Of a DNA stretch of 64,000 nucleotides, positions 1 to 64,000 are shown one piece after another. Below the pieces are notes generated by a model. It ran no database searches. It was not told where the DNA came from and saw only the letters and a list, made by a program, of their open reading frames with translations. The DNA is taken from positions 1 to 64,000 of the forward strand of contig JALSHH010000047.1 in assembly GCA_026982335.1 (NCBI GenBank), given 5' to 3'. This DNA is from Phycisphaerales bacterium. GTDB lineage: Bacteria > Planctomycetota > Phycisphaerae > Phycisphaerales > UBA1924. Made by a program: the position numbers and the translations under genes. Numbering within the stretch: the stretch's first letter is position 1; each line of letters starts with the position of its first letter.

Positions 1-1091
1 AGTTCTTCAACCGCCGCTGCAACCTGCTGGGTCTGTGTTTCCTGCTCCTGAAGCCCAGAGGCCATCTCATCAGCCGAAGCGGCAATCTGTGTCGAGGCCG
101 AAGCAACCGCTTGGGAAGTCGAACGAATTTCGGTCACCATATTGGTCATGTTGTCGAGAAACGAGTTAAACCAGCTTGCCAACGTACCCATTTCATCGGC
201 CCGTTGGAATTCGATGCGCTGGGTTAAATCGCCCTCACCTGCAATCTTCATCACATCCACAACCTTCGCCATCGGTACAGTGAGCATGTTTCGAATAGCA
301 TACAAGAAAAACAGAATCCCCGCGATCACAACTGGCATCGTCCACACCATCCCCTTGCCAAAGAAATCAGCAACATCGGCGTCGAGTATTTCCAAAGGCA
401 TCTGTACCTCATACGCACCGTGCATATACCCAACTGGCCAGTTCTCGTACCGGAATCCCAAGGCATCCTTACCGTCAAAATTTCCGTTCTCGTCTCGCTC
501 ATCATAAATCGCAGGATCACCGTGACAGGTCATGCACGATTCGTCAAGTATGATCGCACGCATGAAATGAAGCATGTTGGTTTCTTCATTGATGCGAGAA
601 AGTGTCGTCTCACCAGTTGATTTATACTCTGCAGTGAGATCATTAATCATCTGATCCCGAAACCCCCCAGGCGTCGGTGCATTATCCGGGTTCCGTGCTT
701 CAAGGGAGACGATAGAAAAATCAATATCCTCTTTTTCTGCAGCCTCGGCGGCAGCACTCCACCCAACAATCACTGGAATCGATTGGAAAAAACGCGTCTC
801 CGAATAATGTCCACCTTCATCAATCTGCCCAAGCGCCTCCCCGAGAAGATCTTCAACATTGACCTCACCTCTCAGAAACTTCTCTGAAGCACCATTTTTG
901 GCTGCATCGGCAACTGCAGTAAACACCGCTGCACGCTCGATGTACTCACTTTTCATGTCCTCACGAAAATCCTTTAAGAAAATAAAGTAGGTAATCGCGA
1001 CAACAAAAAACAAAATCGCACAGGTCGTAGCGATGATCTTCGTTGAAAGTCCAAATGAGAACTTCTTTATACTCGTGTTGGGCAGTTTCAT
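1..1091 (-). CDS. Methyl-accepting chemotaxis protein with a heme-type (DUF3365/Tll0287-like) sensor domain, partial
   Basis: Membrane chemoreceptor whose 3' part lies outside the window. It is absent from the ORF track because it runs off the left edge; I read it from the reverse strand. The start is ATG at 1091 with GGAG 6-7 nt upstream. Order seen: TM1 at about residues 15-36, a periplasmic domain with 'SCMTCHGDP' at about residues 184-192, TM2 at about 247-266, a HAMP-like stretch, then the beginning of the helical signalling domain ('ASADEMASGLQEQ'). CxxCH is the c-type heme attachment motif, and DUF3365/Tll0287 domains in chemoreceptors bind heme c. A redox, oxygen or NO sensing role is therefore inferred. 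No other chemotaxis genes are in the window. Confidence 0.88.
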   Translation of the reverse strand, partial: MKLPNTSIKKFSFGLSTKIIATTCAILFFVVAITYFIFLKDFREDMKSEYIERAAVFTAVADAAKNGASEKFLRGEVNVEDLLGEALGQIDEGGHYSETRFFQSIPVIVGWSAAAEAAEKEDIDFSIVSLEARNPDNAPTPGGFRDQMINDLTAEYKSTGETTLSRINEETNMLHFMRAIILDESCMTCHGDPAIYDERDENGNFDGKDALGFRYENWPVGYMHGAYEVQMPLEILDADVADFFGKGMVWTMPVVIAGILFFLYAIRNMLTVPMAKVVDVMKIAGEGDLTQRIEFQRADEMGTLASWFNSFLDNMTNMVTEIRSTSQAVASASTQIAASADEMASGLQEQETQTQQVAAAVEE

Positions 1092-1346
1092 AGCTGGCTC
1101 CGTGATGGTGTGGGTTCATACGCTCTCGGTGGTAAAATGAGCAACCACCTCGAAAATCGTCACAAAGAACAAACAACTTTGATCATCACACGAAAATAGT
1201 GGGATTGAAACCCACCACTATCCAAAATTCCCGAACTGACTACACAAAAATGTGCCCATCAAACACAAGTAGATACACCATTACTCGTCAAAACCAACAC
1301 ACCACCTGACGAGAACCGGGAAAAACGAAACAGATTGAGGAGTCTT

Positions 1347-3542
1347 TTATCGCAATGAAAGTAATTGGCTGTATACGGGCATCGGCCAAAGCTCGGCTTC
1401 AACCTGTGATTCAAGCTCATCACCAATCGCACGGAGCGCCTCCATTGCAGGTACGATCCGATCTCGGCAATATTCGCTTTGCCCCATCAAACTTGTGTCT
1501 GGAAGCTCACGAACCTGCTCAAGGTCCTCAATCCGATCTTTCAATAAACAAACCATCTCAACAAAAAGCTCAAGTTCATTGCGCATCACTGTGCTATCAA
1601 CCCCTGCCCCCTCGGTCGCTGCGACCGTCTCGGCCAAGTTCCGCTGGTGCCTGATCGCAGCGGGCAAAATCATTGTCCGCCCCATTGCTGCCATTTGCTG
1701 GGCTTCGATCGAAATCTCCGTGATATACTTTTCCGCAAAAATTTCAACTCGGCTTGCCAACTCCGTCTTTGAAAGCACCTTATATTTCCGAAAAACGGAT
1801 TTCACCTTCGCCGTCTGCAATGCGGGTAACGCATCAGCAGTTGATCGCAAGTTTGGCAACCCTCGCCTATGGGCCTCTTCTTCCCATTCGTCCGCATAGT
1901 TATCACCATTGAAAACAATCGCTTTGTGCTCTCGGACAACATCCTTGAGCACCTTGCGCACGACCGCTTCGCGTTTGGCTGGCGTTGGATCTTCGCCCAT
2001 CGCCTCTTCAATGTTCGTTGCGATAAAATCTAGGCTTTCTGCCACAATGGTATTGATCACCGTATTAGGCCAAGACACCGAGGCCGTCGAGCCCACTGCA
2101 CGAAGCTCGAATTTATTTCCGGTAAAAGCAAATGGGCTGGTACGATTGCGATCGCCCGAGTCACGCTTGAGCGCTGGAAGCGTTCTGGCCCCCAAATCGA
2201 GCTCCCCGCCTTTGATGGTTCGGCTCGACTTCCCTTTCTCAAGCTGCTCGATCAGATCGGTGAGCATATCGCCCAAGAAGATCGAAATAATCGCAGGTGG
2301 CGCCTCGTTGGCACCAAGGCGATGGTCATTCGATGCGCTGGCAATCGTTGCCCGAAGCAAATCACCATGGATATGCACCGCGCGAATCACACTACACAAG
2401 AAGGCCATGAACTGCGTGTTGGTATGCGTTTCATCTTGGGGATCAAGCAGATTTACCCCGGTATCGGTCGCAATCGACCAGTTATTGTGCTTGCCCGATC
2501 CATTAACACCAGCAAATGGCTTTTCGTGCAAACACGCCACAAATCCAAACCGCCCGGCAACCTTCTTCAAAGTATCCATCAATATCGCCTGATGGTCACA
2601 TGCGATATTGGTCGATTCAAACAACGGTGCAATCTCATATTGTCCCGGCGCCACTTCATTATGACGGGTCTGCACAGGCACACCAAGTCGAAAAAGTTCT
2701 TCCTCGAACTCGGCCATGAATCCATTGACTCGAGGCGGAATCGAACCAAAATAATGATCATCAAGCTGCTGGTGCTTGGGAGGAACCGCACCAAAGAGCG
2801 TCCGCCCACAGCTCACCAGATCAGGACGCGCAAAGTAGAGGTTGCGATCAATCAGAAAGTATTCCTGCTCCGCCCCCAGTGTCGAACCGACCGACTTGAC
2901 CCCTTCATCGGTGCCGAAGATTTTGAGAATACGCATCGCCTGTTTATCGAGCGCATCAATCGAACGAAGCAAAGGGGTCTTCTTATCGAGCGCCTCACCA
3001 TTCCAACTCACAAACGCCGTCGGAATACACAGCGTCGCGTAGTTATTCCCACGAACAATAAAGGCTGGCGAGGTCGCGTCCCACGCGGTATACCCGCGCG
3101 CTTCAAAGGTTGCTCGCAATCCACCCGAGGGAAAACTCGACGCATCAGGCTCACCTTGGATGAGATTCGAACCCGAAAGCCGATACATCACCCCGCCATT
3201 GCCATCGGGTGTGACAAGCGAATCATGCTTCTCCGCGGTAAGCCCAGTCATCGGTTGAAACCAATGCGTGTAGTGCGTCGCCCCGCGCTCGATCGCCCAG
3301 TCCTTCATCGCGGTCGCAATCACTTCAGCATCATCGGTCGAAAGCTTTGCGTTGCTCTCAATGGTTTTCACCACCGCTCCAAAGGTATTTTTGGGCAGCC
3401 GATCGCGCATCTTGCGCAAATCAAACACATCGCATCCATAAATCTCATCGATCTTACGATGCGAAGCATCAACACCCGCACTCATGGACTGCCATCTCGA
3501 TGATGCTGCGACCGCTTCTCCATGTGGATCACCCGTGACCAT
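1347..3542 (-). CDS. glnN: Glutamine synthetase type III
   Basis: ATP-dependent ligation of ammonium to glutamate, nitrogen assimilation, cytoplasm. The 731-residue length fits type III enzymes (about 700-730) rather than type I (about 450). Type III features seen: an N-terminal region with '[13 protein letters not shown]', the catalytic-domain stretches '[23 protein letters not shown]', '[16 protein letters not shown]' and '[14 protein letters not shown]', and a long helical C-terminal tail. The ORF extends to 3590, but ATG 3542 has GGAG 7 nt upstream and begins 'MVTGDPHGE', so I chose it. No PII, ntr or amt gene is adjacent. The tRNA-Leu gene lies upstream on the opposite strand. Confidence 0.95.
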
Positions 3543-3760
3543 GGTGTTTCTCCATTGCGAAAGTTGTTTCGCCAGATTGAAGGCTCTCAATAAACAGAAG
3601 TAAACCGACCTGCCTGATTCTTACCTGCTGATTGAGAATTGCAAATCTGATCTGGAGCGCAGAACCGATAAAGTTGAGATTACCCTCCACACATTCGCTG
3701 GCAGACTCAATTGACCTGTCATTTGTTTGATTCGCGTGCCATCTTGATCCCGAATTAGGA

Positions 3761-3766
3761 TAGAAT
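3761..3766 (+). promoter_or_regulatory. Putative -10 element of the tRNA-Leu gene
   Basis: TAGAAT lies about 21 nt before the mature tRNA 5' end, which is the expected distance for a short 5' leader removed by RNase P. No convincing -35 hexamer is visible at 17 nt. Confidence 0.4.
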
Positions 3767-3787
3767 CGACGCAGATTGTCCGATCAC

Positions 3788-3871
<84 letters not shown>

Positions 3872-4029
3872 TTCTCTCCTTCAATCGCATATCGCTAGAG
3901 AGGACAAAGCAGGCTCCCCGCCTCATTTTCGGCCAATGAGCAGAGATTCCTTGTGCCCAGACCCCATCCCAGATATGCTCAAGCACAGGCCCTTCCACTG
4001 AATCAGAAGCGTCCAATGGAGAAAAAAAC

Positions 4030-5901
4030 ATGCCACATGCCATTGGCGTGGGACTGGGATTGATGCTGGCGATTTCACTCGCAGCCGCTGGGGAACCAAG
4101 CAATCCTGACGATATCAGTCTCGAAAAATATAGGGACAACTGTGCAACAGTTGTCCCCCCTGTCCAAAGCTCCCCATCCACCCAAGGCACACTCCCAGAC
4201 TGCGGCGACCGATCCGTCATTGATATCCTGTGGGTGTATACCCCTGACGCACTGGCCTATATTGGAAAAGAAGAGTGGATCCGCGTGTTGTGCGAACTCA
4301 ACATCGAAGAAGCAAACACCGCATTTGCCAACACCCAACTTCCATTTGCAACACGCATGGTCGGACTGGTCGCAACCGACTACGACGAGAGCGGCAACCA
4401 CCTCGCACTGATCCAAGGACAAGGTGATGGTGTCATGGACGAAATCCACGCTGTACGCGACTCACTCGCAGCCGACATCGTCGTACTCATCACCGTCGAT
4501 GGATATTGTGGGCTGGCCTATGTGGCACCCAATAATGAAGCTTTCGGTTTCCAGAAGGTCTCCGCAGGATGCCTCACCGCCCCGGCATTTCGCCACGAAC
4601 TCGGGCACAACCTCGGATCAAAGCACTGGGCAGCCGACCCCGGCGGTTTCTTTTCGTATTCCGCAGGACATGTCCTCACATTCGACGATGGTTCAACCGC
4701 AGGCACCGCTATGGGGGGCAACGCGCTTCCTCGATTTTCAAATCCCCGTGTCGAATACGAAGGCGTTCCGACAGGCGTGCCCGTTGGCACCGACAACGCT
4801 GCCGACAACTGGCTCGCCTTTATGCAGACCGTACCAATGATCGCAGACTTCCGGTGTAGCGGCGACTGCAACGCCAACGGCATCGACGACCAGACCGAAA
4901 TCCTCTCGGGCATGGCGCAAGACTGCGACAACAACGGCGTCCCCGACGAGTGCCAGCTCGACCTCAACAACAACGGCATCATTGATGCCTGCGATACGCT
5001 CCCAGTCGTCGTGCGTGTCCCCGAAGACCTCCCATCGCTCCAACTGGCGATCGCCATGGCCGAATCAGGAATACACGAAATCGTTGTTGGCCCAGGAACT
5101 TGGATTGGCCCCTTCGACACACAGGGCAAAGCCATCACCGTCCGAAGCTCCGATGGGCCGGCAACGACGATTCTTGATGCGCTTGGCAATGGTCGCGTCA
5201 TCACAATCCGAAGCAACGAAACGCCTCAGACTGTTCTCGATGGTTTCACAATCACCGGCGGCACCGCATACTCAGGAGCAGGCATGTTCATTGAATATGC
5301 ATCCCCCACCATCCGAAACTGCATTTTCACCAACAACGCAGCAGACTATGCCGGGGGGGCGCTACGCGTCACGGATGGCTCGCCGCACTTTATTGATTGC
5401 ACCTTCCAAACAAACATCGCATCCTGGGGCGGCGCGGTGAGCACATGGAGCGGCATGCCCATATTCGAACGCTGCCAGTTCACTGAAAACACTGCCCGAT
5501 CAGATGGACGAGGCGGCACTTTCTCATCATGGACAAGCAACGCATCATTCATCGACTGCGTATTTGAGCAAAACACCTCCGCTGCACCCGGAGGCGCCCT
5601 CTTCATCGTCGATGGCGGCGGGGCCAACGCACCGAGCATCTCGAACACGCGATTCTGCAGCAACACGCCAGACCACATCAACCCCTCGCAATGGCAAGAT
5701 ATGGGTGGAAACGAGTTCTTCGACAACTGCCCATGCCCGGCAGACCTCACCGGCGATGGTGCCCTCAACTTTTTCGATGTCTCCGCATTCCTCAAAGCAT
5801 TCAACGCCAACGACCCCATCGCCGACTTCGACAACAACGGCCGATGGAACTTCTTCGATGTCAGCGCCTTCCTCGAAGCCTTTGCCTCAGGCTGCCCATA
5901 G
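4030..5901 (+). CDS. Secreted zinc metalloprotease-like protein with beta-helix region and C-terminal dockerin
   Basis: 623 residues. An N-terminal Sec signal ('MPHAIGVGLGLMLAISLAAAG') follows a good site (GGAG before ATG). The protease part contains 'HELGHNLGSKH' at residues 189-199, an exact HExxHxxGxxH metzincin/reprolysin-like zinc motif. Next comes a Asp/Asn-rich calcium-type segment ('DCNANGIDDQTE', 'DCDNNGVPDEC'), then a region of right-handed parallel beta-helix type repeats ('TIRNCIFTNNAA', 'HFIDCTFQTN', 'IFERCQFTEN'). The C-terminal 55 residues hold two dockerin-like repeats ('ADLTGDGALNFFDVSAFL', 'ADFDNNGRWNFFDVSAFL') and end in 'SGCP', the GC-type dockerin of Phycisphaerae. Likely exported and anchored or assembled extracellularly; the substrate is unknown. 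Confidence 0.85.
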   Translation: MPHAIGVGLGLMLAISLAAAGEPSNPDDISLEKYRDNCATVVPPVQSSPSTQGTLPDCGDRSVIDILWVYTPDALAYIGKEEWIRVLCELNIEEANTAFANTQLPFATRMVGLVATDYDESGNHLALIQGQGDGVMDEIHAVRDSLAADIVVLITVDGYCGLAYVAPNNEAFGFQKVSAGCLTAPAFRHELGHNLGSKHWAADPGGFFSYSAGHVLTFDDGSTAGTAMGGNALPRFSNPRVEYEGVPTGVPVGTDNAADNWLAFMQTVPMIADFRCSGDCNANGIDDQTEILSGMAQDCDNNGVPDECQLDLNNNGIIDACDTLPVVVRVPEDLPSLQLAIAMAESGIHEIVVGPGTWIGPFDTQGKAITVRSSDGPATTILDALGNGRVITIRSNETPQTVLDGFTITGGTAYSGAGMFIEYASPTIRNCIFTNNAADYAGGALRVTDGSPHFIDCTFQTNIASWGGAVSTWSGMPIFERCQFTENTARSDGRGGTFSSWTSNASFIDCVFEQNTSAAPGGALFIVDGGGANAPSISNTRFCSNTPDHINPSQWQDMGGNEFFDNCPCPADLTGDGALNFFDVSAFLKAFNANDPIADFDNNGRWNFFDVSAFLEAFASGCP

Positions 5902-5909
5902 CCGACAAC

Positions 5910-7130
5910 TCAGATCAGCTTCACCCGCTTGAGGGCCCGCTCAAACTGATCCCATCGGTCTTCGAGCGTCCCCGTATATCCCAAGCTCACCCGAACGAGT
6001 CCCGGCGCGATCCCGGCTTCTCTGAGCTCATCGTCACTCAGCTCCGAGCTCGTCGAACTCGCCGAGCAGGACATCAGCGTATCGAAATACCCCAGACTCA
6101 CCGCAAGCATTCCGAACCCTTCGTGCTGCTGAAGGTCATTCATGAACTCGAACGCCCGGTCCGCCGTTCCCAGATCAATCGCAAAGAGCCCGCCAGCTCC
6201 GAATCCTTCGTTCATCATCGACTCGAGCAATGTGGATTGCGGATGGCTCTTGAGCCCCGGATAGGACACATCGAGTCCGAAAGACTCGAGTCGATCGGCA
6301 AAGAACCGCGCCCGTCTCGAATGCTCTTTCATCCGCAACCCAAGGTGAGGCAATCGCAACGAAAGATCAAACGCAACCCGCGGATCCATCGTCGGCCCCA
6401 GAAGCATCATCGCCCCAGTGTGCAAATCCATCAATTCCATGATGAACTCTTTGGACGCACACACCGCCCCGGCGATGATGTCCGACCCGCCTCCCATAAA
6501 CTTGGTCATCGAATGGATCACAATATCAGCACCATGTTGGGCCGGCGAAAGAATCATCGGGCTGAAGGTGTTGTCAACAACCAGTTTCGCATCCGCCTGG
6601 TGCGCGACGGCTGCGAGCCGAGAGATGTCGGCAATCTTCATCGTCGGGTTGGAAATCGACTCCGTAAAAATCGCCCTTGTGTTCTCGGTCATCGCACCCT
6701 TGACCTCATCGAGATTGGTGATATCCACAAACCGAACCTTGATACCAGTCTTGAGGGGGAAGAACTGCTTGAAGAGCGCGAAGGTGCCGCCATAGATCGC
6801 GTTGGACGCGACAATCTCATCGCCCGGTGAGCACAACTGCATAATCGAACACGCGATCGCACTGATCCCCGAACTCGTCGCATAGGCCGACTCGGTCCCC
6901 TCGATCGCAGCAAGGTATCGACCCAGCACATACACCGTCGGATTGAAGTGCCGACCGTAAAGAAAGCACCCGCCCTGCTCGGGGTTCTTCTCCCCTTTAA
7001 AAATCTCGGGCATGATCTCGGCAGCCATCACCGTAAAAGTCGTCGAGGTCTCGATGGACATATTCACGCCCCCGTGCTCACCAAACTCATGGCGAACCTT
7101 CGAAAGCGATCGAACCGGATCAAATAACAT
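5910..7130 (-). CDS. PLP-dependent Cys/Met metabolism enzyme (methionine gamma-lyase / cystathionine synthase-type)
   Basis: 406-residue member of the Cys_Met_Meta_PP fold-type I family, which cleaves or forms C-S bonds in methionine, homocysteine or cystathionine metabolism. The PLP Schiff-base lysine is K210 in 'SMTKFMGGGSD'. 'FLYGRHFNPT' matches the YSRxxNPT substrate/PLP-binding motif (partly diverged), and 'VVDNTFSP' is the usual Asp region. Start ATG 7130 has GGAGG 5 nt upstream; the ORF extension to 7193 lacks a site. The exact reaction cannot be assigned: gamma-lyase, gamma-synthase and sulfhydrylase differ by few residues. The gene ends 8 bp from the convergent metalloprotease gene. 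Confidence 0.88.
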   Translation of the reverse strand: MLFDPVRSLSKVRHEFGEHGGVNMSIETSTTFTVMAAEIMPEIFKGEKNPEQGGCFLYGRHFNPTVYVLGRYLAAIEGTESAYATSSGISAIACSIMQLCSPGDEIVASNAIYGGTFALFKQFFPLKTGIKVRFVDITNLDEVKGAMTENTRAIFTESISNPTMKIADISRLAAVAHQADAKLVVDNTFSPMILSPAQHGADIVIHSMTKFMGGGSDIIAGAVCASKEFIMELMDLHTGAMMLLGPTMDPRVAFDLSLRLPHLGLRMKEHSRRARFFADRLESFGLDVSYPGLKSHPQSTLLESMMNEGFGAGGLFAIDLGTADRAFEFMNDLQQHEGFGMLAVSLGYFDTLMSCSASSTSSELSDDELREAGIAPGLVRVSLGYTGTLEDRWDQFERALKRVKLI

Positions 7131-7229
7131 ACACACCTCCAAAGCCAAAAAACAAACAGGCGAAAGATACCAAAGCATGATATCCAGTATCAACCTGAAT
7201 CACGACCTTGGCATCAGATACTCATCATT

Positions 7230-8282
7230 TCAGACCGACCGATTACCCAGCATCCCCAATACGGGATCGCCATCGAGCAACGCCCCCGCCCGCTCGATCC
7301 GCTGATCCCAATGCACCTCCTGCTCACACATCGCACAGAGCCCAACCCGAAACGCCCGGCGTTTAATCGGCAGATGCAAATCATAAAGCATCATCGCCTG
7401 CCCCACGGGATCATCCATCCGCACAGACTCAGTACCGAGTCTAACAAACCGATCCAAAGCCCGCCGATGATCCCGCACATCAAGCCTGAGCACCTCGCGG
7501 GTAACCTGCCCGTGCACATGCGGGTCACGCTCAAAGAGCTCGCGATAACACGCCGGGTTCGCTTCATAAAGCACCACCGACATCATCCCAAGGAGTACCT
7601 CGCGCACAAAATACTCCCGCATAGAAACCCGGTGGTCATGCACCGCCCGCGCATCAGCACAAAACACAATCTCCGAATCTCGCCCAAAACACCGGTACAC
7701 AAACTCGATATCCTCGAAATAAATCGGACAAATCGCAGGATCGAACACCTGGGCGAGCCCGTCAATCACTTCACGCCTAATCGAAAGATTGAGCGTCCAC
7801 CCATACCGAAAGTCATACCGCTGACCATCAACCAACCCCCGCTGATCGAAGATCGCAGGCGAATGCGCAATGAACCCGTCGAACGCAGTGGGTGATTCTG
7901 GCTCAACCCAAGCCGAGTCGCCCAACACCGCCCGATGTCCCGCTTCGAGGGCATCGACATGGGCATCAATGAACCCATCGCTGGGAATCACATCATCATT
8001 GAGCAGCAAAATCGCATCGCCTCGGGCGCACTCGATCCCCAGATTCCGCGCTGCCCCTGCCCCGACATGCATTGTTCGGATGATTTCAAATGCAAATGGA
8101 TAATCACCCCCTGGAAGATCACCCTCGCCATCAACCACCACAAACACCTCGAATGGCGTCCTCGTTGTGACACACTGCTGATCGAGCGCACCGAATAGAT
8201 TCATCAGCTTCTTCGATCGCCCACGGGTAGGCACAATCACAGATAAAAGTTGAATCTTCGAGATAGACGATGCGTGCTCCAT
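7230..8282 (-). CDS. Glycosyltransferase family 2
   Basis: 350 residues, GT-A fold nucleotide-sugar transferase. Hallmarks: 'LLSVIVPTRGRSKKL' at the N-terminus (nucleotide binding), 'GAGAARNLGIECARGDAILLLNDDVIPSDGF' with the DxD-like NDD metal-binding site, and 'YFEDIEFVYRCF' with the acidic ED catalytic-base motif. No transmembrane segment is evident, so it is cytoplasmic or peripheral. Acceptor and product are unknown; polysaccharide or glycoprotein assembly is likely. The start is uncertain: ATG 8282 sits just before the domain but its GGAGG is only 1 nt away, and the ORF is open to 8432. Confidence 0.85.
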   Translation of the reverse strand: MEHASSISKIQLLSVIVPTRGRSKKLMNLFGALDQQCVTTRTPFEVFVVVDGEGDLPGGDYPFAFEIIRTMHVGAGAARNLGIECARGDAILLLNDDVIPSDGFIDAHVDALEAGHRAVLGDSAWVEPESPTAFDGFIAHSPAIFDQRGLVDGQRYDFRYGWTLNLSIRREVIDGLAQVFDPAICPIYFEDIEFVYRCFGRDSEIVFCADARAVHDHRVSMREYFVREVLLGMMSVVLYEANPACYRELFERDPHVHGQVTREVLRLDVRDHRRALDRFVRLGTESVRMDDPVGQAMMLYDLHLPIKRRAFRVGLCAMCEQEVHWDQRIERAGALLDGDPVLGMLGNRSV

Positions 8283-8674
8283 GCCTCCGAGATGATACAC
8301 ACCGCACCCGACAATGATATCTTTATCACCATCAACCCCATACCCACCCATGCAGCTACGCCGACAGACCCGTCGCATCATCTCAAAACATTTGCAAAAC
8401 CGCCAAAAGACGCGATCGAGCAAATAGAGCACCTCAATCGACAGATCGCCACCGCTGCCCAGCCCGGGTGCTCAATCCAGGTGCTCAATCCGGCTCGTGC
8501 CCACCCTGCAAAACATGAACACAGACCAAAGTCAGCAAACGCTCATTTGATACACAAAGACTCCTGCTCGACCTGATCCAAAACGCCGATGGCGTGCGGG
8601 ACGAACATTCGCCCCACACAACCATCGGCCCCAAACCCCACTAAAGGGCATACTGATGCAAAAAGCCTCCAATG
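8283..8674. other. Intergenic stretch, nothing convincing
   Basis: Between the glycosyltransferase start and the terminator of the small basic ORF I see no ORF with a ribosome binding site and no RNA fold. The open frame of the glycosyltransferase continues to 8432 but looks non-coding there. Confidence 0.4.
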
Positions 8675-8705
8675 AAAAAAGCCTCAGGTTCATACCCAAG
8701 GCTTT
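8675..8705 (-). terminator. Rho-independent terminator of the 30-residue ORF
   Basis: On the minus strand the stem AAAGCCT/AGGCTTT encloses a 13-nt loop and is followed by a T run. It lies about 30 nt past the stop of the small ORF. Confidence 0.75.
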
Positions 8706-8733
8706 GATCTTCGACGCTCTTTGGAAACAACTC

Positions 8734-8826
8734 TTACACCTGATTCCTCAAAGTCAACACGATCGCCCGGGCATGAGTGATGCCTTTGCTCCGTTTCGCT
8801 TTGCGTCGTTTAAGAATCAAGTTCAT
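8734..8826 (-). CDS. Small basic protein, 30 residues, unknown function
   Basis: Too short for the ORF track. ATG 8826 is preceded by GGAGG with 6 nt spacing, one of the best Shine-Dalgarno sites in the window. The frame reads 30 codons to TAA at 8734-8736 and is followed by an intrinsic terminator, so it is a complete expression unit. The peptide begins 'MNLILKRRKAKRSKGITHAR' and has a cluster of Lys/Arg at residues 6-14, as in RNA-binding or tiny ribosome-associated proteins. I do not recognise the family. It could also be a leader peptide, but no downstream gene follows on that strand before the terminator. Confidence 0.55.
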   Translation of the reverse strand: MNLILKRRKAKRSKGITHARAIVLTLRNQV

Positions 8827-8980
8827 GTGATGCCTCCTAAGCTGCAGGCATACCTTGGGCACCCCATCAATTCATGCTGTGTCATCTATCGGATCAATAC
8901 GCACCAAGACTTGAACGCCCAGAAAAATCACACCAGATCAACACAACCAAATCCCAATATGCTCTAGAATATACCTCATT

Positions 8981-9760
8981 ATGCACGCCCACATCATCCA
9001 ACTCGATATCGTCTGGGAAAACAAAGAAGCCAACTTTGCCAAAGTCAAACAACTGATCCAAAGTGCACCCATCAATCCCAATGATCTCATCGTCCTCCCC
9101 GAACTCTTCGATGTCGGGTTCACGCTCAACGCCGAGATCGCAACCGATGCCCCCGGCACCACTCGCGCATTCCTCCAACAACTCACTGACGATACCCGCT
9201 GCACCATCCATGGCTCACGCGCCATCCCCGATCCAGACACTGGCAAACTCCACAATGTTGCCACCATCACAGCCCCCAACCAAGCATCACCCATCTGCGA
9301 GTATGCCAAGCTCCACCCATTCTCCTTCGGCCGGGAAACCGAGTCGTACACCGCTGGCAACGAAATCACCTCCTACCAATGGGTCAGTAACCAAACCCTG
9401 CACATCTGCCCTGTCATCTGCTACGACCTGCGCTTCCCCGAGCTCTTCCGACACGCCATCCACCAAGGCGCCCAAGCATTCGTCCTCGGTGCCAACTGGC
9501 CCGATGCACGCATCGCCCACTGGCGTGCCCTGTGCATCGCACGAGCCATCGAAAACCAAGCCTTCGTCATCGCAGCCAATCGTACCGGCGACGACCCACA
9601 TCTCTCCTATCTCGGCAACTCGATCGTCATCAGCCCAATGGGCGAAGTCCTCGGCGAACTGAGCAACGAAGAAACAATACTCAGCGTCGAGATCAATCCG
9701 CAATCAGTCATCGACTGGCGATCAACCTTCCCCGTCCTCAACGATATCAAACTCATCTAG
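8981..9760 (+). CDS. Nitrilase-superfamily amidohydrolase (omega-amidase/YafV-like)
   Basis: 259-residue C-N hydrolase. The catalytic triad is visible: E41 in 'VLPELFDVGF', K110 in 'YAKLHPF' and C147 in 'PVICYDLRFPELFR'. The last motif matches the omega-amidase branch, which deaminates alpha-ketoglutaramate and related omega-amides and may act in glutamine salvage or metabolite repair. Cytoplasmic. No Shine-Dalgarno site is seen; TATACC ends 5 nt before the ATG and TAGAAT 10 nt before it, so a leaderless or near-leaderless transcript is possible. The exact substrate is not determinable from sequence. Confidence 0.88.
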   Translation: MHAHIIQLDIVWENKEANFAKVKQLIQSAPINPNDLIVLPELFDVGFTLNAEIATDAPGTTRAFLQQLTDDTRCTIHGSRAIPDPDTGKLHNVATITAPNQASPICEYAKLHPFSFGRETESYTAGNEITSYQWVSNQTLHICPVICYDLRFPELFRHAIHQGAQAFVLGANWPDARIAHWRALCIARAIENQAFVIAANRTGDDPHLSYLGNSIVISPMGEVLGELSNEETILSVEINPQSVIDWRSTFPVLNDIKLI

Positions 9761-9796
9761 ATTCTGCTTAGCGACTCGTATTGCCTTGCAAACTCT

Positions 9797-9820
9797 CCTC
9801 CCCCAAGCTTCCGGGGGAGG
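9797..9820. repeat. GC-rich inverted repeat
   Basis: CCTCCCCC and GGGGGAGG flank an 8-nt spacer between the convergent amidase and rplS genes. It has no T run on either side, so it is a hairpin of unproven function rather than a canonical terminator. Confidence 0.5.
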
Positions 9821-9862
9821 CGAAAAAACCTCGCTCTTGCATAAGACAGAACCCAAAACTAT

Positions 9863-9890
9863 GCAAAAACAAGCCTCCAAACGGAGGCTT
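9863..9890 (-). terminator. Rho-independent terminator of rplS
   Basis: Minus strand: AAGCCTCC, 4-nt loop, GGAGGCTT, then GTTTTT. It lies 55 nt past the rplS stop codon. Confidence 0.85.
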
Positions 9891-9944
9891 GCATAGAGAT
9901 TATCAACTCGATACCAACTGGCATACCAGCCGAAAAATACTCGC

Positions 9945-10337
9945 TTAGCGATGCACGGTTTCGAGTCCCTCGACATGCTTCATGCCGCGTCGGCGATCAC
10001 GAAGACGACGGGACTTCCCAACGCGATCACGCAAGAAGTACAACTTTGCACGCCGAGCGTCACCACGACGCACAACCTCGAACTTGGCGATCAAAGGCGA
10101 ATGAATCGGCCAAGTCTTCTCGACTCCGATCTCACCAACCATGCGACGCACAGTCACATTCTCATCAATCCCACGCCCCTTACGAACGATCACCGTACCT
10201 TGGTAAACCTGAATGCGTTCCTTCTCGCCTTCGACGATCCGGAGATGCACATTGACCGTATCCCCAACATCAAAACGGGGAATATCCGTCTTGAGTGCGC
10301 CGGCGTTGATTGATTCGATGATGTTCTGGTTGCCCAT
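9945..10337 (-). CDS. rplS: 50S ribosomal protein L19
   Basis: 130 residues, bL19 family, at the interface of the ribosomal subunits. Typical core: 'PRFDVGDTVNVHLRIVEGEKERIQ', 'GTVIVRKGRGIDENVTVRRM', 'GVEKTWPIHSPLIAKFEVVRRGDARRAKLYFLRDRVGKSRRLRDRR'. The ORF stays open to 10520, but ATG 10337 ('MGNQNIIES') has AAGGA upstream and gives the family length. In most bacteria rplS closes an rpsP-rimM-trmD-rplS operon. Here it is a single-gene unit with its own terminator, on the strand opposite to trmD and separated from rpsP by an oxidoreductase. Confidence 0.97.
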   Translation of the reverse strand: MGNQNIIESINAGALKTDIPRFDVGDTVNVHLRIVEGEKERIQVYQGTVIVRKGRGIDENVTVRRMVGEIGVEKTWPIHSPLIAKFEVVRRGDARRAKLYFLRDRVGKSRRLRDRRRGMKHVEGLETVHR

Positions 10338-10459
10338 GGTCGTAATCCTTAGATCTCCACACGGATACCCGCGCTGGGACGGCAACGATAGCCCCGCCAA
10401 CCCCAAATGTCGAGGATACATACCCCACCAAATCCTCTTCCACCTCGATCCTACCGCCC

Positions 10460-10465
10460 TACACT
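10460..10465 (+). promoter_or_regulatory. -10-like TACACT 5 nt before a start codon (leaderless-type)
   Basis: TACACT-N5-ATG in front of the oxidoreductase. TTCCAC lies 16 nt upstream as a possible -35. There is no Shine-Dalgarno site. Confidence 0.5.
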
Positions 10466-10470
10466 CCCCC

Positions 10471-11517
10471 ATGAAAGCAATCGTCGTCACCAAACAAGCC
10501 AACCCCGTCGCACCAAACATCGCCCTTCAATCCAACTGGATTGACCCCATCTCCACCCGCCCAGGTGAAGCCATCATCCGCACCCATGCCTCGGCATTCA
10601 ACCATATGGACCTCTGGGTCGGAAGAGGCGTCCCCGGGCTCGACCTCGATTACCCTCGCGTCTCAGGCTGTGACGGCTGCGGCGAGGTCATCGCCGTCGG
10701 CAAAGATGTCGATCAAGCATGGATCGGTAAGCGAGTCATCTACAACGCTGCCATCGTCGTCCCCGATCGGATCACCCCCGACGATCCACCAAGTTCGACC
10801 ATGTGCCCCAACTACGAACTCATCGGCGAACACCACTTCGGTGCCCACGCCGAACTCTTCGCCTGCCCGGTCGAAAATCTCGCCATCATCGCCGACGATG
10901 CCGATCCAATTGAAGCCGCCGCCTTCGGACTCTGTGCCCTCACCGCCTACTCCATGATGCTCACCAAAGCCGATCTGCGCCCGGGTCAATCCGTCCTCAT
11001 CACCGGCATCGGTGGCGGCGTTGCCACAAGTGCCCTCGCCATCGCCAAACACATGGGGTGCAAGGTGGCGGTCACCTCGCGCCATCAGTGGAAACTCGAC
11101 AAAGCGATCGAACTGGGCGCCGATCATACGATCCTTGACGAAGGACAAGACTGGTCGCGCGATCTCCGATCATGGACCAACAAACGAGGCGTAGATATGG
11201 CAGTCGATTCCGTCGGCAAAGTCGCCCACCTCAACTGCATCAAATCCCTCGCAAGAGGTGGCACCTATGTGACACCCGGATGCACCACAGGCCCAGATGC
11301 CAAAACCGATCTCGCCCGCATCTTCTGGAACCAGCTCCGAATCCTCGGCTCAACCATGGGCACCAACGACGAATTCAAAGAAGTCATCGCCTTATTCAAC
11401 GCAGGCAAACTCAAACCGGTCATCGACAAAGTATTCAAGCCAGAACAATGCGTCCAGGCCTACGAACGACTCGAAGCAGGCGAACAGTTCGGCAAGATCG
11501 TCATCGACTGGCGATAA
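10471..11517 (+). CDS. Medium-chain alcohol dehydrogenase / quinone oxidoreductase family
   Basis: 348-residue NAD(P)H-dependent MDR-family oxidoreductase. N-terminal GroES-like domain ('FNHMDLWVGRGVPG', 'GCDGCGEVIAVGKDV'), then a Rossmann domain with 'VLITGIGGGVATSALAIAKHMGCKV' and 'GVDMAVDSVGK'. No obvious set of four structural-zinc cysteines is seen, which favours the quinone oxidoreductase side of the family. The start ATG 10471 has no ribosome binding site and sits 5 nt after a TACACT hexamer; the ORF continuation to 10213 overlaps rplS antisense and is not coding. The substrate is unknown. Confidence 0.87.
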   Translation: MKAIVVTKQANPVAPNIALQSNWIDPISTRPGEAIIRTHASAFNHMDLWVGRGVPGLDLDYPRVSGCDGCGEVIAVGKDVDQAWIGKRVIYNAAIVVPDRITPDDPPSSTMCPNYELIGEHHFGAHAELFACPVENLAIIADDADPIEAAAFGLCALTAYSMMLTKADLRPGQSVLITGIGGGVATSALAIAKHMGCKVAVTSRHQWKLDKAIELGADHTILDEGQDWSRDLRSWTNKRGVDMAVDSVGKVAHLNCIKSLARGGTYVTPGCTTGPDAKTDLARIFWNQLRILGSTMGTNDEFKEVIALFNAGKLKPVIDKVFKPEQCVQAYERLEAGEQFGKIVIDWR

Positions 11518-11529
11518 GCTCACGCAAGT

Positions 11530-11556
11530 AAAAAACGCCCACCAAAGTGGACGCTT
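11530..11556 (-). terminator. Rho-independent terminator of rpsP
   Basis: Minus strand: CGTCCAC, 4-nt loop, GTGGGCG (one G-U pair), then TTTTTT. Confidence 0.8.
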
Positions 11557-11591
11557 GAATAGATATTTGAATATCTGATCTCATCAACCGC

Positions 11592-12158
11592 TTACTCAGC
11601 AGCAGCTTCTTCAGCAGCAGGTTCTGGCTCGGGCTTGGCAGATGCGTCGGCCTTGGTGGCCTCTTCGAGCGCCTTGCTTGCCTGAGCAGCAAAATCTTCT
11701 GCCTTGGCAACCTGGGCACTGCCAATAGTCTTCTTCACCATGTTGAGCATCTTCTTAGCCGTGTTCGAAAACGCGGTCAGATCCGCTTCCGATCCCTCTG
11801 CCAACTTGTCAATCGCTTCGATCGCTGCTTCGATGGTCTTCTGAGCAGTCTTGCACTTGCCGACTTCCAAAGCATGTGCACGATCGGCCAGCCATTGAGC
11901 CTTCATCTCACCTTCGAGAATATCCGCACGACCGAGCATGTCCCGGACCGTATCCGAAGGCTGAGCACCCTTGGCAAGCCATGCCTTGATCTCTTCGACT
12001 TTGAGCACAATCTGCTTATCCTCGTCCTTGCACATCGGGTCATAGTGCCCAAGTGCTTCGAGCACACGACCATTGCGGCGGGTGCGCTGATCAATCGCAT
12101 TGATCCGGTAAAACGGGCGGTGAGTGCGGCCAAGACGCTGCATGCGGATACGAACCAT
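11592..12158 (-). CDS. rpsP: 30S ribosomal protein S16 with long C-terminal extension
   Basis: 188 residues. The first 85 or so are a standard bS16 ('MVRIRMQRLGRTHRPFYRIN', 'GRVLEALGHYDP', 'AWLAKGAQPSDTVRDML'), an early small-subunit assembly protein. The rest is an Ala/Glu/Lys-rich, probably helical then disordered tail ending 'PEPEPAAEEAAAE'; S16 is normally about 80-90 residues. ATG 12158 has AGGAGAAT-type purines upstream ('taGGAGAatctt'). It is transcribed divergently from trmD, whereas the two are usually co-directional. Confidence 0.95.
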   Translation of the reverse strand: MVRIRMQRLGRTHRPFYRINAIDQRTRRNGRVLEALGHYDPMCKDEDKQIVLKVEEIKAWLAKGAQPSDTVRDMLGRADILEGEMKAQWLADRAHALEVGKCKTAQKTIEAAIEAIDKLAEGSEADLTAFSNTAKKMLNMVKKTIGSAQVAKAEDFAAQASKALEEATKADASAKPEPEPAAEEAAAE

Positions 12159-12390
12159 AAGATTCTCCTACTTTTCAATGCCCATCGCACCAAGAGCGCA
12201 AAGGGTTGGGTGAACCCGACGCACCAATGCACCCGCTCGAGACACTGCTCAAGATCATGCATCGGCTTTTCCCACGACTGGTCCAACGATTGGCCCTGTC
12301 TGCTTTCGCCGGGTTTCTATGATTCGCAACATTCCGTCCACAATCCACTTCCACCCGCCTCAAATCCCTTTTTCGTGCGACAAATCCGTC

Positions 12391-12396
12391 TATCAT
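12391..12396 (+). promoter_or_regulatory. -10-like TATCAT 6 nt before trmD start (leaderless-type)
   Basis: TATCAT followed by six C and the ATG of trmD. There is no Shine-Dalgarno sequence. Confidence 0.5.
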
Positions 12397-12402
12397 CCCC
12401 CC

Positions 12403-13191
12403 ATGCGGATCGACATATTGACCACATTTCCCGAGATGTTCGCCCCCAAATCCCCTGCCGCTCTGGGGGTTTCGATTCCCAAGCGTGTCCAAGATGCCGG
12501 ACTCATCTCGATCCATGCCACCGACATCCGCGCCTATACCACCAACAAACACACCAAAACCGACGATCGCCCGTTCGGAGGCGGCCCGGGCATGGTCATG
12601 TCCTGCCAACCCGTCTGGGATGCCGTCCAAGCCGTCGAAGCAATGGACCCGGTTGAGCCGACCCGGATTGTATTGACCCCTCAAGGTGTGCCGCTGACAC
12701 AGGAACTGGTCTGCGAGCTTGCCGCCAAACCGCGATTATTGATGATTGCGGGGCATTACGAGGGCATCGACGAGCGAGTGATCGAACGCCTCGCCCCCCT
12801 CGAAATCTCCATCGGCGACTACATCCTCTCAGGCGGCGAACTTGCTGCAATGGTCCTGATCGATGCCATTGCCCGCATCCAACCCGGCGCACTCGGACAC
12901 GAAGATTCTGCGATCGAAGATTCCTTCTCAATCCCACAGACCACCAACCCGGATGGATCAGCAATCAATCCCGAGGTTCTCAAAGCCCTCAATCTCCCCC
13001 AAAATACCAAACTGCTCGATTGTCCTCACTATACCAGACCAAGAATCTGGGAAGGAATGGAAGTCCCCCAAGTGCTCACCAGCGGGGACCACGACGCGGT
13101 CACCAAGTGGCGACTCGAGCAACGCCTCAAGAGAACCCAAGATCGACGCCCCGATTTACTCTCAAAATCGGTATCCAACTTCCCAGAATAA
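12403..13191 (+). CDS. trmD: tRNA (guanine-N1-)-methyltransferase
   Basis: 262 residues, SPOUT-class enzyme that methylates G37 of tRNAs with AdoMet and prevents frameshifting. Motifs: 'MRIDILTTFPEMF' start, 'RPFGGGPGMVM', 'LIAGHYEGIDERV'-type stretch ('LLMIAGHYEGIDERVIE') and 'EISIGDYILSGGELAAM', which form the trefoil-knot AdoMet pocket, and 'HYTRPRIWEGMEVPQVL'. The track start at 12319 is upstream of the family start; ATG 12403 is correct by alignment to the family N-terminus. No rimM is adjacent. Confidence 0.97.
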   Translation: MRIDILTTFPEMFAPKSPAALGVSIPKRVQDAGLISIHATDIRAYTTNKHTKTDDRPFGGGPGMVMSCQPVWDAVQAVEAMDPVEPTRIVLTPQGVPLTQELVCELAAKPRLLMIAGHYEGIDERVIERLAPLEISIGDYILSGGELAAMVLIDAIARIQPGALGHEDSAIEDSFSIPQTTNPDGSAINPEVLKALNLPQNTKLLDCPHYTRPRIWEGMEVPQVLTSGDHDAVTKWRLEQRLKRTQDRRPDLLSKSVSNFPE

Positions 13192-13290
13192 ACTTGCCTT
13201 TTGATCCAAAATCTGAAATAGTACCTGTCCATGCCCAAGCTCTTGGGCATCCGTTTTGAACCCCGAAAAGAATACATGGAGTTGATCCAA

Positions 13291-13629
13291 ATGAACAAGA
13301 TTGCACTTTTGAGCGTCATTGCTGTCTCCGCCCTCATGGTCGGCTGCTCGTCCACCCAAACCCGCGCAGACAAAGACTGCGATCCAAGCAAGCCTTGCGA
13401 CATCAAACAGTGTGATGATAACAAGAACTGCGATCCAAGCACCTGCGAAAAACCAAACTGCCCAAAGAAAGCATCGACCAAAGCATGCCCAACCGAAGGC
13501 AAGAAAAAAGCAGCTGGTTGTCCAACCGAAGGTAAAAAAGCTATGGCCTGTGGTCCAGACTGCACCAAACCATGCTGTGCGGACAAAGCCAAAAAAGCAG
13601 GCGCATGCCACGAAAAGAAATCAGGCTAA
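13291..13629 (+). CDS. Cysteine-rich lipoprotein, unknown function
   Basis: 112 residues. 'MNKIALLSVIAVSALMVGCSS' is a type II (lipoprotein) signal with lipobox MVGC. The mature part has 13 further cysteines in short repeats ('DPSKPCDIKQCDDNKNC', twice 'CPTEGKK') and many lysines, with a Lys-rich end. This suggests metal binding or disulfide cross-linking in the periplasm. Start ATG 13291 has GGAG 9 nt upstream; the longer frame from 13231 would spoil the signal. I do not recognise the family. An intrinsic terminator follows, so it is a single-gene unit. Confidence 0.75.
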   Translation: MNKIALLSVIAVSALMVGCSSTQTRADKDCDPSKPCDIKQCDDNKNCDPSTCEKPNCPKKASTKACPTEGKKKAAGCPTEGKKAMACGPDCTKPCCADKAKKAGACHEKKSG

Positions 13630-13668
13630 ACAAGCCAGTGGGCCCCGATCGCCCGACAATCGAAATGA

Positions 13669-13692
13669 CCCGCCCATTGGGCGGGTTTTTTC
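13669..13692 (+). terminator. Rho-independent terminator of the cysteine-rich lipoprotein gene
   Basis: CCCGCCC, 3-nt loop, GGGCGGG, TTTTTT. Confidence 0.9.
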
Positions 13693-13760
13693 ATGCCGAA
13701 ATCGCACCTCGTGTCTACCCTTGATGCGAAGAAGACGACTTGGAGAAACTCTGGAGAGAC

Positions 13761-15245
13761 ATGGAAACGCTGCTCACCACACTCGCCGACTGGAAACCAT
13801 TCAACGCCATCGTCGTCGGCGATTTCATGCTCGACCAGCTCCTCTCGGGAGAAGCCACCCGCCTCTCACCCGATGCACCTGTCCCGGTCCTCAAAGTCAC
13901 CAAACAAGAAAACAATCCGGGCGGCAGCGCCAACCTTGCCCTCGATCTCATCGCGCTGGACGCCAAAGTAACCGCTTTGGGTGTAGTCGGCAATGACCAC
14001 GAAGCAGAGCTCCTCACTGATGCACTCAACGCCCAGCAGGTCGATTGCTCTGGGCTTACCATCGACCCGTCCCGTCCCACCACGGTCAAGCGCAACCTCA
14101 TCGGACTCGCCCAAGGCCGACATGCGCAAAAAATGTTCCGGGCAGACTTTGAGTCCAACGAACCAATCAGCGCTGATATCGAAGACCTCATCCTCGCCGC
14201 CTTCAACAAGGCCCTGCCCAATGCCCAAATCGTCTGCATCGAAGATTACGACAAAGGCGTCTGCACCCATCGCCTCTGCCAAGAAATCATCACCCGAGCC
14301 CAAAAAGCGGGCATCCCCGTGTTTGTCGACCCCGCCCCAATCAAGGACTACTCTAAATACCACAGCGCCACCGCCATCACCCCCAACCGCACCGAAGCCG
14401 AACTCGCCACCGGAATCAAAGCCGACGAAAATTCACCCGAATCCCACCGCGAACACCTCGCCCGCACCCTCCTCGAATCCAACAACTTCCAGACCGTCGT
14501 ACTCACCCTCGACAAGCAAGGCGCGGTCTTTGTCCAAGCAGACAACCCCGAGACGGTCCATGTCCCCACCGTTGCCCGCGAGGTCTACGATGTGACGGGC
14601 GCAGGCGACATGATGCTCGCAGCCCTTGCTGCCGGACGCGCCAATAGACTCGATTGGACCAACGCAGTCCGGTTCGCCAACGCGGCAGCCGGATTAGAAG
14701 TCGAAGTCTTCGGCGTCGCCCCCATCCCCGTCGAAAAAATCCACGACGACCTCCTCACCACCCACACCGCCGAACTCGGCAAAGCCCGCACACTCGACGA
14801 GATCATGGTGCAAGTCAAAGCAGCACGCAAAGCAGGCAAGAAAATCGTCTTCACCAATGGATGCTTCGATGTCCTCCATGCCGGGCATGTCTCACTGCTC
14901 CAGCGATGCGCCCAACTCGGCGATATGCTCATCCTGGGCATCAACGACGATCACTCCGTCCGCGCCCTCAAAGGTGATGGACGCCCCGTCAACAATCAGA
15001 ACCACCGCGCCCATGTGCTCAATGCCTTGGGATGCGTCGATTCAGTGGTCCTCTTCAATGAGAACACCCCGATCAAACTCATCGAAGCCATCAAACCCGA
15101 TGTGCTGGTCAAAGGCGGGGACTACAGCGTGGAAACTGTTGTCGGACACGAACTTGTGATTGCCAATGGCGGCGAAGTCGTCATCCTCGATCTCATCGAC
15201 GGACTCTCGACCACCAAAACCATCGAGCAGATGAAAAACGCATAA
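13761..15245 (+). CDS. hldE: Bifunctional heptose-7-phosphate kinase / heptose-1-phosphate adenylyltransferase
   Basis: 494 residues. The N-terminal PfkB/ribokinase domain has 'NPGGSANLALDL' and the anion-hole/catalytic 'VTGAGDMMLAAL' at about residue 278. The C-terminal nucleotidyltransferase domain has 'FTNGCFDVLHAGHVSLL' at about 364 (HxGH). It makes ADP-D-glycero-beta-D-manno-heptose for the LPS inner core, which with lpxK at 19.5 kb argues for a lipid A/LPS-bearing outer membrane. The track starts at a TTG (13740); ATG 13761 has GGAGA 5 nt upstream and gives the usual N-terminus. Confidence 0.95.
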   Translation: METLLTTLADWKPFNAIVVGDFMLDQLLSGEATRLSPDAPVPVLKVTKQENNPGGSANLALDLIALDAKVTALGVVGNDHEAELLTDALNAQQVDCSGLTIDPSRPTTVKRNLIGLAQGRHAQKMFRADFESNEPISADIEDLILAAFNKALPNAQIVCIEDYDKGVCTHRLCQEIITRAQKAGIPVFVDPAPIKDYSKYHSATAITPNRTEAELATGIKADENSPESHREHLARTLLESNNFQTVVLTLDKQGAVFVQADNPETVHVPTVAREVYDVTGAGDMMLAALAAGRANRLDWTNAVRFANAAAGLEVEVFGVAPIPVEKIHDDLLTTHTAELGKARTLDEIMVQVKAARKAGKKIVFTNGCFDVLHAGHVSLLQRCAQLGDMLILGINDDHSVRALKGDGRPVNNQNHRAHVLNALGCVDSVVLFNENTPIKLIEAIKPDVLVKGGDYSVETVVGHELVIANGGEVVILDLIDGLSTTKTIEQMKNA

Positions 15246-15323
15246 GCAAGGTTTCTTGACGGTTTTTGATGCCCAAGTAAGGCTCGGCCAAAGAATCATC
15301 GGCGATCGCCCGATAGATCACCT

Positions 15324-15767
15324 ATGCCCGAACCAATCCCCGAAACCCACCTGATGATCGTCCACCCGCAATATGTCGGCCCGATCCTCACGGGCCAAAA
15401 ACTCATCGAAGCCCGGCTCGGCACCACCCGGCGAGCCCCCTACAACAAAGTTCACCCCGGCGACACCGTCTACATCAAACCCACCTCCCAACCCGTCGCA
15501 GCCAAAGCAATCGTCCACCGCGTCGATCAATACGAAGGGCTCGACCATAAAGACATCGATCGGCTCAAGGAAATCTACAACAATCGAGTCCTCGGCGACG
15601 ACCGTTTCTGGGACGCCAAAGCCGACGCGACCTACGCAACCTTCATCACCTTGAACAAAGTGACCCTCCTCAATGACGAGCGATTCGTGCCCGAGGAGTT
15701 GTTGCAACCAAGCCGAAATGCCTGGCGCATACTCTCAACACTCCGCCAGCAGACCAAGGCGGCGTAG
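15324..15767 (+). CDS. ASCH-domain protein
   Basis: 147 residues. 'HLMIVHPQYVGPILTGQKLIEARLGTTRRAPY' and 'VHPGDTVYIKP' match the N-terminal strand-helix and basic cleft of the ASCH (PUA-like) fold, and 'RFWDAKADATYATFITL' the later part. ASCH proteins are thought to bind RNA; some bacterial members hydrolyse N4-acetylcytidine. The exact role is unknown. It lies 78 bp after hldE with no terminator between, so possibly co-transcribed; the start has no clear Shine-Dalgarno site. Confidence 0.75.
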   Translation: MPEPIPETHLMIVHPQYVGPILTGQKLIEARLGTTRRAPYNKVHPGDTVYIKPTSQPVAAKAIVHRVDQYEGLDHKDIDRLKEIYNNRVLGDDRFWDAKADATYATFITLNKVTLLNDERFVPEELLQPSRNAWRILSTLRQQTKAA

Positions 15768-15811
15768 TTCATCCATGACAACCCATACTCTGCTGGAAGC
15801 CCGTTCGATCT

Positions 15812-16474
15812 TCAGTCCACAAAGAACCTCGCCACACGATCGAGGGTACGACTCAGAGGCAACCCGACGATTGAAGTCTCATCGCCTGTAAAAGTGATCG
15901 ACCAACCGGCTGCCAATCGCTCGGTAATGTTGTACGCCCCCGCTTTGCCTCGCCAGTGCTCGGAATCAAGATACTGCTCGATTTCGTGATCGTGAATCGT
16001 TCCAACCGTGACAATCGAGCGATCGACAAAGAGTTCTCGCCGACCATCGGCCGGGTCCACAATCGCCACCCCAGTGAGCACTTCATGGGTATTGGATCGC
16101 ATCTGTTCGATAATCTCGCGTGCATGGGCACGATCTCGGGGTTGGCCGATGATCTGCCCGTCTTGCACACACACCGTGTCGGCTCCGAGCACCACGACTT
16201 TGCTTTCAAATGCTGAATCGTCGATCGTCCGTGCGCTCGAAATCGCTTTGAGGTACGCCAATGCAGCGACCCATTCCTGCGGGCAGGTTGAATCGCCGGG
16301 GACCAACTCGCCGTCATCGACTGCTGCCGGCTGAACTCGATGCTCGATTCCAGCTTCTTCGAGCATCACCCGCCGACGAGGCGAAGCGCTGGCGAGCACT
16401 ACCATTGGAAAATCAGATCCACCAGCAGAATCAACATCGGCCGAATCAGCAAAATAGGGAGAAGAAGAACCCAT
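15812..16474 (-). CDS. maf: Maf-like nucleoside triphosphate pyrophosphatase
   Basis: 220 residues from the chosen start. Maf motifs: 'VVLASASPRRRVMLEEAGI' (substrate loop), 'GADTVCVQDGQIIGQPRDRAHA' and 'TGVAIVDP', 'WRGKAGAYNITERLA' (usually KAGxYxIQ). It hydrolyses dTTP, UTP or modified NTPs to monophosphates, cytoplasmic house-cleaning. The start is uncertain: the family core begins at an internal ATG for 'MVVLASASPRR' (16405), while upstream in-frame candidates are ATG 16474 and GTG 16546; none has a strong site. Confidence 0.88.
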   Translation of the reverse strand: MGSSSPYFADSADVDSAGGSDFPMVVLASASPRRRVMLEEAGIEHRVQPAAVDDGELVPGDSTCPQEWVAALAYLKAISSARTIDDSAFESKVVVLGADTVCVQDGQIIGQPRDRAHAREIIEQMRSNTHEVLTGVAIVDPADGRRELFVDRSIVTVGTIHDHEIEQYLDSEHWRGKAGAYNITERLAAGWSITFTGDETSIVGLPLSRTLDRVARFFVD

Positions 16475-16570
16475 CGGACACAACGGTATACCACCACATC
16501 GCCCAAAGGTTCCCGAGCTTGCGAGTTTCATACGGATATACACCACTTGATCCGGTTTTTTATTTCAATC

Positions 16571-17542
16571 TTATTCATGCCGTTCCTGGTGATATACCTG
16601 CCAATCGAAAGTCTCGATCAGCGCATCAACCGTCTCATGTGTTGGCACGCTGATCCCCAATGCCCGGGCACGATCGACAATCTGTCGATTGAGTTGACCA
16701 ACCTCGGACGGACGCCCCTTTTGGATATCATCAACCATCGAAGGTAAATGATGTGTCGATTTCGACGCCAACTCCAAAGCCCGCTCGCGAAAATCTTCGC
16801 CGAGTTCGATTCCTTCAGCCTTAGCGACCGCCACCCCCTCATCGAGCATACGGATCACCAGCTCATACGAAGGCGATGCAAACACCGATCCAATATCTGC
16901 ATTGACCAAAGCACACACCGGATTGATCGCTGCATTGATAATTGCCTTGCTCCAGACCGCATGCTCAATCGAGTCGGTGTAGTTCGTCCCGAACCCGGCA
17001 TCGGTGAAATGGTGGGCGAGGTACTCGCAATCATCCTTGAGCGAATCGTCGAGACACCCAATAAAATGAGGCGGATCATGCATGATGATCTCGATCGTCC
17101 CCATCGCATCGCGAATCACCGCGCCATAACGCAGCACCATCCGCATCACATGTTTCGTATCAAGGAGCTTCATGATGGATCGCCCGGGATCAATTCCATT
17201 CTGGTAAGAGATAAGCTTGACCTCGCTGCCACCGGGTTGTTTGATGGATTCACGCAACGGCGCAAGCTCTTGGCAAACCTGCCCCAAAGCGGTTGTCTTG
17301 ACTGCGATAAACAGATATTTCACGCCCCCGACCCCGGCCAACTCGGCCGCATTGCGCACAATGATCGGGTCGGCCTTGGCCTCGAGCGCCCCCGTGCACC
17401 GCACCCCGTGTTCAAACATCTGGGCGGCTCGCTCAGGGTTTCGACACACCATCACCGTGGGCGCAAAGCGCGAAGTGATCGCTGCAAGCGATGACCCCAT
17501 CGCCCCAGCACCAATAATCCCGATTCGGGGTTGTTCTGTCAT
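16571..17542 (-). CDS. panE: 2-dehydropantoate 2-reductase (ketopantoate reductase)
   Basis: 323 residues. The N-terminal Rossmann fold has 'RIGIIGAGAMGSSLAAI' (GxGxxG), then 'YLFIAVKTTALGQ', 'SYQNGIDPG' and the catalytic helix 'AVWSKAIINAAINPVCAL' with the family Lys. It reduces ketopantoate with NADPH in pantothenate/CoA synthesis, which relates functionally to coaX at 26.3 kb. The track starts at GTG 17563; ATG 17542 directly precedes the Rossmann strand and is preferred. The stop lies 96 bp upstream of the maf start on the same strand. Confidence 0.92.
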   Translation of the reverse strand: MTEQPRIGIIGAGAMGSSLAAITSRFAPTVMVCRNPERAAQMFEHGVRCTGALEAKADPIIVRNAAELAGVGGVKYLFIAVKTTALGQVCQELAPLRESIKQPGGSEVKLISYQNGIDPGRSIMKLLDTKHVMRMVLRYGAVIRDAMGTIEIIMHDPPHFIGCLDDSLKDDCEYLAHHFTDAGFGTNYTDSIEHAVWSKAIINAAINPVCALVNADIGSVFASPSYELVIRMLDEGVAVAKAEGIELGEDFRERALELASKSTHHLPSMVDDIQKGRPSEVGQLNRQIVDRARALGISVPTHETVDALIETFDWQVYHQERHE

Positions 17543-17612
17543 ACCCAAATCATATTCGGACACTTCGATGATGAATCATTTTATGCCCTGATTTATGCGC
17601 TGATCTGTATTG

Positions 17613-17641
17613 AAAAAAAACACCCCGCCAAAGCGGGGTGT
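17613..17641 (-). terminator. Rho-independent terminator of the OmcB-like gene
   Basis: Minus strand: ACACCCCGC, 4-nt loop, GCGGGGTGT, then eight T. Confidence 0.92.
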
Positions 17642-17692
17642 GGGAGGTCGCAAGATCAGATGATGCAAACCCTACGAATGGTCCGAAAAGGC

Positions 17693-19270
17693 TTATTCGT
17701 ACAGGTTCGTCGCTTCGGTTTCGATAACCGGCTCAGTCAAACGAGCCGAGGTCATTTCAACACGGAAGCGTGAATCGGCTTCGGCATCTGCACGCACAGT
17801 GATGCGCCAGCTAATCGAGGCACCCGGTGCCAACGAACCCGATGGAGCAAAGGTGACCGTCTTGCCAGAGATTGACCCGCTGGTCGCACCAGTCGCCGAA
17901 ACGAACGATTGCTCAGCAGGAAGCGTACCCACAATCTGAATATCCGTGTCGGCAGCAGTACCCTGGTTCGTCACAGTAATCACATAAGTTGTTTCTTGGC
18001 CAACCTCGACAGGGTCAACAATATCAACCACTTCAAGGAGGATTGCGGGAATACCCTTAACTTCAGTGGTGCAACGATCGGAAACCGAATCAGCACACGA
18101 AGCGTTGCCCGTCACCGTTGAACTGTAGCGACCGATGGTCGATGCAGCGACGGTCATCGAGAAGTTCTTCGACGCACCAGCGTTCATCGCACCAAAGTCC
18201 CAAACAACATTCGAACCAACAACACGCCCCCCACTGCTTGCCCGAACAAGCGTTGTACCCGCTGGAATGGATGCCGAAGCGGTCGAGGTGTTCGCCACGC
18301 CATCGCCAACATTCTCGATCGAGTAGTTGTAGGTGAAGTTGCGCCCGAGGAACTGCGAATCGGAACATTCAACAGCCACCTCAAGCTCAGGAGCGGTAAT
18401 CACCGTCGTTGTGGCGTCCGCGTCTGCTTCAAGACCACCATCAGCCGATGCGAATGCTGGACTCTCGAATGTACCTGTGTCCGATGTCGTTGCAAAGACC
18501 TTGAAGGCCCGTGTTTCACCCGCTGCGAGTGTTCCAACAGGGATTCGGACTGAACGCGACCCCGCATCGGTCATCATCCCATTAGGAAGGGTGTCTTCGA
18601 TCACCACGCCGGTTGCAGCGCCGCTGCCTGAGTTTTTGACGGTATATACAAGCGTAATCTGGTCACACTTGAGTGCTGCAGCCGTTGCGGTCTTGTTGAG
18701 TGCCAAGGCAGGCTCGACAACCTTGACCGTCGCGCACAAGAAGTTGTTGTACGAAACAGTAATACAATCAGACGCAAATCCAACATCCTCAGCCGATCCG
18801 GTAAGCTCGATAACCTTTGTCTGCCTAGGTCCAAAGTCCCCCATCGCCCAGCTCATCGTTCCGTCACTCATCGCCCCAGATGGCTCAGAATCCGAAACTT
18901 CAAGATTCGTCGCGCTGTTCATCATCACCATAACATTCTGAAGCTCAGCATTGGTCAGGTTCGTGATGTGGTACGAAAAATCAAAATCCTGACCTTTACG
19001 CACCTCGTTGGGCATCACCTGATGCACAAGCAGAGCACTGCTCTTGGGATCCCCCGTTGGAAACGCCATCCGTGATGCCGACTCATTGGCGCCCAGACGA
19101 GGCGAATAGTGCCCCCATAGATTGGCGCTCTTGTTGTCACTTTTGGGTGCCGGCTCAGATTCGCGAACGACTTCGTTGTTGTCTTTCGAAACGGTGCTGG
19201 TGGTGCTGCACCCTACGAGCATTGCCCCGAGCACGAGTCCTGCCCCGATACAAATCGAGTGCTTGTTCAT
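17693..19270 (-). CDS. OmcB-like / DUF11 repeat lipoprotein
   Basis: 525 residues. Lipoprotein signal 'MNKHSICIGAGLVLGAMLVGC' with lipobox LVGC. A linker is followed by four or five Ig-like DUF11/CARDB-type repeats, recognisable by 'YTVKNSGSGAATGVVIEDTLPNGM', 'YSIENVGDGVANTSTASASIPAG' and 'ITVTNQGTAADTDIQIVGTLP'. Six scattered cysteines remain in the mature part. This arrangement resembles chlamydial OmcB and its planctomycete/verrucomicrobial relatives, so a structural cell-envelope role is inferred. Start ATG 19270 has GAGGAA 4-5 nt upstream; the track start at 19294 is a TTG. A perfect terminator follows. Confidence 0.8.
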   Translation of the reverse strand: MNKHSICIGAGLVLGAMLVGCSTTSTVSKDNNEVVRESEPAPKSDNKSANLWGHYSPRLGANESASRMAFPTGDPKSSALLVHQVMPNEVRKGQDFDFSYHITNLTNAELQNVMVMMNSATNLEVSDSEPSGAMSDGTMSWAMGDFGPRQTKVIELTGSAEDVGFASDCITVSYNNFLCATVKVVEPALALNKTATAAALKCDQITLVYTVKNSGSGAATGVVIEDTLPNGMMTDAGSRSVRIPVGTLAAGETRAFKVFATTSDTGTFESPAFASADGGLEADADATTTVITAPELEVAVECSDSQFLGRNFTYNYSIENVGDGVANTSTASASIPAGTTLVRASSGGRVVGSNVVWDFGAMNAGASKNFSMTVAASTIGRYSSTVTGNASCADSVSDRCTTEVKGIPAILLEVVDIVDPVEVGQETTYVITVTNQGTAADTDIQIVGTLPAEQSFVSATGATSGSISGKTVTFAPSGSLAPGASISWRITVRADAEADSRFRVEMTSARLTEPVIETEATNLYE

Positions 19271-19505
19271 TGTGTTCCTCATTGTGATTTCCAATCTCCG
19301 TTGAGCGTATCCTCAAGTTCCGTGCGTGCCCCCCACGACGAGGGGTCTACTCAAGCACAACCCTATTTTGAAAACGGTTACAAACTCAAACTGTCCGGCT
19401 GCGGTCAACCCACCACAGCAATGGGCGCGAGAGCGACTGGATGATACAAGCCCTCACAACCAACGACAAGCATCTTCACTAGGCAACTTGCCCCAGTACC
19501 CAAGA

Positions 19506-20576
19506 TCAGCAAACAATACGACCAATCCACGATCTGAGCCCATCGGCACCCGATTCAAAACCAATCCCTAACTCGGGCACAACAATCCGACACTCAATAC
19601 GCCCCTCAAGCCGATCCTTCGCCTTGACCCAATCTTTGCGCGTCATGCAAATGGTCGAGACCTTGGTTGATTTGAGTTGTTGACACAGAGTCTCAACAAC
19701 ACACCCATCAAAAACATCATGATCCCCCAGCACCACCGCATCGACCAAATCCCACCCCATCCGCTCGATCTGACTCAAAAAACCATCAGGATTCCCAATC
19801 GCGCACACGCCAAGGATCGGCTGATCTTTGATCTCATCAAACCCACATACCCTTCCCACCCACCCATCACCCGATGCCCTATACATCATCACCGAATCCC
19901 ACACATGCGACGCAACCGCAAGAGGGCATCCCGGCACCTGCGATTGGATCCATCTGATCAATTCATTGAGCTCCCCATCGCTGACCATCTCCCGATGCGT
20001 CACCACCACCACATCCGCACGCGATAACGATTTCGCCGGCTCACGCAAAAAACCCCTGGGTAACAATGCATCACCATACGGCGGACTCGACGCGTCAATC
20101 AGCACAATATCCATATCACGCCTGAGCTGGCGATGCTGGAACCCGTCGTCCAAAATCACGCTATCGACCAATGGGTTGGCCTCGAACAATGCTCGCAGTC
20201 CGGCGATTCGGTTGGGCTGGGCAACAATCGGCACCCTCGGCAACGCTAGGCGGTGTTCTCGTTCTTCATCACCCATTTCCCCGGGCATCGCTTTGTACCC
20301 TCGCATCGCAACTGCAGGATGCCGACCCAACGACAAGAGTTCATTAACAACCCAATGCACCATCGGTGTCTTGCCCGTCCCACCCGCTGACAAGTTCCCG
20401 ATCGAAATCACAGGCACATCGAGCTTCGTCACCCCCACCGCTCGATCAAACCGCCAGTTCTGGAATCCAATCCCAAAACCATACCCCCACGACATCACCC
20501 GCGTAATGGCGTTGGGGACTCTCGTCGGAGCTTTGATCGACTTGGGTTCAGGATAGGATTCAGGATGATTGGTCAT
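19506..20576 (-). CDS. lpxK: Tetraacyldisaccharide 4'-kinase
   Basis: 356 residues. The hallmark is 'ISIGNLSAGGTGKTPMVHWV', the unusual P-loop of LpxK, with 'DSVILDDGFQHRQLRRDMDIVLID' carrying the LDDGFQH motif. It phosphorylates the lipid A precursor at the 4' position at the inner membrane. Start ATG 20576 overlaps the end of the upstream membrane-protein gene by 17 bp and has GAGGGG 5 nt upstream, so the two genes are probably translated from one message. With hldE this supports a Gram-negative type outer membrane. Confidence 0.95.
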   Translation of the reverse strand: MTNHPESYPEPKSIKAPTRVPNAITRVMSWGYGFGIGFQNWRFDRAVGVTKLDVPVISIGNLSAGGTGKTPMVHWVVNELLSLGRHPAVAMRGYKAMPGEMGDEEREHRLALPRVPIVAQPNRIAGLRALFEANPLVDSVILDDGFQHRQLRRDMDIVLIDASSPPYGDALLPRGFLREPAKSLSRADVVVVTHREMVSDGELNELIRWIQSQVPGCPLAVASHVWDSVMMYRASGDGWVGRVCGFDEIKDQPILGVCAIGNPDGFLSQIERMGWDLVDAVVLGDHDVFDGCVVETLCQQLKSTKVSTICMTRKDWVKAKDRLEGRIECRIVVPELGIGFESGADGLRSWIGRIVC

Positions 20577-20973
20577 CGTGCCCCTCATGCTCCTGATCCC
20601 TCAGCGGGTCGATCCCCAGTGCATCACGAAAATCCTCGCTCAGTTGACGCTTGGCCTTGCGGTGCAAACGCATCGTGTTGATCGCATCGAGCCCGGCCAG
20701 CATCAAAATCCCAGAGATCAGCCCGATCACCACGATCCAGACAACCGCAAAAAGCCCCGGGTCGTCCATGGTCGCGAACCCAAATCCATAGGCTAAAAGT
20801 GGAATCGCAAACATGCTCATCCAGCTCGATGCCGTTCTGATCCGCTTTCGACTCGGGGGCATGTATCCCTTGGGCAGTTCCTTGAGCGCGATCAAATATC
20901 CCGCCTGCACAATCAGCGCGATCAAGGCCAAGGGCAACACAAACCAGATTGGTGCGATCGGATCATTGGGCAT
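20560..20973 (-). CDS. Small membrane protein of unknown function
   Basis: 137 residues. Three hydrophobic segments: about 5-30 ('IWFVLPLALIALIVQAGYLIAL'), 50-70 ('SMFAIPLLAYGFGFATM') and 75-98 ('FAVVWIVVIGLISGILMLAG'). A charged C-terminal tail rich in Arg, Asp, Glu and His follows. No family recognised. Its end overlaps lpxK, suggesting co-transcription and a possible envelope role. I chose ATG 20973 because TACTAT ends 6 nt upstream as in other leaderless-type starts; the ORF is open to 21015. Divergent from serS. Confidence 0.65.
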   Translation of the reverse strand: MPNDPIAPIWFVLPLALIALIVQAGYLIALKELPKGYMPPSRKRIRTASSWMSMFAIPLLAYGFGFATMDDPGLFAVVWIVVIGLISGILMLAGLDAINTMRLHRKAKRQLSEDFRDALGIDPLRDQEHEGHDDQSS

Positions 20974-20979
20974 CTTCCA

Positions 20980-20985
20980 ATAGTA
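20980..20985 (-). promoter_or_regulatory. -10-like TACTAT 6 nt before a start codon (leaderless-type)
   Basis: TACTAT-N6-ATG on the minus strand before the membrane protein/lpxK pair. There is no Shine-Dalgarno site. Confidence 0.4.
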
Positions 20986-21047
20986 CGACACCCGAGCCGA
21001 TGATGCAGAAATCATCCCCCAACCCCGACGAATCCATCCCTCTTCCC

Positions 21048-21053
21048 TACACT
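21048..21053 (+). promoter_or_regulatory. -10-like TACACT 6 nt before serS start (leaderless-type)
   Basis: 'CCTACACTCTCCCC' directly precedes the serS ATG. It is nearly the same string as in front of the oxidoreductase at 10471 and plsC at 62549. Confidence 0.5.
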
Positions 21054-21059
21054 CTCCCC

Positions 21060-22469
21060 ATGATTGATCTCAAAGCCCTACGCGAAAATCCACAACGCTT
21101 CATCGAAGGCTGCGCCAAAAAAAATGTCGCAGTGGACATCGACACCCTCCTCAAACTCGACGCACAACGCCGAGCCCTCCAGACCCAACAAGAAACACTC
21201 AGAGCAGCCCAAAACAAACTCTCCAAGGAAACGGGACCGAAAATTGGTCAACTGATGGGCAAACTCAAAGGCGCATCAGATGTGGACAAGCCTGCAATCC
21301 AATCCCAAATCACTGAGATCAAATCCGCCCCGGCAAAGATGAAAGACGAGATCAACGCCCTCGAATCCCAGATCGCCCAGATCGAGCCCGAACTCAACGC
21401 GATCCTACTCTCGGTGCCCCTGCCGCCCGATGACGATGTGCCCGTAGGTACCACCGCCGACGACAATGTCGAACTTTCCAGATGGGCGCCCGATGATTGG
21501 GACTGGGACAAATCATTCGAAGCCAACAAAGGATTCAAACCTCGCACGCATCTCGAACTCTGCGAAATGCACAACCTTGTCGATTATCCACGAGGGGTCA
21601 AGATCGCCGGGTCCCGTTCGTACATCCTCATCGGCGACGCCATGCGTTTGCACCAGGCCATCCTCCGATTCGCATTTGACACCATGATCAATGAGCATGG
21701 GTTTACCCCCATGAGTGTGCCTGTCCTTGTCCGCGAAGAAGCGATGGTCGGCACCGGATTCTTCCCCGGCGGACGCGATCAGGCCTACCACATCAACGAG
21801 ACCGAGCGTGGTGGTGGCTACGACATGTTCCTCACCGGCACCGGCGAAGTTGGACTCATGGGCATCCATCAAGACGAAATCCTCGACGAATCCAAGCTCC
21901 CGCTCAAATATGTCACCGTCTCGACCTGCTTCCGCCGAGAAGCCGGGGCGGCGGGCAAAGACACCGCCGGGTTGTACCGCATCCACCAGTTCGATAAAGT
22001 CGAGCAGGTGATTATTGATGTGGCCGACGAATCCAAATCACGCCAGCACCACAAGGACATGATGGGGTTTGTCGAAGGGTTGCTCAAATCCCTGAAACTC
22101 CCCCACCGCTTGCTCCAGTGTTGCACAGGTGATCTGGGCGTGAAGAACGCTGACATGATCGACATCGAATGCTGGATGCCTGGCCGAGGCGACGAAGACC
22201 AATCGGGCACACCGACGGGCGAGTTTGGCGAGACGCATTCAGCAAGCCGACTCTACGACTACCAATGCCGACGCCTGAACATGCGCTATCGCCCAGGCGG
22301 CGAGGGGGGCAAAGGCACAACCACCTTCTGCCACTCCCTCAACAATACCGTTGCCGCCTCGCCAAGGATTCTGATCCCGATCCTCGAAATGTATCAGAAC
22401 GCCGACGGATCGATCACCGTGCCCGAGGCGCTGGTGCCGCATATGAACGGGCAGACGAAGATCGGATAA
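21060..22469 (+). CDS. serS: Seryl-tRNA synthetase
   Basis: 469 residues, class II synthetase that charges tRNA-Ser. The N-terminal coiled-coil arm (residues about 1-110, 'LDAQRRALQTQQETLRAAQNKL') binds the tRNA variable arm. Catalytic motifs: motif 2 'VSTCFRREAGAAGKDTAGLYRIHQFDKVEQ' and motif 3 region 'NNTVAASPRILIPILE' (usually GxGxxxxR). Slightly longer than the common 420-430 residues. The track start at 20949 is an upstream extension; 'MIDLKALRENPQRF' is the family N-terminus. The TAA stop overlaps the -10-like element of ogt. Confidence 0.97.
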   Translation: MIDLKALRENPQRFIEGCAKKNVAVDIDTLLKLDAQRRALQTQQETLRAAQNKLSKETGPKIGQLMGKLKGASDVDKPAIQSQITEIKSAPAKMKDEINALESQIAQIEPELNAILLSVPLPPDDDVPVGTTADDNVELSRWAPDDWDWDKSFEANKGFKPRTHLELCEMHNLVDYPRGVKIAGSRSYILIGDAMRLHQAILRFAFDTMINEHGFTPMSVPVLVREEAMVGTGFFPGGRDQAYHINETERGGGYDMFLTGTGEVGLMGIHQDEILDESKLPLKYVTVSTCFRREAGAAGKDTAGLYRIHQFDKVEQVIIDVADESKSRQHHKDMMGFVEGLLKSLKLPHRLLQCCTGDLGVKNADMIDIECWMPGRGDEDQSGTPTGEFGETHSASRLYDYQCRRLNMRYRPGGEGGKGTTTFCHSLNNTVAASPRILIPILEMYQNADGSITVPEALVPHMNGQTKIG

Positions 22470-22472
22470 ACT
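22467..22472 (+). promoter_or_regulatory. -10-like TAAACT overlapping the serS stop, 6 nt before ogt
   Basis: TAAACT-N6-ATG. The first three bases are the serS stop codon. Confidence 0.4.
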
Positions 22473-22478
22473 CCACGC

Positions 22479-23003
22479 ATGCTCATAACCAAATCATTCG
22501 ACACCCCACTGTGCCCGATGGTTGCTGCGACGACCAACCAAGGCATCTGCCTGCTCGAAATGGGTTCTCCTGAGCGACAAGCCCGCGAGCACGCCGAACT
22601 TGAGTCAGTCTTCGACTGCAAAATGATCCCCGGCAATCACCCACTGCTCGACCAGCTCGAAGCCCAGCTCGATGCCTACTTCACCGGTAACCTGACCAAC
22701 TTTACCGTCCCGCTCGACACGCCCGGCACCGATTGGCAGCATCAAGTCTGGAACGCCTTGACCACCATCCCCTATGGGCAAACTCTGTCATACGGGCTGC
22801 TTGCCGAGCAACTCGACAACCCGGGCGGCTCACGCGCCGTCGGACTTGCCAATGGCAAAAACCGGGTCTCCATCATCATCCCCTGCCACCGCGTCATCGC
22901 TGCCGACGGCTCACTCCACGGGTACGGCGGCGGCATCGCACGCAAACGCTGGTTACTCAATCACGAACAACTCCACAGAGGCCAAGCTCTTTTTACTCAA
23001 TAA
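22479..23003 (+). CDS. ogt: Methylated-DNA--protein-cysteine methyltransferase
   Basis: 174 residues. The suicide repair enzyme takes the alkyl group from O6-alkylguanine onto C136 in 'IIIPCHRVIAADGSLHGYGGG'. The upstream helix-turn-helix 'YGQTLSYGLLAEQLDNPGGSRAVGLANGKN' binds DNA. There is no AraC/Ada N-terminal domain, so it is the Ogt/Mgt type. It starts 9 bp after the serS stop with no Shine-Dalgarno site; a -10-like TAAACT overlaps that stop. Confidence 0.95.
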   Translation: MLITKSFDTPLCPMVAATTNQGICLLEMGSPERQAREHAELESVFDCKMIPGNHPLLDQLEAQLDAYFTGNLTNFTVPLDTPGTDWQHQVWNALTTIPYGQTLSYGLLAEQLDNPGGSRAVGLANGKNRVSIIIPCHRVIAADGSLHGYGGGIARKRWLLNHEQLHRGQALFTQ

Positions 23004-23096
23004 TCAATCCCTCCCTGTCGAAAGCAATCCTTGTCAAGAATGGAAAGGCAATGATTCTTTTCTCAGATATTTGCACGAAGAACGCATCCGAAGTTG

Positions 23097-24290
23097 CTAC
23101 TCAAGTCCCAAACGCACCATCGACACCGTCCCGGGAACATGCACCAGTTCAGGATGCCCGTGCGCCCGGAGATATGCGATCAGACCCGCCATTTCATCGT
23201 GCACCGGCGCAACAAAGCTCATCACCTCGCCCGTCATCGGATGATCGAAGGCCAACAACGCGGCGTGCAACGCCTGACGATCAATCAGCACCACCCCATC
23301 CTTGCCAACAAACGGCTTGCCCAGGTACATATCGTCCCCCACAATCGGGTATCCCAAGTGCGAAAGATGTACCCGGATCTGATGCGTCCGGCCGGTCAAT
23401 AACTCAAGCTCGACGAGCGTGAACTTGCGTGTCGATGATGCCTTACGCAATCCGGGCAACTCATAACGCTCACGCACCCGACAGATTGTTTGGCTCGGCT
23501 TGCCCAGATCGTCAAACCGCACCACCCGCTTCTCGCGCGAACCCTTCGCACGCGACAAATGCGGCCCCAAGGGCAAATCAATCACCTGCTCATCCCGTGC
23601 AACCCACCCTTGCACCACCGCCAAATAACGCTTATCGACCTGGCGATCCTCGAACTTCTTGCCCATCTTCCAATGCGCCTCGTCGGTCTTGGCAAAAACA
23701 ATGCACCCCGAAGTATGCCGGTCGAGCCGATGAACAACACCCGGGCGAGCGAACTCTTCACCCACGCTCGACAACTCACCTGATGCACCCTGCTCGAAAT
23801 GATGCACCAGCGCATTGAGCATCGTCCCCCGATTCTCTGCCCGCGCCGGGTGAACGATGATGTCAGGCTGCTTGTCGATGACCAGAATATGCTCGTCCTC
23901 GTAGAGCACATCGAGAGGAATGTCATCGGCTTCGATCTCACCACTCGGGGGAGGTGGAATCACCAACTCGATTTTGTCGCCCAATCGGAGTTTCGTTGAT
24001 GCTTTGGCAACCTTGCCATTGACCGTCGCCCCGCCCGAGTCGATGAGCGTCTGCAACTGGTTTCGGCTCATAAAAGTAATCCGCGAAGTCAAATACCGGT
24101 CGAGCCGATCCTTCACATCGCGCATCATCTCGAAAGGCACCCGAAGCACAAACGCATCATCCCCCTGTTCGCGCGCATTGAGATACGCCTGACGCACCGC
24201 CTCGCCATCGACCTTGCCTCCGGGTTGGATAAACGATTCGGCAGGTGCACCGACAGGAACATCATCCGGGTTCGGGCCCGACGAGCTCAC
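23097..24290 (-). CDS. RluA-family pseudouridine synthase (RluD type)
   Basis: 397 residues. An N-terminal extension is followed by an S4 domain ('[32 protein letters not shown]') and a catalytic domain with '[23 protein letters not shown]', where the Asp of HRLD is the nucleophile, and '[28 protein letters not shown]'-like end. RluD-type enzymes modify helix 69 of 23S rRNA; the exact target here is not certain. The start is GTG 24290, overlapping the TGA of the upstream gene (GTGA), so translation is coupled. Confidence 0.92.
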   Translation of the reverse strand: [397 protein letters not shown]

Positions 24291-25129
24291 GGCGAGTCTG
24301 ATTCGCTTGCAGAATGAGCATCCGGATCGGCTTCTGGAACCAGTGACGGATCCGGCTCGACCCGTGAGACCGAATCAAGCAAATCCTGGATCTGCTCTTG
24401 CGTCAACGAAGGTGTCTCCTCGCCAGGCAATGGAACAATCTGATCCTTGCTGGGCAAAGGCTTGATCTCCTTAAGCACATCGACATTGGCAATACGGCTC
24501 GATGCAAAGGCTGCGATACTCGGATACTGCGATTCCTTGGCCAAGGCTTCGAGCTTCTGGTACATGCTCACCGCACCATCAAAGTTCCGCCGACCTTCTT
24601 CAACCGTCGCCAATCGACTCATCGCCTGCATCGCAATAAGCTCTTTGCCCTCGACACTCGACACAAGTTCGAGCACCTCTCCGGCAAGCTGACCCGCCTG
24701 CTCAAGATACACCTTGCGCTGCGCCTCGTCGAGTACATCTTCTTCATTCACAGGCAACCCCGTCTGCGGATCAATTGGCGCACCAGGTTCAACCCCGACG
24801 ACAAAGGCATTGAGATACAACTCTGTCGTCGTCAGCAAAGCCAACTCAGGTACTGCGCGAACCCCTGCATACTCGGCTGCGATTGTGCGCAAGGATGCAG
24901 GCGACGGATTCCCGCCTTGGGTCGCCGAGGCAAGCTCACGAAAAGCCTGGTCGATCTTGGCGATCCGCTGACGCTCGCGGTATTGCAACCCCGCCCAGAC
25001 CAACGCGGCAACTGCCAGCGTGATAAGCACCGGCGAACTCCACTTGTTGAGAAAGTCCACAAATTCTTGATTGACCCGTGAATCCTCAAGTCCTGCACCT
25101 TCTTTGATCCCTGATTGCCGATCGTCCAT
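24287..25129 (-). CDS. Membrane-anchored TPR-like protein (YfgM-like)
   Basis: 280 residues. One TM helix at about 33-49 ('SSPVLITLAVAALVWAGLQY') follows a short cytoplasmic N-terminus. The rest is alpha-helical with TPR-like periodicity ('AQRKVYLEQAGQLAGEVLELV', 'RRNFDGAVSMYQKLEALAKES') and an acidic Pro/Glu/Asp-rich tail. The layout matches the YfgM/Tol-Pal-type tetratricopeptide membrane proteins often found near GTPase genes, and a chaperone-like role at the inner membrane is inferred by analogy. Start ATG 25129 has GAGGA 6 nt upstream. It overlaps the pseudouridine synthase by 4 bp. Confidence 0.65.
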   Translation of the reverse strand: MDDRQSGIKEGAGLEDSRVNQEFVDFLNKWSSPVLITLAVAALVWAGLQYRERQRIAKIDQAFRELASATQGGNPSPASLRTIAAEYAGVRAVPELALLTTTELYLNAFVVGVEPGAPIDPQTGLPVNEEDVLDEAQRKVYLEQAGQLAGEVLELVSSVEGKELIAMQAMSRLATVEEGRRNFDGAVSMYQKLEALAKESQYPSIAAFASSRIANVDVLKEIKPLPSKDQIVPLPGEETPSLTQEQIQDLLDSVSRVEPDPSLVPEADPDAHSASESDSP

Positions 25130-25269
25130 GCCGAATCCTCATATACCTGCCCGCCTACCCATCGAGCCAACCCGTTGCATTCAACCGGTTTCCAGAGCCA
25201 CATCATCTTTGGTAAGCGGGTGCAATCCTAGCGTCCCCAACAGGCCAAAGCACCCACAATCGCACCCCT

Positions 25270-26271
25270 TCACGAACTTCCCACATCCTTGATTCCGTCC
25301 CAGAACCGCCAAGGACGCTCATCAGCGAGGAATGCCCGAGGCACCAGCGACTCGCCAAGGCATTGAACCAGCGATTCGATCCCCGCCAACTGCCCATCAC
25401 ACCCAAACCCAACCGCCACATCCACGCTGCACTTCGTCGGCCCCAGATCAGCACGCATCCCCACCCGAACACGCGGAGTCTTTCCCCCGATCGCCGATTC
25501 GAGCCGAGCATCGAGCTCGCCACGCGCATCACCTGCATCAATACAGTGCACAATCACATCCGCCTGCGATACCATCCGCAGGGCAATTTCAATCTCATCG
25601 CCAGCGCCGATCCGCTCATCAATCCCCGGCGTGTCGATCCACCGCACCACCAATCCCCCCAAATCGACCAGGACCCCAACATGATCGCGCGTCGTCCCCG
25701 CGACATCGGCCACCAGCGCGACCGACTCGCCCGCGAGCGCGTTGAGCAGTGTCGATTTGCCCACATTGGCCCGCCCAACAGCTGCCACAACCGGAGGCAC
25801 GATCAACCTGTCGAGTACCTTCGCATCGGCCATTTCCACGGCCCGATCCGCATCACTGAGCCAATCCGCCCCCATCGCTTTCCATCTCCTAGGCTGATCA
25901 AGCAAGAGATCAACCGCCAGCGGACTCGCTGCCTGTGACAACACATACAACATCCACGCTTCAATCTCATTTTCCGCTTCGGGATATGCCCCAACCGGAT
26001 CGACCACTTCTTCAATCGGCACGCCTTGCTTGGCCAATGCACCGGAGATTGCCCGAACAATCGCGATCCCGCCGTGAGGCATGAGCATGATCGAGTCTGC
26101 GTCCCACCGGACAATCACCGCTTGATCAATTCCAAAGACCGAGCCCAACCGAACTTGCCCCGGCGCAGGGTCGATCAAACCCAGTGCCGATGGATCAGGA
26201 TGCACCACACGGATCATTGCGATTGCGCCCATGACTGATCGGGGTGTTTCGATCGTGTGATAGGCGCTCAT
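25270..26271 (-). CDS. Degenerate MnmE/TrmE-like GTPase
   Basis: 333 residues against about 450 for MnmE. N-terminal part resembles the TrmE folate-binding domain in outline ('YHTIETPRSVMGAIAMIRV') and is weakly conserved. The G domain has P-loop 'GRANVGKST' at 166-174, 'AGTTRD' (G2) at 191-196 and 'DTPG' (G3) at 213-216. The G4 site reads 'GMRADLG' instead of NKxD. The C-terminal 'C(I/L)GK' that MnmE needs for tRNA modification is absent; the protein ends 'WDGIKDVGSS'. A canonical mnmG lies at 42.7 kb, so this could be its shortened partner or a repurposed ribosome-associated GTPase. It starts inside the coaX stop (TGATG). Confidence 0.75.
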   Translation of the reverse strand: MSAYHTIETPRSVMGAIAMIRVVHPDPSALGLIDPAPGQVRLGSVFGIDQAVIVRWDADSIMLMPHGGIAIVRAISGALAKQGVPIEEVVDPVGAYPEAENEIEAWMLYVLSQAASPLAVDLLLDQPRRWKAMGADWLSDADRAVEMADAKVLDRLIVPPVVAAVGRANVGKSTLLNALAGESVALVADVAGTTRDHVGVLVDLGGLVVRWIDTPGIDERIGAGDEIEIALRMVSQADVIVHCIDAGDARGELDARLESAIGGKTPRVRVGMRADLGPTKCSVDVAVGFGCDGQLAGIESLVQCLGESLVPRAFLADERPWRFWDGIKDVGSS

Positions 26272-27131
26272 CAGTCTTGATCCAAACCATCACCCAAATC
26301 GTCATCCGTATCTTCCTTGATGATCTTGGCGCACGCCACGCGGATGCCTTGAAGCTGAAGATCAGGAACGAACGCTTCGATCAGTTCATCGTCCTCAAGC
26401 AGCCCCATATCACCACCGGTCGCAATGATTTGTGGATAACCCTCATAAAACTGGGCATAGCGCTCAGCGAGGTACCGAATCGCCCCACGGGCAGCAGCTG
26501 CCACCCCCAGAATCATCGCATCATCGGTCTGCTTACCCGGCTCGCAAGACTTTGCATCAAGATTGCGCGGACTGAGCTTGGGCAGGCCGGCGGTGCTTTG
26601 ATGCAATGAATCGAGCATGGTCGAAATCCCAGGCAAGATCGCCCCGCCATGAAACACCCCCTCGCCATCGACAAAGTCCACCGTGATCGCCGTGCCCATA
26701 TCCACCACCACGCACGCCTGCCTGACGACATCGAACGCGCCCAAAGCGCACAAGAGCCGATCCTGCCCGACCGTTTTTTCACCTGATTCAGTCAGTGTGT
26801 GCCGAATCGGGATATCAAGATCGCGCCCAAGCCGATGAGCAGACCACCCAAACTTCGATTTGATTGCCTCTTCGATCGCATCGGCTGCCGACTGTGATAC
26901 AGCAGAAATCAAAATCACAGGCTCATCGGAGGGAAACTCGAACTCATCGAACAAAGCCCAAGCCAACGAAGCGATCTCCCCCGGCTCATCAGTCAGAATC
27001 GATTGAGCTTTGACACACTCCTTGCCCACCAACACGCCCACGCGCGTCCTGGTATTACCCACAGCGATGGCAAGAATGGTGCTGAGTGAAGAAGATTCAT
27101 TGGTTGAATTGGTTGGCATGGAATCGAACAT
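26271..27131 (-). CDS. coaX: Type III pantothenate kinase
   Basis: 286 residues, ASKHA fold, first step of CoA synthesis from pantothenate. Seen: phosphate-1 loop 'LAIAVGNTRTRVGVL', 'VGQDRLLCALGAF' (GxDR with the catalytic Asp), 'VVDMGTAITVDFVDGEGVFHGGAILPGI' (phosphate-2) and 'ATGGDMGLL'. The phosphate-1 Asp (normally D-x-G-N-T) is Ala23, an unusual change. Start ATG 27131 has no Shine-Dalgarno site but TATCAT 6 nt upstream. An internal ATG 5 codons later is possible. The stop overlaps the start of the GTPase gene. Confidence 0.88.
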   Translation of the reverse strand: MFDSMPTNSTNESSSLSTILAIAVGNTRTRVGVLVGKECVKAQSILTDEPGEIASLAWALFDEFEFPSDEPVILISAVSQSAADAIEEAIKSKFGWSAHRLGRDLDIPIRHTLTESGEKTVGQDRLLCALGAFDVVRQACVVVDMGTAITVDFVDGEGVFHGGAILPGISTMLDSLHQSTAGLPKLSPRNLDAKSCEPGKQTDDAMILGVAAAARGAIRYLAERYAQFYEGYPQIIATGGDMGLLEDDELIEAFVPDLQLQGIRVACAKIIKEDTDDDLGDGLDQD

Positions 27132-27137
27132 ACCCAG

Positions 27138-27143
27138 ATGATA
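27138..27143 (-). promoter_or_regulatory. -10-like TATCAT 6 nt before coaX start (leaderless-type)
   Basis: TATCAT-N6-ATG on the minus strand, the same hexamer and spacing as in front of trmD. Confidence 0.5.
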
Positions 27144-27260
27144 TCCCCGAAACCTCGCTATCCCCGAAACCCGCTACCCAATCCTGATTTGTGGTGCACA
27201 TCGTTGCCCGGAGTTTGCTATCCTTGCCTATTCAAATGCGCAAAGCTGCGAGAGAACCTC

Positions 27261-28268
27261 ATGCCCACCTGCCAAATTGACCCATCCATCGAACGCAAAT
27301 CGGTCAAAGGATTCAAGTTCCCCTTGGGGGTATATCCTGTTGAAACCATAACTCCCATCGCAGGATACTCCGCCGAATTTGAGCCCGCAGAAAACACAGA
27401 CGAGATGGGCGACTGGGAAGCTTGGCCCGACCAATATGTCTTCGATATCGTCATGCCCGCCGACCGTGTCGAGCCCTTCTGGCACCAGATCTTTGCAATG
27501 ATGCCAAACCGGATTTTCCCCATCATCGACTACATCGGGCACGATGCCTACCGGGAAATCGACCCGTTCATGGCCTACGAGCCGGTGGGCAAAGAAAAAA
27601 TCATCGATGCCATCCGCCAATTCCGCCCATTCTTCTTTGAAGATGGGATGGTCGGATTTGGAGCCGTCTCCGAAGACCCCTTCTTCTATGTCTTCATCGA
27701 CGAGCACAAAATTGTGACCATCCGTGTCGAGCCCAAATACAAATCCCGTATCGAGAAGCTCCTCGGTGCCTTCGATCTCGAAGCCTGTGAAGAACCCGCC
27801 GGCGCCGATGCTGCTGCCCATGAACATCGAGGCGTACTCATCACCTCCCCAGAACATCCCGATCTCCTCACCGGCGACGAGATCCTCGAACGGATGCGCG
27901 ACGCTTGGGGACTGATACTCAATGTCGATCCTGAATCAAATGTGGATGACGAAGGCAATGAACTTGGAATTACCCATTGGCGCTGCCTGGCGCGATTCGC
28001 TACCGACCAAAACCCTGACGACCAATACGCCGAGCTTTACCTTACCGCCAGCTCGATCCACCAAGCAGAAGAACTCGCCCAACAAGGTATCGCTGCCGCC
28101 CTCAAATACCAAGGCGAATGGCTTGATATCGTAGTGATCTCGGCAGATCGACTCACCCCCAAACAAATCAACGAAGCCCTCGCCAAATCATCACCACCTA
28201 AACTATTCGACACAAAGGCGTTAGACAAGGAAACCGTACTCGCCATCCGTCATATCCACCCTACATAA
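27261..28268 (+). CDS. Hypothetical protein, unknown function
   Basis: 335 residues, acidic, soluble, no signal or membrane segment. I do not recognise a family. It appears to have an N-terminal alpha/beta half ('WPDQYVFDIVMPADRVEPFWHQI', 'IRQFRPFFFEDGMVGFGAV', 'FFYVFIDEHKIVTIRVEP') and, after an acidic linker at about 190, a second half ('ERMRDAWGLILNVDPESN', 'QYAELYLTASSIHQAEELAQQGI'). Codon use and base composition match the neighbours. Start ATG 27261 ('MPTCQIDPS') has weak purines (GAGAGA) upstream; the track start at 27138 overlaps the coaX promoter. Divergent from coaX. Confidence 0.7.
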   Translation: MPTCQIDPSIERKSVKGFKFPLGVYPVETITPIAGYSAEFEPAENTDEMGDWEAWPDQYVFDIVMPADRVEPFWHQIFAMMPNRIFPIIDYIGHDAYREIDPFMAYEPVGKEKIIDAIRQFRPFFFEDGMVGFGAVSEDPFFYVFIDEHKIVTIRVEPKYKSRIEKLLGAFDLEACEEPAGADAAAHEHRGVLITSPEHPDLLTGDEILERMRDAWGLILNVDPESNVDDEGNELGITHWRCLARFATDQNPDDQYAELYLTASSIHQAEELAQQGIAAALKYQGEWLDIVVISADRLTPKQINEALAKSSPPKLFDTKALDKETVLAIRHIHPT

Positions 28269-28753
28269 TCTCTCTATTGGCACACCCAAACCATCACGCA
28301 AGCCGCACACATCACACACAGAAACGAGAAATCCGCAAGAGTTCAAATGAGAAGCCAGATCAGATGGAACCTCCCGCTCACTGGAATCGAATAAGTCTCC
28401 CGCTGGGACATTTGGCGAGGCCCCGCTTCCCCGCCGTGGACGATCAATGACGATCAACAAGACCAATCAACAAGACCAATTGACAGAGAAATCAATGCGA
28501 AAAGGGTAAACTCATTGCCAATGGGATTGCGATTCTGCCTGAACCCCGATATCGTGCTCCCCTGCAAGAGTTCGCACAGGGGCACCAACAGGGGCACCAA
28601 TGGTCGAATCAACAACCCGCTCCGAGCAATCGCAGCAGACAATTCATTCTCGCGGAGAGGCTGCAATCGGTGCATACTCCCGCATGACAGTTCGCACAAA
28701 GATCGGGCACGAGCCCTTTCTTCTCACACATGATCCATAATGGAGTGATCCGG
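28269..28753. other. Intergenic region before the secretin gene
   Basis: 485 bp without a credible gene. It holds short direct repeats: 'ATCAACAAGACCAAT'-like units near 28455-28485 and 'AGGGGCACCAA' twice near 28575-28600. A TTGACA at about 28480 has no well-spaced -10. Small ORFs in the track here lack ribosome binding sites. Confidence 0.5.
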
Positions 28754-31700
28754 ATGTCACCCACCACTTATCGTTCAGTTCGTTCGTTGCTTCTCGCTGC
28801 TGTCGCCTTCACAGGCGTGCATGCAACCCCGGCACTCGCACTCCACTCCAGCCCCACCCTCGCAGAGCGAGCTACCAATGCCCAAGCGGTACTCGAACGC
28901 GCCACCGAGCTTATCGAAAACGCCAAGCTCATCCGTGCACGAGCCATGCTCCTGGCCCTCCAAGACTCCCCCGCCGGCGCCACGCTCAGCGATGCCCAAG
29001 GACAGCGTCTGTGGTCGCTGCTTGCCAATATCGAACGCAAAATCCAAAAAACCGATCGGCTTGAGATCAGCCTGCAAAAGGGCCAACTCGCCCTGAGCAA
29101 CGACAACCTCGTCGAAGCCAACAGACAAGCCGATGCAGTAATCAACTCCAATCGCTCCAACAGCGACCAAGTTCAAAGCGCCCAAGCAATCAAAGAGCTT
29201 GTTGCACTGCGCCAACACGAAGCCATGCCCAAGGTAGATAATGCGATCCAAATGGTATCGCAGGCTTTTGAGTCGGGCGACTACACCAACGCCAAGCTCC
29301 TCGTAATTCGCATTGGACAGCTCGGACTGGAGCTCACCGATACGCAAAATCAGACGCTTAACTCCTACCGTGATCGACTTACACAGCTTGAAGAAACACA
29401 AGGCGTTTCCTTCGGGTCATATAACCCTGCAATGGGTATGCTTGCTCCTGAGAGTGCCATGAACACCGATTGGCTCACAGGCGCAACTCAAGACGGCGCT
29501 CGATCAGGCTCATACCTTGGTCAGCCTGAAGAAAATGAACCCGTCACCATCGAGATCGAACTTGTCGAAGAACAACCCGAGATCGACCTGCTCGAAGCAG
29601 CCCGCAAATTTGAAGCCCAATCTTTGCTCGGACAGGCCAATATCGCCTTTGAAGAGCGCCGATTCAACCGAGCACTCGAGCTTTACTCGACCGTCATCAC
29701 CACCTTTAGCGCACAGGTTTCACCCGAAGAGCTCCAACTCGCCAAAGATCGTCAGCGTGAGGCCCAAATCCAACTTGGCACCCAAGGCGGCCCCGACGAC
29801 GACATCCTCGTCGACACCATCCAAGACGAGAGTCTCCAGCGCCAACGCGCCGAAGCCGCATTTCGCAACTATCTTCAACAAGCCCAGCAAGCACTGGCAG
29901 AGGGCGACACCAACACCGCCCGCAACCTTGCTGCCCAGGCCGACCTGACCATCAAACGGGCACGCGACACCATGCCCGAATCTGCCTTCGAGCAATACCT
30001 CGATTCGGTCGCGTCGCTCATCACCGACATCAACACCATCGAAGAACAACAGCGCATCGCTCAAGCAGAAGCAGAACGCCAACGCCTAGCAGAAGAAACC
30101 GCAGCCCTCGCAGCAGAACGCAACCAAGAGCGCAATGCCAAAATCGTCGCCAACCTCAACCGTGTCTTGGCACTCCAGCAAGAACTCAAATATGAAGAGG
30201 CACTCGAAGTCGTTGAGTCCATCCTCTTCCTTGACCCAAACAATCCATCAGGGTTGCTCCTCAAGGAGATCATCGAGGATATCTTGATCTACCGCGAGAA
30301 CCTTCATCTTCAGCGAACCAAGAGCCTGAGCTACGCGACCCAATCAGTCGACAACCAAGAAGCGATGATTGCTCCGCCTTCGATTATTGGATACCCAGAC
30401 GACTGGCCTGCGATTTCATTCCGCCGAGGCGACACCCTCGAATTTGCTGAATCTGAAGCAAACCGCGCCGTCTTCGCGACGATGCGCGACACCCGGATGC
30501 CCGTTGAATTCAACGACAACGCATTCGAAGATGTCATTGCGTTCATCGGCTCGACTGCCAACATTGACATTGATGTCGATTGGGAATCACTGGCCGATAT
30601 TGGCGTTGACCCCGACTCCCCTGTCAATCTCAAACTGCGAAGTGTCCAAGTATCCGTACTCCTCGATCGTGTGCTGAGCAAAGTCTCAGACCCCACGCTC
30701 CCGGCAGGGTGGGCGATCCAGGACGGCATCCTGACCATTGCTTCCGATGAGGTGCTCAGACTCAACACGGTCCTCGAAACCTACGACATCCGTGACCTAA
30801 TCTTTGCCGTCCCCGACTTTGACAATGCCCCCAACTTCAACCTCCAAAGTGCCGTCCAAGCAGCCAGCGGAAGTGGTGGCGGCGGTGGCAGCGGACGAAG
30901 CCCCTTCACTGGTGGTGCCCAGCAAGCCGACGACATCCCTCGCGATGAGCGTGTCCAGGCCATCATCGATCTCATTCAAGCGAATGTTGATCCAGACGGA
31001 TGGGTTTCCATCGGCGGCGACACCAGCTCAATCACCGAACTCAACGGCAACTTCATCATCACCTCCACACCCAAAAACCACCGCGCCATCATCGGGCTAC
31101 TCAACAAGCTCCGCCAACAGCGCGCAGTCCAAATCAATGTCGAAACACGATTCCTCTCGGTTGACCAAAACTTCTTCGAACAAATCGGCTTCGACCTTGA
31201 TGTTTACTTCAACGCCAACAACACCGAGTACCAGATCGCACGCACGATCGACCCTTCGCTGCTCCCATCGGACTACTTCGATTCCGAAGGGCAGTTGCTC
31301 GACAATGTCACCGGCAACGGGCTCCTCTTTGACACCGACGGCGACGGCATCCCTGATGCCATCGGAACCCAGCCTGTCTTTGGTCCCGGATTCAACGGCG
31401 GCACACTCCCCGATGGCACCCAGCTTGGGAGTGATCAGTTCTCAATCATCCGTGCAGCCCAGAACTCCTTCGGGCTCACCAATACACTCGCAGCGGGCAG
31501 CCAATTCGCATCAACCATCCTCGGACTCAATCCCGCCCTTGGAATTTCAGGACGATTCCTCGATGATATCCAGGTGGACTTTCTCGTCGAAGCAACCCAG
31601 GCAGACCAACGCTCAGTGAGCCTCACCGCCCCAAGGCTCACCTTCACCAACGGTCAGCGTGCCTTCATTGCCGTCTCGACCTCCCAAACTTTCGTCTCTG

Positions 31701-32218
31701 ACCTGACCCCCGTGGTCGGCTCGAGTGCTGGTGCCTTTGACCCCGTGATCTCGACCATCTCGACCGGTGTCGTGATTGATGTCACCGGCGTTGCTTCGGC
31801 AGATCGTCGATATGTCACCCTGACCATCCTGACCACCCAATCAAGCCTGACATTTGATCCCGACCCGATTGTGGTCGCGGGTGCTGCCGGTGGCGGCGGT
31901 GTCGCTGGCGGGGATGCTGGAGGCTTTGCTGGAACCATCCAGATCCCGATTGTGACTGCCGCCCAGATCAACACCACCGTGACCATCCCCGATCAAGGAA
32001 CCGTCCTGCTTGGCGGGCAGCGCATCGTCGATGAACTCGAAGTCGAAACCGGCGTCCCGGTGCTCTCGAAGATTCCGATCCTGAGCCGATTCTTCTCCAA
32101 CAGACTCGATACCAAGAGCGAAAAAACGCTTCTTGTTCTCCTCAAGCCAACGATCCTGATCCAGAACGAAGAGGAAGAACTCAACTTCCCCGGGCTCCTC
32201 GATCAACTCGGACGCTGA
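28754..32218 (+). CDS. Secretin (type II/III secretion or type IV pilus family) with large N-terminal helical region
   Basis: 1154 residues. Signal peptide at residues 1-30 ('SLLLAAVAFTGVHATPALA'). Residues about 35-530 are TPR-like and coiled-coil ('AEAERQRLAEETAALAAERNQER'). From about 590 come secretin N-domains ('VEFNDNAFEDVIAFIGSTANIDIDVDW', 'STPKNHRAIIGLLNKLRQQRAVQINVETRFL'), interrupted by a Gly/Ser-rich loop, then the secretin pore domain ending 'TTVTIPDQGTVLLGGQRI' and 'GVPVLSKIPILSRFF'. It should form the outer-membrane ring of a secretion or pilus machine; no other secretion genes are nearby. Start ATG 28754 has GGAG 8 nt upstream. A strong terminator follows. Confidence 0.9.
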   Translation: MSPTTYRSVRSLLLAAVAFTGVHATPALALHSSPTLAERATNAQAVLERATELIENAKLIRARAMLLALQDSPAGATLSDAQGQRLWSLLANIERKIQKTDRLEISLQKGQLALSNDNLVEANRQADAVINSNRSNSDQVQSAQAIKELVALRQHEAMPKVDNAIQMVSQAFESGDYTNAKLLVIRIGQLGLELTDTQNQTLNSYRDRLTQLEETQGVSFGSYNPAMGMLAPESAMNTDWLTGATQDGARSGSYLGQPEENEPVTIEIELVEEQPEIDLLEAARKFEAQSLLGQANIAFEERRFNRALELYSTVITTFSAQVSPEELQLAKDRQREAQIQLGTQGGPDDDILVDTIQDESLQRQRAEAAFRNYLQQAQQALAEGDTNTARNLAAQADLTIKRARDTMPESAFEQYLDSVASLITDINTIEEQQRIAQAEAERQRLAEETAALAAERNQERNAKIVANLNRVLALQQELKYEEALEVVESILFLDPNNPSGLLLKEIIEDILIYRENLHLQRTKSLSYATQSVDNQEAMIAPPSIIGYPDDWPAISFRRGDTLEFAESEANRAVFATMRDTRMPVEFNDNAFEDVIAFIGSTANIDIDVDWESLADIGVDPDSPVNLKLRSVQVSVLLDRVLSKVSDPTLPAGWAIQDGILTIASDEVLRLNTVLETYDIRDLIFAVPDFDNAPNFNLQSAVQAASGSGGGGGSGRSPFTGGAQQADDIPRDERVQAIIDLIQANVDPDGWVSIGGDTSSITELNGNFIITSTPKNHRAIIGLLNKLRQQRAVQINVETRFLSVDQNFFEQIGFDLDVYFNANNTEYQIARTIDPSLLPSDYFDSEGQLLDNVTGNGLLFDTDGDGIPDAIGTQPVFGPGFNGGTLPDGTQLGSDQFSIIRAAQNSFGLTNTLAAGSQFASTILGLNPALGISGRFLDDIQVDFLVEATQADQRSVSLTAPRLTFTNGQRAFIAVSTSQTFVSDLTPVVGSSAGAFDPVISTISTGVVIDVTGVASADRRYVTLTILTTQSSLTFDPDPIVVAGAAGGGGVAGGDAGGFAGTIQIPIVTAAQINTTVTIPDQGTVLLGGQRIVDELEVETGVPVLSKIPILSRFFSNRLDTKSEKTLLVLLKPTILIQNEEEELNFPGLLDQLGR

Positions 32219-32240
32219 GCCAATCTCTGAAAAATCATCA

Positions 32241-32269
32241 GGGCACACCCGTATGGTGTGCCCTTTTTT
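32241..32269 (+). terminator. Rho-independent terminator of the secretin gene
   Basis: GGGCACACC, 5-nt loop, GGTGTGCCC, then TTTTTT. Confidence 0.93.
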
Positions 32270-32363
32270 ATTTCCCGCCTGCTCATCGTGCCCGCCTCAA
32301 AAAAATGCACTATAGTGTGAGCCAGTATTCAACCAGTAATAACGCTTACGAGGATGTGCACCG

Positions 32364-32720
32364 ATGACCGATTCAAGACTCAGAATCTCGGAGAATGACG
32401 GGATCACCGTGGTCGAGTTTGTTGACCGCAATATCCTCGATGAGGCCAATATCCAAGCGATCAACGAAGAGATCACCGCGGTGATCGAACGAGCCGATAC
32501 CCCCAAACTGCTCATTAGTTTTTCCAATGTCGATCACCTCTCCTCGGCTGCATTAGGTGCACTGATCACCATCAACAACAAAATCCGCGAGAAAACCGGG
32601 CAGCTTCACCTTGCCAACATCGACCCACAAATCTATGAGGTCTTTGTCATCACCAGACTCAACAAACTCTTCAACATTCATGAGACCACCGACGAGGCAC
32701 ACGCCGCATTTACGAGTTGA
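32364..32720 (+). CDS. STAS-domain anti-sigma factor antagonist
   Basis: 118 residues, one STAS domain as in SpoIIAA/RsbV. The phosphorylatable serine would be S60 or S61 in 'FSNVDHLSSAALGALITI' (usually D-SSG-LG). When dephosphorylated such proteins bind an anti-sigma kinase. The next gene encodes an RsbW-type kinase, giving a partner-switching pair. Start ATG 32364 has GAGGA about 9 nt upstream. A palindrome CACTATAGTG lies about 50 bp upstream in the probable promoter. Confidence 0.9.
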   Translation: MTDSRLRISENDGITVVEFVDRNILDEANIQAINEEITAVIERADTPKLLISFSNVDHLSSAALGALITINNKIREKTGQLHLANIDPQIYEVFVITRLNKLFNIHETTDEAHAAFTS

Positions 32721-32787
32721 TCATACCGATTCTTTTCTTTCGTCCGCCTTTTTCCTTTGCATTTCGTACCATCTTCGTATCCAGAGC

Positions 32788-33225
32788 ATGAGTGATTCAC
32801 AAACCCATATCAAGGATGCGACAGCGATTGAGCTTGTCTATGATCGCAAACAAATCAACATGCTCATCGACCATATACTCGACCAGGCAGAGTCTCAAGG
32901 GTACAGCTCGAGCGCCCTCTTCGCCATCCGCTTGGCTATCGAGGAAGCAATCACCAATGCCTTTGAACATGGGCACGAAAAACTTGATCCTTCCACCCCC
33001 ATCCGTGTTGAGTACGCGGTCACAAAATACGCGGTCGAAGTCGCCATTGAAGATCAAGGTCCGGGATTCTCGCCGAGTACCCTACCCGACCCAACACTCC
33101 AAGAAAATCTCTCCAAACCATCAGGGCGAGGCGTGATGCTCATGCAAGCCTACATGACCGATGTCCACTTCAACAACACCGGCAACCGCGTCAAACTCCG
33201 CTATATCCGTCCGAATGACGCCTAA
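32788..33225 (+). CDS. RsbW-like serine kinase / anti-sigma factor (HATPase_c)
   Basis: 145 residues, GHKL ATPase. N-box 'AIEEAITNAFEHGHEKLD', G1 box 'EDQGPGFSP' and G2 'GRGVMLMQAYMTDVHF' are intact. It has the size and layout of stand-alone RsbW/SpoIIAB kinases that phosphorylate STAS proteins and sequester a sigma factor or another effector. It follows the STAS gene by 67 bp on the same strand. The target is not encoded nearby: the only sigma factor in the window (38.6 kb) is of the primary type. The track start at 32611 overlaps the STAS gene; 'MSDSQTHIKD' is the likely start. Confidence 0.9.
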   Translation: MSDSQTHIKDATAIELVYDRKQINMLIDHILDQAESQGYSSSALFAIRLAIEEAITNAFEHGHEKLDPSTPIRVEYAVTKYAVEVAIEDQGPGFSPSTLPDPTLQENLSKPSGRGVMLMQAYMTDVHFNNTGNRVKLRYIRPNDA

Positions 33226-33289
33226 CCCTCACAGTGAAGCACAAAGAACTCGCCTTTCCCACAGAATCGACCCCACCAGACGAATAACC

Positions 33290-33318
33290 TTGTTTTCGGA
33301 AAGAATCCAGACTACAAT
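33290..33318 (+). promoter_or_regulatory. Sigma-70 type promoter of the isc cluster
   Basis: TTGTTT (33290-33295), a 17-nt spacer and TACAAT (33313-33318), about 75 nt before iscS. It is the best -35/-10 pair I found in the window. Confidence 0.6.
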
Positions 33319-33394
33319 ACTCTGGAATGATTCTAAGCGTCAAGGTTTCACCCTCCGGTTTGATTCCATACCATTGCCCCTGCGAGGACTGATG

Positions 33395-34642
33395 ATGCGT
33401 GCCGAACTCCCCAAGTTGCCAATGTACCTCGATTACGCTGCCACCACCCCCTGCGACCCGCGCGTGGTCGAAGCCATGTTTCCCTATTTTACCGAAAAGT
33501 TCGGCAATCCTGGCTCCCGCAACCATTCCTTTGGTTGGGACGCAGAAGAGGCCGTCACCAAAGCTCGCCAGCAGGTCGCTGAACTCATCGGCGCCGACCC
33601 CAAAGAGATCATCTTCACCTCAGGTTCTACCGAATCCAACAACCTCGCCATCAAGGGCGCTGCCAATATGTACGCCAAGAAACCCACGGGACACACTCAG
33701 CGAGGCCACATCATCTCGGTGATCCACGAACATAAAGCTGTGCTTGATCCATGTAAACGTCTCGAAAAAGAGGGCTTCGAGGTCACCCTCATCGACCCTC
33801 AATCCGATGGCACCGTCACCCGCGAAATGATCGAAGCCGTCATCCGTGACGACACCATCCTCGTCACCGTGATGTGGGCCAACAACGAAATCGGCACCTT
33901 CAACGAAGTTCCCGAGATCGGTGCGCTCTGCCATGAGCGGGGCATCATCTTCCACACCGATGCGACCCAATGGGTCGGCAAAATGCCCACGAATGTCAAA
34001 AAGGACAATGTCGATCTGCTCTCACTCTCTGGGCACAAGATGTACGGGCCCAAGGGGATTGGCGCCCTCTATGTCCGTCGGCGTCGCCCACGCGTCCGCT
34101 TGATGGCACTCCAAGAGGGTGGCGGCCAAGAACGCGGATTTCGGTCAGGCACCTCCAATGTCACGGGCATCGTCGGGCTCGGCAAGGCCTGCGAACTCTG
34201 TGCAGCCGATATGGATGCCCAGCGCCAACGACTTGGAGCTCTACGAGACAAACTCGAAACCAAAATCACCAATGCCCTCGATGTTGTGCAGGTCAATGGA
34301 CACCCCGACAAACGCCTTGCCCACCTGACCAACATTTCTTTCGGATTCGTCGAAGGCGAAAGCTTGATGATGGCACTCAAAGAAATCGCCATGAGCTCAG
34401 GCTCGGCATGCACCAGCGCCTCGCTCGAACCGAGCTATGTCCTCAAAGCCTTGGGCGTCGGCGATGATCTGGCCCACTCTTCGCTTCGTATCAGTATGGG
34501 GCGATGGACCACCGAAGAAGAAATCGACTATGCCGGCGACAAAATCATCGAGGCGGTCAACAAACTCCGCGACCTCTCGCCTTTGTACGACATGCACAAC
34601 GAGGGTATCGATATCACCAAAATCGAATGGGCTGCCCACTAA
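33395..34642 (+). CDS. iscS: Cysteine desulfurase
   Basis: 415 residues, PLP enzyme that takes sulfur from cysteine onto an active-site Cys and passes it to IscU. Motifs: 'MYLDYAATTPCDPRV', 'FTSGSTESNNLAIKGA', the PLP lysine in 'SLSGHKMYGPKGIGALY' (about residue 215) and the catalytic cysteine loop 'SSGSACTSASLEPSYVLKALG'. The 'NHSFGWDAEEAV' and the long mobile loop mark group I (IscS) rather than SufS. Two adjacent ATG codons (33392, 33395) follow GAGGA; the second has better spacing. First gene of iscS-iscU-iscA, with its own promoter; no iscR is seen. Confidence 0.95.
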   Translation: MRAELPKLPMYLDYAATTPCDPRVVEAMFPYFTEKFGNPGSRNHSFGWDAEEAVTKARQQVAELIGADPKEIIFTSGSTESNNLAIKGAANMYAKKPTGHTQRGHIISVIHEHKAVLDPCKRLEKEGFEVTLIDPQSDGTVTREMIEAVIRDDTILVTVMWANNEIGTFNEVPEIGALCHERGIIFHTDATQWVGKMPTNVKKDNVDLLSLSGHKMYGPKGIGALYVRRRRPRVRLMALQEGGGQERGFRSGTSNVTGIVGLGKACELCAADMDAQRQRLGALRDKLETKITNALDVVQVNGHPDKRLAHLTNISFGFVEGESLMMALKEIAMSSGSACTSASLEPSYVLKALGVGDDLAHSSLRISMGRWTTEEEIDYAGDKIIEAVNKLRDLSPLYDMHNEGIDITKIEWAAH

Positions 34643-34674
34643 AGCACCCCTGAAGCAATACACAGGATTCAGTT

Positions 34675-35079
34675 ATGGCCTACTCAGAAAAAGTCATTGA
34701 ACACTACGAAAAACCCCGCAATGTTGGAACCTTTGGCACCCAAAAAGAAATCAAAGAGCGCACCGATATCGGAGTCGGACTTGTCGGCGCACCAGAGTGT
34801 GGCGATGTCATGCAGCTTCAGATCAAAGTCGACGACAACACTGGACGCATCGAAGACGCCAAGTTCAAATGCTTTGGATGCGGATCGGCCATTGCCAGCT
34901 CATCACTGGCGACTGAATGGCTCAAGGGAAAAACCCTTGATGAGGGCATGAAGATCAAAAATACTGAAATCGTCGAAGAGCTGTCTTTACCCCCGGTCAA
35001 GATTCATTGTTCCGTACTCGCCGAGGATGCGATCAAATCCGCCATTGCCGACTACAAGCAGAAGAACAGCAAGAACTAA
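34675..35079 (+). CDS. iscU: Fe-S cluster scaffold protein
   Basis: 134 residues. Start 'MAYSEKVIEHYEKPRNVG' is diagnostic. The cluster ligands C42 (in 'APECGDVM', with D44), C66 (in 'KFKCFGCG') and C112 (in 'KIHCSVLAEDAI') are present, as is the HscA-binding motif 'LPPVK' at 105-109. It assembles [2Fe-2S] clusters from IscS sulfur. Located 32 bp after iscS. hscA/hscB and fdx are not in the window. Confidence 0.96.
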   Translation: MAYSEKVIEHYEKPRNVGTFGTQKEIKERTDIGVGLVGAPECGDVMQLQIKVDDNTGRIEDAKFKCFGCGSAIASSSLATEWLKGKTLDEGMKIKNTEIVEELSLPPVKIHCSVLAEDAIKSAIADYKQKNSKN

Positions 35080-35154
35080 GCCAAGCCCCCGAGGCAAATG
35101 GGGCATAGAATCCAGACCTGCCGATGTGTGCAGGGTACAAATTTGGAGGCCGCA

Positions 35155-35511
35155 ATGAGTGCAGAGACAACACAAGAACAAGCAGTGACCTTGACTGAAT
35201 TGGCTGCCAAAGAAGTCAAAACAATTATTGCTTCGCAGGAACTCGATACTGAGAAGGTCCGATTGCGTATCGGCGTCAAAGGCGGTGGGTGCTCTGGATT
35301 TAGTTATCTGCTTGATCTCACTGAAACTCAAAAAGACACTGACGAAATTTTCGAGCAGCATGGAATCAAGATCATCATTGATCCTAAAAGCCTACTCTAC
35401 CTCAACGGCGTAACGGTCGATTTTAAGGATGAAATCATGGGACGCGGGTTTGTATTCAACAATCCCAATGCATCAAGCAGCTGTGGGTGCGGATCGAGTT
35501 TCTCTGTCTAA
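35155..35511 (+). CDS. iscA: Fe-S cluster carrier, IscA/ErpA family
   Basis: 118 residues, A-type carrier. The three cysteines are 'KGGGCSGFSYLLDL' and the C-terminal 'SSCGCG'. 'GRGFVFNNPNASSSCGCGSSFSV' is the typical end. It receives clusters from IscU and passes them to apo-proteins; IscA and ErpA cannot be told apart from sequence alone. Start ATG 35155 has GGAGG 5 nt upstream; the track start at 35098 is an extension. Third gene of the cluster, followed by a terminator. Confidence 0.93.
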   Translation: MSAETTQEQAVTLTELAAKEVKTIIASQELDTEKVRLRIGVKGGGCSGFSYLLDLTETQKDTDEIFEQHGIKIIIDPKSLLYLNGVTVDFKDEIMGRGFVFNNPNASSSCGCGSSFSV

Positions 35512-35538
35512 TGCATCATCCAAAGCCAAATGTTCCAT

Positions 35539-35564
35539 ACACCACGATTTTCGGGGTGTTTTTT
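35539..35564 (+). terminator. Terminator of the isc cluster
   Basis: Imperfect stem ACACC-A-CGA/TCG-G-GGTGT with one mismatch, then TTTTTT, 27 nt past the iscA stop. Confidence 0.65.
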
Positions 35565-35673
35565 CTTTTCGGGGTTGCATATTTTGTCAAGATACGGTTG
35601 AATAGATTCGCACTCGATTGCACCCCACACCTCAAGACCAATTCGTGGGATCGAGCACGCCACGGAAGGGCAT

Positions 35674-36153
35674 ATGCATATGACAGAATCCCCGGTCCCA
35701 CTCGACACCACACAAGGGTATTGCCCCCCCACCGCCGTCCAATTCAGCGTATTTCTCTCGAATAAGGTTGGCAAAATGCTCGATCTCACGGAGGTTTTTG
35801 ACGAAGCGTCCGTTTCGTTGTGTGCTATTTCAGTCCACGAGGCCTCTGATCATGCGGTCGTTCGACTCATTACCAACGATGCCAAAGAGGCCCGCACGAT
35901 ACTCAAAGCAAACCGCTTTCCCTTTTCCGAACACGAAGTCTTGGTTGTTGAGCTCTCCGAGGGGCACTCACTCTCGCGAATGTGCCTGCACCTCCTCGGC
36001 GCCGAGATCAATATTGCCTTTGCCTACCCAATGATGCACAACTCCGCAGAGGCTTCTGCCATTGCCATCGCGGTCGACGACCCTACCCTCGCGGGGCAAA
36101 TTTTAAGACGAAAAGGATTCAAAATGCTTGGCGAGCAAGATTTATCTCACTGA
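35674..36153 (+). CDS. Tandem ACT-domain protein
   Basis: 159 residues. Two ACT-like halves: 'FSVFLSNKVGKMLDLTEVFDEASVSLCAISVHEASDHAVVRLI' followed by 'HSLSRMCLHLLGAEINIAFAYPMM' and 'ASAIAIAVDDPTLAGQILRRKGFKMLGEQDLS'. Stand-alone paired ACT proteins bind amino acids and regulate metabolism; the ligand is unknown. Start ATG 35674 has GGAAGGG 4-5 nt upstream, and a second in-frame ATG follows at 35680. Separated from iscA by a terminator, so it is probably its own unit. Confidence 0.8.
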   Translation: MHMTESPVPLDTTQGYCPPTAVQFSVFLSNKVGKMLDLTEVFDEASVSLCAISVHEASDHAVVRLITNDAKEARTILKANRFPFSEHEVLVVELSEGHSLSRMCLHLLGAEINIAFAYPMMHNSAEASAIAIAVDDPTLAGQILRRKGFKMLGEQDLSH

Positions 36154-36267
36154 ATACCAACGCCTTACGCTGCAAGCATCAAAATTATTGTCTTTCCTCT
36201 GAACCCCGGTCCCATTAAGCCGGTACCGTACAAACACCCAGAGCATTCACCTACCCAGGAGTATCAC

Positions 36268-37308
36268 ATGAAACGGTTCATTACAGCATCCACCCTCGCC
36301 TTTTCAGTACTCATAGGCCCGGCCGCCTTGACCACCACTGCGGGTTCACACACTCCAGAACCAACAGATGCCCCTCACTCCACCCCCACACTTGAGGATC
36401 TCGTGGGCAAAATTGAAATTCCTGAGCTCTTCATTGGATCCAAAGCCCCTGCCTTGGCCATCAACAAATTCCTCAATGGCGATCCAGTCGAAGACTTTGA
36501 GGACGGCCAAGTCTATCTTGTTGAATTCTGGGCGACATGGTGTAGCCCATGCATCAAAGCTTTCCCCCACCTCTCGGAGCTTCAAGTCAAACACGGCGAA
36601 TCAGTTCGGATCATCGGCGTCAATATCTGGGAGCGCACTCAAAACCAAGCTGAGCGCAATGAACTAATTGAAACCTTCGTCGCCGAGCAAGGCGATCGGA
36701 TGAGCTACACCGTAGCCATCGAAGAGGGCAGCGCCATGGCCGACACTTGGATGAAACCTGCGGGTCAAAACGGCATTCCTGCTGCCTTCATCGTCGATGG
36801 CACTGGTCACATCGCATGGATCGGACACCCTTCCGGAATTGATCAACCCCTCCAAGACATCATCGATGGCAAATTCAACCCAACCGAGGCCGCTGAAAAA
36901 GCACGCAACGGGATCATGGTTTCTGCGGGGATGAATAAGTTCATGCGCATACTCCGCTCTGGGAAAGACCTCGACGATGCCCGCCAGATCGCCAATATCC
37001 TGATCGACGACTACGCCAACAAGCAACCCGCCACACTCAACGCTATCGCTTGGATGCTCTTGACTGCTGAAGCACCCAAGGTCGGGATGGATGATTTCAA
37101 GGTTGCCCACCGAGCCATCGCGGTGGCCTGCGAACAAACCGGGTGGGAAGACTGGTCATTACTCGACACCTACGCCCTAGCTGCGTACAAGATCGGGCAG
37201 ACTGATGAAGCGATCAAGTGGCAACGAAAAGCCATCGAACTCACCCCGGCCACCGAAACCAAAGCCCTCAACGAACTCAAGGGACGCTTGGCCGAATACG
37301 AAGGCTAA
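36268..37308 (+). CDS. Exported TlpA-like thioredoxin-fold protein with TPR-like C-terminus
   Basis: 346 residues. Signal peptide at 1-25 ('STLAFSVLIGPAALTTTAG'). The thioredoxin-fold domain holds the redox pair C92/C95 in 'VEFWATWCSPCIKAFPHL' and the cis-Pro region 'GQNGIPAAFIVDGTGHIAWIG'. Residues about 230-340 are helical and TPR-like ('WSLLDTYALAAYKIGQTDEAIKWQRKAIEL'). It should act as a periplasmic disulfide reductase, with the helical part for partner binding. AGGAG lies 8 nt before ATG. A terminator follows, and trxB is convergent. Confidence 0.88.
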   Translation: MKRFITASTLAFSVLIGPAALTTTAGSHTPEPTDAPHSTPTLEDLVGKIEIPELFIGSKAPALAINKFLNGDPVEDFEDGQVYLVEFWATWCSPCIKAFPHLSELQVKHGESVRIIGVNIWERTQNQAERNELIETFVAEQGDRMSYTVAIEEGSAMADTWMKPAGQNGIPAAFIVDGTGHIAWIGHPSGIDQPLQDIIDGKFNPTEAAEKARNGIMVSAGMNKFMRILRSGKDLDDARQIANILIDDYANKQPATLNAIAWMLLTAEAPKVGMDDFKVAHRAIAVACEQTGWEDWSLLDTYALAAYKIGQTDEAIKWQRKAIELTPATETKALNELKGRLAEYEG

Positions 37309-37335
37309 GCCGCTCAAATCTTCGCCTATGAAAAT

Positions 37336-37363
37336 ACCCTGCCTTGCGCGGGGTGTTCTTTTT
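37336..37363 (+). terminator. Terminator of the TlpA-like gene
   Basis: ACCCTGC, 5-nt loop, GCGGGGT (one G-U pair), then GTTCTTTTT. Confidence 0.7.
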
Positions 37364-37393
37364 GATGAAATGAAAGCGGAAGCAGATGCCCGC

Positions 37394-38395
37394 TTAGTTC
37401 AAGCCCTGCTCGCCGAGCCAATGCTCAGCGTCAATCGCTGCCTGGCATCCCATTCCCGATGCGGTAATCGCTTGGCGATAGACCGCATCGGCAACATCGC
37501 CCCCAGCGAAGACGCCTGCGATGTTGGTCTTGCTCGATCGGGTCTTGAGATCAATATAACCCGCATCATCGAACTCAAGATTTGTATCGCGCAGGAACTT
37601 GGTCGCTGGCGTATGACCAATCGCGACAAACATGCCTTTGACCGCCAACTCGGACTCTTCACCTGTCACTGTGTCCTTGAGTCTGATCGCGTGGAGCTTT
37701 TCGGCCCCATGCTCATCGGGGGTGCTCAGACACTCAATCACCGTCTTGTTCCACAACACCTTGGCGTTGTCGTTGCCCAAGAACCGCTCCTGCATAACCT
37801 TCGAACCTCGCAACTCGTCGCGCCGATGAATCATGTAGACCGTCGAAGCAAACTTGGTAAGATAGGTTGCTTCTTCGAGTGCGGTATCGCCCCCGCCGAC
37901 TACCGCAACGGGCTGATTGCGAAATGCAGGGAGCGCACCATCACAGACAGCACAGGCGGACACCCCGCCTCCAGTGGTGGCAAGCTTCATCTCACTCTCG
38001 AGCCCGAGCCAGTTGGCAGTCGCCCCCGTCGAGATGATGACCGCGTGGGCTTTGACGGCATGGCCCTGGGAAGTATGAAGTGTATGAGGCGATCCATCAG
38101 TTGAAAAATCGCACTTGACGATATCCTCGCCAACCACCTGAGCGCCGAATCGGCATGCCTGCTGCTCGAACTTCATCATCATCTCCGGGCCGGCGATGCC
38201 CTCAGGAAATCCGGGATAGTTCTCGACCTCGGTGGTGAGCATGAGCTGTCCGCCGGGGAGGATCGGCCCGGGGTCTTGCTTGGCAACACCAACATAGACA
38301 ACGGGACGAAGATCGGCGCGGGCAGCATAAATGGCTGCTGTCCACCCTGAAGGTCCGGACCCAATGATGACCACTTTGTGGACAGTCTCTGTCAT
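37394..38395 (-). CDS. trxB: Thioredoxin reductase
   Basis: 333-residue NADPH-dependent flavoenzyme. FAD site 'KVVIIGSGPSGWTAAIYAARADL', redox-active pair C148/C151 in 'GGGVSACAVCDGALP', NADPH site 'VAVVGGGDTALEEATYL' and C-terminal FAD motif 'GVFAGGDVADAVYRQAITASGMGCQAA'. It keeps thioredoxins reduced in the cytoplasm. ATG 38395 lacks a close ribosome site; a TTG at 38404, three codons earlier, has GGAGG at 8 nt and may be the true start. The track start at 38497 is too long. Confidence 0.95.
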   Translation of the reverse strand: MTETVHKVVIIGSGPSGWTAAIYAARADLRPVVYVGVAKQDPGPILPGGQLMLTTEVENYPGFPEGIAGPEMMMKFEQQACRFGAQVVGEDIVKCDFSTDGSPHTLHTSQGHAVKAHAVIISTGATANWLGLESEMKLATTGGGVSACAVCDGALPAFRNQPVAVVGGGDTALEEATYLTKFASTVYMIHRRDELRGSKVMQERFLGNDNAKVLWNKTVIECLSTPDEHGAEKLHAIRLKDTVTGEESELAVKGMFVAIGHTPATKFLRDTNLEFDDAGYIDLKTRSSKTNIAGVFAGGDVADAVYRQAITASGMGCQAAIDAEHWLGEQGLN

Positions 38396-38536
38396 ATCTG
38401 TCAATCGAAGTTCCTCCAAATCAGCAACGGCAAAACCAAAATCATTTTGTGCCTCTTGGCCACAATCGCATGGATGTGGATGATATTCCTGAAGCACGCA
38501 AGATGAAATCTTAGCCCCTAGGCGGTACCCAATACG

Positions 38537-38574
38537 AAAAAACTGGCCCCGTCATGATGCCATAACGGGGCCAG
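38537..38574 (-). terminator. Rho-independent terminator of the sigma factor gene
   Basis: Minus strand: CTGGCCCCGT, 12-nt loop, ACGGGGCCAG, then TTTTTT. Confidence 0.93.
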
Positions 38575-38630
38575 TGGAGAGAGAGCAAGGTGGTCTAGGC
38601 ACGCAAATCGACAAGCAGACGATCTTGGGA

Positions 38631-39617
38631 TCAACCCGCCTTGTATGTTGTCTGCTTTTGATCTGCGTTGCGGATGCTGGGCGCACTTTGGCTTGCTTCC
38701 CGTGAAATTTCCTCGAAGACTGGCGCATTTCGACGAAAGAATCGGCTCGGTTTAGCATCGTTGAGTCGATCATTGAGCCGGTCGAGTGATTCTTCGATGA
38801 TCTGCCGCACACGCTCGCGAGAAATCCCGACCTCGGCCGCGATTTCCTTGAGCGTCAAAGGCTCAGAACCATCGAGTCCGAACCGCAAACGCAAAATTTC
38901 GGCTTCCCGGTCGTCAATGGTTTCCATCAAACGCCTCAGAATTCCAAGCTCCTCAGTACGAAGCGATTGGTCATCGGGTGTCGTTCCGCGATAGTCCGCG
39001 ATGATCCCATCGAGCCCGACCGTCTCGCCATTGAGATCCTTGGGGGACTGGTTGGGTGCATTGAACGCACGAACGGCCCGTTTGATAATTTGGATTTTTT
39101 TGATCGGCAGATCCATCGCCTCGGCAAGTTGCTCCATCGAAGGTGGATGTCCGATTTCGGCTTCGAGCAATCGTGAGTGGCGTTTCCACTTGGCGATGAG
39201 CTCGACCATGTAGGCGGGAATATGAATCGGTTGATTAGCGTTCATCAGGGCTCGTTTGATGCCCTGTTTGATCCACCAGCTGCCATAGGTACTAAACCGT
39301 GCTCCTTGGGCAGGATCAAACCCCTCAACCGCCCGCAGCAACCCGATATTGCCTTCCTCGATCAGATCAGTGATCGGAAGCCCACGGTTGCTGTATTTCT
39401 TGGCAATTGAAACGACCAGCCGAAGGTTGCTCTTGACCATCCGATCGCGTGCAACGGGACACTGCTCGTTGATAATTTTCCACCCCAATTCACGCTCTTC
39501 TTCAGCAGTGAGCAGTGGATAACGATTAATCTCCTTGAGGTAAGTTTGCAACGCAGACTTCACTCCAGAGGACGACCCAGCTGAACTGGACACAGACGAA
39601 CCAAAAGATGTTCTCAC
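38631..39617 (-). CDS. RNA polymerase sigma factor, RpoD/SigA family
   Basis: 328 residues. Region 1.2 at about 20-50 ('[24 protein letters not shown]'), region 2 at 55-130 ('[39 protein letters not shown]', '[17 protein letters not shown]'), region 3 at 135-210 and region 4 at 230-290 ('[25 protein letters not shown]' HTH). Region 1.1 is missing, and the N-terminus is a short Ser-rich stretch; so either a compact primary sigma or a group 2 paralogue. The C-terminal 35 residues are unconserved. GTG 39617 follows AGGAAA closely. A strong terminator follows. Confidence 0.93.
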
Positions 39618-39857
39618 TTTCCTACCCTACCCTTTCCGCAGCGAATGCTGCCGGAAAAAAAAACAGATTGCGGGGGGACAAAGATCCCTCCCTACTCCGT
39701 TCGTCAGTCTACGCGAAATGTTCCATCGGCGAAAGAGAAAAAAGCCTGAACTTCGGAGAATTTCTTGGCAAAGTTGTGTGCATTAACCTGCCCGATTGCA
39801 CCGATTAGACTGATCAGGTGACAATTTGACGAATATGATCGGTCTATCAAAATTTTA

Positions 39858-39886
39858 TTGGCAACTTCCGAAAACCAGTGCATGAT
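39858..39886 (+). promoter_or_regulatory. Possible promoter of the UVR-motif gene
   Basis: TTGGCA, a 17-nt spacer and CATGAT, about 30 nt before the ATG. The surrounding 300 bp gap (39618-39917) contains nothing else I can support. Confidence 0.35.
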
Positions 39887-39917
39887 TGAGAATTGTGCTT
39901 GAATCTCACGAGAATCC

Positions 39918-40775
39918 ATGAAACGAGACCTAACCGAACTCCTCGACGAATGGCCCTATGAACCAGGTCAAATTGCCGTCCGAGTCATCGAGGGAATCGA
40001 CGGACAACCTCGTATTCAAGTCCGACTTGACTTGGGAATCCTCCAGATGAACACCGATGGCCGCCCCGATGGCAAACGCCCACATGGGTTTGATTCCCTA
40101 CTTGATTATTTTGAATCCAAAATCGATCAAAGCAACCTCGACTCCCTTGATCTGGCCGATGCTTCAGACACTCCAGACCACGATCCAAACGATGAAGTCT
40201 TCCTTGAAAAAACGCCGTTCGATCGGCAGCATGAAGTATCTGGTCCCAACTCTCGGTTCCTCACTCCCGATGATTGCCGATCCCTGCGTGAAGAAGCCCA
40301 GCAGTATTACCACCGGTACATCGCGATGCTCGTACTTGAAGACTACGAAGCCGTCGTCCGCGACACCTCGCGCAATATGCGCGTACTCGACATTTTCCGT
40401 GACCATGCGATAACGGCTGAGGATATGCATGCGATGGAATCACACCGCCCGTACATCATGATGATGCGTGCCCGTTCGTTGGCAAGCCAGGCGCTCAAGT
40501 CTGAAGAAAACAAAGCAGCGGTTCTTGCCATCGACGAGGGGCTCGACGCCCTCAAAAAGTACTACGAGATGGTTGGTCATCCTGAACTCTTTGACGAATC
40601 CGGCGAAGTTGCCATGCTCCGCGACATGCGTGATACACTCATCCCCAAACTCCCCGTCAGCCAAAGGGCCGAGCTTCGCCAGCGCCTCGATGCGGCGATC
40701 GCAGCAGAGAATTTCGAACTCGCCGCGATCCTCCGTGATGAAATTCGTATGCTCGGCGGACGACCACACAAATAA
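39918..40775 (+). CDS. UVR-motif (UvrB/UvrC C-terminal type) protein
   Basis: 285 residues. The C-terminus carries a UvrB/UvrC interaction motif, 'ELRQRLDAAIAAENFELAAILRDEIRML', as in UvrB, UvrC and McsA. The rest is unfamiliar: an N-terminal 'QIAVRVIEGIDGQPRIQVRLDLGILQM' beta-rich part, an acidic linker and a helical middle ('EEAQQYYHRYIAMLVLEDYEAVVRDTSRNMRVLDI'). The protein has no McsA-like CxxC pairs. The role could be in protein or DNA quality control, by the motif only. It has no clear Shine-Dalgarno site and ends 10 bp before the convergent mnmG. Confidence 0.75.
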   Translation: MKRDLTELLDEWPYEPGQIAVRVIEGIDGQPRIQVRLDLGILQMNTDGRPDGKRPHGFDSLLDYFESKIDQSNLDSLDLADASDTPDHDPNDEVFLEKTPFDRQHEVSGPNSRFLTPDDCRSLREEAQQYYHRYIAMLVLEDYEAVVRDTSRNMRVLDIFRDHAITAEDMHAMESHRPYIMMMRARSLASQALKSEENKAAVLAIDEGLDALKKYYEMVGHPELFDESGEVAMLRDMRDTLIPKLPVSQRAELRQRLDAAIAAENFELAAILRDEIRMLGGRPHK

Positions 40776-40785
40776 ACACTCACTC

Positions 40786-42705
40786 CTACTTTATCGCCCC
40801 GCGTTTGTCAGCCCGAGCACGCTTGATGAGTACGCTCAAAAGTGTGATATCTGCGGGGGTCACACCTTCCAAACGCGATGCTTGCCCAAAAGTCGTAGGC
40901 TTGAACTTCTCAAGCGCAATCCTCGCTTCGCTTCGCATCGAATCAAATATCCCATAGTCGATCCAGTCAGGCAATGGACGATGCTCAAGATCGGCATTGC
41001 GTTTGATCTGACCGAGCTGCCTTTCGATGTAAGGCTCGTATCGCTTGTCCGAATGCAGCGTCCGCCAAATGCCAACCTCCTGCCCCCCGAGCGTTTTGCG
41101 CATCGCCGATCGCAGATCATCCATCGAATAATCAGGCTCAAATACCTTTTGAGACAAAGTCTTCTCGCCATCGCGCATCTCATCCATCAACTGGCGTCCA
41201 CGCTCAAGGATGCCCTTACGCTTTTCAAGGAGCCCCCACCGCTGATGTCCCAGTTTGGTCGTTTCAAGCAACCCAAGCTCTTTGGCGATCGGAGTCAACC
41301 GATCTGGTGCGTTATCCGCCCGCAAGATCAGCCTGTGCTCGGCGCGACTCGTAAACATGCGGTAGGGCTCGCGCGGGGTCTTGGTAACTAAATCGTCCAT
41401 CAGCACTCCGATGTATGCCTGATCCCGTCCAAATGAGAACCCTTCATACGCCGGCCCTTGCGTGGCAAGCATCGCCGCGTTTAATCCTGCAATCAATCCT
41501 TGGGCTGCTGCTTCTTCGTACCCACTGGTGCCGTTGATCTGACCGGCAAAGAACAATCCGCGCACCGTCCGTGTCTGCCCGGTGGTATAAATCTGATGCG
41601 GGCGCACCATGTCATACTCGACCGCGTATCCATATTGCACAATCTTGGCCTGTTCACACCCGGGCATCTGCCGAATGATCTGATCTTGGACATCACTGGG
41701 CAAGCTCGTGGCGATACCATTGCAGTAGACCCAGTTGGATTCGTGTGATTCAGGTTCAAGGAACACACCATGCGATTCGCGCTGAGCAAAGCGCACCACC
41801 TTGTCTTCGATACTCGGACAATACCGAGGCCCTTGCGATTCAATCTGTCCGGTAAACATCGGCGCCCGATCGAGATTCGCCCGGATGATCTCATGGGCTT
41901 GGATATTCGTGCTCGATTGTCGACAGGTGATCTGCTCGATCAGTGGGAATCGATCACAGCGGACCTCTCCGAGCTGCCATCCATCAACTGTGAGCTCAGA
42001 AAAAGGAATCGGATCATCGTCGCCGACTTCAACGGGAAGGATATCCCAGTCGATCGTCTCGATCGCCAATCGCGGCGGCGTGCCGGTCTTGAGTCGCCCA
42101 AGCTCAAATCCCAGTTCATCGAGGGATTTCGAAATCCCCGTCGCAGATTGCTCACCGAAACGCCCGCCCTGGGTCTGCTGGGCCCCCATGTGCATCAACC
42201 CGCGCATAAAAGTCCCCGTCGTCACGACGACCGATGGTGCGCTGAGTTCGATTTCTTGCCCGTGTGTCGACACCCGCACACCCTGAACTTGCTGTCCGTC
42301 AGCATTGGTTGTTGTGAGAATCGCTTCGACGGTGCCTTCAATGACTTTGATTTCTGGACGGTGACCGATAAGTGCTTGTGTAACACGGGGATAAGCGATA
42401 TTGTCTGACTGGCACCGCGGGCCATGGACGGCTGAGCCTTTGGAAGTATTGAGGACTTTGAACTGGATTCCGGTGGCATCGGCGATGAGCCCCATGACCC
42501 CGCCCATCGCGTCGATTTCGCGAACGAGCTGACCCTTGGCGAGCCCACCAATCGCCGGATTGCAACTCATCACCCCGATCTTCGAGGCATCAATCGAGAT
42601 CAACGCCACCGAATCGGGCGTTCCGAGCCGATTGGCCGCTGCCCAGGCCGCTTCGACCCCGGCATGCCCGCCCCCAACCACAATGACCTCAAAGTGCGTA
42701 TCCAC
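40786..42705 (-). CDS. mnmG: tRNA uridine 5-carboxymethylaminomethyl modification enzyme, FAD subunit
   Basis: 639 residues. FAD-binding start 'FEVIVVGGGHAGVEAAWAAANRLG', 'SCNPAIGGLAKGQLVREIDAMGG', 'KTGTPPRL', 'GLFFAGQINGTSGYEEAAAQGLIAGLNAA' and the helical C-terminal domain ending in the usual 'KFKPTTFGQASRLEGVTPADITLLSVLIKR'. It acts with MnmE at the wobble uridine of several tRNAs. The only MnmE-like gene in the window (26 kb) is degenerate. The start is GTG 42705, with TATTAT 5 nt upstream and no Shine-Dalgarno site. Confidence 0.96.
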   Translation of the reverse strand: MDTHFEVIVVGGGHAGVEAAWAAANRLGTPDSVALISIDASKIGVMSCNPAIGGLAKGQLVREIDAMGGVMGLIADATGIQFKVLNTSKGSAVHGPRCQSDNIAYPRVTQALIGHRPEIKVIEGTVEAILTTTNADGQQVQGVRVSTHGQEIELSAPSVVVTTGTFMRGLMHMGAQQTQGGRFGEQSATGISKSLDELGFELGRLKTGTPPRLAIETIDWDILPVEVGDDDPIPFSELTVDGWQLGEVRCDRFPLIEQITCRQSSTNIQAHEIIRANLDRAPMFTGQIESQGPRYCPSIEDKVVRFAQRESHGVFLEPESHESNWVYCNGIATSLPSDVQDQIIRQMPGCEQAKIVQYGYAVEYDMVRPHQIYTTGQTRTVRGLFFAGQINGTSGYEEAAAQGLIAGLNAAMLATQGPAYEGFSFGRDQAYIGVLMDDLVTKTPREPYRMFTSRAEHRLILRADNAPDRLTPIAKELGLLETTKLGHQRWGLLEKRKGILERGRQLMDEMRDGEKTLSQKVFEPDYSMDDLRSAMRKTLGGQEVGIWRTLHSDKRYEPYIERQLGQIKRNADLEHRPLPDWIDYGIFDSMRSEARIALEKFKPTTFGQASRLEGVTPADITLLSVLIKRARADKRGAIK

Positions 42706-42710
42706 CGAAG

Positions 42711-42716
42711 ATAATA
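42711..42716 (-). promoter_or_regulatory. -10-like TATTAT 5 nt before mnmG GTG start (leaderless-type)
   Basis: TATTAT-N5-GTG on the minus strand. There is no Shine-Dalgarno site. Confidence 0.5.
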
Positions 42717-42792
42717 GCCTCGCCCCCCAAAACTGACGAAATTCCGAGGTTGAAACTTGGCAGGCCGTCTGTCATTTGGTAGGCTTCTCGTA

Positions 42793-42798
42793 TATTAT
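42793..42798 (+). promoter_or_regulatory. -10-like TATTAT before the ClpP-fold protein gene
   Basis: TATTAT-N6-ATG(42805). The message would either be leaderless at 42805 or have a 27-nt leader with GAGG for ATG 42832. Confidence 0.45.
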
Positions 42799-42831
42799 CA
42801 ACGAATGAATCTCCTTCTGAGGTATCGATCT

Positions 42832-44172
42832 ATGAATCGTGTCGCCAATCATGCCCCCAAAAAATCTCGCAACCCCTTCTCAGCACTCAAAATTATTGCC
42901 ATTGCCGGGGCGATGTGTACCTTGTCAACCTTTGCACTTGGTGATGAGATTGTCATGCGCGATGGCACCGTCTACACAGGCAATATTGTCTCCAAGACCC
43001 GGCGAGTCGTTGAGATTGATACCAAAATTCATGGAATTTCGACGAGGATCAAGCTCGATCGACGGAAAATCAAGTCGATTGTTGAAGGCGAAGTCTCGGC
43101 CCCGCCGACAACGGTGCCGGCAACCCCGTCAATTGCCCTCCCTGCAGCGACTGAAGTCGCTGAAAACACGAACAAGGCCCTTAAACGCGATGGATACAAC
43201 CTCATCCTCGAAGTCCCCCTTAAAGGCGGGTTCGGGAAAGAGATCTATCCCGGAGGCGTTGCGGACTCGCTTGCTTGGGCCAAAGAGAACGGCGTTACCG
43301 ATGTCGTCTTCCGAATCAACTCGGGAGGGGGCGCGCTCTGGTGTGCCGACGACATTGTCGCCATCATGAAGGAATATAGGGGCGAGTTCAAGATGCACAT
43401 GCTGATCGAATCAGCGATCAGCGCCTCGATTTGGCCTGCATTCAACTGTGACACCATTACCATGGCGCCGGGCTCAGACTTTGGTGGTGCAGTCGGCTAC
43501 ACCAGAAACAACACAGGCTCGGCCGAGGTCGATCTGAAGATGAACTCGATCATGTCGGCCAAGCTTGAAAGCACTGCCGACGCCAACGGACACTCAGGGT
43601 ACCTTGTTCGTGCGATGATCCTCTCGGAGGCTGCCGTCTATGCCTACCAGCAGGCCGATGGCCAGTGGGTCTACTCCGACACCACCGAAGGGCTTCCGGA
43701 CAACTACGAGGTCATCGATGGGCCAGACACCGTCTTGACCCTCACCGCCAAGCAGGCGATCAAGTACGGCATCGTTGATGCGATGACCGAAGGCAAATCG
43801 CTTGAAGAATGGGCAAAAGTTCAAGGCATCGAAAAATGGGACAACGCAGGTGATATTGGGGCTGAGCTCTTTACCAAGGCAGTAAAAAAATCAAAACGAC
43901 TTGAAGATCGAATCAATGCGACCATCCGTGGATTCCAGACCGAACAGGGTTATCTCTACAACGATCAGTACATCATGCAACGCGGTGCGACTCTTCAGAA
44001 AATGCGCAAGCACTTGGGAAACTACAAGCGGCTGCTCAAAGAAGCCAAGGGGCTCAATATGCCTTCGATCGTTGATGGGCGGTACGCCGATGCCATTGAT
44101 GTGACCTACTGGGAAGCCGAGATCGAAAACCTCATGGCTGAGCTCCGACGCATCCGACGACGCGGACCTTAA
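42832..44172 (+). CDS. Exported ClpP/SppA-fold serine protease-like protein
   Basis: 446 residues. N-terminal hydrophobic signal ('LKIIAIAGAMCTLSTFALG'), then a small beta domain typical of planctomycete envelope proteins ('EIVMRDGTVYTGNIVSKTRRVVEID'), a Pro/Thr/Ala linker, and a ClpP/crotonase-fold domain: 'NLILEVPLKGGFGKEI', 'VVFRINSGGGALWCADDIVAIM' and 'SAISASIWPAFNCDTITMAPGSDFGG', where the second Ser is at the nucleophile position of the SppA/NfeD group. A helical C-terminus ends in basic 'RRIRRRGP'. Likely a periplasmic or membrane-surface protease. ATG 42832 has GAGG at 9 nt; ATG 42805 is an alternative. Confidence 0.75.
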   Translation: MNRVANHAPKKSRNPFSALKIIAIAGAMCTLSTFALGDEIVMRDGTVYTGNIVSKTRRVVEIDTKIHGISTRIKLDRRKIKSIVEGEVSAPPTTVPATPSIALPAATEVAENTNKALKRDGYNLILEVPLKGGFGKEIYPGGVADSLAWAKENGVTDVVFRINSGGGALWCADDIVAIMKEYRGEFKMHMLIESAISASIWPAFNCDTITMAPGSDFGGAVGYTRNNTGSAEVDLKMNSIMSAKLESTADANGHSGYLVRAMILSEAAVYAYQQADGQWVYSDTTEGLPDNYEVIDGPDTVLTLTAKQAIKYGIVDAMTEGKSLEEWAKVQGIEKWDNAGDIGAELFTKAVKKSKRLEDRINATIRGFQTEQGYLYNDQYIMQRGATLQKMRKHLGNYKRLLKEAKGLNMPSIVDGRYADAIDVTYWEAEIENLMAELRRIRRRGP

Positions 44173-44223
44173 TCGTCCCCGCAGTCGTCCACAGCAACCC
44201 TACAACAGCTTCCTTCACACAAA

Positions 44224-44255
44224 ACAACCGGCTCGGCAACGAGTCGGTTGTTTGC
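44224..44255 (+). terminator. Terminator of the ClpP-fold protein gene
   Basis: CAACCG-G-CTCG, 4-nt loop, CGAG-T-CGGTTG with one G-T opposition, then TTTGC. Confidence 0.7.
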
Positions 44256-44367
44256 TGTTCGCAACCAGGATCTTTGTACCTTGCACGCAGCAACGAACGC
44301 TTCAGAACAGCCCCTCAAAAAAGGATCGCGGACCATTGATGCAGAAAAGAAGCTGGTCTATGCACAG

Positions 44368-44394
44368 AAAAAACCCTCATCCAAAGACGAGGGC
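44368..44394 (-). terminator. Rho-independent terminator of the prepilin-like gene
   Basis: Minus strand: CCCTCGTC, 4-nt loop, GATGAGGG (one G-U pair), then TTTTTT. Confidence 0.85.
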
Positions 44395-44426
44395 TTCGAT
44401 GGAGATTCATCATGTGGAATGCAGAT

Positions 44427-45530
44427 TTATGGTTCGAAACAAGTCAGAGGTTCTCGAGGCAACCCCGCCGAGAGACGACCGACATCTGAACCACCAAAGT
44501 CAATGCCCTGAAGCCCGTGCCGTGTCCAGCGGAACCGTTGGCAATACTGGGAGGGATCATTCAATCCACCCTTTGGAATCGGGAAAGTATCAAGCGGAAC
44601 ATAGGTCTGCAACCAATCGACATTTGGGGTATTGGGATTCCACCCTGCATTCGCGTCTGCTGTGAGTTCTGAACGAACCGACCCGTCGAAGAAGGCAAGG
44701 TTCGGTTTGGCTTCCGGATATGCAAAGTAAAGTCCCCGCTTATCTGTAAACCGGTCGAACTCCTCAAACATCATGACTTTACCCGAAGCGTGAGCGACCT
44801 GTGTGACTTTTCTATTCCCTAGTTTGACCCCCATCGGCCCTGTAAAGAGGTGAGGTGTCGTGTCAATTGGAGCATAAGTCGGTGCACCAGCGATGCCGTC
44901 GGTGTTCCATGCAGCGGGAACCATCTGGTAGGTTGAAGCAAACGGCCAACGCTGTGTGATATAAGTTGGAAGCCAGTTTCCATCTTGATCGTATCCTGGC
45001 TCCGCCTGGCCATTGCCGTATGGTAAGGAGTTTCCGTCCTCAAGATACTCAAGCGTGTTCTCTTGCCAATTGATCAGATTCCTATCAAACGGGCTGGCTG
45101 CGCTTGGCTCGGGCTGAACATCGGTCAGGAAGTCAAGAAGCACCAAGTGCGAATACCGCCTGTGAGGTAAGCGCCCAGCAAAATTGCGAATTTTCGTTAT
45201 TCCAGCAACACGGCCAGTCACCCGTTGAAGAATTTCCTGATTCTGACGACCCGCTGCTGCGGTGTCCGTCGTGTGAGTCTTAGTTCGACCATCCGGCATC
45301 AGATAGGCCTCGCCCGCCTTCCAAGTGTAGCTAAAGATGCGATCCTTGTTGTCGGAAGCATAGTTGGCAGCACCAGTGTTGAGCGACCGCATATTTGACT
45401 GCGACAAAACATTCTTCGCCGACCGCTGCGCCTGGCCCAAAGCCGGGAGCAAGATGCCGATGAGCAAGGCGATGATTGCAATGACCACCAAAAGCTCGAT
45501 AAGGGTAAATGCGTTTTTCCGTCTTTCCAC
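44427..45530 (-). CDS. Prepilin-type N-terminal cleavage/methylation protein (pseudopilin-like)
   Basis: 367 residues. The leader '(V/M)ERRKNAFTLIELLVVIAI' has the class III signal cut by prepilin peptidase before the Phe, with Glu5, followed by the usual hydrophobic helix to 'LLPALGQAQRSAK'. The long globular part with 'KPNLAFFDGSVRSELTADANAG' resembles the many planctomycete type II pseudopilin-like proteins. Start chosen at GTG 45530, because GGAGG lies 5 nt upstream and gives a standard short leader; ATG 45542 and the track start 45596 would lengthen it. Function beyond pilus or secretion-related is not known. Confidence 0.88.
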   Translation of the reverse strand: MERRKNAFTLIELLVVIAIIALLIGILLPALGQAQRSAKNVLSQSNMRSLNTGAANYASDNKDRIFSYTWKAGEAYLMPDGRTKTHTTDTAAAGRQNQEILQRVTGRVAGITKIRNFAGRLPHRRYSHLVLLDFLTDVQPEPSAASPFDRNLINWQENTLEYLEDGNSLPYGNGQAEPGYDQDGNWLPTYITQRWPFASTYQMVPAAWNTDGIAGAPTYAPIDTTPHLFTGPMGVKLGNRKVTQVAHASGKVMMFEEFDRFTDKRGLYFAYPEAKPNLAFFDGSVRSELTADANAGWNPNTPNVDWLQTYVPLDTFPIPKGGLNDPSQYCQRFRWTRHGLQGIDFGGSDVGRLSAGLPREPLTCFEP

Positions 45531-45937
45531 GACGACCTCCATTTTGTCAATGTGCCCTTCGCCCGATCTCACTACGGTGAAACAAACGATCAGCACTGAC
45601 TTGTAAACCGGTTATGATGCCCGCCGGAACCTATTTGTTTTGATAGGCTGTGCGTTCCGGCGCCCCATCCTTTGTCTCTGCGTTCTCTATTCGCTCTCCA
45701 GCGGCAAAGGGTTCCCGGTGATTCCCCAATGTATCACCAAACTTCACCAAAACCTTGCCTTTCTGTCTTTCGATACTGTTTTTTCGAACGCTCCGCACAC
45801 CGGGAGACCGATCATCCACACGACGCTCGATCTCACTGTATGCTCACTCCCTTTATACGGCTTTTGCGAGGAATTCGCAACCCCATCTTCCCCAGTAAAG
45901 TGAAAATAATCAAAGATATACTGGTGTTCGGCCTTTG
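45531..45937. other. Intergenic region with an inverted repeat
   Basis: 407 bp between the prepilin-like start and the sugar transferase stop, both on the minus strand. It contains the nested inverted repeat at 45623-45661. Track ORFs on the plus strand here have no ribosome site and no family features. Confidence 0.5.
45623..45661. repeat. Nested inverted repeat
   Basis: GCCGGAAC...GTTCCGGC (8 bp arms) enclosing CTAT...ATAG (4 bp arms). There is no T run beside it. It lies about 90-130 bp upstream of the prepilin-like gene, so an operator or RNA hairpin is possible. Confidence 0.5.
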
Positions 45938-47419
45938 CTAGTGTGCGTTCCGGTGGATAAACCCCCTGAAAATGGTCAGCACCAGAATCCGGAGATCAAA
46001 CCAAATCGTCCAGTTCCGGATATAGAACAGGTCATATTGAAGCCGTTTTCGCAAACTCGTATCCCCGCGAAGCCCATTAACCTGCGCCCACCCGGTCATC
46101 CCCGCCTTAACCTGCTGGCGGAGCATGTACCCACGCCAATCCTCTCGGAACTGGTCGATGAGCTCAGGGCGTTCAGGACGAGGCCCCACCAAGGCCATGT
46201 CCCCGATGAGCACATTGAAAAGCTGGGGGAGTTCATCGAGGCTCATCCGCCTCAACCATGCCCCAACCTTGGTCACCCGAGGATCACCTCTGATCGTCCA
46301 AAAGTCTGAAAGATTCCCCTCTCGCCTTCCTTGATCATCGTCTTGCATGACGAACATGGTACGGAATTTCCAAATTTCAAAGGTTCCCCCTCCAAGGCTA
46401 ACGCGTTGTTGTTTGAAAAATACCGGCCCCGGACTGCTCAACCGGACCAAGATGGCAATGACAAGCATCACCGGCGAGAAGATCACCAACCCAACAATCG
46501 CGCCGAAGATATCGAGCCCGCGTTTGAAAACCCCACCAATTCCTGCCATTGGACTCTCGCGATAACTCAGGATTGGCATGCCTTCGAGCTCAGAGACCGC
46601 CATGTTCTGTGGGAGATAACGAGGATGAACATCAGGAACAATCCGCACATCAACCGCAAAACGCTCGAGCCGGCGCAGAATCATCGGAAGCTGGGCAGAC
46701 ATCGCGCTGGGAATCGCCAGGTAAATCGCATCAACATGTCTGTTTTCGAGGACGGATTCGAGTTCGCGCACGCCCCCAGCCACTGGCAAATTCAGACACG
46801 ATGAACGCGAAGTTTGCTCGTGGTGCGAAATGAAGTACTCAACGCGGATTCCTGTCCATGAGTTGCGGGCGAGTGTTCGGGCGGTGATCTGCCCCAATCG
46901 CCCAACGCCGACGATCGCGACATGCCGCATATTCCACCCGCGTTTGCGCATAGATCGGAGCACCAGACGAAGCAAAAGTCGATACGACCCAATCATAACC
47001 GGGAGTGTGGCTGCGAAAATCGCAAGCTGAAACCGAAGCGGGTCAGTGGCCAGTCGCCAACCGGGATAGGTCTGCTCTGGTGGCCCAACCGTGTTGAGTC
47101 GGCTCGATCCCACCGCCCAGAGCGCCACCACGATCATCATCACCGAGACAAACGAGGCTTTGAATACCTGCCCGAGCTCACCGACCAGCGCCTGGTCACG
47201 CCGGGGCTTGTAGAGTTTGAAAAAAATCATCGTGAGCATCGCGATCGGTACGGCAAAGACCACGAGTGAATCTTTAAAATACTCTTCCCATTGATCTGGA
47301 AATGGACGATCAAATCGGTTGAGCATCACCGCCCAAGCGAACATCGCCGCCGATGCGATGGCCAAAGCATCAAACATACCAAAGATCGAAACAAACAGGT
47401 TGTGTTTCTGCCTGAGCAA
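45938..47419 (-). CDS. Polyprenyl-phosphate sugar phosphotransferase (WcaJ/PssY-type)
   Basis: 493 residues. Four or five TM helices in the first 160 residues, a cytosolic CoA-binding-like Rossmann domain ('NMRHVAIVGVGRLGQITARTL'), a TM at about 305-325 and the catalytic bacterial sugar transferase domain ('FKRGLDIFGAIVGLVIFSPVMLV', 'IWKFRTMFV', 'SLDELPQLFNVLIGDMALVGPRPERPE', 'AGMTGWAQVNGLRGDTSL'). It starts exopolysaccharide or O-antigen units by moving a sugar-1-phosphate to undecaprenyl phosphate. The start is a TTG at 47419 with AAGGGG 5 nt upstream. No other polysaccharide genes are adjacent. Confidence 0.93.
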   Translation of the reverse strand: MLRQKHNLFVSIFGMFDALAIASAAMFAWAVMLNRFDRPFPDQWEEYFKDSLVVFAVPIAMLTMIFFKLYKPRRDQALVGELGQVFKASFVSVMMIVVALWAVGSSRLNTVGPPEQTYPGWRLATDPLRFQLAIFAATLPVMIGSYRLLLRLVLRSMRKRGWNMRHVAIVGVGRLGQITARTLARNSWTGIRVEYFISHHEQTSRSSCLNLPVAGGVRELESVLENRHVDAIYLAIPSAMSAQLPMILRRLERFAVDVRIVPDVHPRYLPQNMAVSELEGMPILSYRESPMAGIGGVFKRGLDIFGAIVGLVIFSPVMLVIAILVRLSSPGPVFFKQQRVSLGGGTFEIWKFRTMFVMQDDDQGRREGNLSDFWTIRGDPRVTKVGAWLRRMSLDELPQLFNVLIGDMALVGPRPERPELIDQFREDWRGYMLRQQVKAGMTGWAQVNGLRGDTSLRKRLQYDLFYIRNWTIWFDLRILVLTIFRGFIHRNAH

Positions 47420-47569
47420 ATCAGCCCCTTACGGATTCGTCAACACATCAGCAGATTCAAGCCACAACCCAAACGATACTGGATTGTGGGCCCTCCCCCA
47501 GAGTGTAGAGCACTCGCCCCCCCTCCGCCTCCCTTGCCCTCCAGATACGCGTCTTGCACATCAAGATAT

Positions 47570-48535
47570 TTATTTTGTTTTGTTGGCACTGGCCACACCT
47601 GATCCCGAACCCAGCTTCTTCATCTCTGTCAGCGCATCGCGCAGCGTATCGGTAAGCTCAGCTCCCGATGGAGGCACAATCCGTACTTTGGCGTAGAGAT
47701 CCCCCCGTTTTCCATCAGCAGAAGCCAATCCGTGTCCACCGATCCGGAATCGTGATTCGCTGGCGGTTCCCGGCGGGATGGTGAGCGTGACGACTTTGCC
47801 ATCGATTGTTGGCACCTCGACTTTGGCGCCAAGGGTTGCTTCTGCAATGCTCAAGGGCAATTCCACCGCGAGATCAAGCCCATCGTCAATGCGGGTAAAC
47901 CGTGGATCTTGCTCGATATGAATGACCACGAACAGGTCGCCGGGCTCACCGCCCTGATCAGCCATTGGACTGGGCATGCCCTGCCCGCGTAATCGGAGTT
48001 TACCTCCTGATTTAACGCCTTTGGGTATTTTGACCTCGATGGACTTGGGTCCGTTGCTGCTGGGTACTGAGATCCGCTTCCGTGCCCCGTGGTGAACATC
48101 CGAGAGGCTTACCCTGAGCCCCACACGGATATCTTGTCCACGCATGGGTCGGCGTGGGCGAGGCCGGGCCCCACCTCCGAAGTCGACTCCAAATCCGCCC
48201 CCCCCGCTGCCTCCAGCACGCGATCGTGCCCCCCCAAACATGGCATCGATAATCGATCCCAGATCGCCGAAATCGATATCCTGAGCGCTGGCATATTCGG
48301 CAGGACGCCCCGAGACGAATCGTTCATGTCCAAGTTGATCGTACTTGGCACGCTTCTCTGGATCCGAGAGCACCTCGTAGGCCTCGTTGAGTTCGGAAAA
48401 TTTCTTGCCCGCATCGGGGTCTTCGCTCACATCGGGATGCAGCTTGCGGGCCCGGTTGCGGAAAGCCTGTTTGATTTCGTCGGCGTCGGCCCCTTTGGGA
48501 ACGCCGAGCACTTGGTAATAATCTGATTGACTCAT
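47570..48535 (-). CDS. DnaJ-type co-chaperone without zinc finger (CbpA-like)
   Basis: 321 residues. J domain at 5-68 with H33-P34-D35 ('RKLHPDVSEDPDAGKKF'), a Gly/Phe/Arg-rich linker ('GGSGGGGFGVDFGGGARPRPRR'), then two beta-barrel C-terminal substrate-binding domains ('GLRVSLSDVHHGARKRISVP', 'VELPLSIAEATLGAKVEVPTIDG'). The CxxCxGxG zinc-finger repeats of DnaJ itself are missing, so it is a type II J-protein that would stimulate a DnaK. Start ATG 48535 with weak GGTAG upstream. Confidence 0.92.
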   Translation of the reverse strand: MSQSDYYQVLGVPKGADADEIKQAFRNRARKLHPDVSEDPDAGKKFSELNEAYEVLSDPEKRAKYDQLGHERFVSGRPAEYASAQDIDFGDLGSIIDAMFGGARSRAGGSGGGGFGVDFGGGARPRPRRPMRGQDIRVGLRVSLSDVHHGARKRISVPSSNGPKSIEVKIPKGVKSGGKLRLRGQGMPSPMADQGGEPGDLFVVIHIEQDPRFTRIDDGLDLAVELPLSIAEATLGAKVEVPTIDGKVVTLTIPPGTASESRFRIGGHGLASADGKRGDLYAKVRIVPPSGAELTDTLRDALTEMKKLGSGSGVASANKTK

Positions 48536-48620
48536 GCTGATCTACCTGTTCTTCTTGCCGAACCACCCCGCGTTCGTGCATACGCCCTGATCGCAACAGT
48601 GGATCATGAGGACATCATAG

Positions 48621-48649
48621 AAAACAAGCGACGCTTTGGCGTCGCTTGT
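48621..48649 (-). terminator. Terminator of the CpcT-FKBP gene
   Basis: Minus strand: ACAAGCGACGC, 4-nt loop, GCGTCGCTTGT, then TTTTC. The 11-bp perfect stem lies about 50 nt past the stop. Confidence 0.8.
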
Positions 48650-48695
48650 GCCATTTGAATACTACACATGCCCACAATCCCGAACACGCACGGGC

Positions 48696-49802
48696 TTAGT
48701 CGTGGTTATGCCCGGCGTGAGGATCAACCTCAGACGGACTTGGCTCTGAAGCTTCCTTGGCCTCCACATGGTCAATATGGGCCATGAAAACATTGAAGTA
48801 GAGCATGGCATTTGACGGAATATTGGCCCGTGGATTGCCCCGCTCGCCATAGGCAAGATAGCCGGGAATCAACAGCTTACGGCGATTCCCCATCGCAAAT
48901 CCTTCCATTCCAATCCCCCACCCAGTAATTGCGCGCGTCTCGGGTGGGAACTCAAAGACGAATGGCTGATTGCGGGCGTAGCTCGAATCGAACCGTGTGC
49001 CGTCATTGAGATATCCATCATAGTGAACATGAAGCTGATCCCCTTTGGTCGGGGTAATGCCGTTATCTCCGCCGTACTCGACGATGACCATGCCGTCATC
49101 GCGGCGGATCACCTGAGCATATGGATCGGTGCGCTCGAAGGTGATGACCGAATCTTCTTCTGAACCCCAAACGATATCACCCGAAGCATCAAATCCACGA
49201 TCAGCAACCGTCAGGGTATCGCCATCGAGTGTCACACTCGATGTCATTTCGACCGCTCCAGCGATCCCGGTCGGGTAGGGATATGGGGTTGCTCCGGTGA
49301 ATCCTGACGAGGTTGGTTCAAGCTCGACATCAAGTGTCGCGATCAGATCATCGTTTGACACCTGTGGAAAGAGCTCGGTCGCTGCCCACATGCCGGTGAA
49401 AACGCCTCTGGAAGATTCATCCATCGCAAACTCATAGGTCCGCAGGCGAATCTCACCTTTGTACCGGTAGAGCTGGAAGAAGGCCTGGCGATAGGGCTCC
49501 CAGGCCGCATTGGATCGTACACTCTCGACATAGAGGGTGTCGCTCATACCCTCGACGGGCGCAGGTGCTACAGTCATGGCGATGAACACATCCCCTTCGA
49601 CGGGCGTGGTGGACTTCCATGTGCCGCTGAGCTGTGACGCAATCTTGGCAATGCCATCATCTGACCAACTCGGGGCATAGGCCTCTGGAGCGGTATACAC
49701 CGGTGCTGGGTCAGAAGCCTGATCTTGCGCCTGAGCAACGCCGACACTCATCGAAGCACACATCATCACGCTGATTACACACGGGAAACATACTTTAAAC
49801 AT
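48696..49802 (-). CDS. Exported CpcT/CpeT-like plus FKBP-type peptidyl-prolyl isomerase
   Basis: 368 residues. Signal peptide 1-25 ('CVISVMMCASMSVGVAQA'). Residues about 45-225 resemble the CpcT/CpeT calycin-type barrel ('IASQLSGTWKS', 'EPYRQAFFQLYRYKGEIRLRTYEF'), known as a bilin lyase in cyanobacteria but also found in non-photosynthetic bacteria. Residues about 245-350 are an FKBP domain ('GDQLHVHYDGYLNDGTRFDSSYARNQPFVFEF', 'GWGIGMEGFAMGNRRKLLIPGYLAYGERG'). The tail is His-rich ('HAGHNHD'). It is probably a periplasmic or outer-membrane folding factor. GGAGA lies 7 nt before ATG. Confidence 0.85.
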   Translation of the reverse strand: MFKVCFPCVISVMMCASMSVGVAQAQDQASDPAPVYTAPEAYAPSWSDDGIAKIASQLSGTWKSTTPVEGDVFIAMTVAPAPVEGMSDTLYVESVRSNAAWEPYRQAFFQLYRYKGEIRLRTYEFAMDESSRGVFTGMWAATELFPQVSNDDLIATLDVELEPTSSGFTGATPYPYPTGIAGAVEMTSSVTLDGDTLTVADRGFDASGDIVWGSEEDSVITFERTDPYAQVIRRDDGMVIVEYGGDNGITPTKGDQLHVHYDGYLNDGTRFDSSYARNQPFVFEFPPETRAITGWGIGMEGFAMGNRRKLLIPGYLAYGERGNPRANIPSNAMLYFNVFMAHIDHVEAKEASEPSPSEVDPHAGHNHD

Positions 49803-50218
49803 TCAGAGATCTCCTCTTATCTGCTGTTGAAAAACGACGGTTTGGTCATTGTAGGCGTCCAGAAGCACAGCCTCCGGATTCCTCATAGGGACGACTCCCT
49901 CTCGACTCACCTCATGATCGAAGACTCCATGCCAACTGTCCGACTTGACAAAAAGATCGATCGCCGATCACCAATCCACTCAGTCCCCAACGCCTACACG
50001 GGGCATTTCATGCGAGATTTGGGCTTTTTCGTTCAAAATTTCTTGGAGAACGCCTTCGCATGATCTCATGCCTGTCCGATTCCATCGCCGATGATATGAA
50101 TTGTAATCCAAATCTCACAAAACCCCGGATCAAGTGTGCCGACAACTCCGTATCGCACCGAGTGATAGATATGATGTATCGTTAGGCCCGATGATAGACC
50201 AGCACAGATGGACCACAG
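49803..50218. other. Intergenic region, nothing convincing
   Basis: 416 bp between the divergent CpcT-FKBP and two-TM genes. It should hold both promoters, but I could not single out a well-spaced pair. A tandem 'GACCAGCACAGATGGACCA'-like duplication runs into the start of the next gene (50197-50230). Confidence 0.4.
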
Positions 50219-50929
50219 ATGGACCAGCACACAAACCAACCCCCTGAGCCAACTGCGCATGATTCGCAATCGGACACGCTGCCGATCCCCAAAGACCACC
50301 GCCCGCCTGAACTGCTCTTTGAGCCCTATGAACCTCGTTCGGTCTCGACGATTGTTGCCCAGCAGCAAGCTTTGCGCGAATCCCAGGCAGCCGAGACCGC
50401 TGCAATTATCTTCGCAGGTGTTGATCAGCTCGAGCTTACCTTCCCCAAAGGGCAACAAGAAGATCGACCAGATTGCCAATCTGAGCATCCCGGGCACAAA
50501 CCTTTGTTCAATCGGCCACTCGATGAAACTTTCGAACCTATCCGCACTGAACACCTTTCACTTCGCCGTCGGCTTGTGACTCCTGGTGCCCAGTGCATCT
50601 ATTCGCTCATCACCATCACACTCATAGGCGGGCTCATGGGATTATCCGCCTCGATCAACTCGCCAGCCTTGATGCTCGCAGCGGAAATCATCTCCCCGAC
50701 CCTCTTGCCGATCTGCATCTGGAAATGGATCCGCTGGCTTGATTCGCGCCCCTACTACTACCGCCTGCTCACTTCACTCGACGAAGATGCGCGAAACCTG
50801 CTCAATCACCGCTTGCTTTGGAAACCAGCAACAAAAACTCATCGTTCTAAAAGTACTGCTCGCTTAAAACCAACATCCCGACCTCCTTGCTGGTACATAA
50901 ACAGCAATCAGTCACATTTGGCCGCGTGA
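50219..50929 (+). CDS. Two-TM membrane protein, paralogue A
   Basis: 236 residues, unknown family. A hydrophilic N-terminal 130 residues is followed by two hydrophobic segments at about 127-147 ('IYSLITITLIGGLMGL') and 150-170 ('LMLAAEIISPTLLPICIW'), then 'WIRWLDSRPYYYRLLTSLDEDARNLLNHR'. That last motif is shared with the protein encoded 370 bp downstream ('RWLGSAPYFYRLMTSLGEDAENIL'), so the two are paralogues. The C-terminal 30 residues look unconserved. The start has no Shine-Dalgarno site and lies in a short tandem repeat, so it is uncertain. Confidence 0.6.
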   Translation: MDQHTNQPPEPTAHDSQSDTLPIPKDHRPPELLFEPYEPRSVSTIVAQQQALRESQAAETAAIIFAGVDQLELTFPKGQQEDRPDCQSEHPGHKPLFNRPLDETFEPIRTEHLSLRRRLVTPGAQCIYSLITITLIGGLMGLSASINSPALMLAAEIISPTLLPICIWKWIRWLDSRPYYYRLLTSLDEDARNLLNHRLLWKPATKTHRSKSTARLKPTSRPPCWYINSNQSHLAA

Positions 50930-51299
50930 TTGTTTTATTTGATACTATTTCTTATGAATATATGCAACATGCCTATGCGAACAAGCATTGTTCAAACCGA
51001 TGAGTGATCGAATTCGTGCCGCAGGATGCCCATGAGCGAAGAAAAAGGTCCTCCTTGGTGTTTTGGTAGAAACCAAACGCCTTTGAATCCAGTATACCCT
51101 CCAAGAACAAACACTCGAGCCAATGAGTTTGCGCCCCTTTCTGATCTTCAACCCAACAGTAAACACCAAGAACAAATTCCATCGCTGAAAGAATAAATGC
51201 CGAAAGACCAATCATTGTCGTAACATATATAAAGAGCATCCAGAAACACATATATATTGTGGATGAACACATGATTTTCTCGTACGGGGAGGGCAGTGA
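50930..51299. other. AT-richer intergenic region between the two paralogues
   Basis: 370 bp, visibly lower in GC than its surroundings. A minus-strand frame of 99 codons (51272 to 50973) encodes a hydrophobic N-terminal stretch ('MCSSTIYMCFWMLFIYVTT') and could be a small membrane protein, but it has only a weak site and no recognisable family, so I do not call it. Confidence 0.35.
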
Positions 51300-51857
51300 A
51301 TGATGGAAAAAGGCGACCGACCCAAAAGACGAGAACTCTTGCCCGGTGTCGATCCATCGTGGGTCGAATCGGCACTGAGCCGTCCTGAAGATGAAGAACC
51401 CGAGGTTGAGTTTGACCCCGATGATCCGGATTCGGTCTGGATTCTGGGCAATGATCCCGAAGCCAAGATTTCGAGCGTCGCCGACCAACGCAACCTGATC
51501 CACAAGCAGATGCTCTCAGCTGGCGGGCAGTTTGTGCTCGGACTCTTCATGATGTTCATTGCAATCGGGATCACCATCATGGCGATCACGAACCCTATAA
51601 AGATGTACATCATCCCGGCAGCGATGATCACACCGATCAGCTTTTGGTATATGCGAGCCCGTTGGCGTCGTTGGCTTGGATCGGCGCCGTACTTCTATCG
51701 ACTGATGACTTCATTGGGCGAAGACGCAGAAAACATACTCATTGAGCGTGAAGAAAAACGCCGCCAGAAGTTTGTCAAAAAGGTCGGCGATCTATACGAG
51801 ATCAATACCAAGCCGAAGAAGAAGAAGAAGAAGAAGAAGAAGAAGAAGAAGCGATAA
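51300..51857 (+). CDS. Two-TM membrane protein with poly-lysine tail, paralogue B
   Basis: 185 residues, unknown family. Acidic N-terminus ('PEDEEPEVEFDPDDPDS'), two hydrophobic segments at about 77-100 ('FVLGLFMMFIAIGITIMAI') and 102-120, then 'WRRWLGSAPYFYRLMTSLGEDAENILIERE' shared with paralogue A. It ends in K-P followed by twelve Lys and Arg, encoded by a pure (AAG)12 run. The tail would be cytoplasmic if both helices cross the membrane, and could bind lipid head groups or nucleic acid. GGGGAGGG lies 6 nt before two consecutive ATG codons. Confidence 0.7.
   Translation: MMEKGDRPKRRELLPGVDPSWVESALSRPEDEEPEVEFDPDDPDSVWILGNDPEAKISSVADQRNLIHKQMLSAGGQFVLGLFMMFIAIGITIMAITNPIKMYIIPAAMITPISFWYMRARWRRWLGSAPYFYRLMTSLGEDAENILIEREEKRRQKFVKKVGDLYEINTKPKKKKKKKKKKKKR
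51816..51851 (+). repeat. (AAG)12 trinucleotide repeat
   Basis: Twelve perfect AAG units encode the poly-lysine tail of paralogue B, immediately before the Arg and stop codons. Confidence 0.97.
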
Positions 51858-51933
51858 AGTAACAATACTGTGCGCATCGGCTTACGAGCCATGACCGTGG
51901 AGAGAGCGGTGGTGATGAATGGGCGCACCAAAA

Positions 51934-51960
51934 ACCGCTTCCTCACGGTCGCGGCTCGTT
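51934..51960. repeat. Dispersed 27-bp repeat, copy 1 (intergenic)
   Basis: CCGCT-N-CCTCACGGTCGCGGCTCGTTG type sequence, identical at 26 of 27 positions to the copy inside nrdJ (57817-57843). It lies between paralogue B and the mdh stop. Confidence 0.85.
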
Positions 51961-51991
51961 GAAAAACACATAATTTGTATGCTGAGGTGCA

Positions 51992-52957
51992 TCAAGCGAG
52001 TTCTGGGAATCGATCTTTGACGATCTTGACCAGATCCGCGACATGCGATGCGGATTCGTCGAAGAGTTTTTGCTCTTCTTCGGTGAGTTTGAATTCGACG
52101 ATCTTCTCGACACCGTCTTTGCCCAAGAGTGCGGGAACGCCGACGAACAGCCCCTTATGCCCAAACTGCCCGTCGAGGTATGCAGCCGATGGGATGACCC
52201 GTTTTTTATCCTTGATGATCGCCTCGGCCATTTGGATGGTGCCCAGCGCTGGCGCGTAATAGGCACTGGTTCCCATGAGTTTGACGATCTCGCCGCCACC
52301 GACTTTGGCCCGATCGACGCAGGCGGTGATTTTTTCTTCGGACATCATGTCGGTGACGGGGATGCCGTGGACACTCGTCAGGCGTGGGAAGGGGACCATG
52401 TCATCGCCATGCCCACCTAGGAGCATCGCCTGAACATCTTCGACGCTCACGCCAAGCTCCCAAGCGATAAAGGCACGGTACCGGGCGCAGTCGAGTGCGC
52501 CAGCCTGTCCAACAATGCGATTGCTCGGGAACCCGGTGGCCTTCCATGCGGTGTAGACCATCGCATCGAGTGGATTGGACACGAGGATGACAATCGAGTT
52601 GGGGGCGTGCTTCTTGATGTTCTCGGAGACGGATTTGACAATCTTGACATTGGTTTCGATCAGATCATCGCGGCTCATACCCGGCTTACGCGGGATGCCG
52701 GCAGTGACGATCACCACATCGGAATCGGCGATATCTTCGTAATCAAAGGTGCCCGTGAGTGTGCAATCAAACCCTTCGATCGGGGCGCAACACCCGAGAT
52801 CAATCATCTTGCCCTTGGGCATGTGCTGATCGGGTGCATCTGGGCGAGGGATGTCGAGGAGAACGATGTCGCCGAGTTCTTTTTGGGCAGCCCAGTGGGC
52901 GCAGGTTGCGCCGACATTACCAGCACCGATGATGGAGATCTTTGCACGCTTTGGCAT
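51992..52957 (-). CDS. mdh: Malate dehydrogenase
   Basis: 321 residues, LDH-like family, NAD-dependent oxidation of malate to oxaloacetate in the TCA cycle. NAD loop 'KISIIGAGNVGATCAHWAA', substrate Arg residues in 'AGIPRKPGMSRDDLI' (an Arg at the specificity position favours MDH over LDH), 'VSNPLDAMVYTAWKATGF' and catalytic H183 in 'LLGGHGDDMVPF'. Start ATG 52957 has AGGA 8-9 nt upstream. It stands alone, with the dispersed repeat just past its stop. Confidence 0.96.
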   Translation of the reverse strand: MPKRAKISIIGAGNVGATCAHWAAQKELGDIVLLDIPRPDAPDQHMPKGKMIDLGCCAPIEGFDCTLTGTFDYEDIADSDVVIVTAGIPRKPGMSRDDLIETNVKIVKSVSENIKKHAPNSIVILVSNPLDAMVYTAWKATGFPSNRIVGQAGALDCARYRAFIAWELGVSVEDVQAMLLGGHGDDMVPFPRLTSVHGIPVTDMMSEEKITACVDRAKVGGGEIVKLMGTSAYYAPALGTIQMAEAIIKDKKRVIPSAAYLDGQFGHKGLFVGVPALLGKDGVEKIVEFKLTEEEQKLFDESASHVADLVKIVKDRFPELA

Positions 52958-53071
52958 TTTGCAGGTCCTTTCAGTCGCCTATTTGTCGTCAAATCTTGTC
53001 GTCAAATCCGTTTGGTCAACCCTTCCATTGCAGAGACGAGAGTTGAGCAACGGGAGGGGTCTGTATCCTAG

Positions 53072-53947
53072 TCATCGACGATCGAAATCACGCACTTCAG
53101 AGTAGGTTTCTCGGTCAGAATCCGGCTCATCGTCATCCTCATCAAGCCACACAACCTCGACCGCATCAAGGGGTTTAGCAAGTTTGGGAGGCAAGGGGAC
53201 GGGGCACATTTCGCCGCCACTAACCACGGAGATGAGCAAAGGTTGACCGGCTTGGAGCTCGCCGATGACGGGAGCAACAAGGTCTTTGGCCGATCCGGGA
53301 TGAAGAAAATCGAACTGGCGGTAGACCTGGCAGATCGGGCGGATGATCTGGGGGTGCTCGACCTGCCCATCGCAAGCATCGAGGAAATCTTGGATCATGC
53401 GAAGAATATCGTCTTCGGGCTGCCCCCCACTGTTGTTGCGGGCGATGGCGATCGGGGCACCTTTGAACATTTCGATCCCCGGCGTGGCGATCATGACCTC
53501 GCCAAGGTACCCAGCGTTGAGCAGGGCCTCGCCAAGTTCCCCGGGATGGAAGGCAACAAACCGATCAGAAGCAGCGATCCACGCAACACCTTCATGCAAA
53601 GCAATCTCCCATGCCGCTTTGGCGTCTTCGATGAGTTCGATGATGGATTCGGGCATGGGTTCACTTCCCCAGATTTGGTTAAGTTCTCCGACATGGGCTT
53701 TGATACCAATCTCTGATTTATCCATCGCCAACGGGCGTTCTTCTGGATCAACCTTGTCGATCTCGCCGAGCGCCATCGCCAAGGCGTGGAGCCCGATGGT
53801 CGGGGCAACGGAATCTCGCCAGCGTTGCCCTTGCTCATCTTTGGGCAAGGCGACGGCCCGCTGGGCGAATTGAATCCAACCTGAAAGGAGAGTGGACCAC
53901 AAAATTGGGTCATTTGAAGCATGTGGGTTGGTATGGGGGGGGGGCAT
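53072..53947 (-). CDS. Hypothetical protein with C10 tract at the start codon
   Basis: 291 residues from the chosen start, soluble, acidic, unknown family. Recognisable blocks: 'ILWSTLLSGWIQFAQRAVALP', 'HEGVAWIAASDRFVAFHPGELGEALLNAGYLGEVM', 'EVVWLDEDDDEPDSD'. Codon use fits the neighbours. The ATG at 53947 is followed by ten C (Pro-Pro-Pro-His), a slippage-prone tract; TACGAT ends 6 nt upstream and no Shine-Dalgarno site is present. Alternative in-frame starts are 53968 and 53986. The terminator at 53985-54022 separates it from nrdJ, so it should have its own promoter. Confidence 0.65.
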   Translation of the reverse strand: MPPPHTNPHASNDPILWSTLLSGWIQFAQRAVALPKDEQGQRWRDSVAPTIGLHALAMALGEIDKVDPEERPLAMDKSEIGIKAHVGELNQIWGSEPMPESIIELIEDAKAAWEIALHEGVAWIAASDRFVAFHPGELGEALLNAGYLGEVMIATPGIEMFKGAPIAIARNNSGGQPEDDILRMIQDFLDACDGQVEHPQIIRPICQVYRQFDFLHPGSAKDLVAPVIGELQAGQPLLISVVSGGEMCPVPLPPKLAKPLDAVEVVWLDEDDDEPDSDRETYSEVRDFDRR

Positions 53948-53953
53948 GGGCAG

Positions 53954-53959
53954 ATCGTA
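53954..53959 (-). promoter_or_regulatory. -10-like TACGAT 6 nt before a start codon (leaderless-type)
   Basis: TACGAT-N6-ATG(C10), just downstream of the terminator that ends the nrdJ transcript. Confidence 0.4.
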
Positions 53960-53984
53960 GCCAAGCATTGGAGATAATGGGTAC

Positions 53985-54022
53985 AAAAAATCCCCCGGGC
54001 CGTGGTGGGCATGCCCGGGGGA
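53985..54022 (-). terminator. Strong terminator downstream of nrdJ
   Basis: Minus strand: TCCCCCGGGC, 12-nt loop, GCCCGGGGGA, then TTTTTT. It lies 450 nt past the nrdJ stop, leaving room for a small gene or RNA between. Confidence 0.88.
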
Positions 54023-54469
54023 GGGAGGCGAAGATCGGGCCTCGTGACACAGGGATGGTGTCGCCTCGATCTCCGCAGGGTGGTTTCTGCAATCGGGTGT
54101 CTATTCTTACCTCTCCTGATCCAAAACTCAAATCTTAAATCCCATAAATCCGTCCCACAAACCCGGCAGCGACCGGCTACAACGGACCTGATCATACACA
54201 TCTCGAAGTGTCCGTTTCTTGCACAGCTCCTTGGCAACAAGTGCCCTGCATGCAATCCATCGAACCGGCTCACCAGGAGGATCTGTCCATGATCCCAAAA
54301 CCGGCAGCGTTCATTCCGTTTGTTTGCTGACCGTCTCCAAAAAGTGCTTTGTCAGGCACACCAGACCGAGTGCTTTCGGCCGCTGCCTTGAGGTTGGTGG
54401 GCATTTTCCTTTCTGCTGATCTCTTGAAAATTCCTTGTATTCTTTGTCCTCTGCTAACTACACCTTATG
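54023..54469 (-). other. Transcribed-looking region between nrdJ and its terminator
   Basis: 447 bp on the nrdJ strand. It holds the 44-codon ORF at 54270-54404; the remaining 250 bp before the terminator contains no ORF or RNA family I recognise. I looked for SRP, RNase P, 6S and tmRNA hallmarks and saw none. Confidence 0.4.
54270..54404 (-). CDS. Candidate 44-residue protein downstream of nrdJ
   Basis: ATG 54404 follows AAAGGAAA and reads 44 codons to TGA at 54270. The peptide starts 'MPTNLKAAAESTRSG' and ends 'FGIMDRSSW'; it is polar, without a membrane segment or known motif. It lies 65 bp past the nrdJ stop and before the shared terminator. Spacing of the site is short (2-3 nt), so this is a weak call. 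Confidence 0.35.
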   Translation of the reverse strand: MPTNLKAAAESTRSGVPDKALFGDGQQTNGMNAAGFGIMDRSSW

Positions 54470-57400
54470 CTAACTACATCCCAACGAGTTGCCGCAGTTG
54501 AGGCACTTGTAGCAAGTACCAGAGCGCACAGTGATGGTGCCACAAACATCGCAAGGCGGCGCATCGCCCGATGATTCAAGCGCCATCGAGAGCGTTGCGC
54601 TGGCTGCTCGCTGTGTGTGGGTCTCGGTCTTCTGAACTGTCGTATTAATTCCTGTCTTGATCGCAGTTTCGGAGATATGAGTCTCGGTCATAACCTCGTC
54701 CTTGATCTCGATCACCCGGCCAGAAGTTTTGCCGTTCGGATTGGTAATTCGTCGGGTGATGACTGTAGGCTCGGTGATTTCTGCTCGATCGGCCAAAGCT
54801 TCGGGTCTCTTGGGCGCATTGGCCTCACGATAGCCTTCAATGAACTCCATCCCAAGCCAGCGGAAAATATAATCGACAAGACTCTTGGCGAATGGGATAT
54901 CCCTGTTGGTGGTCATACCTGAGGGCTCGAAGCGTTGATGGGTGAACTTTTTAACCAAGCTTTCGAGAGGCACGCCGTATTGCAAAGCAACCGAGGTCGA
55001 GGTGCCCAACGAATCCATCAATCCCCCGATCGTTGAACCTTCTTTGGCCATAGTAATAAAGAGTTCGCCAGGCATTCCGTCGTCATAGACACCGCAAGTG
55101 AGGTACCCCTCGTGACCGGCAACATTAAACTTGTGGGTAATCGACCGACGAGTGTCGGCCAAACGACGACGCATCGGACGATGAACGACCTCGACTTCCT
55201 TTTTGATGACGATCCGCACATTCTCGTTGCCCACCGCATCAGCAAGTTCGACGACATCGTCGCCGATCTCATCAAGGGCTTCGGCAAGTTCAAGTTCGTC
55301 CTTTGCTTCTTCAATATCAAGCTCATTGTCCGTATCACTCTTCGCATTCAATGGTTGACTGAGCTTGCACCCATCACGATAGAGCGCATTGGCTTTGAGC
55401 CCGAGTTCCCAACTCTGTCGGTATGCATCTTTGATATCATCAACCGTTGCATCGTGAGGCAGGTTGATCGTCTTAGAAATCGCCCCAGACAAGAATGGTT
55501 GGGCAGCTGCCATCATACGAATATGTCCATCAGCCGAGATTAACCGTGTACCGATATTGCCACAGGTCGAGGCACAATCGAACACCGGAAGATGCTCATC
55601 TTTGAGATGTGGTGCCCCCTCAATTGTCTGCGTACCACAGATGATTTTGTTGAGTTCTGCAATCTGAGCGCTCGTCAGTCCTAAGAACTTAAGTGCGTTG
55701 AAATTGGCGTCTGCCCTGGCAATTTCTGGGCTGATGCCGATCCTCGTAAGGGTTTCATCACTCAATGCCCACGCACCAAAGGCAAATCCAATTTCAAACA
55801 CTCCCGGGAGTTGATTGGTGATTTTTTGAAGGTCTTCATCGCTCATCCCCCGTTCACTGAGCCAGTCCGCCAAAGACAATCCGACGCTGTCAGATATTTC
55901 CTTGGGCATTGGAACATGCAGGTTCAGCGTACCCAAAATGTATTGAATCATCGCTCTTCGTTGATCTTCGTCATACCCCAACGCTTTGAGGGCAGGATCA
56001 ATCGAAGCGTTGGCAATCTTAAAATATCCACCACCAGCGAGCTTCTTGAACTTGACAAGCGCAAAGTCGGGCTCAACACCGGTGGTATCGCAGTCCATAA
56101 GCAATCCAATGGTTCCCGTTGGCGCGATGACCGTAGTCTGGGCGTTGCGATACCCAAACTCCTCCCCCAAATGCAGCGCCTCGTCCCAAGCAACGGTCGC
56201 ATGGTGGAGCAAATCCATCGCATTGCCCAAAGGCACACCGTGATCACGAATGAGTTCATGATTGATCGGGACAGGTGGAATGCGAAGATCTTCGTACTCG
56301 CCGCTGTCTCGCGCAATCCCCATCGCTGCCCGGCGATGGTTGCGAATCACGCGCAACATGTTTTCTCGTTCTGGCTCGTACCCGGGAAATGGGCCCAGCT
56401 CTCCTGCCATCATCGCACTCATGCGATAACTTCGCCCGGTCATGATCGCCGTCAGGCACCCGCAAATCGCGATGCCTTGCTCAGAGTCATACGGAATCCC
56501 CGCCTGCATGAGCATCGCACCAAGATTGGCATAACCCAACCCAATGGTACGATAGTTGTAGCTCAATTCTGCGATTTCACGCGATGGGAAAGCTGCCATG
56601 AGCACACTAATTTCGAGTACAATCGTCCACAGATCGACACCATGCTCGAAAGCCTCAATGTCAAATTCGCGTGTCTCTGAATCATAGAATTTAAGTACAT
56701 TGAGCGATGCAAGATTACACGCGGTATTGTCAAGGAACATGTATTCGCTGCACGGATTCGAGGCGTTGATCCGTCCTGCATTGGGACAAGTGTGCCAAGC
56801 GTTGATGGTGCTGTCGTATTGCACACCCGGATCGGCACATCGCCACGCGGCGTAGGCGACATCGTTCCAAAGTTGATTGGCATCGTAAGTCTTGGCGACC
56901 TCGCCGGTGGTGCGAAAAGTTGTCTCCCATGGCGCCCCGGCATCAACGGCATCGAAGAAGGTATCAGGAATCCGTACTGAATTATTCGAGTTCTGCCCCG
57001 CGACGGTAGAATAGGCTTCGCCGTTGAAATCGTAGTCGAGGGTGAGTCCGAGTCGCCGGGCCGTTTCACCAACGGTTTCGGTATCGAATTCGGAAGTTTT
57101 TTCATCTGCGATGACTTTCATGCCTTCGACGAGTGCAGCAACCTTAATTTCTTCCCGAACTTTCCAATTGATAAACTCCTCGATATCGGGGTGGTCCATA
57201 TCAAGACAGACCATCTTGGCTGCCCGGCGGGTGGTACCGCCGCTCTTGATCGCCCCGGCTGCGCGATCGCCGATCTTGAGCCAAGACATCAATCCCGACG
57301 AATTCCCCCCACCTGAGAGCAGTTCATGCTCGGCCCGCAGATTCGAAAAGTTCGTGCCAGTACCCGAACCATATTTGAATAGCCTCGCTTCGCGCTGCCA

Positions 57401-58099
57401 GAGGTCCATAATCCCGCCTTCGTTAACCAGCGAGTCATCGACCGATTGAATAAAACACGCATGAGGCTGGGGATGCGAGTACGCATCGTCAGCCAGTTCG
57501 GGCTTGCCCAATTCTGGATCGACAATCCAGTGTCCTTGGGCGGGGCCTGAGATTCCATACGCCCAGTTCAAGCCCGTGTTGAACCACTGAGGCGAGTTGG
57601 GCGCGCACATCTGATGCACCAACATATACACCAACTCGTCATAAAACGCCTGCGCATCTTCGGGGGTATCAAAGTACCCATGCGTCTCGCCCCAGTGCTT
57701 CCAGCAACCGGCCAGGCGATGAATCACCTGGCGGGCGGAGCGTTCTGGGCCAACGGGAACCTGATCTGATGAGCCACCCGTGTCGGCAAGCGGTCTTTCT
57801 GAACCGCCCGAAGCCCCCGCTCCCTCACGGTCGCGGCTCGTTGGGTCTTGCTCATTCGACGACCAGTTTGGAGCTGGCATCCCATTTGGCCCGCCATCGG
57901 CAGGCACCCCCGCCTTGCGGAAGTATTTGGACACCATGATATCTGTGGCCAGCTGCGAGAACCCAACCGGAACCTCGGCATCGGGCATCTCAAAGACAAC
58001 CGAACCATCCGGGTTCGTGATTCGACTCGATCGCGTGGTCCACTCAGTGGATGCGAACGGGTCAGTACCTTCCGTGGTGAATCGACGAGTGATTTTCAT
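54470..58099 (-). CDS. nrdJ: Adenosylcobalamin-dependent (class II) ribonucleotide reductase
   Basis: 1209 residues. It reduces ribonucleotides with a B12-derived thiyl radical, independent of oxygen. Family blocks: 'NSPQWFNTGLNWAYG', 'GSGTGTNFSNLRAE', 'NPCSEYMFLDNTACNLASLN', 'GPFPGYEPERENML', 'APTGTIGLLMDCDTTGVEPDFAL', 'ASTCGNIGTRLISADGHIRMMAAAQPFLSGAISKTINLP', a TSCPD-type domain ('GYLTCGVYDDGMPGELFITMAKEGS') and a C-terminal zinc ribbon ('CDVCGTITVRSGTCYKCLNC'). An unusual 45-50 residue linker at about 70-120 contains the repeat-derived 'TSRDREGAG'. The track start (58129) is a TTG; ATG 58099 fits better. It lies 82 bp after dcd. Confidence 0.95.
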   Translation of the reverse strand: MKITRRFTTEGTDPFASTEWTTRSSRITNPDGSVVFEMPDAEVPVGFSQLATDIMVSKYFRKAGVPADGGPNGMPAPNWSSNEQDPTSRDREGAGASGGSERPLADTGGSSDQVPVGPERSARQVIHRLAGCWKHWGETHGYFDTPEDAQAFYDELVYMLVHQMCAPNSPQWFNTGLNWAYGISGPAQGHWIVDPELGKPELADDAYSHPQPHACFIQSVDDSLVNEGGIMDLWQREARLFKYGSGTGTNFSNLRAEHELLSGGGNSSGLMSWLKIGDRAAGAIKSGGTTRRAAKMVCLDMDHPDIEEFINWKVREEIKVAALVEGMKVIADEKTSEFDTETVGETARRLGLTLDYDFNGEAYSTVAGQNSNNSVRIPDTFFDAVDAGAPWETTFRTTGEVAKTYDANQLWNDVAYAAWRCADPGVQYDSTINAWHTCPNAGRINASNPCSEYMFLDNTACNLASLNVLKFYDSETREFDIEAFEHGVDLWTIVLEISVLMAAFPSREIAELSYNYRTIGLGYANLGAMLMQAGIPYDSEQGIAICGCLTAIMTGRSYRMSAMMAGELGPFPGYEPERENMLRVIRNHRRAAMGIARDSGEYEDLRIPPVPINHELIRDHGVPLGNAMDLLHHATVAWDEALHLGEEFGYRNAQTTVIAPTGTIGLLMDCDTTGVEPDFALVKFKKLAGGGYFKIANASIDPALKALGYDEDQRRAMIQYILGTLNLHVPMPKEISDSVGLSLADWLSERGMSDEDLQKITNQLPGVFEIGFAFGAWALSDETLTRIGISPEIARADANFNALKFLGLTSAQIAELNKIICGTQTIEGAPHLKDEHLPVFDCASTCGNIGTRLISADGHIRMMAAAQPFLSGAISKTINLPHDATVDDIKDAYRQSWELGLKANALYRDGCKLSQPLNAKSDTDNELDIEEAKDELELAEALDEIGDDVVELADAVGNENVRIVIKKEVEVVHRPMRRRLADTRRSITHKFNVAGHEGYLTCGVYDDGMPGELFITMAKEGSTIGGLMDSLGTSTSVALQYGVPLESLVKKFTHQRFEPSGMTTNRDIPFAKSLVDYIFRWLGMEFIEGYREANAPKRPEALADRAEITEPTVITRRITNPNGKTSGRVIEIKDEVMTETHISETAIKTGINTTVQKTETHTQRAASATLSMALESSGDAPPCDVCGTITVRSGTCYKCLNCGNSLGCS
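57817..57843. repeat. Dispersed 27-bp repeat, copy 2 (inside nrdJ)
   Basis: The same sequence as 51934-51960 with one mismatch, read in frame as part of 'TSRDREGAG' in NrdJ. Confidence 0.85.
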
Positions 58100-58180
58100 G
58101 CGAAATAAGGCTTTCTCTTGGGAAATCAAATGAAGGGAGAATCACGCTCAACAATCTGCGTGTACAGAAAAATGTGCGGA

Positions 58181-58753
58181 CTAATCAACCCTCGGCAGGG
58201 TCAAGCCACCCTGATCTTGATACTTCCCCGCCTTATCCGCATAGCTCTGTGCACACACCTGATCGCCTTTCAAGAAGACGAACTGGGCCACCCCCTCATT
58301 CGCATACACCTTGGCGGGCAACGGCGTGGTGTTGCTGATTTCGAGGGTCACTTTGCCTCGCCATTCGGGTTCGAGAGGGGTGACATTAACGATCAACCCG
58401 CAGCGGGCATAGGTGGACTTGCCGACGCAGAGGACGAGGATGTCGCGGGGGATGTCGAACCATTCGATGGTTTCGCACAGGGCAAAGGAGTTGGGCGGGA
58501 TGATGACATGATCCATCCCGGTTTTGGTGGTATCGACCGTCACCATCAGGTCATCGGTGAAGTTTTTGGGATCGACGACAGCAATGCCTCCCGTTGGTGG
58601 GGTCGGGGTAAAGATCTTGAAGACGGTTCCAACACGGACATCGTATCCATAGGAGGAGACGCCATAGGAGATGGTTCCATCGCGTTTGATGGCTCGCTCG
58701 AATGGTTTGATGTCAACGAGTTGTTCGATTTGAGTATCACAAAGAACTGGCAC
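58181..58753 (-). CDS. dcd: dCTP deaminase
   Basis: 190 residues, trimeric dUTPase fold. '[16 protein letters not shown]', '[75 protein letters not shown]' covers the conserved core with the catalytic Glu in 'VTLEISN' and the Ser/Arg of 'GKSTYAR'. It makes dUTP from dCTP on the way to dTTP. The start is GTG 58753 with GGAG 6 nt upstream. nrdJ follows on the same strand, so both deoxynucleotide enzymes are probably co-transcribed. A hairpin lies about 80-115 nt upstream. Confidence 0.95.
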
Positions 58754-59779
58754 GGGTTACTCCATCTATCGATCCGACTTTCAACCGGATGACACTTATC
58801 GTCGAGGCTTCCGTTGCCTCTGTGTTTCTCTTCGGGTTCTAATGCTGCGCCTACGCAGAGACCAGAACCGACCCAACTGCTTTACAAAGCCACACAACAA
58901 CCCCTGTAGATGTGGATAAACCACAACCACCCGAATCAGCGCACTGCTTTGTTGTGCCAACCATACAGACTGGCTGTCCCGTCCCTGCGGTGCTCCTTTG
59001 CAAAAAAAGAAGAACGACAGAGCCCAACCCGGCGATCCCAGAGACTGATCCGTATGAAGGATTACTTCTGGGTTGACCGACCTACCCAAAGAAGCGATGG
59101 TCAATCTTGGAAACAAACCGGAATCGAACGAACACCGAACCGCCCTCGCGACCCGCCGTCGAATGAGCAGAGTGTGAACTCGGTTGAGTATGGATTTTGA
59201 AATGATCGGCAAAGCGGGGTGTGGGTAACTTGTCGGTTGACTCCAAACCCAGTATTGCCAATGACTTCTCCTTTATCTCAATCGGTTTTTCTCTGATCTG
59301 ACCCACCATATCTCGATGATACGCCGGGCCCTGAGCATATCAGGCACAACGGGTTGTGTGTGATGTTTCCTCGATTTTTTCGACAATTTTCCTCTTTGAT
59401 TCATGATCATATGGTCTGAAAATTTGGGATGCAACCAGATAAATTTGGCGATGAATTTACGCCAACTTGGGCTCTACCAAGTGGTTTCCAGCGCCCGTGT
59501 GTGGGGCGGGCGTTTCACGCTGATCAACCAGAATCCTCCTTTTTTCCAAACACTTGTTCTTTGTGTATTTTGAAGTTTTCCACACCTACTCACCCAAATG
59601 CGCGCCCAAGGCATACAAAGTGTGCTCAAGTTTTGAATCGTTGCTCAAGATGGTGCATACGACACCCTTTGGCGTGCGTACTGAACTACGATCCCGCTTG
59701 GAAAAGCGTGCATGCGTGCTGATGCTTGGAAACTGGGCCAGGCAACGCCGACACACAATCACTCAACGAGGCCCCACCC
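58754..59779. other. Long non-coding region
   Basis: About 1.0 kb between the divergent dcd and FlgI-like genes. It contains the hairpin at 58835-58869 and a single consensus DnaA box (TGTGGATAA, 58911-58919), but no box cluster or AT-rich unwinding element, so no origin is called. Track ORFs here lack ribosome sites and family features. It could hold an unannotated RNA. Confidence 0.5.
58835..58869 (-). promoter_or_regulatory. Two-part hairpin upstream of dcd-nrdJ
   Basis: Outer arms GGTTCT/AGAACC and inner arms CTGCG/CGCAG with a 4-nt loop. It could be a structured leader of the dcd-nrdJ message or an operator. No T run follows. Confidence 0.4.
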
Positions 59780-61849
59780 GTGAAGACCCCTTCAAAGCCA
59801 GGCTCAACTCTATCCTTCTCGAATCCACGCACCCAACGCCCGATGGTGGCGCTGGCGATTGGTGTGATTCTTCTTTCTTTGATCCCTGTTGGCGGGTGTG
59901 GTGAGAACTGGAGGCGATGGCGCGATCGAAAGAAGCCAATCCCCAAACCCAAGATCAGTGCCCCGCTCGTCACACGCGATATTCCCTCAGCACTTCGTGG
60001 AACCATCGGCGCCGAGGCCCAGATCACCGGCGTCGAGCAAACACTCGTCTCGGGAATCGGATTCGTCGTTGGGCTCAACGGCACAGGTGGACTCACCATC
60101 CCCGAACAATACGCAGCCCACCTCGAACGGATGATGGGACTCAATGGCGTCACCATCGCCAATGATTCAAATTCCGCGATCGCGCGCAAAAGCCCACGCG
60201 AGCTTCTGCGTGATCGCAATACTGCAGCGGTGATTGTCCAAGCCGCGATCCCGGCAGGGGCCCGTCAAGGCGAAACCTTCGATGTCTATGTCCGCGCGAT
60301 CAATGCGACGAGCCTTGAGGGTGGTCAGCTTTGGACCACGGAGATGCGAATTGGACCCCCGAGCTCGTATGGCGATCCGCAAGCACGGATTCTCGCCAAA
60401 GCCAAGGGGCCCATCTTCTTGAATCCATTTGCCGAGCCAGGTGGACAGTTCGATGGAATCACCCGCGATGTCGGACGGATTCTCGATGGCGGAACCATCA
60501 CCTTCCCAACCAAAATCGAAATTATCCTCGACAACCCTTCGCACCAACGGGCAAGACAGATCGTCAGCGCAATCAACAGCGCCTTCCCCGCAGCACCATC
60601 TGATCGCGAACCCACCGCTCGGGGTAAGGATGAATCGTTGATTCTCGTGCAAATTCCTCAACGGTACATTGATCGACGCAGCGAGTTTATCGACTTGCTC
60701 GCTCATGTGACAATCGACCAGTCTTATCCGGAAATTTACGCCCGCCGATATGCCCAAACACTCGAATCCGAGCCTTACCTTGCAGGCGATATGTCGATGT
60801 GTCTCGAAGCACTCGGCGAACGGGCAATCCCATTCCTGAGCGACCTTTATACACATCCCGAATCAGCACCGAGACTCGCAGCCTTGCGCGCCGGAGCAGC
60901 ACTTGGCGATTCGCGCGTGGTCAAGTATCTGCGTGAAATCGCGCTGGATGTCAATTCGAAGTTTCGGACCGACGCGATAAGCCTGATGAGCACAATCGAC
61001 GAGTCACTCCTCGTTGATACAACCCTGCGCGAGCTGCTCATCGCCCCTGAGCTGGCCGTCCGCATCGAAGCCTATGAGAGCCTGATGGATCGTGCCCTGC
61101 GGGTACGCAAAGCACGAATCGCACGGATGTTCCAATCCAATACGCAGGGAATCACCACCTCGGCAACGCAGATTGATATTCTCTCGCGCGTGTGGGTGCC
61201 GATGGATCCGCTTCGCGGGGTTGGACGGACGCTCGTTGAAGGCAAGTTCTTCCTTGACATTGTGCCCTATGGCGACCCTTTGGTTTATGTGACGCAGCAG
61301 AAGGAGCCTCGGATTGTGCTCTTTGGCGAGAATCTGTCATTGACTAAACCTTTGCTGGCCTCGGCATGGTCGGATCGACTGATGCTTGTCGCCGACGATG
61401 TGAACGCACCGGTCCGGATGTATTATCGTGATGACATCACCCGCACGACCTTGACGATCAATGAAATACCTGAGCAACTCCCTGAACTGATCAAACTCTT
61501 CGCTCATACCCCAACACCTGAAGATCCTCGCCCTGGGCTTGGAATGTCGTACTCGCAGGTGGTTGGTGCGTTGTATCAGATTTATGACGATCGAGGGGTC
61601 GCTGCTGCCTTTGCAACTGAGGAGGATCGGCTTTTGGCGGATCTGCTCTCGTCGGTAACCAAGGAAGAAGTCACGATGCGTCCCGAATCAGGCAATGCCG
61701 ATTCGGTGATGGTGCCTGTAGATGACCCGTCGGCTCCAGTGGTTGGTGAGAATGAAGCCCTCCGCCGCGTACGCCGAACGCTTTTGGTTCCGGTGAACCC
61801 GGTGGTGAACGAGCCTCAAGAACCAACCACGGGCCAACGCAGAGAATAA
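59780..61849 (+). CDS. FlgI-like (P-ring fold) lipoprotein with HEAT-like region
   Basis: 689 residues. Signal 'MVALAIGVILLSLIPVGGC' (Met at about 22) ends in lipobox VGGC, so it is likely an outer-membrane lipoprotein. Residues about 60-280 resemble flagellar P-ring protein FlgI: 'VSGIGFVVGLNGTGG', 'RNTAAVIVQAAIPAGARQGETFDVYVRAINATSLEGGQLWTTEM'. Next come HEAT-like helices ('LAALRAGAALGDSRVVKYLREIAL') and a C-terminal domain without known family. No flagellar gene is near. I chose GTG 59780 (GAGG at 8 nt); ATG 59843 at the signal and the track TTG 59726 are alternatives. Confidence 0.7.
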   Translation: MKTPSKPGSTLSFSNPRTQRPMVALAIGVILLSLIPVGGCGENWRRWRDRKKPIPKPKISAPLVTRDIPSALRGTIGAEAQITGVEQTLVSGIGFVVGLNGTGGLTIPEQYAAHLERMMGLNGVTIANDSNSAIARKSPRELLRDRNTAAVIVQAAIPAGARQGETFDVYVRAINATSLEGGQLWTTEMRIGPPSSYGDPQARILAKAKGPIFLNPFAEPGGQFDGITRDVGRILDGGTITFPTKIEIILDNPSHQRARQIVSAINSAFPAAPSDREPTARGKDESLILVQIPQRYIDRRSEFIDLLAHVTIDQSYPEIYARRYAQTLESEPYLAGDMSMCLEALGERAIPFLSDLYTHPESAPRLAALRAGAALGDSRVVKYLREIALDVNSKFRTDAISLMSTIDESLLVDTTLRELLIAPELAVRIEAYESLMDRALRVRKARIARMFQSNTQGITTSATQIDILSRVWVPMDPLRGVGRTLVEGKFFLDIVPYGDPLVYVTQQKEPRIVLFGENLSLTKPLLASAWSDRLMLVADDVNAPVRMYYRDDITRTTLTINEIPEQLPELIKLFAHTPTPEDPRPGLGMSYSQVVGALYQIYDDRGVAAAFATEEDRLLADLLSSVTKEEVTMRPESGNADSVMVPVDDPSAPVVGENEALRRVRRTLLVPVNPVVNEPQEPTTGQRRE

Positions 61850-61880
61850 GGGCCTCCACTCCCAACAGGGTCGATCCAAT

Positions 61881-62549
61881 CTATTGATACGACTGGGCTT
61901 GGACAACGAGGGTCTGGACTTGCTCAAAGAGAGTGTCGAGGGCTTGGTCCGTACCTGCTTCCATAAGGGCTTTGGCGTTGATGGGCTCGCCATAGCATAC
62001 GACGATGCGTTTGGTGAAAAGCCTAGGGAGTTTCTTTTGGCGTGGCCAAGCATCAAATGCCCCGGCGATCCCCACAGGGACAATCTGACAATCCGTGCGC
62101 TTGAGCAGTACAGCAATTCCTCGTTGAAAAGGGTGCATCTGGCCATCGGGTGTGCGTGAACCTTCTGGGAAAACAACCATCATCTTCCCCGCGTTCATTT
62201 TGGCGATGGTTGCTTTCATGGCTCCTGCATCGCCTGTACCTTGCTTGATGGGCATGGCATGGAGTTGTTTGATGAGCCAGCCGAAGGGTTTGAAGTTGAA
62301 GAGTCCGCCTCGGGCGAGGAAGTCGGTCTGTCGATGCCGAATGCCCACCGCGACCGCAGGGGGATCCAAAAAGGATTGGTGATTGGCGAGCATCAAGACC
62401 GGGCCTGTCGAAGGGACATGATGAACATTGACGCGTTTGAGCCGATAGAAAAGAACCAGCAAAAACAGAACTGTCTCTCGGCAGCAATCAAAGAAGATCA
62501 ACGAAGCAAGCGATGAACCTGGGTGTCTTTGGCGATAGCGAGCAAGCAT
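61881..62549 (-). CDS. plsC: 1-acyl-sn-glycerol-3-phosphate acyltransferase
   Basis: 222 residues, membrane-associated acyltransferase that makes phosphatidic acid. Motif I 'NHQSFLDP' (H57-x4-D62), motif III 'FPEGSRT' at 127-133 and motif IV-like 'IVPVGI'. One hydrophobic N-terminal segment ('ETVLFLLVLFY'). No Shine-Dalgarno site; TACACT ends 6 nt before the ATG. cmk lies 70 bp upstream on the same strand, a neighbourhood also common in Firmicutes (cmk-plsC). Convergent with the FlgI-like gene. Confidence 0.93.
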   Translation of the reverse strand: MLARYRQRHPGSSLASLIFFDCCRETVLFLLVLFYRLKRVNVHHVPSTGPVLMLANHQSFLDPPAVAVGIRHRQTDFLARGGLFNFKPFGWLIKQLHAMPIKQGTGDAGAMKATIAKMNAGKMMVVFPEGSRTPDGQMHPFQRGIAVLLKRTDCQIVPVGIAGAFDAWPRQKKLPRLFTKRIVVCYGEPINAKALMEAGTDQALDTLFEQVQTLVVQAQSYQ

Positions 62550-62555
62550 GGAAGG

Positions 62556-62561
62556 AGTGTA
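62556..62561 (-). promoter_or_regulatory. -10-like TACACT 6 nt before plsC start (leaderless-type)
   Basis: 'CCTACACTCCTTCC' precedes the plsC ATG on the minus strand, almost the same string as before serS and the oxidoreductase. Confidence 0.5.
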
Positions 62562-62619
62562 GGTCCCTGCCTGTAGACCAATCCTTCAACCCCAACCTCA
62601 AAACCTCAACCTCAGCCCT

Positions 62620-63408
62620 TCACTCAGTGCTGATCAAATCGGCGATGCGTTCGCGGGTGTGTTGTTCGAGCAGGTCGATAACGCCTTGGACATCGTACTT
62701 GGAGGTGTCGACGCGAATGGCATCGTCTGGGCAGACCAACGGGCCATCCGATCGGTTCGAGTCGATCTCGTCGCGTTTAACGATCCGTTCACACATCTGG
62801 GCAAGATCCATCGTGTCGGCGAGCCCAAGCTGGTCGATCCTTCGTTTGGCGCGGACTTCTGGGTCGGCATCGAGGTAGAACTTGATCGCAGCATCAGGAA
62901 ACACGATCGACCCCTGATCGCGTCCTTCGGTCACCAATCGCGGATGTTGGGCACCAATGACGCGTTGCTTACGAACCATATGATGGCGAAGCTCAGGGAT
63001 CGCAGCGACCCACGAAACCAACAGCGTCACATCATCGTCGCGAATGCGATGGTCGATCGGGGCATCCCAGGCAAGGATCATCGGTGGATCATGCTGCCAG
63101 TCGAAATGCAGATCGGCGCCCAAAACCATCGAAACAAGCTCGCCGACTTCTTCCTTGTCGATCTTCCGATCGATCATGATCGCGGTGGCAGCACGATACA
63201 TCGCGCCGGTATCGAGGAAGTCGAGTCCCAATCGCTTGGCGAGCTGACGGGCAACAGTGGACTTGCCCGTCCCGGCGGGCCCGTCAATGGTGATGATGAC
63301 TGGATGATACTTTGGCAACTCAAACCCCGTGCATTCGATATAAGCCCCTGGTTTTGCCTTTGATTTGGCTTCGGCTTCTGGCTTGGATGTAGATGGCGTC
63401 TCCAACAC
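62620..63408 (-). CDS. cmk: Cytidylate kinase
   Basis: About 262 residues. P-loop 'ITIDGPAGTGKSTVARQLAKRLG', 'FLDTGAMYRAATAIMI', 'RLVTEGRDQGSIVFPDAAIKFYLDADPEVRAKRRIDQL' (with GRD motif) and 'RDEIDSNRSDGPLVCPDDAIRVDTS' are the CMP kinase family blocks. It phosphorylates CMP/dCMP. Start unclear: GTG 63408 has GGGGG at 7 nt; the track TTG at 63465 would overlap the upstream gene by 17 bp. Either way there is a 30-50 residue Lys/Ala-rich N-terminal extension before the P-loop domain. Confidence 0.92.
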   Translation of the reverse strand: MLETPSTSKPEAEAKSKAKPGAYIECTGFELPKYHPVIITIDGPAGTGKSTVARQLAKRLGLDFLDTGAMYRAATAIMIDRKIDKEEVGELVSMVLGADLHFDWQHDPPMILAWDAPIDHRIRDDDVTLLVSWVAAIPELRHHMVRKQRVIGAQHPRLVTEGRDQGSIVFPDAAIKFYLDADPEVRAKRRIDQLGLADTMDLAQMCERIVKRDEIDSNRSDGPLVCPDDAIRVDTSKYDVQGVIDLLEQHTRERIADLISTE

Positions 63409-63448
63409 GATCGAACCCCCATCGCTGCGCGTCTGTCTCTGCGAGTCA

Positions 63449-64000
63449 TCAAGACGAATCGGCAATCTCGATCAATGCGGACTCGATCGCATCACGAGAT
63501 TGCAACACCCCGAGTGTACCATCACCGCCCCCCCTGTAGTCAAGGGCAATATTGCCATCAAACCCGACCGCCTTGATCGCGCCGACCAAAGGCAAAAGAT
63601 CATACCCCACATGAACTGGAGGCAAGTCTGCATCCATCGCTTCGAGCTCGGCAGCCAATGCATCCAATCCGGTCAATCCACCCGCCTTTTTAGGCGATCC
63701 TGCCTCATCATCTGCCCCATCGCCCACAGGCTCGGGGTCTTCAAACCCCAAGGTTGATGCATTGACCACCGTGGCGTACGGGGTCAGTCGGCGAAGATAA
63801 GCCACTGGATCACCAGACTCCATCGCCTGCGAAAAATCTGGATTTGTCCCGATCCGGAACCCACCGATCCCCTTCACCATGTCCGAAACACGGTCTGGAT
63901 CGCTCGTCAACCCCGCCATCGGGGAGATCAGCACATTGATGTCAATTTTGTCCGCGACATCGAGGATCTGCCTCATCCGGAAGACTGCAAGGTCAAATGC
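63449..64000 (-). CDS. Sugar phosphate isomerase/epimerase family TIM-barrel protein, partial
   Basis: The 5' part lies beyond the right edge; the reading frame is open to base 64000 ('AFDLAVFRMRQILDVAD'). 'FRIGTNPDF', 'YLRRLTPYATVVNASTLGFED' and 'DLLPLVGAIKAVGFDGNIALDYRGGGDGTLGVLQSRDAIESAL' fit the C-terminal half of the xylose-isomerase-like AP_endonuc_2 family. An acidic insert ('DPEPVGDGADDEAGS') interrupts the barrel. Substrate unknown. Immediately upstream of cmk on the same strand. Confidence 0.75.
   Translation of the reverse strand, partial: AFDLAVFRMRQILDVADKIDINVLISPMAGLTSDPDRVSDMVKGIGGFRIGTNPDFSQAMESGDPVAYLRRLTPYATVVNASTLGFEDPEPVGDGADDEAGSPKKAGGLTGLDALAAELEAMDADLPPVHVGYDLLPLVGAIKAVGFDGNIALDYRGGGDGTLGVLQSRDAIESALIEIADSS

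Follow-up and report, generated by a model that had tools for sequence, protein, structure and literature searches.

The flagellar P-ring is a 26-fold ring of FlgI, and FlgH is the lipoprotein that forms the L-ring on the outer-membrane side of the basal body; FlgI is usually taken as a marker of flagella. In Salmonella, FlgI consists of an outer ring (OR) domain (residues 1–11 and 160–230), an upper inner ring (IRU) domain (12–159) and a lower inner ring (IRL) domain (231–346), with Lys63 and Lys95 facing the rod; the OR fold is reported to resemble the secretin N3 domain and the OmpA-like C-terminal domain of MotY, which are peptidoglycan-binding or ring-building folds (PMC8298488).

Within the window (the whole stretch of DNA analysed, 64,000 nucleotides of contig JALSHH010000047.1 from the Phycisphaerales bacterium assembly GCA_026982335.1), one gene encodes a protein that, judged from its sequence, is a whole FlgI carrying a HEAT-repeat insertion at the OR/IRL boundary and a predicted lipid anchor. 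The gene is real; a GAGG motif lies 8 bases 5' of its GTG start at 59780, and its parts are as follows.

59780–61849, + strand: complete coding sequence of the FlgI-HEAT lipoprotein (open reading frame with GTG start, 689 aa; Pfam FlgI and HEAT_2)
59780–59899, + strand: lipoprotein signal peptide, sequence VALAIGVILLSLIPVGG followed by the lipobox Cys (codon 59897–59899)
59900–59986, + strand: linker from the lipid anchor to the folded part (low pLDDT, weak conservation)
59987–60724, + strand: FlgI part 1, IRU and OR domains up to the OR/IRL boundary (hhalign; Foldseek)
60725–61207, + strand: helical HEAT-repeat insertion (Pfam HEAT_2; AlphaFold2 helices; insert length)
61208–61621, + strand: FlgI part 2, the diverged rest of the IRL domain (hhalign; firm match 61298–61621)
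61622–61846, + strand: C-terminal tail, largely disordered in the model (pLDDT below 50 at residues 615–668, numbered from a start at 59843)

In place of the unlipidated, cleavable Sec signal that marks P-ring proteins, the signal region is a hydrophobic stretch ending in VGG-C, and the lipobox Cys recurs in 29 of the 30 aligned proteins of this architecture (hereafter long forms), in agreement with the lipobox recognized by the initial annotation. With this Cys and with Asp at position +2 in none of the 30, the long forms have the predicted features of outer-membrane lipoproteins, on the assumption that planctomycetes use the E. coli +2 rule.

The FlgI signatures that the initial annotation had seen in the N-terminal third reflect genuine homology, which is not limited to that third but spans the whole protein around the HEAT block. 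Pfam assigns FlgI to residues 80–315 (E 9.6e-29) and HEAT_2 to residues 332–401 (E 1.7e-6), the latter bearing out the suspected HEAT-like repeats. In profile-profile comparisons (hhalign), the N-terminal part aligns with positions 30–259 of canonical FlgI (E 1.8e-30) and the C-terminal part with positions 270–369, which reach the end of FlgI (E 2.5e-6), while the HEAT block alone, used as a control, gave no match to canonical FlgI. A novel C-terminal domain, also proposed initially, at first seemed to be backed by the absence of matches: the region had none in Pfam and nothing convincing among PDB sequences, and a Foldseek search of solved structures with the isolated domain model returned none. 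The hhalign result and its controls overturned that reading, as the match scores 48 against a best of 20.8 in 200 column shuffles and 15.2 for the reversed alignment, and is recovered separately by either half of the family (scores 46 and 43); the C-terminus is the rest of the third FlgI domain. Homology to PF02119 covers the OR and IRU domains as well as the IRL domain, the last diverged and split by HEAT.

Structure prediction, which the initial annotation had proposed together with profile comparison, was done with AlphaFold2 and yielded a model of good confidence (mean pLDDT 82.9, pTM 0.79). Its N-terminal part matches the Salmonella LP ring/P-ring (7cbl/7bgl; Foldseek E 3e-13), and the HEAT insertion is helical and matches alphaRep structures. 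Pairwise alignments place its entry point at about residue 228–232 of mature FlgI, the OR/IRL boundary. The insert is 161 residues long in the window protein and 123–147 in its relatives, mostly 124–125; FlgI is detected by Pfam in all 30 aligned members and HEAT_2 in 28. Unlike stand-alone or cytoplasmic HEAT scaffolds, the long forms carry these repeats inserted within an exported FlgI.

The long forms and FlgI (PF02119; Salmonella 7CLR, 7BGL) have in common the motifs GxGLVVGLxGTG and SLxGGxL, and both are exported; they differ at signature residues in addition to the lipobox and the HEAT insertion. Asp31 of the GTGD motif is conserved in 20 of 21 canonical FlgIs but in only 2 of 30 long forms, the other 28 having GTGS/G. 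Lys is found at position 95 in 12/21 canonical and 0/30 long forms, and Lys or Arg at position 63 in 14/21 and 7/30, respectively, a comparison that is only suggestive because the canonical planctomycete FlgIs themselves vary at both positions.

The initial annotation had also proposed a search for a separate canonical flgI, and one exists: a PF02119 profile search of the whole window genome, which is about 92% complete, returned two matches, namely the window protein and a canonical FlgI on contig C7 (362 aa, E 3.1e-57) with flgH just upstream. The window protein, with 689 codons nearly twice as long as this FlgI, as initially estimated, is consequently ruled out as the sole FlgI of its genome, strictly co-inherited with flgH and flgA. 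Against the NCBIfam FlgI models it scores 85.6 bits where the cut-off is 300; the canonical FlgI of the same genome also falls below (173.9), so this cut-off cannot separate the two types. Between flgH and the canonical flgI lies a 230-aa open reading frame with a PEP-CTERM-like end (VIPLPPAGFAGLGMLAGLGIYRRIRR; L001:2709–3401). FlgH resembles the long form in being a lipoprotein, as the lipobox of the latter indicates; we know of no sequence relationship between them, and the FlgH of the window genome is encoded separately, on another contig. The domains encoded around the window gene agree with the initial remark that flagellar neighbours are absent: a class II ribonucleotide reductase and a dCTP deaminase lie upstream (54470–58753, divergent), and an acyltransferase and a cytidylate kinase on the other side. 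No linkage to flgH, flgA or another flagellar gene was found in the window or in 20 relatives. Two genomes of the same family (L037, L038) likewise have the ribonucleotide reductase next to the long form.

Of 294 sampled Planctomycetota genomes, 43 encode the FlgI-HEAT architecture. A profile built from the C-terminal region alone, to which ordinary FlgI does not respond, recovers the same set, apart from one marginal extra match on the canonical FlgI of G286 (E 9.5e-4). By class and family labels taken from the kinship grouping of the sampled genomes, all 22 members sampled from the window's class have the long form, as do about 20 genomes from other lineages, including all 16 listed members of the family of Gimesia (f30). 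The f30 query shares 81% identity with a named protein from Gimesia; a search with a single Planctomycetia sequence found three named relatives, two of them from Gimesia. A maximum-likelihood tree was built from the FlgI regions of 30 long forms, of 21 canonical FlgIs from planctomycetes and of the Salmonella protein. In it, the long forms make up one clade apart from canonical FlgI (support 100/100), which splits into the window's class and the members from other lineages; this topology indicates a single ancient origin and mostly vertical descent. In a Gimesia-like genome (G069) there is a third protein with a FlgI domain (605 aa, L105:4062–5879), in which FlgI occupies residues 287–559 after a long N-terminal part and HEAT gave no match. 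We found no description of a FlgI-HEAT lipoprotein in the freely accessible papers covered, and a prior description is possible; the main text of the P. limnophila essential-gene paper names neither FlgI nor SMC.

Co-occurrence with flagellar genes, a further check proposed at the outset, separates the long form from the flagellum. FlgH accompanies it in 37 of the 43 genomes, and the other six (G220, G127, G257, G266 and G274, 97–99% complete, and G055, 84%) have the long form while canonical FlgI, FlgH and the rod/hook domain PF06429 are all absent; FlhA is absent too in G220, G127 and G055. The presence of the long form is therefore independent of the flagellum, and the co-occurrence with FlgH and rod proteins expected of a P-ring protein does not hold. 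In a survey of the class, FlgI was matched in 195 of 198 genomes, with only a weak, long-type match in about 59 and only a strong, canonical match in 5 (hand counts, with type assigned by score band alone). Strict flagellar co-inheritance is ruled out by the six genomes together with this survey, and the modified P-ring suggested by the initial annotation is contradicted by the same six genomes and by the canonical flgI that the window genome keeps beside flgH. Divergence of the long form from flagella is well supported. By homology it belongs to the FlgI superfamily, but it lacks the features that define a P-ring, namely a place in a flagellar cluster, co-occurrence with the rod and FlgH, and unlipidated export. 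Since this FlgI paralogue is near-universal in one planctomycete class regardless of the flagellum, the automatic annotation "flagellar P-ring protein" misleads predictions of motility.

Clustering of neighbouring open reading frames at 21 loci yielded one family present in 17, all others being found in three or fewer, and no conserved operon larger than the long form and this neighbour. The latter is an SMC chromosome-segregation ATPase with SMC_N and hinge domains; as there is a single such locus per genome, it is the main SMC. In 38 of the 43 genomes, the next gene downstream of the long form is smc, in the same orientation (coordinates compared by hand), with a gap of about 20–290 bp at the loci measured. 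In G220 the distance is about 3 kb, in the window genome smc follows 12 kb downstream (C47:73923, beyond the window), and in G111, G167 and G274 the two genes are unlinked; the last three genomes and the window genome count against the reading favoured below. The roughly 12 kb between the two genes in the window genome (C47:61850–73900) encode an acyltransferase, a cytidylate kinase, a TPR protein and an ABC transporter, among others. Because an exported protein cannot meet a cytoplasmic ATPase, the conserved gene order points to joint expression or a common process rather than to contact, and may reflect co-regulation only. In 20 sampled lineages that lack the long form, a quick look at loci that were not all oriented revealed no obvious equivalent in the 1.5 kb beside smc. 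Planctomycete cell biology is unusual and poorly understood, and the conserved smc adjacency offers a testable lead into it.

The reading that we favour, with roughly even chances of being right, is that the long form is an ancient non-flagellar paralogue of FlgI, an envelope lipoprotein that forms a ring or scaffold at the level of the peptidoglycan and is co-expressed with smc. The data establish homology to FlgI along the full length, the HEAT insertion, the lipobox, monophyly, occurrence without flagella and the smc adjacency; from there we infer localisation, oligomerisation, partner binding and the reason for smc co-expression along the following lines. An ancient paralogue of the P-ring gene flgI would have left the flagellum, with a product exported and, as the conserved lipobox suggests, lipidated; if sorting follows the E. 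coli rule, the lack of Asp at +2 would probably direct it to the inner face of the outer membrane. The FlgI core may oligomerise and sit at the peptidoglycan like the P-ring, a ring or arc there being the simplest guess because the core keeps all its domains; contact with peptidoglycan is plausible by analogy, given the likeness of the OR fold to peptidoglycan-binding folds. The HEAT block at the OR/IRL junction could project and offer a partner protein a place to dock. The product would thus act in the envelope as a scaffold or collar independent of a rod; in most lineages it would be expressed with smc from a two-gene unit and might serve a housekeeping role tied to growth or division. The long form is probably a flagellar part reused for another cell-envelope job, and so would illustrate the apparent recruitment of a ring protein from the flagellum to a different envelope function; the initial idea of an outer-membrane-anchored ring for another machine is backed, as regards the anchor, by the conserved lipobox.

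It is possible, and we entertain it tentatively, that no ring is formed: the FlgI fold would then act only as a periplasmic binding module, either as a monomer or as a small oligomer, HEAT would do the work as a protein-protein adaptor for envelope maintenance, and the smc adjacency would be an inherited order without function. HEAT, present in nearly the whole family, is the usual protein-binding repeat, and the analysis yielded no residue-level signs of ring contacts; however, a mere adaptor would not need all the FlgI domains that are kept, the diverged end of the IRL included, and the smc adjacency has outlived all other local gene order. A bolder reading, in which an outer-membrane-anchored, non-flagellar P-ring-like ring acts in the same process as SMC, so that envelope constriction or budding in planctomycetes is coordinated with the segregation of chromosomes, is doubtful.

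T-, H- and other disk proteins form accessory flagellar disks in Vibrio or Campylobacter, and in flagellated planctomycetes the long form might likewise be a second, outer-membrane-anchored disk around the P-ring. The P-ring fold common to both proteins in Foldseek and hhalign would suit such a disk, as would the frequent company of FlgH; its retention in the six genomes without rod/hook domain, FlgH and canonical FlgI, the many class genomes with only a long-type match, and a neighbour that is smc, with no flagellar genes, make it distinctly unlikely. That the long form substitutes for the P-ring on a rodless flagellar-type export apparatus in some planctomycetes is very improbable, since G220, G127 and G055 have it without FlhA and its gene does not lie near the export genes, even though G257, G266 and G274 combine it with FlhA, neighboured by FlhF-like, sigma or FliP/FliR/FlhB genes, and without FlgH or canonical FlgI. 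In these last three genomes, FlhA without detected rod/hook domain, FlgH and canonical FlgI represents a rodless export apparatus or a relic; at the loci concerned (L106, L107 and L108) it is found with an FlhF-like GTPase and a sigma factor, joined in G274 by FliP, FliR and FlhB.
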